A stretch of 40,248 bases of DNA, taken from Rhodoferax sp. (lineage in GTDB: Bacteria > Pseudomonadota > Gammaproteobacteria > Burkholderiales > Burkholderiaceae_C). This document shows positions 1-40,248 of the stretch, one piece after another; position 1 is the first letter of the stretch; each line of letters starts with the position of its first letter. Below the pieces are notes generated by a model that was given only the letters and a program-made list of their open reading frames with translations, was not told the origin of the DNA and did no database searches. Location of the stretch: positions 1 to 40,248 of the forward strand of contig JANYJD010000039.1 of the NCBI GenBank assembly GCA_025358555.1, given 5' to 3'. The position numbers were made by a program, and so were the translations under genes.

Positions 1-18
1 GAAATCGAATGTTTGACT

Positions 19-1122
19 TCATGCTGAAGGGACCGCCTGTGGTGTAAGTTGAAAGCCCAATTGGTGAGCCCGGCGAGTCAGATTTTGCACCACTCTTTGG
101 CGGTAGCGCTCTTCATATTCATCCTGGCCAGCTTCGACAAAGGCCTGACCCCTGGTCAGCATGAAATACACCAGCCGTGCCAGCTTGTGTGCGCTGGCCG
201 TGATAGCTTTGGGTTTATCCATTCGGGAGCACAGGCGGCAGTGTTCGCCGGTGTGCTGCGTTTGGGAGCGCCCAGGCCAGACTCTGGCAATTCGTGGCCC
301 TTCAGAGCCCCCAGCAGGTGCTGCAATTTGCCATCGCACTCGGTGATCTGCGCGGTATAGGCGTCGATCAAGGCCAGGGCCTGCTTGAGGGTAAACAGGT
401 GCTCGTCGTGCCAGTTGCCCTCCAGGGCCGCGGCGACCTCGGCCTCGTCAGCTTTGATGCGACTCTCCCGCAGCTTGGGCCAGCGTGGCGGCATCACGCT
501 CGCCTGCGACGATGGCGCGGATGATGGCCTGCCCGGTCACGCCCATGATGTCGGAGATGACATGGTGCAGCTGCACATTCATCTGCGTCATCGCCTTTTG
601 CAAATGCTGGACATGGCGTGCCTGATAGGCCAGCAACATGTCGCGGTGGCGCCAGACGGCACGCAGCGCACAGACTTCCTCAGCCGGACGAAAACCACCG
701 CGCAGCAGCCCATAGCTCATCAATTGTTGCAGCCACTGGCAGTCCAGCACGTCGCTCTTGCGCCCAGGCACATTCCTGACGTGCCGGGCGTTGACCAGAT
801 GCACTTCAAACCCGGCGGCATCGAGCATCTCGAACAGGGGGATCCAGTACACCCCGGTTGACTCCATTGCCACGGCTGTAACGCGACATTCATGCAGCCA
901 TTACACCAGGCGATGCAAGTCGGCAGTGAAGGACAGGAACTCGCGCACTGGCTCATCGTCACGCTCCCCTGGCACGGCGACGAAATGACTTGTGGCACCG
1001 ATATCAATGCCGCAGGCACTGGGGTAAGCGATGCTCAAAGCCGGGGCCTTTGATCGCTTGCGTACGGGTTGCGCCTTGGACGGCAGTGCTGACACAGTTG
1101 AGGTTTTGACGGGCTGGGCCAC
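19..1122 (-). pseudogene. Decayed IS110-family transposase
   Basis: This is an IS110-type (DEDD recombinase) transposase in pieces. The N-terminus carries GIDIGATSHFVAVP, followed by ESTGVYWIPLFEMLDAAGF and KSDVLDCQWLQQL, all typical of the family. The start is GTG at 1122 with AAAGGAG before it. The frame runs in register from 1122 to 448 but is interrupted by TAA at 901-903 where HRLVQWLHE is expected, so CAA to TAA is the likely change. A frameshift near 475 moves into the frame that continues LRESRIKADEAEVAAAL. A second shift near 240 leads to the C-terminal PKAITASAHKLARLVY segment. The stretch between about 330 and 240 is too short for the normal middle/C-terminal recombinase domain, so an internal deletion is also likely. 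The element's outer end lies outside the window. Dead copy. Confidence 0.88.
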
Positions 1123-1302
1123 AAGCGTACTCCTTTGATTGAGGGTTCAACGATGCGCACCACGAGGGAAAAACGTCTTGATTACTCAGTCTCTTAAACG
1201 GGATGGTCGTCGCCACCACAACGGTAGCCACGAACCTCACCACTGCGCTGCTACCCTAAGTCTATTAACGCTTTGGCCTGACCCAATTTCGGCCAAGGAA
1301 GC

Positions 1303-1372
1303 CTGGTGCACAGCGTGCGCGCCACCTCGGGCAACGTGCACGACGTGACTGAAGGCAACGGCCGGGTGAACC
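1303..1372 (+). pseudogene. IS5-family transposase scrap
   Basis: In one plus-strand frame this short stretch reads LVHSVRATSGNVHDVTEGN, which resembles the conserved catalytic-core neighbourhood of IS5-family transposases (typically HSV.GTSANVHDV). No start, no stop and no flanking transposase sequence remain. It ends exactly where the IS3 inverted repeat at 1373 begins, so the later IS3-type insertion or an associated deletion probably removed the rest. The 180 bases between this scrap and the IS110 start (1123-1302) hold no gene that I can recognise. Identification rests on about 20 residues, so it is moderate. Confidence 0.6.
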
Positions 1373-2332
1373 TGCCCCCGCTTGACGTACCGCTTAGCCG
1401 TTCCGTTATGCGGCCTTCGGTTGCTGTGCCGCGTGCCAGCGTTCTTCAAATTGCATGGCGCTGACATAGCCCAGCGTAGAGTGCAATCGTCTGTGGCTGT
1501 AGAAGGTCAGCCAGTCAATCACCTCGTCCATTGATTCTCTGTGCGTGGCGAACTTTTGCCCGTATAGCCTGCCCACTTTCAACCGTCCCCACAGACTCTC
1601 TGTGGGCGCGTTGTGGCAAAACCCCAAGTCCGCCCAGCAGTTCCCCTTGCGGCTCATCGAGCTTTTCATCTTGTCGCCCGCCAGCGTGCGCTGAAACTCG
1701 TGCCCACAGTATTGACTTCCCCGCTCCGAATGGAAGATCAGGCCTGGGTCGGGGTGACGCCGAAACCATGCCATCTTCAGCGCATCCGTCACCAGGCTGC
1801 TTTGCTTGTGCGCCTGCATACTCCAGCCCACCACCTGGCGGCTGAACAGGTCAACAACAGCCGCCAAATACAGCCAACCCTCGTCGGTGGCGATATACGT
1901 GATGTCACCCGTCCAGACCTGATTGGGCGCCGCTGGGGTGAAGTTACGTTGCACCAGATCAGGGGCAATGGGCAGATGGTGCTTGCTGTCCGCGGTGACG
2001 ACAAACTTGCGTTTGCATCGGGCGCGGATGCCGTGATTCTTCATCAGGCGGCGTACCCGCTCCTTGCCCACGCGGTGACCTCGTGCCACCAGTTCCTTCC
2101 ACATTTTTGACCAACCGTATTCCGCTTTGACCTCTGCATGGATGGCTCGGATGTGGGTCAACAACGCTTCATCGTTCAGGCGCTGAAAGCTGCCAGGCTT
2201 GCTGGGTTTGTCCAGACGTCTACGCCGCCCGTGCTCAAAGAGCGTGTACTTGGCCCGTCGTTTCGTTTCACCCATTTCGTTCTCTTAAACTGATTTTTAA
2301 CCACCAGCTAAGCAGTACGTTTTTCGGGGGCA
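1373..2332 (-). mobile_element. IS3-family insertion sequence with terminal inverted repeats
   Basis: Both ends carry related inverted repeats: TGCCCCCGCTTGACGTACCG at 1373 and, read inward on the other strand from 2332, TGCCCCCGAAAAACGTACTG, each followed by CTTAGC. The repeats begin TG and end CA as expected for the IS3 family. The element is about 960 bp and contains only an OrfB-type transposase. No orfA-like frame is visible between 2276 and the right end, so it is shorter than usual and probably an internal-deletion derivative. The flanks (GAACC on the left, ATGTC on the right) do not form a target-site duplication, which suggests rearrangement after insertion. Confidence 0.75.
1406..2275 (-). 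CDS. IS3-family transposase OrfB (rve integrase core), probably inactive
   Basis: This 289-residue frame is an OrfB with an HTH_21-like N-terminal part (about 30-90) and an rve/DDE integrase core (about 110-270). The first catalytic Asp is in WTGDITYIAT. The second normally lies in HSDRGSQY but here reads HSERGSQY, an Asp to Glu change. Before the catalytic Glu of NAPTESLWG, six extra residues break the usual NCWDNAPTES block (NCWADLGFCHNAPTES), lengthening the D-to-E spacing from 35 to 41. The frame is otherwise open from its start to the stop. In intact IS3 elements OrfB is made by frameshifting from OrfA, which is absent here. Family assignment is firm; inactivity is inference. Confidence 0.85.
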   Translation of the reverse strand: MGETKRRAKYTLFEHGRRRRLDKPSKPGSFQRLNDEALLTHIRAIHAEVKAEYGWSKMWKELVARGHRVGKERVRRLMKNHGIRARCKRKFVVTADSKHHLPIAPDLVQRNFTPAAPNQVWTGDITYIATDEGWLYLAAVVDLFSRQVVGWSMQAHKQSSLVTDALKMAWFRRHPDPGLIFHSERGSQYCGHEFQRTLAGDKMKSSMSRKGNCWADLGFCHNAPTESLWGRLKVGRLYGQKFATHRESMDEVIDWLTFYSHRRLHSTLGYVSAMQFEERWHAAQQPKAA

Positions 2333-2462
2333 ATGTCACAATATGAAATGTCGGGTTCATTGGCAACCTTGGCAAAGCGCGCATGGAGAAAATGCGCAGT
2401 TTTGCAAGTGTCTCCTGACATTCATGCCGTGCGTCGCCGCCGCCAGAGAATCTTCAGATTGT

Positions 2463-2476
2463 TTGATCCAGATCAT
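2463..2476 (+). promoter_or_regulatory. FNR/Anr-type binding site
   Basis: TTGATCCAGATCAT matches the FNR consensus TTGAT-N4-ATCAA at 9 of 10 defined positions. It lies about 200 bp upstream of the DUF6544-type gene and about 110 bp upstream of the small open frame at 2576. The rest of 2333-2575 holds no convincing gene. If functional, the genes from 2662 onward, including a cytochrome c, would respond to oxygen limitation. A matching -10 element is not obvious. Confidence 0.45.
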
Positions 2477-2575
2477 GCCGGGCAGCGCGCTTATTGTGTT
2501 CAATAGGCCTGACGGCGGCTCCTTGCTTGACGTCGCAACGGGCGGCCGTGCCGCTTGGAAAAAGGGGATTTTGAG

Positions 2576-2662
2576 ATGAACGACACCCAACCCGGTTGGC
2601 CTGCGGTCTGTAGTTTGACCCCTGGCTTTCGGATTGCGGCACTCTACGGGCTAGGCGCGTGA
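2576..2662 (+). CDS. Possible 28-residue leader peptide
   Basis: A short frame begins MNDTQPGWPAVC and ends TGA at 2660-2662, overlapping the ATG of the next gene in a TGATG arrangement typical of translational coupling. AAGGGG lies about 10 bases before its ATG. It has no domain and no recognised homologue. It could be a leader for the downstream gene or chance. It was too short for the ORF track. Confidence 0.25.
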   Translation: MNDTQPGWPAVCSLTPGFRIAALYGLGA

Positions 2663-3534
2663 TGACTTGGTTGAAGTGGTCAGGTGTTGCACTCACTGTG
2701 CTTTTGATCGTTGGGATAGGTGCCGTAGGCTACGGTTCCTGGCACTGGAACTCAGGCACAAACGCCAAGCTGGCACGGCTCGAAGCGGCTCGCGTCGGGC
2801 CTTGGCCTTCTACGCAGGCTGCACGCTACGATGCCCGCGAGCTCGAAGGTCTGCCCGCACCCGTGCAGCGATACTTTCGCGCGGTGTTGAAGGACGGCCA
2901 GGCCATCATCGCCGCCGCGTCGCTTGAACAGACCGGAACGTTCAACATGAGCGAAACCGCTGAAGCGTGGAAGCCGTTCACCGCGAAGCAGCGTGTGATC
3001 ACCCAGCGGCCAGGCTTTGACTGGGATGCCCGCATCACGATGTTTTCGCGCGTACCCGTGCATATCCATGACGCGTACATCGCAGGCCAGGGCATACTGC
3101 ACGGCGCGGTATTGGGGTTGATTCCTGTGGTCAACATGCCCGACACCCCGGAGTTGCGGCAAGGGGAGTTCATGCGCTACTTTATGGAGGCATTGTGGTA
3201 CCCGACGGCACTTTTACCGAGCCAGGGCGTGCGCTGGGAGGCAGTGGATGACCAATCGGCCCGCGCCACTCTCACAGACGGTGCGATCACATTGACACTG
3301 ACTTTCCGGTTTCAGGACGACGGATTGATCGGCTCTGCCCGTGCTGAATCGCGTGGGCGCCTGGTAAACGGTGTTCCCAGCGGTGCACCCTGGCAAGGCC
3401 GGTTCTGGAATTACGCAGTTCGCGACGGCATGCGGGTGCCGCTTGAAGGCGAGGTCGCGTGGGTGATGCCTGACGGCCTCAAACCCTACTACCGCGGCAA
3501 GTTGACATCGCTCTCATTTGATTTTGCGAAATGA
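2662..3534 (+). CDS. DUF6544/DUF6920-type membrane-anchored protein
   Basis: This 290-residue protein has one N-terminal membrane segment (about 8-28, VALTVLLIVGIGAVGYG), then a soluble domain with LPAPVQRYFRAVLKDG near residue 70 and a C-terminal PYYRGKLTSLSFDF. That combination is characteristic of an uncharacterised family I know as DUF6544 (earlier DUF6920). I chose ATG 2662 over GTG 2659 because it overlaps the stop of the small upstream frame; there is no strong ribosome binding site for either. A possible FNR site lies upstream. No enzymatic motif is visible, so no function is claimed. The soluble domain probably faces the periplasm. Confidence 0.8.
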   Translation: MTWLKWSGVALTVLLIVGIGAVGYGSWHWNSGTNAKLARLEAARVGPWPSTQAARYDARELEGLPAPVQRYFRAVLKDGQAIIAAASLEQTGTFNMSETAEAWKPFTAKQRVITQRPGFDWDARITMFSRVPVHIHDAYIAGQGILHGAVLGLIPVVNMPDTPELRQGEFMRYFMEALWYPTALLPSQGVRWEAVDDQSARATLTDGAITLTLTFRFQDDGLIGSARAESRGRLVNGVPSGAPWQGRFWNYAVRDGMRVPLEGEVAWVMPDGLKPYYRGKLTSLSFDFAK

Positions 3535-3577
3535 GCCTGGTGCTAAGTGAATTCAATTTGCCCTACGGAAATCGGCC

Positions 3578-3599
3578 GTATGTGCGTTGGCGCACATAC
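3578..3599. repeat. Dispersed palindrome, copy 1 (GTATGTGCG-TTGG-CGCACATAC)
   Basis: A perfect 9-bp inverted repeat with a four-base TTGG loop sits between the DUF6544-type gene and the cytochrome gene. The same core, TGTGCG-YTGG-CGCACA, recurs at 8717, and diverged forms appear at 12742, 20326 and 20563, all outside genes. It may act as an RNA hairpin, a weak terminator or a REP-like element. There is no T-tract after it. Confidence 0.7.
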
Positions 3600-3659
3600 A
3601 GGGCGCAAACGCGAAGCGAAGATTCAGGTCTTCGCAATCGACCGCGTGGCAGGAGACTC

Positions 3660-4021
3660 ATGACGAAACTTCAAAATGGGATCGTGGTTTTTTTGTGTTG
3701 GCAGGTTCCAGCTCGCTTTGCTGTTCCCAAGACACACCCGCCCAGACACGGGGCGAGTTGCTTTACAGCACGCATTGCGTAGCGTGCCACACCACGCAAA
3801 TGCATTGGCGCAATGTCAAGCAGGCCTTCGACTGGGACAGCCTGAAATTTCAAGTTCGCCGCTGGCAGGGCAACACGGGCTTGGCATGGAGCGAGGCGGA
3901 CATTACAGAGGTTTCCCGCTACTTGAATGAAACCATTTATCACTATCCGCAGACGAATGACCGTGTCGGGATGGTTTCACGGCAAACATCCCACTCACCC
4001 AAATCCAGCAGAGATCAATGA
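3660..4021 (+). pseudogene. Small monoheme cytochrome c, frameshifted in a T run
   Basis: Translation begins at ATG 3660 (MTKLQNGIVVF, start of a signal peptide; GGCAGGAG precedes it) and should continue in another frame as LAGSSSLCCSQDTPAQ, then HCVACHTTQMHWRN. CVACH is the covalent heme site, and VRRWQGNTGLAWSEADI plus VSRYLNETIYHYP match a family of small periplasmic cytochromes of Burkholderiales. The two frames join if one base is added to the seven-T run at 3688-3694, so this is a single-base deletion or a sequencing error. If corrected the protein is about 120 residues. Its stop overlaps the start of the next pseudogene (ATGA), indicating an ancestral operon. Confidence 0.75.
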
Positions 4022-4524
4022 TGTCCAAACGAACCCTTTTAATACAGGGCCACCCAGATGCAAGCCAGCCGCACTTGTGCCATGCCCTGGCATCGAGCTA
4101 AAGCGCTGGCGCAGAAAGTGCGGGCCACTCAGTCAGGCACGTCAATATCGCGGAACTTGACTTCCCTTTGCTGCGCAGTCAAAAAGACTGTGAAACAGGC
4201 ACAGTGCCCATTAGCCTTAAACCCGTGCAAAACGATCTTCTTTAGGCCGCGCATCTGGTTATTTTCTTTCCGCTCTGGGCCGGTGACATGCGCGCATTGC
4301 TAAAAGGCTTTTTTGAATAGCTGATGCGTCCTTTTTTTAGCGGGGAATACGCCAATTTCTTTGATAAAAAGGTTTTGTCAGGTCGCTCGGCTCGCGTCGT
4401 AGTCACGATGGGCATGCCCGCTGTCATTTACCGCTGGTACTTTCGCGCCCACAGCGTGAAGTCGCTGGAACGCAACCTGCTGGGCATAGTGGGCGTCGCG
4501 CCCGTACATGAGACGTTGATTGGT
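4018..4524 (+). pseudogene. NAD(P)H:quinone oxidoreductase (flavodoxin-fold) with three in-frame stops
   Basis: One uninterrupted reading frame from ATG 4018/4021 spells RTLLIQGHPDASQPHLCHAL, ELDFPLL, AHLVIFFPLWAGDM, LLKGFFE, MRPFFSGEYAN and VVVTMGMPAVIYRWYF, the classic NAD(P)H quinone reductase/flavodoxin_2 pattern. It contains TAA at 4099, TAG at 4243 (where Trp of DLLWA is expected) and TAG at 4318 (where Gln of FFEQ is expected), with no frameshift. The gene breaks off after VHETLIG near 4524 and runs in frame into an unrelated M23 peptidase segment. Only the part after the last stop appears in the ORF track. The enzyme would have reduced quinones in the cytoplasm; this copy cannot. Confidence 0.85.
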
Positions 4525-4953
4525 TTGCAACCAACGGAACTGAGTGCTTACGTGATTTACGGCGTACCCGTGTACGCGCCTTGCACAGGCGTCGTGGAGG
4601 TTGCCATCGACGGCTTGCCCGACATGCCAGTGCCGCAAATGGATCGGGAGCATATGGCGGGGAACCACGTGCTGCTGCGCTGCGCAGGTGCCGATGTGTT
4701 GCTGGGGCACCTTCAACCCGGCAGCATTAAAGTCAAGGCTGGCGATCAAGTCGCAGTCGGTCAGCTTGTAGGGGCAGTAGGCAATTCTGGCAATACCGGC
4801 GAGCCGCACCTGCACATTCATGCGCAGCAGGCCGGCACGGCGCTCGAACCCATTTCTGGCAGCCCGCTGCCGATACGCTTGAATGGCCGGTTTCTGGTGC
4901 GAAATGACCGGGTTATCGGCTCCGTGAAAAGTCAAAAGGATTGGACATCATGA
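4525..4953 (+). pseudogene. M23 (LytM-type) metallopeptidase remnant, 5' truncated
   Basis: From about residue 68 of the 209-residue ORF the sequence changes to an M23 peptidase domain: YGVPVYAPCTGVVEVA, DREHMAGNHVLLRC, GHLQPGSIKVKAGDQVAVGQ and GNTGEPHLHIHA. HLHIH contains the HxH zinc-binding motif. The N-terminal portion that usually carries a membrane anchor is missing, replaced by the end of the quinone reductase. The frame stops at TGA 4951-4953, overlapping the ATG of the VIT gene (ATGA), so translation coupling to the transporter may persist. Whether the 209-residue product beginning at 4324 is made is unknown; it lacks an export signal, so a functional wall peptidase is unlikely. Confidence 0.75.
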
Positions 4954-5639
4954 GACACACCGAAAGACACCGCACCTCCCGCATCGGCTGGCTGCGCGCG
5001 GCCGTGCTGGGGGCCAACGACGGCATTGTGTCCACCGCCAGCCTGATTGTGGGCGTTGCGGCTGCCAGCGCCAGCCAGAGCAGCCTGCTGCTCACCGGAG
5101 TCGCAGGCCTGGTGGCGGGTGCCATGTCGATGGCGGCGGGCGAGTTTGTGTCGGTGCATTCGCAGGCCGATACCGAAATGGCCGATCTGGCCCGCGAGCG
5201 CGCCGAGCTGGAGAAAGACCCCGCCGCCGAGCACCGGGAGTTGGCCGCCATTTATGTCACACGCGGGCTGGATTCGACGCTGGCGCAACAAGTGGCTACG
5301 CAATTGATGAAACACGATGCGCTGGGCACGCACGCGCGCGAAGAGCTGGGCATATCCGAGGCGCATGGCGCACAACCCGTTCAAGCGGCGCTGTCGTCAG
5401 CTGCCAGCTTTGCAGTGGGGGCAGCGCTGCCGCTGGCAGTCACCGCACTGGCGGTGGGGCCGCACCTGATTGCCTGGATCACGGTGATGTCGCTTGGCTT
5501 TCTTGCTTTGTTGGGAGTTGCTGCTGCTAAAGCGGGCGGTGCCAACGTCTGGACGGGTGCCTGGCGCGTCACGTTCTGGGGTGCCCTGGCCATGGCCATC
5601 ACGGCGGGCGTGGGATCGCTGTTTGGGGCGGCACTGTGA
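4950..5639 (+). CDS. VIT1/CCC1-family (DUF125) iron/manganese transporter
   Basis: This 229-residue membrane protein starts with WLRAAVLGANDGIVSTASLIVGV, the signature first helix of the VIT1/CCC1 family of Fe2+/Mn2+ transporters. MSMAAGEFVSVHSQADTE follows in helix 2. A cytoplasmic metal-binding helical stretch rich in Glu (RERAELEKDPAAEHRELA) precedes three C-terminal membrane segments. I chose ATG 4950 rather than TTG 4941 because AAAAGGA lies 9 bases ahead. It overlaps the upstream frame by ATGA and the downstream MFS gene by GTGA, so the three are co-transcribed. Likely role: moving divalent iron or manganese across the inner membrane. Confidence 0.9.
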   Translation: MRHTERHRTSRIGWLRAAVLGANDGIVSTASLIVGVAAASASQSSLLLTGVAGLVAGAMSMAAGEFVSVHSQADTEMADLARERAELEKDPAAEHRELAAIYVTRGLDSTLAQQVATQLMKHDALGTHAREELGISEAHGAQPVQAALSSAASFAVGAALPLAVTALAVGPHLIAWITVMSLGFLALLGVAAAKAGGANVWTGAWRVTFWGALAMAITAGVGSLFGAAL

Positions 5640-6850
5640 ATGCGCAGCAAACGCCTGATTCCGTCCGCAACAGGTTTGGCGTGTACCCGGATGTGCTCAA
5701 GCTCGGCTTGGTCAGCTTCTTGACCGACCTGAGTTCCGAGATGATCTTCTCGGTATTTGCGATTTTCTTCACCACCCTCGCCGGTGCATCGGCGGCCCTG
5801 TTGGGCCTTGTGGAGGGCCTGGCTGATCTGTCGGCGTCATCACTCAACTACTACGCAGGCTGGTTGTCAGACCGCACTGGCCAACGCAAAATCTTTGCGT
5901 TGGCGGGCTATGGTTTTTCCACCCTGGCCAAGGTCATCCTGCTGGTCAGCAGTTCAATTACCGGCCTTACAGTTTTTCGCGTGATCGAGCGCTTAGGCAA
6001 GGGCTTCAGAGGTCCGCCGCGCGATGCCTGGCTGTCCGCCGTGGCCGACAAGGGGAGCCGTGGCTACGCTTTCGGCGTGCACAAGGCGCTGGACAAATCG
6101 GGTGCCGTGCTGGGGCCATTGGTCGCGTATGCCCTGCTGTCGTGGCTGGGGTATGGCGCTTCAACCTACCGCGCCCTGTTCTGGGTGGCGCTGGTGCCAG
6201 CGGTACTGGCCGTGGTGGCGCTGAGCCTCGTCAAAGACCAGGCAGCGCCAGCGCGTCCGCGCGAGAACATGCTGCAGACTTGGCAAAGCCTGAGCCCCGG
6301 GTTCAAGCGCTATCTGATAAGTGCGGGCGTCTTTTCGCTGGCGTATTTCAGTTTTGGCTTCTTGATGTTGCGTGCCCACAGCGTGGGCTTTTCGGTCAAA
6401 GACACGGTGCTGCTCTACGCCATGTTCAACATAGCGTGCGTGATTGCTGCGCCGCTGATTGGTAAGCTCGGGGACAGTGTGGGCAGGCCCAAGATGATCA
6501 TGCTGGGCTATGCCGTCTACTTTGTGATGAGCCTTGGTTTTGCGTTTGCCAGCACCCAATTGGAAATAATCGTGCTGTTCATTCTGTACGGCGTTTTCTA
6601 CGCGATAGACGAGGCCCAAAACAAAGCCTTCATCGTCGATCTGGAAGCCGAGCGGCGCGCCTCTGCCATAGGGCTTTACAACTTCGTGACGGGTGTGATT
6701 TATTTGCCCGCATCGCTGATTGCCGGCGCTTTGTGGCTGCTGAATCCGGCCAGCACGTTCTTCCTGGCAGCGGGGCTGGCCTTGGCCGCGCTGATTGTCT
6801 TTGCGTTGACGCACCCGGACCGCCTGCGCGAAGGTGCGTTACCGCACTGA
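5636..6850 (+). CDS. MFS transporter
   Basis: A 404-residue major facilitator protein with about twelve membrane segments. The loop between helices 2 and 3 reads AGWLSDRTGQRK, the MFS motif A (GxLaDrxGrkk); the matching loop in the second half is GKLGDSVGRPK. VIERLGKGFRGPPRDAWLSA and IDEAQNKAFIVDLEAERRAS resemble a subgroup often found next to metal-related genes. The GTG start at 5636 overlaps the VIT stop by four bases. The substrate is unknown; pairing with a VIT-type transporter hints at a metal or stress connection, but that is inference. Confidence 0.88.
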   Translation: MNAQQTPDSVRNRFGVYPDVLKLGLVSFLTDLSSEMIFSVFAIFFTTLAGASAALLGLVEGLADLSASSLNYYAGWLSDRTGQRKIFALAGYGFSTLAKVILLVSSSITGLTVFRVIERLGKGFRGPPRDAWLSAVADKGSRGYAFGVHKALDKSGAVLGPLVAYALLSWLGYGASTYRALFWVALVPAVLAVVALSLVKDQAAPARPRENMLQTWQSLSPGFKRYLISAGVFSLAYFSFGFLMLRAHSVGFSVKDTVLLYAMFNIACVIAAPLIGKLGDSVGRPKMIMLGYAVYFVMSLGFAFASTQLEIIVLFILYGVFYAIDEAQNKAFIVDLEAERRASAIGLYNFVTGVIYLPASLIAGALWLLNPASTFFLAAGLALAALIVFALTHPDRLREGALPH

Positions 6851-6895
6851 ACTTTTGCGCGTGACGCTTTAGCATGGGAAAACTGGGGAATTGCC

Positions 6896-8038
6896 ATGAT
6901 CACACGTAAACAATTCATCCATAGTGCTACGGCATCTGCGGCCGCAGCGATGGGTGCACCTTTTATTCTGCAAGCCTGCTCGTCAGACAGTGGCGCGGGC
7001 GGCTATGACGCCACAGTGAGCAGCACCTGGCGCCCCGCCAAAGTGCCGCCTGGCGACAAGACGGCGTTGCGCCAGGAACTCGTGCGGTATGCCACGCTGG
7101 CCCCATCCAGCCACAACACCCAGTGCTGGAAGTTTCGCATTGAAGACGATGCCATCACCATCTTGCCCGACCTCGCGCGGCGAACCCCTGCGGTTGACCC
7201 CGACGACCATCATCTGTATGCATCATTGGGCTGCGCGACCGAGAATCTGGTGCAGGCCGCGCTGGCCAATGGTTTGAAAGGCGATGTGCGGTTTGGCCTT
7301 GAATCCGGCGGTGGCCGCGATGGAGACGGGGGCGGCGCCATCCGGGTGGCGCTGGAACCGACCAACGCAGCCGCTTCACCGCTTTACCTGGCGATCTCCG
7401 AGCGCCAGTGCACGCGTGCCGAATACGATGGCAAGCCGTTGTCCACCGACGAATTGCGCCTCTTGGAACAGGCAGGCACGGGCAAAGGCGTTCGCGTGAT
7501 GCTCCTCACCAAAAAGGCCGCGCTTGAGAGCGTTTTGGCGTACGTGGTTGAAGGCAACACCGCGCAAATGAACGATCCGGCTTTTGTTGAAGAGCTCAAA
7601 AGCTGGATTCGGTTTGGCAGCGGTGAAGCAGTTGAAACCGGTGACGGGCTCTATAGCGCCACCTCGGGAAACCCATCGGTTCCGCGCTGGATTGGCAGCC
7701 CGCTTTTTGGCATGTTCTTCAAGCCAAAAAGCGAAAATGACAAATATGCAAAACACGTGCGCAGCTCCGCTGGCGTTGCGGTTTTTGTATCTGAAGCCAG
7801 CGACAAGGCGCATTGGGTTGAGGCGGGGCGCTGCTACGAGCGTTTCGCACTTCAGGCCACAGCTTTGGGCATCCGCAACGCGATGCTCAACCAGCCTGTG
7901 GAGGTTTCCAGGCTTCGGCCCCAGTTTGCGACCGCGATGGGCATCGGCGGTGGCCGACCCGATCTGGTGGTGCGGTTCGGGCACGGGCCGGTGATGCCCA
8001 AATCATTGAGGCGTGACTTGCAGTCTGTGCTGGTTTAG
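6896..8038 (+). CDS. Nitroreductase-fold (Acg-like) FMN oxidoreductase with export signal
   Basis: A 380-residue protein. The N-terminus (TRKQFIHSATASAAAAMG) resembles a Tat signal with Lys in place of one Arg, and ends in a lipobox-like LQAC at about 28. The mature part has RYATLAPSSHNTQCWKFRI, the FMN-binding motif of Acg-type nitroreductases, and a C-terminal GIGGGRPDLVVRFGHG. The insert GLESGGGRDGDGGGA is low-complexity. The start is supported by GGGGAATTGCC before ATG 6896. It stands alone on the plus strand, facing the convergent FMN reductase. The likely role is a flavin-dependent reduction in the envelope; the substrate is not evident. Whether Tat or Sec exports it is uncertain because of the RK pair. 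Confidence 0.78.
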   Translation: MITRKQFIHSATASAAAAMGAPFILQACSSDSGAGGYDATVSSTWRPAKVPPGDKTALRQELVRYATLAPSSHNTQCWKFRIEDDAITILPDLARRTPAVDPDDHHLYASLGCATENLVQAALANGLKGDVRFGLESGGGRDGDGGGAIRVALEPTNAAASPLYLAISERQCTRAEYDGKPLSTDELRLLEQAGTGKGVRVMLLTKKAALESVLAYVVEGNTAQMNDPAFVEELKSWIRFGSGEAVETGDGLYSATSGNPSVPRWIGSPLFGMFFKPKSENDKYAKHVRSSAGVAVFVSEASDKAHWVEAGRCYERFALQATALGIRNAMLNQPVEVSRLRPQFATAMGIGGGRPDLVVRFGHGPVMPKSLRRDLQSVLV

Positions 8039-8058
8039 CCCCGACGCATGTCGTTTTG

Positions 8059-8619
8059 TTACGCTGACTTTGGCGCAAATATCTTCACCCAGGCCACGTA
8101 CCGGTCCATCCAGGCCTGCAAGAATTTCTTGCTGGCCGCGCCGATACTGCCATCTGCGTCAAACAGGCCTTCTTTTGCATGGATGAACGCTTCGGGCTGC
8201 CCCATCGTGGGCACATCAAGGTACGCCAGGATGTTGCGCAGATGCTGTTGCGCCATCGACGTGCCGATGGCTCCAATCGATGCGCCCATCACGCCAGCCG
8301 GTTTGCCTGCCCAGGCATTTTGGCCATAGGGGCGTGATGCGTGGTCAATCGCGTTCTTCAGTACGCACGGGATTGAGCGGTTGTATTCGGGCGTGACGAA
8401 AAGCAACCCGTGCGATGCGGCAATCTCGGATTTCAACTGCTTGACCTGGTCTGACTGGATGGCATCGTCGTCCTGGTTGTAAAGGGGCAGGTTGCCAATT
8501 TGCACTTGCTGGAACGAGAAGTCTGCCGGTGCCAGCTTGGCCATGGCGCTGGCCAGTTTGCGGTTGAAAGAATCGCGGCGGAGGCTGCCGACAACGACGG
8601 CAATTTGGGTGTGGCTCAT
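8059..8619 (-). CDS. NADPH-dependent FMN reductase / azoreductase-like flavoprotein
   Basis: A 186-residue flavodoxin-fold protein. VVVGSLRRDSFNRKLA is the phosphate-binding loop for FMN and FVTPEYNRSIPCVLKNAIDH is the second conserved block of NADPH-dependent FMN reductases (the ChrR/YieF/ArsH-like group). Length is normal. ATG 8619 is preferred over TTG 8622 because AGGAG lies 6-7 bases upstream. The gene is convergent with the nitroreductase-like gene, 20 bp apart. It is a cytosolic reductase of flavin, quinone or similar electron acceptors. Confidence 0.9.
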   Translation of the reverse strand: MSHTQIAVVVGSLRRDSFNRKLASAMAKLAPADFSFQQVQIGNLPLYNQDDDAIQSDQVKQLKSEIAASHGLLFVTPEYNRSIPCVLKNAIDHASRPYGQNAWAGKPAGVMGASIGAIGTSMAQQHLRNILAYLDVPTMGQPEAFIHAKEGLFDADGSIGAASKKFLQAWMDRYVAWVKIFAPKSA

Positions 8620-8716
8620 CAAGTTCTCCTATGGAAATTTCAGACAAAAAAACCGCGCACTTCCACTGCTGAAAAGCCCGGCGTTGGTCATCTTCCGCTT
8701 TGTGCCGGTTGCCTTC

Positions 8717-8732
8717 TGTGCGCTGGCGCACA
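8717..8732. repeat. Dispersed palindrome, copy 2 (TGTGCG-CTGG-CGCACA)
   Basis: A perfect 6-bp stem with a CTGG loop lies between the start of the FMN reductase and the end of the ABC ATPase. It matches the core of copy 1 at 3578, including the following TA. Confidence 0.65.
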
Positions 8733-8746
8733 TACCGGGTTAGTGC

Positions 8747-9481
8747 TCAACCCGGCGCAGCAGCCTTGATCGCCTCACCACGCTTGATATGCCCGTCCAC
8801 CAGCTCAATCACCCGGTCACAGCGCGCGGCCAGGCGCGGGTCGTGTGTGACGATCAAAAATGAGGTGTTCAACTCGGCGTGCATACGCCGCATCAATGCA
8901 AACACCTCGTCCGACGACGCGGTGTCCAGGTTGCCTGTGGGCTCGTCGGCCAGCACCAGCGGCGGCTCCAACACCAACGCGCGGGCAATGGCCACACGCT
9001 GCTGCATGCCGCCTGACAGCTCGCCGGGGCGTTTGGCCATCGCATTTTCAAGGCCCACCGATTTCAATACCGCACGGGCGCGTTCCAGGGCCGCTGGCGT
9101 GATTCGGCCTTCGCGCATCAGCGCGGGCAGCGTCGCGTTTTCCAGCGCGGTGAAGGCGGGCAGCAGGTGGTGGAACTGGAACACAAAGCCCAGCGTGGTG
9201 CGCCGCAGCAGGGTCAATTCGGCGTCGTCCAGTGCGGTGGTCTCTTTGCCTTCCATTTTGTAGCTCCCGGAGGTGGAGCGCTCCAGCAGGCCGATGATGT
9301 TGAGCAGCGTGCTCTTGCCGGAACCTGAGGGGCCGATCAGCGCGACAAACTCGCCGCGCCCAATGGCAAGCGACAGGCCGTGCAGCACCTTTGCCTCGTT
9401 CGGCTGGCCCTGGTTGTAGGTTTTGTGGATGTCGGCAAGTTCTATCAATGCGCCAGTGGAAGCAGTGTTTGCAGCGCCCAT
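8747..9481 (-). CDS. ABC transporter ATP-binding protein (LolD/MacB-type)
   Basis: A 244-residue ATPase with Walker A GPSGSGKST, signature LSGGMQQRVAIARAL and Walker B LVLADEPTGNLD, closest in pattern to LolD/MacB ATPases. The ORF track starts it at 9646, but that extension runs through the upstream permease gene. ATG 9481 has GGAGGTGAG immediately before it and gives a normal N-terminus. It is the last gene of a three-gene operon behind the permease (10 bp gap) and the adaptor. The complex would pump lipoproteins, peptides or drugs from the inner membrane or periplasm outward. No outer-membrane TolC partner lies in the window. Confidence 0.92.
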   Translation of the reverse strand: MGAANTASTGALIELADIHKTYNQGQPNEAKVLHGLSLAIGRGEFVALIGPSGSGKSTLLNIIGLLERSTSGSYKMEGKETTALDDAELTLLRRTTLGFVFQFHHLLPAFTALENATLPALMREGRITPAALERARAVLKSVGLENAMAKRPGELSGGMQQRVAIARALVLEPPLVLADEPTGNLDTASSDEVFALMRRMHAELNTSFLIVTHDPRLAARCDRVIELVDGHIKRGEAIKAAAPG

Positions 9482-9491
9482 CTCACCTCCA

Positions 9492-10718
9492 TCACAGACG
9501 TATGGCCTGCGCCGGGTCCAGCTTGGCGGCGCGCCGCGCCGGCGCCACGGCGGCCAGAACGCCGCACAGCGTGGCAATGCCCGCCACTTCCAGCGCGAGG
9601 CCGGGTGACAGTGTGATGGCAAACAGCGGCAGTCCGTCAGAGCCACGCACCAGGGCAGTAAAAACCCAGATCAATCCCACCGCCAGCAACACGCCCAGCG
9701 CAGAGCCCACAGCCCCCACAATCGCGCCTTGCAGCAGAAAAACGCGCAGTATCTGGCCTTGCGTTGCACCCATGGCCCGCAAGATGCCAATCTCACGCCG
9801 CTTCTGCACGACCGACACCACCAGCACGCTGGCGATGCCCAGCACCACCACCACCATCACCACCGCTCGGATGACACCGGTGCTGATCGATTGCGCGTTC
9901 AGGGCCGAAACCAGCGACGCATTGGCCAGTTGCCAGCTTTCCACTTTGTACGGAAATCGCCGCGACAGGTCTGCCGCAAGGGTCTGGGCCGACCAGATGT
10001 CTTTAAGCGTCATCTCCAGGCTGGTTGCGCCACCGGGCAGCCCCACCAGGCTTTGCGCGGTGCGCAGCGGCACGATGACGGTGCGCCGGTTGATCTCCCT
10101 CACGCCCAGATCCACCAGCGCGGTGACGCGCAGTGAATCCGTGATGCCCCCTGTCACGAGGCTGATGCGGTCGCCTACGCGCACGCCCAGATCGTCGGCC
10201 AGTTCGCGCCCGATGATGCCTTCGCCAGGCCCCAGGCGTGCCTCGCCCGCGACGATTTTGCTGCTCAAGTGCACGATGCGCTCATAGCGGTCAAGCTCAA
10301 CGCCAATCAATGCGATGGACTTTGTTGCCTCACCGCGCACTGCCAGGCCGGAACCAGAGACAGTCGGCGACACGGCGCTGATCTCGGGCATGGCCTCCAG
10401 CACGGGCACCAGCGCGCGCCAGTTGGCAATGGAGCGGGGCCGTTGCGCGCGGGGCTGGGTTTGCGACAGCACGGTGGCTGGCGTGTCAGGCGCTCGGGCG
10501 GAGATCACCACATCGTCGGGCGTGCTGACCGTGATGTGCGCTTGCGCGCCCAGTGTTTTTTCCAGCGTGTTGCGCTGCAGGCCCGTGATCAGCGCCGAGA
10601 TGTAGGCGACCACGGCCACACCCGCAGCCACACCTACGATGATCAGCACCGTCTGCATGCGGCCCTCCCGCAGAAATCGGGTGGCCACCTGGCGCTCAAA
10701 ACCGAACAGGCAAAACAT
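9492..10718 (-). CDS. ABC transporter permease (FtsX/MacB_PCD)
   Basis: A 408-residue permease with the MacB/LolC topology: one N-terminal membrane segment (about 22-45, TVLIIVGVAAGVAVVAYISAL), a large periplasmic domain and three C-terminal segments around residues 285-400. The conserved QKRREIGILRAMGATQGQIL coupling-helix region and the final PARRAAKLDPAQAIRL are typical of FtsX permeases. It sits 6 bp downstream of the adaptor gene and 10 bp upstream of the ATPase. Unlike classical MacB, the ATPase is a separate protein. Confidence 0.92.
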   Translation of the reverse strand: MFCLFGFERQVATRFLREGRMQTVLIIVGVAAGVAVVAYISALITGLQRNTLEKTLGAQAHITVSTPDDVVISARAPDTPATVLSQTQPRAQRPRSIANWRALVPVLEAMPEISAVSPTVSGSGLAVRGEATKSIALIGVELDRYERIVHLSSKIVAGEARLGPGEGIIGRELADDLGVRVGDRISLVTGGITDSLRVTALVDLGVREINRRTVIVPLRTAQSLVGLPGGATSLEMTLKDIWSAQTLAADLSRRFPYKVESWQLANASLVSALNAQSISTGVIRAVVMVVVVLGIASVLVVSVVQKRREIGILRAMGATQGQILRVFLLQGAIVGAVGSALGVLLAVGLIWVFTALVRGSDGLPLFAITLSPGLALEVAGIATLCGVLAAVAPARRAAKLDPAQAIRL

Positions 10719-10724
10719 GGTCTG

Positions 10725-12068
10725 TCACCGCCCCATGGCGTTGGACATGGCCGAACCAGCGTCTTCGTCGCGTGTGCCCTTGCCTGTGTTTTTGCCCTGG
10801 AGGCGGGTCGATGCCGTTGCGGTTTGCGGGGTGAGGCTGGCGCGCACCCGGCTGCCAGGTTTGGGCGCGGGGCCGGTCAAGACGATATCGCCCTCTGCCA
10901 GCCCTTCCAGCACTTCCACGGCCTCCAGTGTGCGAAGGCCCAGGCGCACTCTGCGCTCTTCTACTCGGCCGTCGCGCGCGATGAAAACCACGTCGCTGCG
11001 CAACGAGGCGGAGTTTTGAAGGTCGCCGCGCAACGCAGCAGAAGTTTGGAGGTCGCCGCGCAACGCCGCGACGGGCGCCACCAGAGCGCTGTCCCGGCGG
11101 GCGGTTTCCACCTCCAGCGACAGCGTCATGTCTTCACGCAAAAAAGCCGGGGGTGCGTCGGGCAGGGCAAACTTCACTTCCACTGCACCGCGTTGCGCGT
11201 CCACCAGCGGCGAGATCAATTGCACGCGCGCAGCAAACCGCGCTTGGGGAAAAGCATCGGCCAGCACGCTGGCGGTTTGGCCCACCTGCAACTGCTCAAG
11301 ATAGCGCTCGTCCACCTGGGCGACCAGTTGCACCGGGCCGGTTAGCGCCAGGCTCAGCAACGCCCGCCCGGGTTGCACAATCTGGCCCGGCTCGACCACG
11401 CGGGTCAGCACCCGCGCGTCAGCCGGTGCAAGCAGTACCGACTGCGCCAACCGCGCGCGCGCGGCGGCGGTGGCCGCATCGGCCAGGGAAAGCTGCGCCT
11501 GGGCCTGCACCACGTCTGTGCCCCGGTCTGCATTGGCGGCGCTTTGGGCACGGGAACTCATCAGCTGCGCTTGGGCCACGTCTGCGCCACGGCGGGCTTC
11601 GTCCAGCTTGGCCTCGCTCAGGAACCCCTTAGCCACCAATTCCCGAGTGCGCTGCAAGTCGGCTTTGGCAGCAATCAACACAGAGTCCGCCTGTGCCACG
11701 CCGGCCTGGGCGCTGCTGCGCCCTGTGCTGCGCAGGCCTGCAAGGCGCGCCGCCGCCTGTTGCCCGTTGGCCAACGCTTGGTCCAGCGCGGCGCGCAGCT
11801 CGTCGCTTTCCAGCCGCACCAGCACATCGCCTTTTTTGACCTGCGCGCCTTCTGCCACGCCCACTTGGACCACACGCCCTGTGAGGGTGCTGCCGACATC
11901 CACGCGGGAGAGGGTGGCCACCCGACCTGAGAACTGCAAGGTGCGAACCAGAGGCCCTTTAACGACGCTGGCCCCTGCAACCGCAGTCGCGCGGGTGAAC
12001 CACCAAGCAATACCAACAGCAACAAGTACAGCGAGGCAAGCAAGAAGGAAAATTAGGCGGCGGGACAT
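10725..12068 (-). CDS. HlyD/MacA-family periplasmic adaptor
   Basis: A 447-residue membrane-fusion protein. A membrane anchor (about 5-22) is followed by the lipoyl-like start GSTLTGRVVQVGVAEGAQVKKGDVLVRL, a long coiled coil (about 85-195, rich in Ala, Gln and Leu), the second lipoyl half (LAPADARVLTRVVEPGQIVQPG) and a beta-barrel domain. The C-terminal VLTGPAPKPGSRVRASL is typical. It contains an internal tandem repeat of ten residues (LRGDLQTSAA, then LRGDLQNSAS) unlike family members. It is the first gene of the export operon; an AATAGCGCGCTATT palindrome lies 54 bp upstream of its start. Confidence 0.9.
   Translation of the reverse strand: MSRRLIFLLACLAVLVAVGIAWWFTRATAVAGASVVKGPLVRTLQFSGRVATLSRVDVGSTLTGRVVQVGVAEGAQVKKGDVLVRLESDELRAALDQALANGQQAAARLAGLRSTGRSSAQAGVAQADSVLIAAKADLQRTRELVAKGFLSEAKLDEARRGADVAQAQLMSSRAQSAANADRGTDVVQAQAQLSLADAATAAARARLAQSVLLAPADARVLTRVVEPGQIVQPGRALLSLALTGPVQLVAQVDERYLEQLQVGQTASVLADAFPQARFAARVQLISPLVDAQRGAVEVKFALPDAPPAFLREDMTLSLEVETARRDSALVAPVAALRGDLQTSAALRGDLQNSASLRSDVVFIARDGRVEERRVRLGLRTLEAVEVLEGLAEGDIVLTGPAPKPGSRVRASLTPQTATASTRLQGKNTGKGTRDEDAGSAMSNAMGR
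11001..11070 (-). repeat. 30-bp in-frame tandem repeat inside the adaptor gene
   Basis: Two adjacent 30-bp units (11001-11030 and 11031-11060) share GGTCGCCGCG ends and CAACG starts, with a third partial unit CAACGCCGCG at 11061-11070. Each adds ten residues to the adaptor between the beta-barrel and the C-terminal domain without breaking the frame. The units differ at several positions, so the duplication is not very recent. Confidence 0.8.
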
Positions 12069-12121
12069 GGGCTGAATCTTAACCGCGCCGCGACGGGCTT
12101 GCCGTGCCCCCGTGCGTGTTA

Positions 12122-12135
12122 AATAGCGCGCTATT
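12122..12135. promoter_or_regulatory. 14-bp palindrome upstream of the export operon
   Basis: AATAGCGCGCTATT is a perfect palindrome, 54 bp before the adaptor start and in the short spacer between the two minus-strand genes. It could be an operator for a dimeric repressor, but no regulator gene is adjacent. Confidence 0.35.
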
Positions 12136-12211
12136 CAAATGATATCAACACAAACCCTCAGTCAAGCCGGGCCATTCTGGTCAACCCCTGCTAGGCGCCC
12201 GCGACTGCCGA

Positions 12212-12433
12212 CTACTGCTTTGGCTTGGTCACTTCATGGCCAATCACGCCGCCCACGGCCGCGCCGCCCAGCGTGCCCAATGTGCCCCCGCCCAGAACGG
12301 CACCGCCAATGGCGCCCGCGCCGGCGCCAATGGCCGTGCCTTTTTCCTGTGCCGTCATGCCGGCACAGCCACCCAAGCCAAGCAGCAAGGCTGCAATCGA
12401 TGCGCTGAATGCGATATGTTGAGTCGTTTTCAT
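12212..12433 (-). CDS. Glycine-zipper outer-membrane lipoprotein
   Basis: A 73-residue lipoprotein: signal peptide (about 1-22), lipobox LGGC, then a glycine-zipper segment GTAIGAGAGAIGGAVLGGG followed by GGAAVGGVIGHEV, as in the OsmB/SlyB-like glycine zipper 2TM family. AGAGG before ATG 12433 supports the start. Such proteins sit in the outer membrane and are often induced by envelope or osmotic stress. The 340-bp region upstream (12434-12774) contains two direct GTAAATTT repeats 16 bp apart (12458 and 12474) and an AT-rich inverted repeat GAAAATT/AATTTTC (12451-12483) that could be regulatory, plus two dispersed repeats, but no gene that I can support. Confidence 0.85.
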   Translation of the reverse strand: MKTTQHIAFSASIAALLLGLGGCAGMTAQEKGTAIGAGAGAIGGAVLGGGTLGTLGGAAVGGVIGHEVTKPKQ

Positions 12434-12667
12434 GGGAATACCTCTTTAGTGAAAATTGTAAATTTGCCGGGGCGTAAATTTTCCTTTGCTCCGGCTGCGG
12501 AACCCAACGGTAGCCTTCGATGGGCAGCCCGTCTGTTGGGTAGCGCACATAGGGGAAGAATTTTTTATTGATGCGCAAAAGTAGGTCTAATCTTGCATGG
12601 ATATCCGCCACGCGTTGATCTTTGATTGAGTGAATGGCACAGAAAAAGAATGGCAATATACTACTAG

Positions 12668-12730
12668 AATAATAGCTAAGTATGCATGCTACACAAGGGC
12701 TATAGGCCGTTTTCTCTCTCTAAATCGCTA
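12668..12730. repeat. 60-bp dispersed repeat, copy 1
   Basis: This AT-rich stretch (AATAGCTAAGTAT, then CAAGGGCTATAGGC, CGTTTT and TAAATCG) aligns along its length with 25691-25750 (AGTAGCTAACTAT, CAAGGGCTACAGGC, TGTTTT, TAAATCG). Both copies are intergenic. I recall similar GGGCTA.AGGC-containing repeats in other Comamonadaceae genomes. Confidence 0.6.
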
Positions 12731-12741
12731 AATACAGCTGC

Positions 12742-12755
12742 GTGCGGTAACGCAC
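12742..12755. repeat. Dispersed palindrome, diverged copy (GTGCG-GTAA-CGCAC)
   Basis: A 5-bp stem with a GTAA loop, followed by AGAC, lies 35 bp upstream of the alternative oxidase start. It shares the G(T)GCG/CGCAC core of the palindromes at 3578 and 8717 but has a different loop. Confidence 0.45.
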
Positions 12756-12789
12756 AGACGTTGATGCGTCTCCCGTGCCACATTTGCAC

Positions 12790-13518
12790 ATGACCCCTGA
12801 TGCTACGCAATACACCCAACGAGACACGGCTGCCAGCTGGGCACAAGACACGCCGCCTGTGCACCACGCGCCCAAGGACTTCTCAGACCATTTCGCGCTG
12901 GGTTTCACCAAGCTGTTGCGCTTGCTGGCCGACACGTTTTTCGCCAAGCGTTATGGCCATCGGGCGATTGTTCTGGAAACCGTGGCCGCTGTGCCAGGCA
13001 TGGTCGGCGGCACCATCCAGCACCTCAACAGCCTGCGCTGCATGGCGGATGACGGCGGCTGGATCCGCACCCTGATGGAAGAAGCCGAGAACGAGCGCAT
13101 GCACCTGATGACATTCATCCAGATCGCCCGGCCGACCCAATTCGAGCGGCTGGTGGTGTTGTTGGCGCAGTGGATTTTTTATGTGGGTTTTTTCGGGCTG
13201 TACCTGGTGTCCTCGCGCACCGCCCACCGCGTGGTGGGTTATTTTGAAGAAGAGGCGGTGCTCAGCTACACGCTGTACCTGCAGGAAATTGACGAAGGAC
13301 GTTCGCCCAATGTACCTGCTCCTGCCATTGCAAAACATTACTGGCATTTGCCCGACGACGCCACCCTGCGCGATGTGGTGCTGGTGGTGCGGGCCGACGA
13401 GGCGCACCACCGAGACATCAACCACGGCTTCTCCAGCAAGCTGGCAGGCGAGCCGGTGGATACCGTTCAGGTGGCACCCTACCCACGCCATGCGGATGAG
13501 ATCCGGATGACGGCTTGA
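12790..13518 (+). CDS. aox: Alternative oxidase (cyanide-resistant quinol oxidase)
   Basis: A 242-residue diiron alternative oxidase. All iron-ligand motifs are visible: LETVAAVPGM, EEAENERMHLM, YFEEEAVLSYT and RADEAHHRDINHGF. A central hydrophobic pair (LVVLLAQWIFYVGFFGLYLV) is the membrane-binding region. The enzyme oxidises ubiquinol and reduces oxygen to water without pumping protons. I prefer ATG 12790 to the in-frame GTG 12775; neither has a strong ribosome site. It lies 4 bp upstream of pgm and probably shares its transcript. Alternative oxidase is scattered among proteobacteria. There is no adjacent NO-responsive regulator. Confidence 0.93.
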   Translation: MTPDATQYTQRDTAASWAQDTPPVHHAPKDFSDHFALGFTKLLRLLADTFFAKRYGHRAIVLETVAAVPGMVGGTIQHLNSLRCMADDGGWIRTLMEEAENERMHLMTFIQIARPTQFERLVVLLAQWIFYVGFFGLYLVSSRTAHRVVGYFEEEAVLSYTLYLQEIDEGRSPNVPAPAIAKHYWHLPDDATLRDVVLVVRADEAHHRDINHGFSSKLAGEPVDTVQVAPYPRHADEIRMTA

Positions 13519-13522
13519 CAGC

Positions 13523-15280
13523 ATGAATACCAGTTCCGACCTATTCCTGCTTGGCGATGCGGGCACGGGCGCCACCACCGGCGCAGGGGTGACAGCACTG
13601 CCCGCAAGCCAGGCCAAGCCAAGCCGCATCAGCCCGCTCGCCGGCCAAATGGCGCCGCTTTCAGAGCTGATCAATGTGCGCAAACTGGTTGCCGCCTACT
13701 GGGCAGATGTGCCCGATCCCGGCGTTGCAGCGCAGCGCGTGGCGTTTGGCACGTCGGGGCACCGGGGATCGGCTTTTGACCGATCATTCAATGAGTGGCA
13801 CGTGCTGGCCATCACGCAGGCCATCTGCAATTACCGCAAAACCGGTGGCCTTGACGGGCCGCTGTTCATGGGCATTGACACCCACGCGCTCTCAAGCCCG
13901 GCCTGTGCCAGCGCGCTGGAGGTGCTGGCTGGCAATGGCGTCGAGGTGATGCTGGATTTGCCGGGCGCGTACACGCCCACGCCCGCCGTGTCGCATGCAA
14001 TCCTGGGCCACAACCGGGGCCGTGAGCATGGGTCTTCAGGCCAGGCGGACGGCATCATCATGACGCCATCGCACAACCCGCCACGCGACGGCGGCCTCAA
14101 ATACAACCCGCCGCATGGCGGTGCGGCCGGGCAGGATGTCACCCGCTGGATTGAAGCCGAGGCCAACCGGCTGCTTGGCGAGGGGTTGGCTGGCGTCAAG
14201 CGCAGGCCGCATGCCAAGGCGTTGCTGGCGGCCACCACGCACCGCCATGATTTCATGAATGCCTATGTGGGCGACCTTGGCAGTGTGGTTGACCTGGACG
14301 CCATCCGCAATGCAAACATCAGGATGGGCGTGGACCCGATGGGCGGCGCAGGGGTGCATTATTGGGCTGCCATTGCCGAGCGGTATCAGCTTGATCTGCA
14401 CGTGCTCAGTGACGTGGTGGATCCCACCTTCGGCTTCATGCTGCTGGATTGGGACGGCCAGATCCGCATGGACCCGTCTTCAAAGTATGCGATGCAGCGC
14501 CTCATCAACGTGGCAGAACGCTTTGACATTGCCTTTGCCTGCGATACCGACCATGACCGCCACGGCATCGTCACGCCCACCGCAGGCTTGCTGGCGCCCA
14601 ACCACTATTTGTCGGTGGCCATTGACTATCTGTTCCAAAACCGCCCGCAGTGGGGCGCGCAGGCCGCTGTGGGCAAAACAGTGGTGAGCACAGGGCTGAT
14701 TGACCGCATTGCAGCCAGATTGGGGCGCAAGCTGTTTGAAGTGCCGGCCGGCTTCAAGTGGTTCGCGCAAGGCCTGCATGGCGGAGCGCTGGGCTTCGCG
14801 GGAGAAGAAAGCGCAGGGGCCAGCTTTTTGCGCCGCGACGGCTCGGTCTGGACCACCGACAAGGACGGCATTGCCGCCGCGCTGCTGTCAGCTGAGATCA
14901 CGGCGCGCCGGGGCCGCGACCCGGGTGCACTGTATGTCGATCTCACAGATGAGTTGGGCAGCCCGGTCGCAGACCGGGTAGAGACAGCGGCCACGGCAAG
15001 TCAAAAGCAGCGGTTGGCAGCGCTGTCGCCCCAGCAAATCAAGGCGCCGCTGCTGGCTGGGGAAAAAATCGAGTCCACCCTGGATGCCGCGCCCGGCAAC
15101 GGTGCGCCGCTGGGCGGCATCAAGGTCATCACCGCCAGCGGCTGGTTTGCAGCGCGGCCATCGGGCACCGAAGCCATTTACAAGATTTACGCCGAAAGCT
15201 TTCAGGGCTTCAGGCACTTGCAGCGCATTCTGGACGAAGCGCAAACGATTGTGGACAAGGCGATTTCCCCCAGCTCCTGA
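13523..15280 (+). CDS. pgm: Phosphoglucomutase (alpha-D-glucose phosphate-specific)
   Basis: A 585-residue phosphohexomutase that interconverts glucose 1-phosphate and glucose 6-phosphate. The motifs are in order: FGTSGHRGSAFD (substrate loop), TPSHNPPRDGGLKYNPPHGG (phosphoserine loop, Ser of SHNP), CDTDHDRHG (metal-binding DxDxDR type), PAGFKWF, GEESAGASFLRRDG and the phosphate-binding RPSGTEAIYKIY. It corresponds to bacterial Pgm, about 40 residues longer at the N-terminus than usual; that extension (TGATTGAGVTALPAS) looks unstructured. A shorter start is possible, since the conserved part begins with ISPLAGQMAPLSELINV, but no internal ATG fits better than 13523. It follows the alternative oxidase by 4 bp. 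Confidence 0.95.
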   Translation: MNTSSDLFLLGDAGTGATTGAGVTALPASQAKPSRISPLAGQMAPLSELINVRKLVAAYWADVPDPGVAAQRVAFGTSGHRGSAFDRSFNEWHVLAITQAICNYRKTGGLDGPLFMGIDTHALSSPACASALEVLAGNGVEVMLDLPGAYTPTPAVSHAILGHNRGREHGSSGQADGIIMTPSHNPPRDGGLKYNPPHGGAAGQDVTRWIEAEANRLLGEGLAGVKRRPHAKALLAATTHRHDFMNAYVGDLGSVVDLDAIRNANIRMGVDPMGGAGVHYWAAIAERYQLDLHVLSDVVDPTFGFMLLDWDGQIRMDPSSKYAMQRLINVAERFDIAFACDTDHDRHGIVTPTAGLLAPNHYLSVAIDYLFQNRPQWGAQAAVGKTVVSTGLIDRIAARLGRKLFEVPAGFKWFAQGLHGGALGFAGEESAGASFLRRDGSVWTTDKDGIAAALLSAEITARRGRDPGALYVDLTDELGSPVADRVETAATASQKQRLAALSPQQIKAPLLAGEKIESTLDAAPGNGAPLGGIKVITASGWFAARPSGTEAIYKIYAESFQGFRHLQRILDEAQTIVDKAISPSS

Positions 15281-15327
15281 TGCAGGTCCTGTTTGGCGGA
15301 TAAAGCCCAGGCTTGCCAAAGATTTCG

Positions 15328-15356
15328 GGAACGAGATGCTCTGGCGTTGCATCTAA
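15328..15356 (+). promoter_or_regulatory. ECF-type promoter in front of the sigma factor gene
   Basis: GGAACGA at 15328 and ATCTAA at 15351, separated by 16 bases, match the RpoE/ECF pattern GGAACTT-N16-GTCTAA. The element ends 16 bases before ATG 15373, implying a very short leader. It suggests that the sigma factor transcribes its own operon. Confidence 0.55.
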
Positions 15357-15372
15357 CATTTGAAAGCACGCC

Positions 15373-16086
15373 ATGTACAACGCAGCCGCCACAGCACAAG
15401 CCACCGTTTGGGAGCACGCCAGCGACACACAACTCGCCGCCAGTGCGGCAAGTGGCAATGAGTCCGCGTTTACATGCATCATGCGCCGCCACAACCGGCT
15501 GCTTTTTCGCACCGCGCGCAGCATTCTGAAAAACGACGCAGAAACCGAAGACGCGTTGCAAGAGGCCTATCTACAGGCCTGGCGCGCGCTGGGCAGTTTT
15601 CGCGCCGACGCCAAACTGTCAACCTGGCTGGTACGCATCGTCATCAACCAGTCGCTGGGGCGCCTGCGCCGCAAGGGTGCCGAAGTTATTCCGCTGGAAG
15701 GTGCGATGGAACTCGATGAGGCGCATGGCGAGTTGTCGGTCGAAGACGATCCCGACCAGCGGCCTGACAAAGTCGCGATGCGCGCAGAAATCCGGCGGCT
15801 GATGGAAGCCCGCATTGACTTGCTGCCTGATGTCTTTCGCACCGTGTTCATGCTGCGTGCGGTAGAGGAACTGAGTGTGGACGAGACCGCTGTGGCTTTG
15901 AACATTGGGGCGGCCACGGTGCGAACCCGTTTTTTCCGCGCACGCAGTCTGCTGCGCGAGGGGCTGTCGCGCGACGTCGATATGGCGATTGGCGACGCAT
16001 TCTCATTCGCTGGTGTGCGTTGTGACCGCGTAGTGGCCAACGTGCTTGCGAAGCTTGCAAGCGAGCGGGAATCTCCCCAATCGTGA
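15373..16086 (+). CDS. ECF-type RNA polymerase sigma factor
   Basis: A 237-residue sigma-70 family protein. Region 2 runs from about 35 to 100 (RTARSILKNDAETEDALQE, then FRADAKLSTWLVRIVINQSLG), an acidic linker follows (LDEAHGELSVEDDPDQRPD), and region 4 (about 155-200) reads LLPDVFRTVFMLRAVEELS and AALNIGAATVRTRFFRARSL-like sequence. A C-terminal tail contains FAGVRCDRVVANVL with a single Cys. No anti-sigma factor with a membrane segment lies next to it; the next gene is a Tat-exported ferritin-like protein. A consensus-like ECF promoter just upstream suggests autoregulation. It probably controls the five-gene block up to 18751. Confidence 0.9.
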   Translation: MYNAAATAQATVWEHASDTQLAASAASGNESAFTCIMRRHNRLLFRTARSILKNDAETEDALQEAYLQAWRALGSFRADAKLSTWLVRIVINQSLGRLRRKGAEVIPLEGAMELDEAHGELSVEDDPDQRPDKVAMRAEIRRLMEARIDLLPDVFRTVFMLRAVEELSVDETAVALNIGAATVRTRFFRARSLLREGLSRDVDMAIGDAFSFAGVRCDRVVANVLAKLASERESPQS

Positions 16087-16109
16087 TTGCATCATTCAAG
16101 GAAACTGTG

Positions 16110-16679
16110 ATGTCATTCTTTCTTATGCCGACTCCTGTCGCGGCGCGCCGACTTTTTTTGGGCCGCTCGGGCCTGGTGCTTTCCGGCGCCGCAGTTGCTC
16201 TGCTGGCCGGCAACGGGGCGCTGGCCGCAAAAACCGGAGGTGCCAACCCCAAAGATGTGCAAATCCTCAACACCGCGCTGGGTGCTGAACTTGAGGCCAT
16301 TGCGGCCTACCAGCTGGGGGCCGAGAGCAAGCTGCTGGAGAAGCCGGTGCTGGACCTTGCGCTGACGTTCCAGGGCCACCACAAGGAACACGCGGCCGTG
16401 TTGATCCAGACCGTCGAGAAGCTGGGCGGCAAAGCGGTCGTGGCCAAGGCCAAATACAACTTCCCGGTCGATCAGTTGAAGTCGCAGGCGGATGTGCTCC
16501 GGTTCGCAGCCAAGCTGGAGCAGGGCGCGGTCAGTGCCTATCTGGGTGCCGTTCCGCTGTTCGGCAACCGCGACTTGGCCAAGGCGGCTGCAAGCATTCT
16601 GGGCGACGAGGCCATGCACTGGGCGATCCTGCGCCAGGCGCTGGGTGAAGTGCCCGTGCCGTCTGCATTCATGGCCTGA
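16110..16679 (+). CDS. Tat-exported ferritin-like domain protein
   Basis: A 189-residue protein with a twin-arginine signal (ARRLFLGRSGLVLSGAAVALLAG, cleavage near ALAA), followed by a four-helix ferritin-like domain. Candidate metal ligands are visible in the four helices: GAELEAIAAYQLG, FQGHHKEHAAVL, LEQGAVSAYLG and LGDEAMHWAIL, an Glu/ExxH arrangement repeated twice. I chose ATG 16110 because AAGGA lies 7 bases before it; the ORF track starts earlier at 16083 and would bury the Tat signal. Tat export implies folding with cofactor in the cytoplasm. It may store or oxidise iron, or scavenge peroxide, in the periplasm. It is 23 bp after the sigma gene and 2 bp before a cytochrome gene. Confidence 0.85.
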   Translation: MSFFLMPTPVAARRLFLGRSGLVLSGAAVALLAGNGALAAKTGGANPKDVQILNTALGAELEAIAAYQLGAESKLLEKPVLDLALTFQGHHKEHAAVLIQTVEKLGGKAVVAKAKYNFPVDQLKSQADVLRFAAKLEQGAVSAYLGAVPLFGNRDLAKAAASILGDEAMHWAILRQALGEVPVPSAFMA

Positions 16680-16681
16680 CC

Positions 16682-17107
16682 ATGCGATGGCGGCTCGCAG
16701 CCCGTGCACGTGTCGGCGCCTTCTTCGGTGCCTTCGCTGGTGCCTTGGCCCTGGGTGTTCCCGCGTTGGCGCGGGCAGCGCCCGATGCGGTGCACGGCGA
16801 GCAGGTCTACGCCCGTTGCCTGGCCTGCCACGCACTGGCCTATGACCGTGTGGGGCCGCGCCATTGTGGGCTGTTGGGGCGGCGGGCTGGCAGCGTGGCC
16901 GGGTTCAATTACTCGGCGGCGATGAAAAAATCGCGCATCACCTGGAACGACAAGACGCTGGACCGCTTTCTCACCAAGCCGCTCAACATGGTGCCTGGCA
17001 CGGCCATGACCTACGACGGCGTCGCGGACCCGAAGGACCGCGCCGACCTGATTGCTTACCTGAAGCATGCCAATGACTCCCCCGAATGCGCCAAACGGTT
17101 GCATTAA
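16682..17107 (+). CDS. Monoheme cytochrome c (class I, c2-like)
   Basis: A 141-residue periplasmic cytochrome with a signal peptide (about 1-33, ending ALARAAP), heme site CLACH in YARCLACHALAYDRVGP, and the class I features GLLGRRAGSVAGFNYSAAMK, WNDKTLDRFLTKP and probable axial Met in VPGTAMTYDGV. Terminal helix residues RADLIAYLKH match the c2 fold. It starts 2 bp after the ferritin-like gene, so it is co-translated. It likely carries electrons to or from the neighbouring ferritin-like or two-heme proteins; the partner is inference. Confidence 0.9.
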   Translation: MRWRLAARARVGAFFGAFAGALALGVPALARAAPDAVHGEQVYARCLACHALAYDRVGPRHCGLLGRRAGSVAGFNYSAAMKKSRITWNDKTLDRFLTKPLNMVPGTAMTYDGVADPKDRADLIAYLKHANDSPECAKRLH

Positions 17108-17127
17108 CCCACTCAAAAGGAACAGCC

Positions 17128-18338
17128 ATGAACACCCATCCATTATTGGCTGCGGCCATCTCGGCCGCCGTTGCGTCAATTGCAGCGTGTGGTGGTGATT
17201 CCCTCGACAACTCGTCAACCGGACAAGCCGCACTGGTCGCGCAGGGGCAACAGATTTTCCGCTTCGATACCTTTGGCGACGAGACGCAGTGGACCGACAA
17301 GCTGCGTCTGCATGAAACGATCAGCACCAAAGTGGACCCGACGACCGCACTTTCGGTCGGTCTCAAGGTTGATGCCGAGGCGCTGCCGCCGGCCGTGGTG
17401 CAGGGCATTCAAAACAAAACCATCAGTCTGACTGACCCTGCCACCACCGTCGCGCTGATCAAGCTCAATGCCGTGGTCGGCATCAAGGGCACCGTGGAGT
17501 CCGTCAATGGCAAAGACACACTGACGCGAGTCGGCGTGACCTGCGCCCTGTGCCATTCGACGGTTGACAATTCATTCGCGCCGGGTATTGGAAAGCGGCC
17601 TGATGGCTGGCCGAATCTCCAGCTGACTCCGGGGCCATCATTGCCTTGTCGCCGGCGCTGAGCGCCGTGCAAAAGGCGGTCTATAACTCCTGGCGCCCCG
17701 GCAAGTACGACCCGCGCTTCAATCTGGACGGCAAGAACGGCCCCCAGGTCATCCCGCCGGCCTACGGCCTGCAGGGCGTCAACAAGATCATCTCGACCGG
17801 CGACGGAGACGACCTGTCCTACTGGAACCGCTATGTGGGCGTCACCCAGATGGGCGGGCATGGAAACTTTTCCGAGCCACGTACTGGTGTCAACGTCACC
17901 AATGGCACGGACGACCTGATCACCGCCAAGTTGCCGGCCCTGCAGGCCTATCAGCTTTCACTTGAAGCACCGCCGCCACCGGCCGGCAGCTTCGATGCGG
18001 CAGCGGCCGCGCGTGGCAAGCTGGTATTCAACAATGCCGGCACCTGTGTGACTTGCCACAGCGGCGACAAGTTCACCGACGCCAACACGCGGCTGCACCC
18101 GCCCAGTGACGCTGTCAGCGAACCCGAGCCGAACGGCGCGCCCAGCTACGCCTCGCGCAGTGCCACCAAGCAGTACCGGACCGCGCCGCTGGCAGGGCTG
18201 TGGCAGCACGCGCCTTATTTCCACAACGGAACAGCGCCAACTTTGGAAGCGGTGGTACAAACTTACAACACGAAGCGGGCGTTGGGTCTGACGCCTGCTC
18301 AAGCTGCTGATCTGGTCCAGTACCTGAAAACCCTGTGA
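17128..18338 (+). pseudogene. Two-heme cytochrome c lipoprotein, single-base frameshift
   Basis: The protein starts at ATG 17128 (AAAAGGA before it) with a lipoprotein signal (VASIAACGG), then a domain with heme site CALCHSTVDNSFAPG. The frame is lost after NLQLTPG at the GGGG run 17631-17634; adding one G restores GAIIALSPALSAVQKAVYN and the second ORF, which holds FNLDGKNGPQVIPPAYGLQ, the second heme site CVTCHSGDKF and the C-terminal APYFHNGTAPTLEAV. With the base restored the product is about 403 residues and complete. It is therefore either a fresh mutation or a sequencing error. The family is known only as cytochrome c; HNGTAPTLEAV is shared with cytochrome-peroxidase-like proteins. It lies 20 bp after the monoheme cytochrome. 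Confidence 0.85.
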
Positions 18339-18751
18339 CCACTGGTACCTGCAAACACGCGCTCCGCCGCGAGTGCTCGGAAGAAGTCATTGCAGGGGGC
18401 ATTACGCGCAGAGTGTTTTCCCATGCGATGGCAGGCACCGCCACGCTGCTGTTGGTGCATGGCTGTGGTGGTGGAGGTGTTAGCGGCAGCACAGCACCGT
18501 CTGGAACAAGCTGCGGTGCCAGCGGCACGGCGATCTCGCTCAACCACGGTCATGCGTTGGTCATCCCGCTGATGGATCTCGATTCCATGGTTGGCATAAC
18601 TTACAGCAGCCCGGGCTCTGCTGACCATGACCACACCTTGATGCTTGAGGTGGCCCAGTTGCGCCAGTTGAAGGGCGGGGCAAGCGTGACGGTCGAGGCG
18701 TCTGTGCAGTCAGCGCACACTCATGTCTTGACGCTGGCCTGCGTTTCTTGA
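18335..18751 (+). CDS. Tat/lipobox protein with three His-x-His motifs, function unknown
   Basis: A 138-residue protein starting GTG 18335, overlapping the cytochrome stop by GTGA. ITRRVFSHAMAGTATLLLVHGC (about 23-44) is a Tat signal ending in a lipobox Cys44. The mature part carries HGH at 71-73, HDH at 98-100 and HTH at 128-130, each within a beta-strand-like stretch (NHGHALVIP, ADHDHTLMLE, AHTHVLTLAC), plus Cys60 and Cys136 that could form a disulphide. The regular spacing of about 27-30 residues suggests a small beta-sandwich with a His cluster suited to binding Cu, Zn or Ni. I have seen similar small secreted proteins without assigned function. It is the last gene of the sigma-led operon. 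Confidence 0.7.
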   Translation: MTTGTCKHALRRECSEEVIAGGITRRVFSHAMAGTATLLLVHGCGGGGVSGSTAPSGTSCGASGTAISLNHGHALVIPLMDLDSMVGITYSSPGSADHDHTLMLEVAQLRQLKGGASVTVEASVQSAHTHVLTLACVS

Positions 18752-18848
18752 GATCCGGCGCGGTGGAACTCGCTGAAGGAATGCGGATGGAATCTGCATT
18801 GATTCTCCGGACGTCGACGGCGCTGCTGGCCATCGCAGCAGTCGGCAG

Positions 18849-18914
18849 ACCTGCCACAGCGGGGACAAGTTCACCGATGCCAATACGCGGCTGCACCCGC
18901 CCACAGGCGCCGTT
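18849..18914 (+). pseudogene. Fragment of a second two-heme cytochrome c (heme-2 region)
   Basis: One frame reads TCHSGDKFTDANTRLHPPTG, nearly identical to the second heme region of the cytochrome at 17128 (TCHSGDKFTDANTRLHPPSD). Just before it, an out-of-frame signal-peptide-like stretch (18781-18840, MRMESALILRTSTALLAIAA) suggests that another truncated gene start was joined here. The copy is cut on the right at 18915 by an IS5-type relic and resumes at 19289. Confidence 0.8.
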
Positions 18915-19271
18915 AGGGAAACGCAGATTTATTCACCGGATTTGCCAACCTGCATCGCTCCCGAAACGTTAAAGGTAGGTAGTCCACAAAGCCAGGTCAA
19001 GATGAACCCTACAACGCCAAGTCAAATCAGTTTCGCCTTAGCCGAATACGAGGGCAAGAAGAAGATAACGCGGCGGGAGATATTTCTTGGCAAGATGCAG
19101 CAAGTGGTTCCCTGGGGTCAATTGAAAGAAGTCATAGAGCCGCACTACCCCAAGAGCGGCAAACGGGGCCAACGCCCGGGGATTCAGGAGCTTCGCCAGC
19201 TACCGGGCGAGGATTCTGTTTTATTGCGGCAAGCTGGAGATGGGGTGCGGGTGAGGAAGAAATCACAGTGA
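18915..19271 (+). mobile_element. Truncated IS5-family element inside a cytochrome pseudogene
   Basis: The left boundary reads AGGGAAACGCAGATTTATTC, similar to known IS5-type termini. From ATG 19002 the frame gives MNPTTPSQISFALAEYEGKK, RREIFLGKMQQVVPWGQL and VIEPHYPKSGKRG, the standard N-terminus of IS5-family transposases. After about 60 residues the similarity stops, so most of the catalytic domain has been deleted. GAAGAAATCACAG near 19256 weakly resembles the inverse of the left end and may mark the right end. The insertion interrupts a cytochrome gene (18849 and 19289). The 109-residue ORF 18942-19271 is not a functional gene. Confidence 0.78.
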
Positions 19272-19288
19272 AATCAACGAAGAACCAT

Positions 19289-19405
19289 TTTCATAACGGC
19301 ACCGCGCCGGCTTTGGAGGCGGTGGTCCAGACCTACAACACCAAGATGGCGCTGGGTTTGACGGCAACGCAAATGGCGAATTTGACCCAGTACCTCAAGT
19401 CCCTT
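19289..19405 (+). pseudogene. C-terminal fragment of the second two-heme cytochrome c
   Basis: FHNGTAPALEAVVQTYNTKM and LTQYLKSL correspond to the C-terminus of the cytochrome at 17128 (FHNGTAPTLEAVVQTYNTKR, LVQYLKTL). About 35 codons that lie between this part and the heme-2 fragment in the other copy are missing, replaced by the IS5 relic. The original stop is lost and the frame runs on without meaning. Confidence 0.8.
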
Positions 19406-19544
19406 GAAGCATGGGGCCGGATAGGGCGGCGCAAAGCAGGCCATCGGTGGAAATCAGGGATGCAGCGCAAGCTCGCCGCAAATTTCCCCAATCGGGTTGG
19501 GTCGCCTCCCTCTGGCATCGGGAGACCATCCTGGCGCGGCCAGT

Positions 19545-19762
19545 GCCCGCATCCTGACGCCAACCCTGGTGGCAAAGTATTTGTTCAGGACACCGGCTGA
19601 TCAGTTGCGTCCCTACCTTGGCCTGGGCATCACCTACGCCTCGTCCAGGAACATAGAGGCCAACACCAGCGATCCGCTGGTCAATCAACTGGGCGGAACG
19701 TCGGCTTCGCTGAGCCCGTTATGGGCGCCGACGTCGTGATCCGCGTTGGCTACACGTTCTAA
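19545..19762 (+). pseudogene. OmpW-like outer-membrane barrel remnant
   Basis: The frame reads LTPTLVAKYLFRTPADQLRP, YLGLGITYASSRNIEAN, the strand pattern of OmpW/AlkL-type eight-stranded barrels (where TP.TLMA.YHF and PYVGAGINY are usual). A frameshift near 19715 moves to MGADVVIRVGYTF followed by a stop, a normal outer-membrane C-terminus ending in Phe. The N-terminal half is absent. The region between 19406 and 19544 has nothing recognisable. Confidence 0.65.
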
Positions 19763-19810
19763 CGATACAAAAAGAATAGCATCCCGCGCCCTGGCCGTCA
19801 AAGGGATAGA

Positions 19811-20260
19811 TCAAGGGTAGAGCGCAACCTGGCCGCGAATCTCGCCACCCGGGTTGGCGGCGGTGTGCAAATTGACGTACCAATTTCCATTCATCACGGC
19901 ATCCATCTGGGCCGGTGTGAGAGTTGCCGTGCCACGGATCGGGCTTTCCAGGCTGCCTGTAAATGGCAGCGCCACACCGGCGTTTTGTCCCGTCGCCGCC
20001 GGGCCATGGAAGTGCCCTGCGGTCGCCGGGCCGCTCAGGCCGGAATATGTGACGGTCCAGCTCAGCACGCGGGTTGTTTTGTCCAGATTGGCAGAGAGTG
20101 TCCCGCTGCCATTGCTGTTGGAAGCGGGCACTTCGTTGGCACCTGACAGGCGGGCGTTAAGCGTGCTGACGTTCGACGCCATGGGGGACGTGTTGCAGGC
20201 ACTCAGGGCCAGCAGGCTGGCCAGCAAAACGCTGGATGTCAAAGTTCGATAAGGGGTCAT
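19811..20260 (-). CDS. CHRD-domain lipoprotein
   Basis: A 149-residue protein with a lipoprotein signal (LLASLLALSAC, Cys about 22) and a CHRD domain covering most of the rest: LSGANEVPASNSNGSGTLSA, GLSGPATAGHFHGPA and NLHTAANPGGEIRGQV are characteristic. ATG 20260 is chosen over the ORF-track start at 20359 because GGAGATCTAC precedes it and the signal peptide then starts correctly. CHRD was first noted in chordin; in bacteria its role is unknown, though the GHFHGPA and NLHT histidines are conserved. It faces the next gene divergently across 384 bp. Confidence 0.9.
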   Translation of the reverse strand: MTPYRTLTSSVLLASLLALSACNTSPMASNVSTLNARLSGANEVPASNSNGSGTLSANLDKTTRVLSWTVTYSGLSGPATAGHFHGPAATGQNAGVALPFTGSLESPIRGTATLTPAQMDAVMNGNWYVNLHTAANPGGEIRGQVALYP

Positions 20261-20644
20261 GTAGATCTCCAGTGGGTTAAAAATCAGGGTGAACGTGAAT
20301 TGTGCAAGGTGTCGGGCTGGCCGACTGTGCGCTGGCGAACATAGAACCAATTTTTTCATTCACGCGGGTGTTCCCGGTTAGGGTCATTTATGCCGGCCAC
20401 GGTAGTTTCGGCTGCACCGCCTGCAAACGCCCTGACCGCAATTGCACAACCGCATGCGCGACGGCACGCGCTTTTTGGTGGCCGCCGATTCTGCAGACAG
20501 GTCGTAGCCGGGATCGGCATAGCCAGGGCCGGCTTTCTGCGTTGCCAAATATTCTTTTGCGACTGTGTTGGCTAGCGCACAGACGGCCCTCGCATGTGGC
20601 AGGTACCGTGTGCAGCTTGCGTAGTATTTCACCTTGGAGCCTTC
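20261..20644. other. Divergent intergenic region with two imperfect palindromes
   Basis: No gene is supported here. Two diverged relatives of the dispersed TGTGCG palindrome are present: CTGTGCG-CTGG-CGAACA at 20325-20341 and CTGTG...GCTAGC...CACAG at 20563-20582, one near each gene start. A minus-strand 88-codon ORF (20384-20650) shows no recognisable domain. The promoters of both flanking genes should lie in this stretch. Confidence 0.5.
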
Positions 20645-21175
20645 ATGCAAAACTTGGCGACATCCCTGTCACAGCCATCAACGCTGTACCCTGTTTCCCC
20701 GGCCGGATCTGCGCTGCCCAATGCTGCTGGACCGCGCGAATGCACTTGCGCAGAACATGGGACACATGACAGTTCAGATCGCCAGTTTGTGGCGATGCTC
20801 GATGCCTACCGCAACAGTGGTGGCCTGTGCCGGGTGCGTGAATTGCAGGAGGTGTTTGCGCGGTCAACCGACGTGGGCGGGCCAGAGGTTGCTGTGCTTA
20901 ATGGCTGGATCACGCAGCGTGCGGTGATCTGTTTTAACTGGCAGGCCAACGCCTGGCTGCCCTGGTTCCAGTTCGACCGGCTTGGCATGATGCCGTACCC
21001 GCAATTGCGCCCCATATTGCAGGAACTCAATACCGTCTATGACCCATGGGAGATTGGCTGCTGGTTTGCCCGCTCCAACCCCTGGTTGGCCGACTGCACG
21101 CCGGTGGATGCTTTGCTGGCACACCTGCCAGACGTTCTGCAAGCGGCGCGCGCAGAACGCTTCATTGCGCATTGA
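20645..21175 (+). CDS. Hypothetical protein with DUF2384/MbcA-like C-terminus
   Basis: A 176-residue protein; ATG 20645 has GGAGCC before it, so the ORF-track extension from 20594 is unlikely. The N-terminal 40 residues are Ser/Pro-rich and disordered. The middle (about 50-110) resembles a winged-helix segment (LDAYRNSGGLCRVRELQEVF, ... VAVLNGWITQRAVICFNWQA). The end reads MPYPQLRPILQELNTVYDPW, then ARSNPWLADCTPVDALLAHL, which recalls the Xre/MbcA/ParS (DUF2384) domain where an NPWL...TP...L pattern is usual. No RES-domain toxin lies nearby, so if it is an antitoxin relative it is an orphan. Weak assignment. Confidence 0.65.
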   Translation: MQNLATSLSQPSTLYPVSPAGSALPNAAGPRECTCAEHGTHDSSDRQFVAMLDAYRNSGGLCRVRELQEVFARSTDVGGPEVAVLNGWITQRAVICFNWQANAWLPWFQFDRLGMMPYPQLRPILQELNTVYDPWEIGCWFARSNPWLADCTPVDALLAHLPDVLQAARAERFIAH

Positions 21176-21329
21176 GTTCACCTGCAAACCGCTAAACGCG
21201 GCGTCGCGCTGCACAGGCCGGTGCGAATCGACGACCCGCCTTTTTCCTACAGCAGTTAAAACCTGTGTCTGACACCTTGAATGGCCTGCGCCGGTGATGA
21301 TTCAGTGACACAACTTCTGGACCAACGCC

Positions 21330-22331
21330 ATGAGCCCTTCCTATGCTGCGACCGCCGACGAGCTTGAGCGCGCGCACACCCTGTCACCCGCATCCCCCAC
21401 CACGTCTACGCCCACACACTTGGCGCGTGTTGCATTGCAAGGGCCGCCACAGGCCAGTGCCGTGTCGTGGGGCGCCATTCTGGCGGGCGCGGCGGGTGCT
21501 GCGGCCTTGTCTCTTGTTTTGCTGGTGCTTGGGGTGGGGCTGGGCCTGTCTGCGGTGTCGCCTTGGGCGCAGACCGGCGCCAGTGCCAAAACCTTTGGTG
21601 TCTCCACCATTTTGTGGTTCACTTTTACGCAGCTGGTGGCCTCAGCCATGGGCGGCTATCTGGCAGGCCGCCTGCGGACCAAATGGGCATCGACTCCTTC
21701 GGACGAAGTCTACTTCCGCGACACCGCGCACGGCTTTCTGGCTTGGGCCATCGCCTCACTGGCGACAGCGGCACTGCTGACCTCGGTGATCGGCAACATC
21801 GTCGGCAGCGGCGTGCAGGCCGGGGCTTCGGTGGCGGGTGGCGTGGCCAGCACGGCCGTGGTCGCCACAGCGGGCGCGGCCACGTCCGGGATATCCAGCG
21901 AATCAAAGTCTGACAGTGCCAGTGGCCCCATGGCCTATTTTGTGGATTCCCTTTTCCGAAGGGACAGCGGCAGCAGTGCCGCGTTGCCACCCGATGCAAA
22001 TGCGCCGATGCCTTCAACCGCTGAAGTCACCCGAATCCTGATGAACACGATCCGCGCTGGCACGCTTCCTGCCGCAGATGCACGGTACGTGGGCCAACTG
22101 GTTGCGCAGCGCACCGGGCTGTCTCAAGCCGATGCGGAAAAGCGGGTCACGGACACCTACGCCCGCATGCAGGCCAGCTTGAATGAGGCGCAGGCCTCGG
22201 CCAAAGATGCGGCTGACAGCGCCCGCAAGGCGTCTGCCTACTGCGCGCTGTGGCTGTTCATCTCGCTGCTGGCCGGGGCCTTTGTGGCCAGCCTGAGCGC
22301 GACTTGGGGCGGGCGCATGCGCGATTCGTGA
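21330..22331 (+). CDS. Multi-pass membrane protein of unknown function
   Basis: A 333-residue protein with about four to five membrane segments. The first is SWGAILAGAAGAAALSLVLLVLGVGLGLS near 45-75, then WFTFTQLVASAMGGYLAGRL, AHGFLAWAIASLATAALLTS and a C-terminal ALWLFISLLAGAFVASLSATWGGRM. Between them is a soluble part with a helical, Ala-rich DAEKRVTDTYARMQASLNEA. Related proteins are widespread in proteobacteria without assigned role. It heads a run of small membrane and stress-type genes. A TGTCTGACACC motif 64 bp upstream is repeated 99 bp upstream of the gene at 25922. Confidence 0.75.
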   Translation: MSPSYAATADELERAHTLSPASPTTSTPTHLARVALQGPPQASAVSWGAILAGAAGAAALSLVLLVLGVGLGLSAVSPWAQTGASAKTFGVSTILWFTFTQLVASAMGGYLAGRLRTKWASTPSDEVYFRDTAHGFLAWAIASLATAALLTSVIGNIVGSGVQAGASVAGGVASTAVVATAGAATSGISSESKSDSASGPMAYFVDSLFRRDSGSSAALPPDANAPMPSTAEVTRILMNTIRAGTLPAADARYVGQLVAQRTGLSQADAEKRVTDTYARMQASLNEAQASAKDAADSARKASAYCALWLFISLLAGAFVASLSATWGGRMRDS

Positions 22332-22427
22332 ATCTGCCGCTGACCCTCTGCCTGACCCTCCGCCTGACCTGACGCCTCGCCGTTTTCCCGCCAATTTTCT
22401 TCAACCTCCCCATTTCAGGAGACCACC

Positions 22428-22502
22428 ATGCGCTCACTGCTGCTGCTTTTTCTGGGCATCCCGATCCCCATCATCATCCTGATTGCCCTTTTCGTTCGCT
22501 AA
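22428..22502 (+). CDS. 24-residue single-pass membrane peptide
   Basis: MRSLLLLFLGIPIPIIILIA then LFVR and TAA. It is too short for the ORF track but has a good AGGAG 8 bases before ATG and ends immediately before the AAGGAGG of the next gene. Nearly the whole peptide is one hydrophobic helix with Arg at both ends. Very similar tiny peptides occur near stress genes in other proteobacteria; their function is unknown. It is probably co-transcribed with the PNPOx-like gene 12 bp downstream. Confidence 0.7.
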   Translation: MRSLLLLFLGIPIPIIILIALFVR

Positions 22503-22514
22503 GGAGGGTTCCTC

Positions 22515-23030
22515 ATGAAAATTCACGCTCAAAGCTCCGCTGCGCTGACGCAGCTCGGCAAACTGATTGAGGCAATCCCCGTTGCGATGTTCTGCAACCT
22601 GGACGCCGAAGGCACGCTTGTCAGTCGGCCCATGTCGCCGCTGGAGATGGACGTCAACGGCGCGCTCTGGTTTTTCACCGATGTGAACTCGTCCAAGGTC
22701 GAGCAACTGCGCAAAGTCAACCTCAGTTTTGCCGACCCGGCACGCGCCAGCTATGTCTCGCTCGCAGGACATGGCGAGTTGGAGACCGACCAGGCCCACA
22801 TCCAGCAGCTATGGTCGCCGTTCATGAAACCGTGGTTTCCCGATGGCCCTGACTCCGCCAACCTGGCCTTGCTGAAATTTGTGCCAGAGAGCGCTGAGTA
22901 CTGGGATGCGCCGCACAGCAAAATGGTGCGCATGGCGGCCATGGCTGCGTCGGTTGTGGCGGGCAAACCCGTCGGCGTGGGTGACCACGATACATTGACC
23001 GGCCTGTCGCCTGCGACACCGGCCGTCTGA
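22515..23030 (+). CDS. General-stress protein 26-like (PNPOx-fold) protein
   Basis: A 171-residue split-barrel protein of the pyridoxamine-phosphate-oxidase-like superfamily. IEAIPVAMFCNLDAEGTLVS, RPMSPLEMDVNGALWFFTDV and SSKVEQLRKVNLSFADP match the GSP26 branch, which binds FMN or FAD. A strong AAGGAGG lies upstream of ATG 22515. It is not PdxH: length and motifs differ. Likely a flavin-binding protein of the general stress response, in the cytoplasm, linked to the small membrane peptide before it and to the AsmA gene 5 bp after it. Confidence 0.9.
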   Translation: MKIHAQSSAALTQLGKLIEAIPVAMFCNLDAEGTLVSRPMSPLEMDVNGALWFFTDVNSSKVEQLRKVNLSFADPARASYVSLAGHGELETDQAHIQQLWSPFMKPWFPDGPDSANLALLKFVPESAEYWDAPHSKMVRMAAMAASVVAGKPVGVGDHDTLTGLSPATPAV

Positions 23031-23035
23031 CCGGC

Positions 23036-25168
23036 ATGGCACTCCAAGCGCCACCACGGGCGGTCCGGTGGCAGCTTTGGCGGCGCTGGCAAGTGGCTGT
23101 TGGCCCTTTTGTGCTGGCGCTGTTGGCGGGTGTGGCCTTGGGCGAGTGGATGGGTTGGCACTTTCTGGCCGCGCCCCTGCAAAATTTTCTGGCTGAGAAG
23201 CTGGGTCGGCGGGTGCAGATTGCTTCCAATGATTTCACCATACGCTTTGTAGGCGGCGTGCGCCTGAATGCGCCGCAATTTGAGGTCGCAGCGCCGGCTT
23301 GGAGCCAGTCGCCACACATGATTTCTGCCACTGACGTCTTGCTGGAAATGCGTTATGTTGACTTGTGGCGCGCCTACACCGGCCAGCGTTTGCGAATCCA
23401 TAAATTGCAGGCCAGCAGCCTTGACGGCTATCTGGAGCGGCGTGCCGATGGCGCGGCGTCCTGGCAATTCGGCGCGACGCCCTCGGGCGTGGCAGTGCCA
23501 TTTTTCGGCACGCTGCAAGTCACGTCTGGTGTGTTGCGCTACAACGATGTGCCGCTGGGCGCAAACGTTATCGCCAAACTGTCGCTGGCAAACAGCGTTT
23601 CGCAGGGCGCGGGGCCTTCTGCCGACATCAACGCAAACCGGCTGCAGGCCACAGCGACGGGCCGTTACCGCGACCAGCCTTTGAAGGTTGAACTGGAATC
23701 GTCTGGCGCACTGCCGTGGGAAGCCGATGGCGGAACCAGCGACCGGGCTGCGGTGCCGGTGGCGCTGACGATGGACGCGAAGATTGGCCGCGCCGAGTTT
23801 GCCTTCACAGGCACGGCCCTGGACGCGCTGCATCTGGGCGGTCTGACCGGCCGCTTCAGCCTGAAAGGCCCTTCTTTGGCGGCGGTGGGCGACCCGCTGG
23901 GCGTGACGCTGCCAACCACATCCGCCTTTCGCACCGAGGGCCGGGTCGTCCGGCAGGGCGACACTTGGCGGGTTGTCGTGGACGATGCCACTGTCGGTGC
24001 CAGCCGGCTCAATGGCGCGTTCACTTATGAGGCTGGCCTGCCCGTGCCCAAGCTGTCAGGCCAACTGCGTGGCACGCGGCTTTTACTCGCTGATTTGGGG
24101 CCAGCTGTAGGCATGGCGCCCAAGGCGGTCACAGTCCCCGCACCCCCAGCCAATTCCAGCAAAGCCACAGCCAAAAACAATCTCAAAGTCAACGCCAGTG
24201 CCAAGGACGCAGCGTCCGTCAAGGGCGCCGGGAAAGCGGCAGGCAAAGTGCTGCCAGGCCGGTTGTTTGACCTGAAAGTGCTGCGGGTGATGGACGCCAA
24301 TGTGCTGATCGACATTGCTGATGTTGACCTGAATACGAGTCTGCTGGAGCCGTTGCGCCCGCTGCACACCCACTTGCAACTGATCGGCGGCGTGCTGACT
24401 CTGCGTGATCTTGACGCCCGAACGGCAGATGGCCAATTGCGCGGCGACATGGCGCTGGACGGCCGCACAAACAAGGCGCTGTGGAGCGCCAATGTGCGCT
24501 GGGACGGCGTGCGGCTTGAGCGCTGGATTCACCAGGAGCGCAAGGGCGGTGTGCCGCCGTTTGTGTCCGGCCGCATGAATGGCCGGGCCAACTTGCAGGG
24601 AGAGGGCCGCTCCACGGCAGAAATTCTGGCCACCCTCAAAGGCACGGCCCGCACCGAGCTGCAGGGTGGCGCCGTGTCGCATTTGATGGTGGAGGCGGGT
24701 GGCCTGGACATCGCCCAGGCGCTGGGTGTGCTGTTCAAGGGAGACGATGCCTTGCCCGTGCAATGTGCGGTGGCCGACTTGGTGGCGCAGAACGGCCTGT
24801 TTCGACCGCGCGTGATGGTGCTGGACACGACGGATTCATCGGTCTGGGTGGATGGCACGCTGTCTCTGGCCACCGAGGCGCTGGACCTGCGCGCCGTGGT
24901 GATGCCCAAAGACTTCAGCCCGCTGACCTTGCGCACGCCCCTGCACGTGGGCGGCAGTTTTGGCAACCCCTCGGTGTCGGTGGAAAAAGGCCCGCTCGGC
25001 TTGAAGCTGGCAGGCGCTTTGCTGCTGGGCCTGATCAACCCGCTGGCCGCGCTGATTCCTCTGGTGGACCCGGGCGATGCCGATGCGGCAAGGCGCGGCG
25101 CGGAGGGTTGTCAGGGCCTGATGCAGCGCAGCACGGCCAAGCGTACAGTTGAAAAACCTGCACGATAG
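23036..25168 (+). CDS. AsmA-family protein
   Basis: A 710-residue inner-membrane-anchored periplasmic protein. One membrane segment (about 20-45) is followed by the typical AsmA opening: LQNFLAEKLGRRVQIASNDF, with repeated beta-strand-rich segments. The C-terminal part contains the AsmA_2 pattern (GRANLQGEGRSTAEILATLKG, LDTTDSSVWVDGTLSLATEA, PLHVGGSFGNPSVSVEKGP). A lysine/alanine-rich linker (about 365-405) divides the halves. AsmA-like proteins are implicated in phospholipid transport between membranes. Its start follows the stress protein by 5 bp. Confidence 0.88.
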   Translation: MALQAPPRAVRWQLWRRWQVAVGPFVLALLAGVALGEWMGWHFLAAPLQNFLAEKLGRRVQIASNDFTIRFVGGVRLNAPQFEVAAPAWSQSPHMISATDVLLEMRYVDLWRAYTGQRLRIHKLQASSLDGYLERRADGAASWQFGATPSGVAVPFFGTLQVTSGVLRYNDVPLGANVIAKLSLANSVSQGAGPSADINANRLQATATGRYRDQPLKVELESSGALPWEADGGTSDRAAVPVALTMDAKIGRAEFAFTGTALDALHLGGLTGRFSLKGPSLAAVGDPLGVTLPTTSAFRTEGRVVRQGDTWRVVVDDATVGASRLNGAFTYEAGLPVPKLSGQLRGTRLLLADLGPAVGMAPKAVTVPAPPANSSKATAKNNLKVNASAKDAASVKGAGKAAGKVLPGRLFDLKVLRVMDANVLIDIADVDLNTSLLEPLRPLHTHLQLIGGVLTLRDLDARTADGQLRGDMALDGRTNKALWSANVRWDGVRLERWIHQERKGGVPPFVSGRMNGRANLQGEGRSTAEILATLKGTARTELQGGAVSHLMVEAGGLDIAQALGVLFKGDDALPVQCAVADLVAQNGLFRPRVMVLDTTDSSVWVDGTLSLATEALDLRAVVMPKDFSPLTLRTPLHVGGSFGNPSVSVEKGPLGLKLAGALLLGLINPLAALIPLVDPGDADAARRGAEGCQGLMQRSTAKRTVEKPAR

Positions 25169-25174
25169 TCTTTC

Positions 25175-25695
25175 ATGACGTCCAATTCCCCACCTTCGCC
25201 TGCCCCTGCCCCGACCCGCATTGAGCGCGACAGTTTCGGCCCTATCCAGGTGCCCGCCACCGCCCTGTGGGGCGCACAGACCGCGCGCAGCGTGCGCTTC
25301 TTTGCGATTGGCGGTACGGCTGTGGGCACGGGCCTCACAACGTCTACAAGCCTCTGATTGTGCTGGACACACTGGATAGCCTGCGCCTGCTGGCTGATGC
25401 GATGCGCAGCTTTGCGCGGCACTGTGTCGCGGGCATCAAGGTCAACACGGCGCGTGTGGAGCAGCTCTTGCAAGGCTCGCTGATGCTGGTCACCGCGCTG
25501 GCGCCCCACATCGGGTACGACAGGGCCGCGCAGATTGCCAAGGAAGCGCACCAGCAGGGCATGACTTTGCGCGAAGCAGCGTTGGCTTTGGGGTTTGTGA
25601 CCGCAGCGCAATTTGACGAATGGGTCGATGCTCGCAGGATGCTGGGTGCCGTGCACGGGGCAGACGGTTTCAAACCGCCAATACTACACAAATAG
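25175..25695 (+). pseudogene. fumC: Class II fumarase (fumC) deletion remnant
   Basis: The N-terminus reads [22 protein letters not shown], the normal beginning of FumC, up to RFFAIGG near residue 46. It then jumps to TAVGTGL, which belongs about 180 residues further on, and after a frameshift continues [58 protein letters not shown] to the C-terminus. Two internal deletions therefore removed the bulk of the enzyme, including the catalytic SS.MPGK.NP loop. It cannot be active. It lies 6 bp after asmA, perhaps formerly in one transcript. Confidence 0.88.
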
Positions 25696-25750
25696 TAGCT
25701 AACTATTCAACATGGACAAGGGCTACAGGCTGTTTTTACCGTATAAATCG
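25691..25750. repeat. 60-bp dispersed repeat, copy 2
   Basis: AGTAGCTAACTATTCAACAT, then CAAGGGCTACAGGCTGTTTT and TAAATCG align with copy 1 at 12668-12730. It begins at the end of the fumC remnant. The remaining intergenic stretch to 25921 holds a TGTCTGACACC motif at 25823, also present upstream of the membrane protein at 21330, and no gene. Confidence 0.6.
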
Positions 25751-25921
25751 GGAAAAAACCGGGGCCAGGTGCCCATGAGGCCTGTCACCGCTGTCAGAAA
25801 TGTCTGAGGCCTGCCGACCTGCTGTCTGACACCCATCTGGGCCACTGGCTTACCGTCAATTTGCGGCTACACCCTTACGCTTGCATGGCTGACCCCCTCA
25901 ACCCATCAACTCGGAGCATCC

Positions 25922-26194
25922 ATGACCATCAATCCCCAAGCCGCCGGGCAAACAAAGACTCAAGACGCCGTGCAAGGCGGAGGCGACTACAAGTCGGCTG
26001 AAACCTATGGCAAGTCCGTGCGCTCGTTTGTCCAATCCGGCAAAGTCGATGAGGCCGCCAACAAGGCCAAACCGGCAACCCCGCAAGAGCAGGAAGAGTT
26101 GCTTAAGGCAGAGCGCGCTGGCAAGTCGCATTCAAAGGGTGAAGACCCTGGTTCGCCTCGCGCACCCGCACGCACATCGACCGCCAAACCCTGA
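25922..26194 (+). CDS. Small hydrophilic hypothetical protein
   Basis: A 90-residue, charged, probably unstructured protein: GGGDYKSAETYGKSVRSFV, then SGKVDEAANKAKPATPQEQE. CGGAGC before ATG 25922 supports the start. Composition (Lys, Glu, Ala, Gly, few hydrophobics) recalls small stress-induced hydrophilic proteins. I recognise no domain. It precedes the collagen-like lipoprotein by 36 bp. Confidence 0.7.
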   Translation: MTINPQAAGQTKTQDAVQGGGDYKSAETYGKSVRSFVQSGKVDEAANKAKPATPQEQEELLKAERAGKSHSKGEDPGSPRAPARTSTAKP

Positions 26195-26230
26195 TCTCGC
26201 TTCCCCTTCCATCACTCCAAAAAGGCTCCC

Positions 26231-26503
26231 ATGAAACACTCATTATTGATTTCCGCTTTGCTCTGCACCCTGGCTTTGGCCGCGTGTGACCGGCCCACCG
26301 TGGTCACTGTGCCCACGCCCGTAGCCGTTCCCGGCCCGGCTGGACCCACCGGCGCAACGGGCAGCACTGGTGCCACAGGCAGCATGGGCTCTACAGGCAC
26401 CACGGGCGCCACGGGCAGCACGGGCGACACAGGTGCAACTGGCAAAACTGGTGGCAATACCGCCATCATCGTAGTGCCTGCTGCCTCCGCACCAGCCAAC
26501 TAA
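26231..26503 (+). CDS. Lipoprotein with collagen-like Gly-X-Y repeats
   Basis: A 90-residue lipoprotein. Signal (1-18) ends in the lipobox LAAC, followed by a short Val/Pro-rich linker ([14 protein letters not shown]). Residues 35-79 are an unbroken run of about 15 Gly-X-Y triplets, mostly GAT, GST and GTT types with GPA and GPT at the start, then [16 protein letters not shown]. The triplet run is the hallmark of a collagen-like triple helix, here Thr- rather than Pro-rich as in other bacterial collagens. AAAAAGG precedes ATG 26231. It probably trimerises on the outer membrane. DNA repeats of GGC/ACG/ACC units could vary in copy number. Confidence 0.85.
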
Positions 26504-26539
26504 ACCGACCCATCCCGTAAATATTCTGAGGAGAAACGT

Positions 26540-26698
26540 ATGAGCATTGGAACCATCTTGTTGATCGTCTTGGTATTGCTGCTGGTCGGCGTCCTCCCGA
26601 GCTGGGGGCACAGCAAAAACTGGGGCTACGGGCCCAGCGGCGGCCTGGGCTTGGTGCTCATTATTGTGATAGCGCTGCTGCTAACCGGGCGGCTATGA
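26540..26698 (+). CDS. DUF3309-family small membrane protein
   Basis: A 52-residue protein missing from the ORF track: [20 protein letters not shown], then [20 protein letters not shown] and a second hydrophobic stretch [12 protein letters not shown]. The WPHS.SWGYGPSG-type loop between two helices is the DUF3309 signature. GAGGAGA lies 6 bases before ATG 26540, and TGA 26696-26698 overlaps the next ATG (ATGA). Function unknown; often near stress genes. Confidence 0.88.
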
Positions 26699-28020
26699 GG
26701 CGTTGGGCAGGTTCGGCAATTTTCGCGGCGATGTCCGTTGCACTGGCTGGCTGTAGTGACATTGCCAAACTGCCGGTCTCGGCTGGCACCGGCCCCACCC
26801 CCACGCTTCCCGCGCCAAACAAGACGCTGATTCCCACGGTCAACATTGCGCCCGCCAAGGGCTGGCCCATTGGTGCAGTGCCGCAGGGCGCGCCGGGCAC
26901 CGGTGTCGCGGCCTTTGCCAGGGGCCTGGACCATCCGCGCTGGCTGTATGTGCTGCCCAACGGCGATGTGCTGGTGGCCGAAACGAATGCGCCGCCCAAA
27001 CCCGATGACGCCAAAGGCATTCGGGGCTGGGTGATGGGCTTGGTAATGAAATGGGCCGGTGCCGGTGTGCCTAGTGCCAACCGCATCACCCTGCTGCGCG
27101 ACACCGATGGAGATGGCGTGGCGGACGTTCGCACCGTGCTGCTGGACGCCGGCAACGGCCTCTCCTCGCCGTTTGGCATGGCGCTGGTAGGCAATCAGAT
27201 CTTCGTGGCCAACGCCGATGCAGTGCTCAAGTTTCCCTATCTTGCGGGCGACACGCGCATCACTGCAGCGGGCGTCAAGGTGGTTGACTTGCCAGGCGGC
27301 CCCATCAACCATCACTGGACCAAAAACTTGATCGCCTCGGCCGATGGCTGCAAGCTGTATGTCACGGTGGGTTCCAACAGCAATGTGGCTGAGAACGGCA
27401 TGACCGCAGAAACCGGTCGCGCGGCCATCTGGGAAGTAGATGCCCAAACCGGCGCACACCGCATTTTTGCCTCTGGCCTGCGCAACCCGGTCGGTATGGC
27501 ATGGGACCCTGCCAGTGCACTCCTGTGGACCGTGGTGAATGAGCGGGACGAGCTGGGCAGCGACCTTGTACCGGACTATCTCACGTCGGTAAGCGATGGC
27601 GGGTTTTACGGCTGGCCCTACAGCTACTACGGCCAGCATGTGGATGTGCGCGTGGCGCCCCAGCAGCCTGACCTGGTAGCCAAAGCCGTGGTACCCGACT
27701 ACGCACTAGGACCGCACACAGCATCGCTTGGCCTGGCTTCATCCTTTGGCAATGCTCTGCCTCCTTCGTTTGCCAACGGCATGTTCATCGGCCAGCATGG
27801 CTCGTGGAACCGTCGGCCACACAGCGGCTACAAGGTGATCTTTGTGCCGTTCGTGGGTGGCAAAACCAGCGGCGCTCCGCTCGACGTACTGACTGGTTTT
27901 CTGAGCAGCGAAGGCAATGCCTATGGCCGCCCGGTAGGCGTCGCGCTGGACAAACAGGGCGCTTTGCTCGTGGCTGACGACGTGGGCAATGTGGTCTGGC
28001 GCGTATCGTCGCAACGCTGA
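26695..28020 (+). CDS. L-sorbosone/glucose dehydrogenase-like beta-propeller lipoprotein
   Basis: A 441-residue protein with lipoprotein signal (SVALAGC, Cys about 20) and a six-bladed beta-propeller of the soluble PQQ glucose/sorbosone dehydrogenase family: [82 protein letters not shown] and [13 protein letters not shown]. It starts in an ATGA overlap with DUF3309. The substrate is unknown, and PQQ use is inferred from family. It would act in the periplasm or at the outer membrane. NHHWTKNLI contains the His expected in the active site. Confidence 0.87.
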
Positions 28021-28046
28021 TCAACAATGCCGGGAATAATGTGCGC

Positions 28047-28448
28047 ATGAGCAAATATTTCGCCACGTATGCCGCCACCTTCATCGTAATGGTCGCACTC
28101 GACATGGTCTGGCTCGGCGTCGTCGCCAAGTCGTTTTACCAGGACGGCATTGGCCATCTGATGGCCGAGAAACCCGTGGTCTCTGTCGCAGTCGCGTTCT
28201 ATGTCATGTATGCCGTCGGCCTCGTCTTCTTCGCCGTTGTCGCCAATGAAGCCTCCGCCGGGTACGGCAAAACCGTGCTGTACGGCGCGCTGTTTGGCTT
28301 TTTTACCTACGCCACGTACGATTTGACGAACCTGGCCACGCTTAAAAACTGGCCCGTTGGCCTGGCGCTGCTGGACATGGCTTGGGGCACGGTGGTGAGC
28401 GCCATCGCGGCGGTGGCTGGCAAGGCGGCGCTGGACCGGTTTGCCTGA
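28047..28448 (+). CDS. DUF2177-family membrane protein
   Basis: A 133-residue protein with four membrane segments: FATYAATFIVMVALDMVWLG, then VAVAFYVMYAVGLVFFAVVA, TVLYGALFGFFTYATYDLTN and MAWGTVVSAIAAVAG. LDMVWLG and YATYDLTNLATL are the conserved DUF2177 motifs. I prefer ATG 28047 to GTG 28041. It follows the dehydrogenase by 26 bp. Function unknown. Confidence 0.88.
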   Translation: MSKYFATYAATFIVMVALDMVWLGVVAKSFYQDGIGHLMAEKPVVSVAVAFYVMYAVGLVFFAVVANEASAGYGKTVLYGALFGFFTYATYDLTNLATLKNWPVGLALLDMAWGTVVSAIAAVAGKAALDRFA

Positions 28449-28491
28449 ACTGGCAAGCTGTTGAACCTCGCAAAGCAGTCAAGTCTGCCCC

Positions 28492-29511
28492 ATGGACCCC
28501 GGTGACCTGGTCATAGCGCGGCCCGAGGGCCTCTATTGCCCGCCCGGCGACTTTTACATTGACCCCTGGCGCGCGGTTGACCGCGCCGTCATCACCCACG
28601 GCCACAGCGACCATGCACGTCCTGGCAACGGCCACTACTTGACCGCAGCGCCAGGCGCACCCATTTTGCGCAAGCGGCTGGGGGCCGACATCACGCTGGA
28701 CACCCTGGCTTATGGCCAGGCCATCAACCACCACGGCGTCACCGTCAGCCTGCACCCTGCGGGCCACGTGCTGGGTTCGGCGCAGGTGCGGCTTGAATAC
28801 CAGGGCCAGGTGTGGGTTGCGTCGGGCGACTACAAGCTGGAAGACGACGGCACGTGCGCACCGTTTGAGCCGGTGCCCTGCCATACCTTTATCACTGAAT
28901 CAACCTTCGGCCTGCCGATATACCGCTGGACGCCGCAACCAGAATTGTTTGCCGACATCAACGCATGGTGGCAAAGCAATGCCGCCAACCAGCGCACCAC
29001 CGTGCTGTTTTGCTACGCGCTGGGCAAGGCGCAGCGCCTGCTGTCGGGGCTCGACCCCTCCATTGGGCCAATCTTTGTGCACGGTGCCATGGCCCCGCTC
29101 AACCAGATATACCGCGAGGCCGGTGTGCCCCTGCCGCCCACCTGCACAATGGCCGAAATGTCTGACGCTGCGCAACTGCGCCGCAGCATGGTGTTGGCAC
29201 CGCCCTCGGCCCAGGGCACACCCTGGATGAAGCGCTTTGGCGACTATGCCGATGGCTTTGCCAGCGGCTGGATGCATTTGCGCGGCACGCGGCGCAGGCG
29301 TGGCGTGGATCGGGGCTTTGTCATGTCAGACCACGCCGACTGGCCTGGCCTGCAACAGGCGATTGCCGCCACGGGAGCTGAGCGTGTGTTTGTGACGCAT
29401 GGGCAGGTGGATGTGATGGTGCGCTGGCTCAGCGAGCAAGGCCTGCAGGCGCAGGGGTTTGTCACGGAGTACGGCGATGAAGAGGCCGGTGTGGAAGGGG
29501 TGTCCGCATGA
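28492..29511 (+). CDS. Ligase-associated DNA exonuclease (metallo-beta-lactamase/beta-CASP type)
   Basis: A 339-residue nuclease of the SNM1/mRNA-3'-end-processing-like superfamily annotated as ligase-associated DNA exonuclease. Metal motifs: THGHSDHARPGNG (HxHxDH), HPAGHVLGSAQV, ASGDYKLEDDG and a final SDHADWPGL; FVTHGQVDVMVRWL lies in the C-terminal part. It is the first of four genes, each overlapping the next by exactly 4 bp (ATGA), so they are translated together. It would trim DNA ends in the cytoplasm before ligation. Confidence 0.93.
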   Translation: MDPGDLVIARPEGLYCPPGDFYIDPWRAVDRAVITHGHSDHARPGNGHYLTAAPGAPILRKRLGADITLDTLAYGQAINHHGVTVSLHPAGHVLGSAQVRLEYQGQVWVASGDYKLEDDGTCAPFEPVPCHTFITESTFGLPIYRWTPQPELFADINAWWQSNAANQRTTVLFCYALGKAQRLLSGLDPSIGPIFVHGAMAPLNQIYREAGVPLPPTCTMAEMSDAAQLRRSMVLAPPSAQGTPWMKRFGDYADGFASGWMHLRGTRRRRGVDRGFVMSDHADWPGLQQAIAATGAERVFVTHGQVDVMVRWLSEQGLQAQGFVTEYGDEEAGVEGVSA

Positions 29512-31178
29512 AAGCCTTTGCCGACCTGTACACGCGGCTGGACGCCACCACCAGCAGCAACAGCAAACTGGCGGCTATGCAATCCTACTTTGGCAGCGCC
29601 CCAGCGGCGGATGCCGCCTGGGCGGTGTATTTTCTGGCGGGCGGCCGACCCCGGCGCGTCGTGCCGACCAAGCTGTTGCGTGAACTGGCCATTCAAAGCA
29701 GTGGCCTGTCAGACTGGCTGTTTGAAGAAAGCTACCAGGCCGTGGGCGACCTGGCAGAGACCATCACGCTTCTGCTGCCGCTGTCAGAGCACACATCTAC
29801 AGATGGCCTGGCTAACTGGGTGCAAGACCGTCTTTTGCCCCTGCGCAGCGTGCCACCCGATCAACTGGTGCCAACCCTGCTCCCGCTACTGCTGCAGCTT
29901 GACCGCGCCAGCCAGTTGGTGTTCATCAAGCTGATCACCGGCAGTTTTCGCGTGGGCGTGTCGCGGCTGCTGGTCACGCGCGCGCTGGCGGCCTTAAGCG
30001 GCATTGACGCCAAGCGCATTGCACAGCGCTTGGTGGGCTACACCGACATCTCCGCGCGGCCCACGGCTGCTCTGTTTGAGCGGCTGGTTGCCGTGGCGGG
30101 CGATGACGTGCAGGACGCGAGGGACCCCGGCCAGCCGTATCCGTTTTTCCTCGCGCATGCGCTGCAAACCGACGGCTCGACATTTGATGTGCAACTTGGC
30201 GCTCCGGCTGACTGGCAGGTGGAATGGAAGTGGGACGGCATCCGCGCGCAACTGGTCAAGCGCGAAGGGCAGATCTGGATTTGGTCGCGTGGTGAAGAGC
30301 TGGTGACTGATCGTTTTCCAGAACTTGCCGCACTGGCCGCCCTTGTGCCCGACGGCACCGTGCTGGATGGTGAAATCGTCGTGTGGAAAGACGCGCAGGT
30401 GCAACCATTCGCCCTGCTGCAGCAGCGCATTGGCCGCAAGACGCTGGGCGCCAAGCTGCTGGCCCAAGTGCCTGTGGCAATGCTGGGGTACGACCTGCTG
30501 GAGTGGCAGGGAGCGGACTTTCGCCAGCAGCTACAGTCGGCGCGGCGCCAGCAGCTTGAAGCGGTGGTGGCGCTCTGCGGCCAGCCGCAGCTACGCCTGT
30601 CAGCGTTGCTCCAAGGCGATGCTTGGGCGGATTTTGCACGCCAGCGCGACCGGGCGCGCAGCTTGGGTGTGGAAGGCCTCATGCTCAAACACAAGACCGC
30701 CCAGTACGGCGTTGGCCGCACCAAAGATGTGGGCGTGTGGTGGAAGTGGAAGATTGACACGTACACGGTAGACGCCGTGCTGATCTACGCGCAGGCCGGG
30801 CATGGCCGGCGCGCCAGCCTGTATACCGACTTCACCTTTGCCGTGTGGGACTCGCCCGACGGGGTGGCTGATCGAAAGCTGGTGCCGTTCGCCAAAGCAT
30901 ACTCGGGCCTCACCGACTCTGAAATGCGCCAGGTAGACGCGATCATCCGCAAGACCACAGTCGAGAAATTTGGGCCGGTGCGCAGCGTCACGCCCACGCA
31001 GGTGTTTGAGCTGGGCTTTGAAGGCATCGCCCTGAGCGCGCGCCACAAAAGTGGCATTGCGGTGCGCTTTGCGCGCATGCTGCGCTGGCGCCAGGACAAG
31101 CCGCTGGCTGAGGCTGACACGCTGGACGCTCTGCGCTCGCTGCTGCCACTATCAAGCGTCGGGGGAGTTGTCAATTGA
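29508..31178 (+). CDS. ATP-dependent DNA ligase
   Basis: A 556-residue ligase with an N-terminal DNA-binding domain (about 1-200), the adenylation domain and an OB-fold. The nucleotidyl-Lys is in [12 protein letters not shown] (about Lys241); other motifs are [32 protein letters not shown] and WWKWKID. It belongs to the ligase type that co-occurs with the Lhr-like helicase, the metallo-beta-lactamase exonuclease and PdeM. The organism's essential NAD-dependent LigA would be elsewhere. This ligase presumably seals breaks in a damage-response pathway. Confidence 0.94.
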
Positions 31179-33814
31179 CGTTGGCCGATGGGTGGTTCAA
31201 GCAGCACGGCTGGAAGGCATTTCCTTTCCAGCGTGAAGTCTGGCAGGCGGTGGCGCAAGGAAAGTCAGGCCTGCTGCATGCGACCACGGGGTCGGGCAAG
31301 ACGTATGCGGTGTGGCTTGCAGCGTTGAACTGCTTCGCTGTGCCAGCAAAAAAATCACCGGCTGTGCCGTCGAAAGTGCTCGCGCCTGAAACGGTTTCGC
31401 GGTCGAAAAAACGTGCACCGCCCGCGCCAGCGCTCACGGTGCTGTGGATCACGCCGATGCGCGCACTGGCAGCCGACACCGAACGCGCCCTCAAGGCGCC
31501 GCTGCAAGAAATGAACCTGTCTTGGAGCGTGGGCGTGCGCAGCGGCGACACCACCAGCGCCGAGCGCGCACGCCAGGCCCGGCGCCTGCCTACCACGCTG
31601 ATCACCACGCCCGAGAGCTTGACCTTGCTGCTCAGCCAGCCGGAGGCCCGCACCATGTTTGACGGCCTGCGCATGGTCGTGGTGGACGAATGGCATGAGC
31701 TGATGGGCAGCAAGCGCGGTGTGCAGTTGCAACTTGCGCTGGCCCGGCTGCGGCAGTGGCAGCCTGCCCTGATCACTTGGGGCCTGTCCGCCACGCTGGG
31801 CAACCTGCCTTATGCGCTGGAGGTGCTGGTGCCGCAAAGCGCAAATGAGCTGCCTGTCGCACAAGGTGTCGCGCAGAGCGGCCCGGTCTTGATCCAGGGC
31901 AAACAGGCCAAGGAGCTGAATGTGGACACCCTGCTGCCCAAGAGCCTTGACCGCTTCCCCTGGGCCGGCCACCTGGGGCTGCGCATGCTGCCGCAGGTGG
32001 TGGATCAAATTGAGCACAGCGTCACGTCGCTCATCTTCACCAATACCCGATCCCAGTCGGAGCTGTGGTTTCAGGCGCTGCTGGAGGCGCGGCCCGACTG
32101 GGCCGGCCTGATGGCACTGCACCATGGCTCGCTGGACCGCAAGGTGCGTGAGTGGGTGGAACTGGCGCTCAAAGAAGGGCGGCTCAAGTGCGTGGTGTGC
32201 ACGTCCAGTCTTGACCTGGGCGTCGATTTTTTGCCGGTGGAGCGCGTGCTTCAGGTCGGCTCGCCCAAAGGCGTGGCGCGCCTGATGCAGCGTGCCGGGC
32301 GCTCTGGCCATGCGCCGGGGCGGCCCTCGCGCCTGACGCTGGTGCCCACACACAGTCTGGAGTTGCTGGAGTTCATCGCCGCGCAGGACGCCGTCGCTGC
32401 GCGCGCCATTGAGCCGCGCCTGTCGCCGCACAAGCCGCTAGACGTGCTGGTGCAGCATCTCGTCACTGTAGCGCTGGGCGGCGGTTTCACGGCAGACGCC
32501 TTGCTGGAAGAGGTGAGAGCCACATTTGCGTACCGCGACTTGACAGATGCAGAGTGGCAGTGGGCGCTCGCATTTGTGCAGCATGGCGGCAACTCGCTCG
32601 GCGCTTACCCCGACTACCGTCGCGCCATCCCCAACGCGCAAGGGGTGTGGCACGTGCCCGACGCGCAACTGGCCCGGCGCCACCGTATGGGCATCGGCAC
32701 CATCGTGAGCGACGCAAGCATGGCGGTGAAGTTCTTCAGCCGGGGCGGTGGCGGCAAGTCGCTCGGCACGGTGGAAGAAAGCTTTATTGCCCGGCTCAAA
32801 CCCGGCGATCACCTGCTGTTTGGTGGTCGCCTGCTGGAACTGGTGCGCGTGCATGAAATGACCGCCTACGTGCGCCCTGGCACGGGCAAAAAACCGGCCG
32901 TGCCGCGCTGGAATGGCGCCCGCATGTCGCTGTCCAGCGAACTTGCAGAGGCCATGGTCATGCGCTTGAACGCTGCGGCAGCCGGGCAATTTGACGGGTC
33001 AGAGATGCGATTGCTCAAACCCCTGCTGGATGTTCAGATGCGCTGGTCTGCCTTGCCCACCACGCGCACCCTGCTGGCTGAAACGCTGCACTCGCGGGAA
33101 GGCTGGCACCTGTTCCTCTATCCGTTTGCGGGACGCACGGTGCATTTGGGCCTGGCCAGCCTGCTGGCGTGGCGCACGGCCCGCCACCGGCCCCATACGT
33201 TTTCCATCGCGGCCAACGACTATGGGTTTGAAATGCTGTCGGCCGTTGAAATCAACTGGGCGCAAGCATTTGGCCCTGAGATATTCAGCACCCAGGATCT
33301 GCTGCCAGACGTCATCGCCAGCCTGAACGCCAGCGAGCTGGCGCAGCGCCGCTTCAGGGAAATCGCGCGCATCGCGGGTCTGGTGTTCAACGGCTTTCCG
33401 GGTGCGTCCAAAAGCGCCAAGCAGTTGCAGGCCTCGTCCAGCTTGTTCTTCGAAGTGTTTCGCAAGCATGACGCAGGCAACCTGCTGTTGACCCAGTCCC
33501 AACAGGAGGTGCTGCGCGACGAACTGGATGTGCAACGGCTTGGCACTACGCTGGACCAGCTTCAAACCAAAACCCTGCAATGGCAAGCCATTGAGCGCGC
33601 TACGCCGTTTGCCTTTGCGCTGGTGGTGGAGCGCCTGCGTGAAAGCGTCACCTCAGAAAAATTGGGAGACCGCATTGCACGCATGGTGGCGGATCTGGAG
33701 AAGGCGGCGAATGCGCCCGGTGCGCCCGCGCCGTCAAATTTTCAAGGCCAGCGCCCGTACAGGCGAACCCGCTTTCGCCCGGTGGTTAAACCTCCAGCAA
33801 ATCACGCAGCATGA
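31175..33814 (+). CDS. Ligase-associated DEXH-box helicase (Lhr family)
   Basis: An 879-residue superfamily 2 helicase. Walker A is [12 protein letters not shown] (about 31-42), motif II is [11 protein letters not shown], motif [11 protein letters not shown], and motif [26 protein letters not shown] is the Lhr-type motif between Ia and Ib. The long C-terminal part matches the Lhr winged-helix and the domain found in the ligase-associated subgroup. It overlaps both neighbours by 4 bp. It likely translocates along DNA 3' to 5' and prepares damaged DNA for the exonuclease and ligase; the direction is from the family, not from this sequence. Confidence 0.94.
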
Positions 33815-34488
33815 AGCAGGACATCGCGCTAAAAATTTCCGGCTGCGAGGTGTTGCTCCTCGCAGACAAGGCGCTCTACTGGCCGCAGCATCAAATGCTT
33901 TGCATTGCAGACGCGCACTTTGGCAAGGCTGCCGCCTACCGCGCGATGGGGCAGCCCGTGCCGCATGGCACCACTGCGGCCAATTTGCAGCGGCTGGACG
34001 TGCTGCTGGCGCGCTATGCCGTGCGCGAGCTGGTCTTTCTGGGCGACTTTCTGCACGCGCCCAAGTCCCATGCGGCAGCCACTTTGGAAGCTTTGCATGC
34101 GTGGCGGGGGCGTCACGCAGACCTCGTGTGCAAGCTGGTACGTGGCAACCATGACCTGCGCGCTGGCGACCCACCGGCCACGCTCGCGCTGGATGTCGTG
34201 AACGAACCTTATGTGACCGGCCGGTTGGCGCTGCGGCACACGCCGGATTTCCGCGTCACCGCCGATGCCATACGCCTGAACGCGCATCACGTAATTGCGG
34301 GCCACATCCACCCCGTGTTCCAGCTTCAGGGCATGGGCCGCCAGCGTCTGCGACTGCCTTGTTTTTACGTCACAGACGACATGACGGTGTTGCCCTCGTT
34401 TGGGGAATTCACGGGCGGCCACGCCGTAAACCTCACGCCATCGAGCCGAGTTTTTGTGACGGACGGCACGGGCGTGTGGCCGGTATGA
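33811..34488 (+). CDS. pdeM: Ligase-associated endonuclease PdeM (calcineurin-like)
   Basis: A 225-residue calcineurin-like phosphoesterase: [14 protein letters not shown] (DxH), [12 protein letters not shown] (GD), [10 protein letters not shown] (GNHD) and [12 protein letters not shown] (GHxH) are the metal-binding motifs in order. This is the PdeM type found with the DNA ligase and Lhr helicase. It closes the four-gene operon. It is probably a DNA endonuclease or end-processing phosphatase. Confidence 0.92.
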
Positions 34489-34543
34489 ATATCCCCTTGG
34501 GTGCCAGGCTCCCGGTGCCCTCTGGCCGCTGCTCCCTCTTTCT

Positions 34544-34567
34544 CCCTCTCCCTTTCAAGGCAGAGGG
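34544..34567 (+). terminator. Hairpin after the repair operon
   Basis: CCCTCT-C-CCTT-TC-AAGG-C-AGAGGG forms a ten-pair stem with one C-C mismatch. It lies 56 bp after pdeM and is followed by GGTTGAGGGC rather than a T-run, so it is not a canonical intrinsic terminator. CTCTCCC...AGAGGGCTGGG.TGAGGG elements are common dispersed repeats in proteobacteria, and it may be one of those. Confidence 0.45.
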
Positions 34568-34627
34568 CTGGGTTGAGGGCAGATCGCATGCAAACTGGTC
34601 GTCAAGTTTCACCAATCAAAACGCGAG

Positions 34628-36019
34628 TTGAAAGTGCCCAATCCACGATTCCCCCGCTGGCTGTCCGCCAGCCTGCTTGTATGCGCGATCTTCCTGGGCG
34701 GCTGCAGCAGCCTGCCCACCATCGTGCCGGACTTGGCACGCCGCCCCGGGTCTGCCGTGCAACTGCAGGGCGCGCGTGGCCCGTTGACGGCGGCGCAGAG
34801 CAAGGCGGTGCTGGATCGGCTGCGCAGCCGTGGCACACCTACAGACATTTTCGAGCGCCACCTTGCGCTGGAGGAAGAAATTGTCGGCAGCCTCTTGACC
34901 ACCGGCAACCAGGCAGTGCTTCTGCAAGACGGCCCGGCCACCTACAAGGCGATGTTTGCGGCGATTGCGTCGGCGCAGGACCACATCAACATGGAGACCT
35001 ACATTCTGGAAGACGATGAAATAGGACGACAGTTTGCCCAGGCGTTGATGGACAAGCAGCGCCAGGGCGTGCAGGTCAACATCATCCGCGACAGTGTGGG
35101 CACCTTTGGCACACCAGCGGCATTCTTCCAGGAACTGGCTGCCACCGGCATCAAGCTGCTGGAGTTCAACCCGATCAACCCTCTGCAGTCGCGCAAGGAG
35201 TGGTCACTGAACCAGCGCGACCACCGCAAGCTGCTCATTACGGACGGCCACACGGCCTTTCTGGGTGGCATCAACATCAGCAGCGTTTACTCTGGCGGCT
35301 CGTTTGGCAAGTCGCGCTCGGCTGACCAACTGGCCTGGCGCGACACCGATCTGCAGCTGCGTGGCCCAGTGGTGGCCGATTTTCAAAAGCTTTTCATCGC
35401 CACTTGGGAGAAGCAGAAAGGCGAGCCACTGGCCGTAAAAAATTACTTCCCAACACTTGACGTGGCAGGCACGCACGTCGTGCGCGCGATAGGCAGCTCG
35501 CCTGATGAGCCCTTCAGCCTGATTTACGCCACGCTGCTGTCAGCCATCAACAGCGCCGAGACCAGTGTGCGCCTGACCAACGCCTATTTCGCGCCCGATC
35601 CGCAGTTGCTCACCGCACTCAAGTCCGCTGCCCAGCGCGGTGTCGACGTAACGCTGATCCTGCCCAGCCAGACCGACTCGTGGCTGATCTTCCACGCGGG
35701 GCGAAATTACTATGATCAGTTGCTGCGCGCCGGCGTCAAAATATTCCAGCGGCGCGGGGTGATCCTGCATTCCAAAACAGCATTGATCGACGGCGTGTGG
35801 GCCACCGTGGGCTCTACCAATCTGGACTGGCGCAGCTTTCTGCACAACCAGGAGTTGAATGCCGTGGTGCTGGGGCCCGAGTTTGGCAAGCAAGTGCAGG
35901 CCATGTTTGACAAAGACTTGGCGTTGTCTGATCCGGTGACCCTGGAGCAGTGGCAGCGCCGGGGGCTTGATTTGCGAATCAAGGAAGGGTTTGCGCGGGC
36001 TTGGGAGTATTGGCTTTGA
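34628..36019 (+). CDS. Phospholipase D-like/cardiolipin synthase lipoprotein
   Basis: A 463-residue protein with a lipoprotein-type signal (LLVCAIFLGGCSSLP, Cys about 26) and two HKD domains. The first is DHRKLLITDGHTAFLGGINI, the second LHSKTALIDGVWATVGSTNL, both complete (HxKx4D). QDHINMETYILEDDEIGRQF is the conserved segment before HKD1. This matches cardiolipin-synthase-like/PLD proteins that transfer phosphatidyl groups. The start is uncertain: TTG 34628 (ORF track) or GTG 34634; neither has a good ribosome site. Note the lipobox, since classical Cls enzymes have transmembrane segments instead. It is on the same strand as the repair operon but separated by 140 bp. Confidence 0.88.
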   Translation: MKVPNPRFPRWLSASLLVCAIFLGGCSSLPTIVPDLARRPGSAVQLQGARGPLTAAQSKAVLDRLRSRGTPTDIFERHLALEEEIVGSLLTTGNQAVLLQDGPATYKAMFAAIASAQDHINMETYILEDDEIGRQFAQALMDKQRQGVQVNIIRDSVGTFGTPAAFFQELAATGIKLLEFNPINPLQSRKEWSLNQRDHRKLLITDGHTAFLGGINISSVYSGGSFGKSRSADQLAWRDTDLQLRGPVVADFQKLFIATWEKQKGEPLAVKNYFPTLDVAGTHVVRAIGSSPDEPFSLIYATLLSAINSAETSVRLTNAYFAPDPQLLTALKSAAQRGVDVTLILPSQTDSWLIFHAGRNYYDQLLRAGVKIFQRRGVILHSKTALIDGVWATVGSTNLDWRSFLHNQELNAVVLGPEFGKQVQAMFDKDLALSDPVTLEQWQRRGLDLRIKEGFARAWEYWL

Positions 36020-36028
36020 TTTTTGCTT

Positions 36029-36244
36029 CTAGTTCTCTCGGGTGCGATTGGCCTTGGAAAACATACTTGTTCGTGCTTGTCCTTGGCTTTGGATAGCACG
36101 CTCCAGAATCATCCGATCCAACTTATCCTTTTCTCGCGATGTCTGTTTCGTTTTGAAGAGGCCATCTAAAGTCAATGTTCGAACTGGAATGCCGTCCAAA
36201 TCAATGGTTACCACATAGGGCAACAGGGATTCACAAACGAACAA
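36029..36244 (-). pseudogene. Possible nucleotidyltransferase-like C-terminal fragment
   Basis: The 71-codon minus frame reads VVTIDLDGIPVRTLTLDGLF, then KTKQTSREKDKLDRMILERA. The pattern (IDGIPVRTL...L..L..KQ..R.KD..D...LE) resembles the end of nucleotidyltransferase-like proteins used in toxin-antitoxin systems, but nothing of the active site is present. Its upstream part runs into an IS256 fragment. Low confidence. Confidence 0.35.
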
Positions 36245-36258
36245 GGCGTGTAGCCACG

Positions 36259-36417
36259 CTGTTGCCGAATCCCGATAGGTGCCAACGATTGGTCAGCGCA
36301 CTGCTGGCCGAACAAGACGAGAAGTGGATGACCGCAAAAATCTACCTGACCATCAAACCCACTGATTCGGCGAATTTACGCAACACCTCAGAATCAAAAT
36401 CGAAATTTACAGAATAG
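36259..36417 (+). pseudogene. IS256 (mutator)-family transposase C-terminal fragment
   Basis: LLPNPDRCQRLVSALLAEQD, then EKWMTAKIYLTIKP is the ending of IS256-family transposases (commonly FPN..SCLRLVSALL.E..EEW.TG..YL). The rest of the transposase is absent. It is followed by a stop at 36415-36417. Confidence 0.7.
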
Positions 36418-36429
36418 ATGTTGCTTTAT

Positions 36430-36920
36430 CCGCCTGCGAATCTCCGACTGGATGCTGGGGTGACGCTTTCTGGTGGCGGGAGAGACAAAGGCGGGTGGAG
36501 TTATACGACACAAATAGTCGGGCGCCCGAGACAGAATTCAGCTATCACTACTTTTTTGCGACAGTTCGCAACTATCGGGTCAACGACAAAGAAATGGATG
36601 AGGCAATCGCGAAATGGCAGAGTGGTGGGTTTGGCGAGCAAGACAGGCAAATGCTTCAGGCAATCCAGAGGGAAATGAATACGTCTGACCTGATCAGTCT
36701 TAAGCTGGTTCTGCTTCCAATTGACGGAGCGGCCATGCGGGCACGCCGGGTTTTGCCACAGCTTGGCGGAAGAACAAAAGGCTTCACTTGGGAAACCGGT
36801 GAAGGTTGTGCCTCTGGAAACGACAACAGCCCTGCGCCAAGCAATTCCTGGTGGTATGCGGCGTTGAGTCGGACCGCACCGCACACGCAACTGGTTCAAG
36901 TGATTGATCTCATTACCTAA
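36430..36920 (+). pseudogene. Rieske oxygenase large-subunit C-terminal fragment
   Basis: PANLRLDAGVTLSGGGRDKG runs in one frame, then after the GGG at 36493-36495 the next frame gives VELYDT-like sequence (ELYDTNSRAPETEFSYHYFF), followed by ATVRNYRVNDKEMDEAIAKW and PIDGAAMRARRVLPQL. That is the C-terminal catalytic-domain end of vanillate-demethylase-type oxygenases. One missing G would explain the shift. The Rieske and iron-binding parts are gone, and after about 36770 the frame has no similarity. Together with the next genes it suggests a lost aromatic catabolic cluster. Confidence 0.72.
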
Positions 36921-37030
36921 CCGATAATAGTGACAACTTCAGACCTCCCCGCCTTGGCAGAGCTTTGTGGGACTGTTTTAAGCGCTCATCTAACTACCGC
37001 CAAATCGGGACGGTTTATCAGGGTTGATTC

Positions 37031-37735
37031 ATGCATATGTCCGAAGCAAAAGAAATTGTTGCCGTCGCTAACCGGATTCTTTTCCATAATGCCGTTCTCG
37101 ATGCTTTTGGGCATGTGAGCATGCGCAACCCGGTCAATCCACAAAAATTTTTTCTGGCAAGAAACATGGCGCCGGCGCAAGTTACGGTGGCAGACATACT
37201 GGAGTTCAATCTTGATGGTGTGCTCCTCACTGAAAGCTCCGACAAAATCTACCTTGAGCGATTCATTCACGCGGCAATTTACGCGGCTAGACCTGATGTC
37301 AACAGCGTTGTCCATAGCCATTCTGCGACCGTTGTTCCCTTCACTATCGTGCCAAGCGTCCGGCTTCGTCCTGTATGTCACATGAGCGGATTTCTTCGTG
37401 GACTGGTCCCTAACTTTGAAATACGTGAGCATGCTGGCCTAGGCAGCGACCTTCTGATTCGCGATATTCGGTTGGGACAATTGCTCTCTAAAACCCTCGG
37501 GGAAAATGCAGCGGTTTTGATGCGTGGCCATGGCTTCACGGCGTGCGGTGAGTCCATTCAGGAGGCTGTTTATCGGGCGATCTACACCCAAAACAATGCA
37601 CATGTTCAAGCGGTTGCCATGGCTTTGGGGGAGATCGTGTATCTGACAGACGAAGAAGCCATTGCTGCAGATTTGGCCAATATGGGTCAGATCTCCAGGG
37701 CGTGGGATTTCTGGACGAGGCAAGTCGAAGTCTAG
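37031..37735 (+). CDS. Class II aldolase/adducin-family protein, decarboxylase-like
   Basis: A 234-residue protein of the class II aldolase fold. The metal site is visible: VVHSHSATVVPFT (HxH) and LMRGHGFTACGESIQEAVYR (the third His), with LERFIHAAIY supplying the catalytic acidic residue. GHVSMRNPVNPQKFFLARNM is the N-terminal substrate region. Members near aromatic catabolic genes act as decarboxylases of hydroxy-carboxy-muconic semialdehyde or dihydroxyphthalate; which applies is not decidable here. It lies in an A+T-richer segment beside a Rieske oxygenase remnant. Either ATG 37031 or 37037 may be the start. Confidence 0.85.
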   Translation: MHMSEAKEIVAVANRILFHNAVLDAFGHVSMRNPVNPQKFFLARNMAPAQVTVADILEFNLDGVLLTESSDKIYLERFIHAAIYAARPDVNSVVHSHSATVVPFTIVPSVRLRPVCHMSGFLRGLVPNFEIREHAGLGSDLLIRDIRLGQLLSKTLGENAAVLMRGHGFTACGESIQEAVYRAIYTQNNAHVQAVAMALGEIVYLTDEEAIAADLANMGQISRAWDFWTRQVEV

Positions 37736-37770
37736 TAAGTCGTCGTCAATCACATACTTACCGCTATTCC

Positions 37771-37881
37771 ATGAACTTGCACAAGCCCGTCATGTTTGAG
37801 AACACGGCGTTTTATGACTCGCGTGAAGAGGGCAGATTGCCCGTGATCTTTGGCGCATCCCAGCGCATGTCCAACCATTGA
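37771..37881 (+). CDS. 36-residue open frame, probably a truncated gene
   Basis: MNLHKPVMFENTAFYDSREE, then GRLPVIFGASQRMSNH and stop. It begins 36 bp after the aldolase. It has the look of a real N-terminus but no domain, and the DNA after it is IS21-type, so it may be the beginning of a catabolic gene cut off by insertion. No obvious ribosome site. Confidence 0.3.
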   Translation: MNLHKPVMFENTAFYDSREEGRLPVIFGASQRMSNH

Positions 37882-37904
37882 TCAACTGGCTTCTCTGCGT
37901 CAGC

Positions 37905-37958
37905 TGTCAGCGCCGACTGAATATTGACCCACCCTGCCGATCCAATATTTACCCAGGG
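37905..37958. mobile_element. IS21-family terminal fragment
   Basis: TGTCAGCGCCGACTGAATAT followed by TGACCCACC and CCAATATTTACCCAGGG resembles the repeated ends of IS21-type elements (a TGTCAGCGCC... start with repeated TTGACCC-like motifs). No istA or istB remains in the window. Identification is by recollection of such ends. Confidence 0.45.
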
Positions 37959-38069
37959 CGACGCCTAGCTGTGGCGCAGTCATCAGTCGCGTATGATCTG
38001 CCAAACTTTAGCAACCGTGTTGATAGCCACGTCCCAAAAGTCAGGATTCTCCATCCATACCTGAAGCAA

Positions 38070-38093
38070 TGCTTCGAGTCATGACTCGAAGCA
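38070..38093. repeat. Perfect 24-bp palindrome
   Basis: TGCTTCGAGTCATGACTCGAAGCA is self-complementary over all 24 bases. It sits one base upstream of a group II intron domain V-like sequence, so it may be the stem left when the intron's domain IV, including its reverse transcriptase gene, was deleted. Confidence 0.7.
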
Positions 38094-38094
38094 G

Positions 38095-38167
38095 GAGCCG
38101 TATGCGGTAATTCTGCGCGCACGGCTATGTGCAGCGCGCGCGGGGTAGTCCGCGCCCTTATCGCGAC
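38095..38167 (+). ncRNA. Group II intron 3' end relic (domains V-VI)
   Basis: GAGCCGTATGCGGTAATTCT followed by GCGCGCACGGCTA has the layout of group II intron domain V (GAGCCGTATGCGG...CACGTACGGTTC). It is followed by a GCGCGG...CCGCGC hairpin and TTATCGCGAC, like domain VI with its bulged A and terminal AY. No reverse transcriptase and no 5' GTGCG intron start are present, so this is a fragment. The A/C changes in the domain V lower stem suggest decay. Confidence 0.6.
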
Positions 38168-38249
38168 CTTATTGAACTGCTTCTGTCTGGCAGTTCTTTG
38201 ATGTTCAGCCTGGCAATTACTGCCGTTTTTATTTGAAGCGAGAGAGCAC

Positions 38250-38747
38250 ATGAAAGCTGTTGTGGTTCAACAATCAAGCGATCTCAAGACTGAGATGAAC
38301 TCAGAGAATACTGTTCTCGTTATCAACGACGACATCGGATTTTTCATCGCCGTAACTTCTCGGCTAATGGATCGGGCCTTAAATGGAAGGCTTAAAAAAT
38401 ATGGGGTTTCGTTTGGCCAATGGCCATTCCTTATGATGTTGTGGGCTGAAGAAGGCCTAACTCAAAGAGAGCTCAGCCGGCGCGTGTCGAATGAAGAGGC
38501 AACGACAACGCGCACCTTGGACCGCATGGAAGCAGATGGGTTGATTCGGCGCAAGGCGAACATCACGGATCGGCGTCAACGGATTATTTATCTAACCAGT
38601 AAAGGTAGGTCTCTGCGAGACAAGCTTGTGCCAGAGGCACTCGCTGTAAGTGAGCTGACCACGGGTCAGCTCACTCTAAAGGAAGTTGCAGCCCTTCGAG
38701 CCGCTCTGAAGAAAATGGTTGGGACGCTGAAGGAACCCTTGCGTTAG
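38250..38747 (+). CDS. MarR-family transcriptional regulator
   Basis: A 165-residue winged-helix regulator. The core reads LNGRLKKYGVSFGQWPFLMM, LTQRELSRRVSNEEATTTRT (recognition helix) and LDRMEADGLIRRKANITDRR (wing), the standard MarR pattern with the conserved D-R at the wing. GAGAG precedes ATG 38250; an internal ATG 38295 is an alternative and gives a more usual N-terminal length. It probably represses a neighbouring catabolic or hydrolase gene; the hydrolase promoter at 40006 has candidate half-sites. A+T richer than the central window, consistent with acquisition. Confidence 0.9.
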   Translation: MKAVVVQQSSDLKTEMNSENTVLVINDDIGFFIAVTSRLMDRALNGRLKKYGVSFGQWPFLMMLWAEEGLTQRELSRRVSNEEATTTRTLDRMEADGLIRRKANITDRRQRIIYLTSKGRSLRDKLVPEALAVSELTTGQLTLKEVAALRAALKKMVGTLKEPLR

Positions 38748-38916
38748 GGAATCGTCCTTGTCGACAACCAAAGAGTTTCAAAAGCGGGATTGCCGTGATG
38801 GCATCACTGGTGGGCGTGGACCCTGACTTGCAAAGGCGCACTGAACATCACGCACCACGAAAGCACGTAGCGCGCTCATGCCTAGTCTATTTAGCCCGAC
38901 AGTTTGTGCCTCGGTG

Positions 38917-39969
38917 CTATTTCCGGTCGCCGACCTCGCCGAGCCACTTCATTATGATGTCTGCGACTTGAAGATTGTTCTTATCAAACATCATCATGTG
39001 CGTATTACCTTTAATGCCGTTGTCCGGAAGCAGAAAAAACTTTGCGTTGCCGCCAGCAGCCTTGATCGCGTCTACCGTGGCAATGCAGCCATTTCGCCGC
39101 GTGTCACTATTGGGCCCCAACGCGCCTACAGTGTTGTCCCCCCAAAATGAAAGCATCGGTTGTTTGACGAAACGCTTTGACACATCGTCGGCGCTGAGCG
39201 GACCGCAGCTGCCTTCAATATCGACTAAGGCACGCACTTTGTCGCTTTGGCGCACAACCTCGAGTCCATAGCCGCCCGCTTGCGAATGGACCATCAAGAT
39301 GGCTGGGCCGATCTTGTCGAGCAGGGCAACAAGGGCATTTGGAGTTTCTTTGATACCCTGCCCTGCAAGCGTAACTTCAGTGTTTGGCACTAGCTGAGCG
39401 AGATATTGCTCAGTTGCTTCAACCGGGAACTGCGTGCCAGGATATGCCTGAGGATATTCGGGACCAAAGTGAAACGATTGCCAAGCGCGTTCCCGCGTAG
39501 GGAGCGAAATCTGAGGCAACGATTTGACGTCGGATTGAACTATTGCTCGGTTGACGGGTGTCGGATCAAAGCCCGATCGCCCACGACCGACGTGGTCAAC
39601 CACGTAGACGGGGTAGCCCTTTCGCGCGAAGTAGGTCGCCCAGCCCTCGCGACCATCCGGAGTCGTCTCAAAAGTGGCTCCGGTATGAGTAGATCCGTGG
39701 ACCATCACGATAGGCGGCGCGCTTACCACTTTTGGAATGCGGTACTGGACGTACATCTGTTCGATCATGATGTTTCCGGCCCCGGCACCGCCTACTCGAC
39801 TGCCCGGATCGCCAGGGTGCTCAGAAAAGATCGACCGGCCGCCGACGAAGAATGTGCCTTCGTCGGCAAGCTCCAATGGGCCACCGAGCGAACCTGCAAT
39901 GACAGGTGTTGCAACTACAGCTGCAAAACCAACAGCCAATATAACGTAACGGAACGGGCTCTTCTTCAC
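38917..39969 (-). CDS. Exported alpha/beta hydrolase
   Basis: A 350-residue secreted protein. The signal peptide (about 1-26) ends in TPVIAG. The hydrolase domain shows the oxyanion loop PPIVMVHGSTHTGATFETTP, strand-turn VVDHVGRGRSGFDP, the nucleophile elbow LMVHSQAGGYG (Ser in HSQAG) and a C-terminal catalytic His in GNTHMMMFDKNN. It starts at GTG 39969 with a strong AAGGAGG. It is likely an esterase acting in the periplasm or outside. It is oriented toward the MarR gene (convergent). The 170 bp between them holds no gene. Confidence 0.9.
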   Translation of the reverse strand: MKKSPFRYVILAVGFAAVVATPVIAGSLGGPLELADEGTFFVGGRSIFSEHPGDPGSRVGGAGAGNIMIEQMYVQYRIPKVVSAPPIVMVHGSTHTGATFETTPDGREGWATYFARKGYPVYVVDHVGRGRSGFDPTPVNRAIVQSDVKSLPQISLPTRERAWQSFHFGPEYPQAYPGTQFPVEATEQYLAQLVPNTEVTLAGQGIKETPNALVALLDKIGPAILMVHSQAGGYGLEVVRQSDKVRALVDIEGSCGPLSADDVSKRFVKQPMLSFWGDNTVGALGPNSDTRRNGCIATVDAIKAAGGNAKFFLLPDNGIKGNTHMMMFDKNNLQVADIIMKWLGEVGDRK

Positions 39970-40005
39970 AACAACCTCCTTAAGAAAACTCCATTCTTTC
40001 AGGAG

Positions 40006-40043
40006 TCACTTGACGATACTTGTCTTACTAACAGTTGTCAAGT
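40006..40043 (-). promoter_or_regulatory. Sigma-70 promoter with overlapping ACTTG half-sites for the hydrolase
   Basis: Read on the minus strand, TTGACA (40041-40036) is followed after 17 bases by TATCGT (40018-40013), a good -35/-10 pair about 35 bp before the AAGGAGG. On the plus strand ACTTGAC (40008) and ACTTGTC (40018) face the inverse GTCAAGT (40037), so the promoter is bracketed by repeated half-sites, as expected for a MarR-type operator. Confidence 0.6.
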
Positions 40044-40110
40044 CTATCACTTTTATGGGTTCTTTCACAATAAGCTACACCTGACAATATTGACATGATC
40101 GAGACAACCA

Positions 40111-40170
40111 CAATGGACTTGGAGTTGACCCGATTTGACGGACTGGAGTTGGAGTTGACCCGATTTGACG
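40111..40170 (+). repeat. 30-bp tandem duplication near an IS end
   Basis: Two units of 30 bases share GGAGTTGACCCGATTTGACG exactly (40121-40140 and 40151-40170). The text then continues GACACC, as in IS3-type terminal repeats (TTGACCC...CGGACACC). The element's end may therefore be duplicated. Confidence 0.6.
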
Positions 40171-40204
40171 GACACCTTATCGTTAAGTCAAGAAGGAGTC
40201 GAAG

Positions 40205-40248
40205 ATGCCAAGAAAGTACAACCCTAAGCCGCCGTATCCGGCGCAATT
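40205..40248 (+). CDS. IS3-type transposase OrfA, start only (runs off the window)
   Basis: ATG 40205 has AAGGAG upstream. The visible frame MPRKYNPKPPYPAQF matches the first residues of OrfA proteins with a Tyr-Pro-x-Phe start to the helix-turn-helix. The rest lies outside the window. Confidence 0.55.
   Translation, partial: MPRKYNPKPPYPAQ

Follow-up and report, generated by a model that had tools for sequence, protein, structure and literature searches.

The ECF sigma factor encoded in the window (the whole stretch of 40,248 nucleotides analysed here) is placed by its promoter, gene context and C-terminal extension in the known group ECF29, which the preliminary description of this DNA had not recognised, and very probably controls, judging from shared promoter motifs, an exported ferritin-like protein and its cytochrome c partners in many Burkholderiales. 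Five open reading frames preceded by an ECF-like promoter are present as described earlier, and their coordinates agree with the spacing then given (gaps of 23, 2 and 20 bp and a final overlap of 4 bp), with two corrections: the di-heme cytochrome gene is interrupted by a frameshift and the lipoprotein at the end of the row is an orphan (Table 1). We favour, as reasonably probable, the reading that an ECF29 regulon serving metal or peroxide stress in the cell envelope is represented here in its Burkholderiales form.

Table 1 Features of the sigma-ferritin-cytochrome locus (positions in the window)
Feature	Position	Strand	Evidence
ECF29-type promoter GGGAACGAGATGCTCTGGCGTTGCATCTAAC, 15 bp upstream of the sigma start codon	15327..15357	+	motif conservation
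ECF sigma factor, group ECF29, 237 aa	15373..16086	+	Pfam Sigma70_r2, r4_2; NCBIfam PRK11922.1
Sigma C-terminal extension, residues 208-233, conserved FxFxGxRCDRIV with invariant Cys217, candidate sensor	15994..16071	+	alignment
Tat-exported ferritin-like protein, 189 aa	16110..16679	+	PF13668 Ferritin_2
Exported class I cytochrome c, 141 aa, one CxxCH (CLACH), PGTxM axial Met motif	16682..17107	+	PF00034
Di-heme cytochrome c, N-terminal half, first CxxCH, ends at frameshift	17128..17661	+	single-frame relatives
Di-heme cytochrome c, C-terminal half, second CxxCH, RoxA/CcP/MauG-like C-terminus	17646..18338	+	PF21419, PF00034
His-rich (HxH) putative Tat lipoprotein ORF, orphan, membership of the system unsupported	18335..18751	+	
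Remnant of small membrane protein gene, first 26 codons	18787..18864	+	69% identity over 26 aa to 124-aa protein of L130/L187
Duplicated fragment of di-heme cytochrome gene	18848..18920	+	86% DNA identity over 73 bp

Conservation of the gene triad and its promoter

Among 80 related loci, of which 77 were readable, the ferritin gene is immediately preceded by the sigma gene in 72/77 and immediately followed by a cytochrome c gene in 70/77. This adjacency exceeds chance, and the sigma-ferritin-cytochrome c triad is real; at 32 of the 70 ferritin-cytochrome junctions stop and start codons overlap as ATGA. Judged by synteny across distant genera, the check put forward earlier, the proposal of a sigma-led unit of five genes stands for the sigma, ferritin and monoheme cytochrome genes and holds in part for the di-heme gene, which is found in 9 of 63 long loci and as copies with the same promoter elsewhere. 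It finds no support for the HxH lipoprotein: none of the 63 long loci carries it, no homologue was detected in 121 relatives, 369 genomes of the class, a plasmid collection or Pfam, and its lipobox (VHGC) is atypical.

The cytochrome previously described as two-heme does contain two CxxCH halves, but these lie in two frames rather than in a single open one. The gene is intact in one frame in several relatives (L041, L042, L058, L070, L074, L085 and L088), and alignment to L041 places the loss of one base in the window near 17,620-17,640. Since substitutions after the shift fall mostly at third codon positions (82/121), the frameshift is either recent or a sequencing error in this 384-contig draft. 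The full version of the small membrane protein gene, a remnant of which lies farther downstream in the window, has the promoter motif upstream in the relative G140.

The promoter in the window reads GGGAAC-N17-CATCTAAC, and the consensus is GRAACG-N16-CATCYAAY, with a spacing that is identical ahead of sigma genes and of those ferritin, di-heme cytochrome and folE genes that are located elsewhere. Of 72 related loci, 62 have the strict pattern ahead of the sigma gene and most of the others differ from it by one mismatch, which bears out the ECF-like promoter of the preliminary description. In its own genome the window promoter is the single match to the motif. Across 1.12 Mb of related loci, some of them overlapping, 103 matches were found, compared with none in the reversed control; 70 lie upstream of sigma, 21 upstream of ferritin-cytochrome pairs, four before di-heme genes away from the triad, three before folE and one before a gene for an FAD/NAD oxidoreductase. 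Twelve genomes gave 18 matches versus three in reversed controls. Ten sites in genome G188 were disregarded, since the genes they precede are repetitive and have no connection with the system.

Control by the sigma factor is supported by motifs shared in trans. In G005 the motif precedes both the sigma and the ferritin gene, which are about 660 kb apart, in G072 it precedes each of the two genes on two contigs, and in L120, where sigma is divergent from the ferritin-cytochrome pair, one copy faces each. We thus hold a promoter-defined ECF29 regulon to be highly probable from these sequence comparisons; folE and the oxidoreductase gene may belong to it, on very few independent cases.

The ECF29 sigma factor and its C-terminal extension

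The sigma factor scores 303 bits against NCBIfam PRK11922.1 (cut-off 204) and is the sole protein of its genome above that cut-off. It is placed in ECF29 because of its promoter, the missing anti-sigma gene and a C-terminal extension. The published ECF29 motif, GGGAAC/GCATCCAA for the -35 and -10 elements (PMC6180224), is found at the window promoter and in relatives; as stated earlier, no anti-sigma gene lies beside sigma in the window, and none occurs among the conserved neighbours of the 80 loci; and residues 208-233 extend beyond the sigma-4 region, ECF29 being among the groups listed with regulatory extensions (PMC8999054). Promoter and gene context also match those of Sinorhizobium meliloti RpoE8, whose kin have genes for an exported DUF4142 protein and a cupredoxin next to them. 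The extension is found in all 75 aligned relatives, with G214, R216, C217 and D218 invariant, and rhizobial ECF29 sigmas retain its FxFxGxRC core including the cysteine, while the other eight ECF-like sigmas of the same genome lack it. Structure prediction places an extra helix at residues 214-233 with confidence.

These features suggest a scheme in which the sigma factor would be held inactive, or activated, in the cytoplasm through its own extension with the invariant cysteine; once active, it would amplify itself from its own promoter and turn on the periplasmic module. Self-sensing through this cysteine is a tentative proposal. More speculative still is a general form of it: ECF29 sigmas would be one-component sensors that detect oxidant or metal themselves through the conserved FxFxGxRC extension and need no anti-sigma factor. 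The exported dinuclear 3-His/3-Glu enzyme under their command would work together with its own cytochrome c and represent a periplasmic redox enzyme that has yet to be described. A 2018 study noted that no ECF29 member had been studied in detail, and called regulation in this group a mystery (PMC6180224). The function and regulation of RpoE8 are published as unknown. Overexpression of RpoE8 in S. meliloti revealed no target (PMC6180224); either the sigma factor therefore requires a further signal or partner, or the motif may be insufficient.

The ferritin-like protein and the cytochrome could conceivably act not primarily as effectors but as a sensor that relays the periplasmic redox state to a sigma factor without anti-sigma. 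The tight linkage and the missing anti-sigma gene would fit, as would the 2.6-3.2 fold rise of amcY upon deletion of rpoE8-SMb20593 in S. meliloti (PMC6180224), although that effect may be polar. No transmembrane part connects the two proteins to the cytoplasm, and their genes can be unlinked from sigma (G005, G072), which makes this arrangement improbable. An ECF26-type sulfite response, as for S. meliloti RpoE1/RpoE4, was an early literature lead, both being ECF groups of the anti-sigma era with cytochrome neighbours. ECF26 sigmas have anti-sigma partners, encoded downstream, and a GGAATA/GT promoter, whereas the window has GGGAAC/CATCYAA and no anti-sigma gene, and no sulfite oxidase is found among the conserved neighbours of the 80 loci; we consider this reading hardly credible and dropped it.

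The exported ferritin-like protein and the role of the module

The ferritin-like protein scores 123.4 bits against PF13668 (Pfam gathering score 24.7). Its twin arginines R13 and R14, followed by a hydrophobic stretch as expected for Tat export, are invariant in 22 close homologues. The structure model, built from an alignment of window and genome-contig rows with the plasmid-derived row left out, is a four-helix bundle whose nearest folds are Rv2844, bacterioferritin and RvFeMP-1. Alignment and predicted model, rather than coordinates, define a putative dinuclear metal site with E60, H91, H94, E137, E167 and H170 as predicted ligands, all six positions being invariant among 35 homologues. This predicted site is kept throughout the proteobacterial clade with one Glu replaced by His.

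The protein would bind two metals at this unusual 3-Glu/3-His site and oxidise metal or reduce peroxide, and the co-translated cytochrome c would bring or take away electrons. In loci that have it, the di-heme cytochrome would act as a further redox enzyme. Such a module would serve to protect the cell envelope from stress by metals or peroxide, a putative role with iron, copper or peroxide having been suggested in the preliminary description, and we rate a role in envelope redox or metal stress as somewhat more probable than its absence.

A different activity is suggested by tardigrade RvFeMP-1, which ranks first by sequence among proteins of solved structure and is a top fold match, and whose family comprises demonstrated phosphatases linked to desiccation (PMC11616004). 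The ferritin-like protein could accordingly be a metabolite phosphatase, as RvFeMP-1 and Deinococcus DRB0118, serving stress recovery and not redox chemistry. Nevertheless, two of the six published metal ligands of that family (E51, E90, H93, E132, D135 and D162) are altered in the alignment, Glu90 corresponding to His91 and Asp135 to Ala140, and the constant partner is a cytochrome c, as befits redox chemistry, so that a phosphatase is unlikely. The tardigrade Mn-peroxidase AMNP was also considered and dropped, being a beta-sandwich protein unrelated to RvY_06210.

As an alternative, what the module handles in the periplasm may be iron or copper and not peroxide, by ferroxidase activity or sequestration and with electrons passed to the cytochrome c. 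The ferritin fold and exported location, the copper protein in the sibling ECF29 operon and a VIT-family Fe/Mn transporter encoded at 4941-5636 of the window are consistent with this, but genes for the uptake or efflux of iron or copper do not recur beside the 80 loci and a peroxiredoxin-like neighbour in Thermus aquaticus points to peroxide. We regard the iron or copper version as possible, though doubtful.

Comparison with known systems

No description of this Burkholderiales operon was found in the literature searched; the 2021 ECF reclassification may mention the context. The closest system is the S. meliloti RpoE8 (SMb20592) locus of ECF29, in which SMb20593 (DUF4142) and the amicyanin AmcY, a cupredoxin, are neighbours. 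Both loci share the promoter (GGGAAC, GCATCCAAT), the lack of an anti-sigma factor, the C-terminal FxFxGxRC extension, and an exported ferritin-like protein and a small electron carrier adjoining sigma. They differ in that the sigma factors are 40.6% identical and the RpoE8 locus has DUF4142 in place of Ferritin_2 and a cupredoxin in place of cytochrome c. DUF4142 has been termed ferritin-like (PMC11317620); as profile comparison does not support homology with the Ferritin_2 family (probability 1.5%), a common origin of the two partners is not claimed.

The RvFeMP-1/DRB0118 phosphatases have the ferritin-like four-helix fold and a dinuclear site in common with the window protein, which is set apart by the two ligand replacements, Tat export and linkage to a cytochrome. 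The di-heme cytochrome resembles the cytochrome c peroxidase/MauG/RoxA superfamily in its two CxxCH motifs and FHNGTAPTLEAVVQTYN C-terminus. Its similarity to this superfamily is limited to the C-terminal third, being weak there for the di-heme peroxidase 1nml, and falls below curated NCBIfam cut-offs (46 bits for the C-terminal half against 150 for the di-heme cytochrome c peroxidase family NF040606).

SigK-like ECF/RskA operons (for example L154, L155, L159, L012 and Thermus L206) also encode this ferritin-like protein, and the same cytochrome c often comes next, but their sigma is unrelated (27-29% identity) and is accompanied by a classical RskA-type anti-sigma factor, demonstrated in L159 by PF10099. 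Such an anti-sigma gene is present at distant ferritin loci and absent beside sigma in the window. In Thermus, related ferritins pair with sigma/anti-sigma genes, and in T. aquaticus also with the peroxiredoxin-like protein. That exported ferritin-like proteins are repeatedly paired with ECF sigmas of unrelated kinds, in Proteobacteria as in Deinococcota, suggests that they form a widespread output of envelope stress, of which no description was found in the literature searched. The Burkholderiales loci supply ECF29 with a regulon defined by its promoter, whose targets, some in cis and others in trans, are open to testing. They also add a residue that is a candidate for sensing, as well as an exported metal protein whose ligand set is altered.

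The conserved core of the operon

The source genome is a draft of 4.75 Mb in 384 contigs, and the nearest relatives of the window in the named genome collection are Burkholderiales, e.g. Rhizobacter, Variovorax and Polaromonas. The open reading frames and gaps of the preliminary description, which had proposed a five-gene sigma-led metal/redox operon, were found in the sequence. The sigma factor reached 303 bits with NCBIfam PRK11922.1, whose cut-off is 204, and the second gene matched Pfam Ferritin_2 with 123 bits. The core of the proposal stands, the fifth gene (lipoprotein) is to be dropped and the fourth (di-heme cytochrome) is frameshifted.

The 80 top-scoring hits to the ferritin-like protein across the genome collection were chosen by ferritin similarity and hence over-represent close relatives. 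Among them, the sigma gene lies directly upstream of the ferritin gene in 72 of the 77 loci long enough to judge and a monoheme cytochrome gene directly downstream in 70/77. The set covers Comamonadaceae and related genera, Massilia, Herminiimonas, Alcaligenaceae, Thiobacillus and Thauera. In 32 of 70 loci the two genes share an ATGA, which combines the ferritin stop codon with the start of the cytochrome gene. The di-heme gene is present in 9 of 63 long loci, the lipoprotein gene in none of them (0/63).

The two-heme cytochrome, previously read as one intact gene, is broken, with its N- and C-terminal halves in different frames; it is a single continuous frame in related loci (L041, L042, L058 and others), and alignment to L041 reveals one missing base. 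Judged from the sequence, the frameshift is either a very recent change or a sequencing error, because the differences 3' of it remain concentrated at third codon positions (82, against 23 at first and 16 at second positions). In the relative G140, the promoter site directed away from the di-heme gene stands before a gene for a 124-aa membrane protein. The di-heme fragments past the operon flank a stretch that recurs at other sites of the genome with 78-96% identity, in many cases at the ends of contigs, and that looks like an insertion-sequence remnant; the degenerate stretch gave no Pfam match.

Features of the window
Position	Strand	Feature
4941-5636		VIT-family Fe/Mn transporter gene
12775-13518		Alternative oxidase (AOX, PF01786, 277 bits), then a phosphoglucomutase gene preceding sigma (also nearby in Variovorax RA8)
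15328-18751		Operon as first proposed (five genes)
near 17,620-17,640		Missing base in di-heme gene
18787-18864		Remnant, first 26 codons of G140-type membrane protein gene
18848-19410		Degenerate stretch with 73-bp di-heme gene fragment, 86% identical
near 19286-19408		Second C-terminal di-heme fragment (by eye)
19811-20359	minus	CHRD-domain protein, ~1.1 kb past operon
29508-33811		ATP-dependent DNA ligase, then Lhr-type helicase, genes overlapping; resembles a ligase-associated helicase repair cluster

Promoter motif and probable regulon

Across related loci, the sigma gene is preceded at identical spacing by GGGAAC-N17-CATCYAAY; part of Variovorax has the variant TGAAACG. The single match in the genome itself means little alone, since a reversed control gave 1-2. 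Twelve relatives' genomes yielded 18 matches versus 3 in controls, and 1.12 Mb of related loci 103 versus 0, not all independent as some loci overlap; nearly all of the latter precede sigma or ferritin. The motif stands before both units where sigma lies ~660 kb from ferritin (G005), on a different contig (G072) or divergent from it (L120). It also accompanies di-heme genes apart from the sigma-ferritin-cytochrome triad (L082, L094, G140), folE (L057 and G072, in all likelihood one genome) and, in L096, a single oxidoreductase gene. GTP cyclohydrolase and flavin reductase in the regulon recall oxidative-stress regulons such as SoxRS, the cases being few.

Ferritin-like protein and proposed mechanism

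Structure prediction gave a confident four-helix bundle, with Rv2844, bacterioferritin and RvFeMP-1 as closest folds. At six positions that align with metal ligands, all 35 proteobacterial homologues compared share E60, H91, H94, E137, E167 and H170, whereas the H91 position is Glu in RvFeMP-1 and in Thermus. No description of this operon type was found in the literature searched. Shared promoters and operon structure are evident at the sequence level; Tat export, cytochrome c as one-electron carrier and sigma autoregulation would follow from the known families. The sigma factor may be activated via its cytoplasmic C-terminal cysteine, with metal or peroxide chemistry presumably carried out in the periplasm.

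Comparison with other sigma modules

More distant ferritins (~50-60% identity) retain the cytochrome and, unlike the window locus, often adjoin a SigK-like sigma of another kind, accompanied by an RskA-type anti-sigma. A sigma/anti-sigma pair likewise lies upstream of ferritin in Acidithiobacillus and Thermus plasmids. This pairing of an exported ferritin-like protein with SigK-like ECF sigma and RskA-like anti-sigma recurs (L012, L154-L157, L159-L161, L206) from Acidithiobacillus and Burkholderiales to Thermus, whose plasmids carry a CHRD protein gene directly 3' of the ferritin-like gene.

Its promoter, the lack of an adjacent anti-sigma gene and its C-terminal extension place the window sigma in ECF29, an established group that is still blank as to function. 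PMC8999054 lists ECF29 with the sigmas whose regulatory extensions are of an undefined type. Its C-terminal extension contains FxFxGxRCDRIV, a motif that none of the genome's other eight ECF-like sigmas has; the Cys is invariant in aligned relatives and kept in rhizobial proteins. An alphaproteobacterial ECF29 sigma on a Methylocystis rosea plasmid (L200), 60% identical to that of the window, is preceded by two motif copies. Genes for an encapsulin and for DUF488/DUF2945 lie close by, and a ferritin-cytochrome pair was not found. Rhizobial-plasmid kin sit in DUF4142-cupredoxin operons without an anti-sigma. RpoE8 of S. meliloti, placed in ECF29, has the promoter GGGAAC (-35) / GCATCCAA (-10) and no reported anti-sigma; 126-fold overexpression revealed no targets, and its regulation is stated as unknown (PMC6180224). 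The rhizobial-plasmid locus L202 matches RpoE8 in gene order, and its promoter has one difference from that published.
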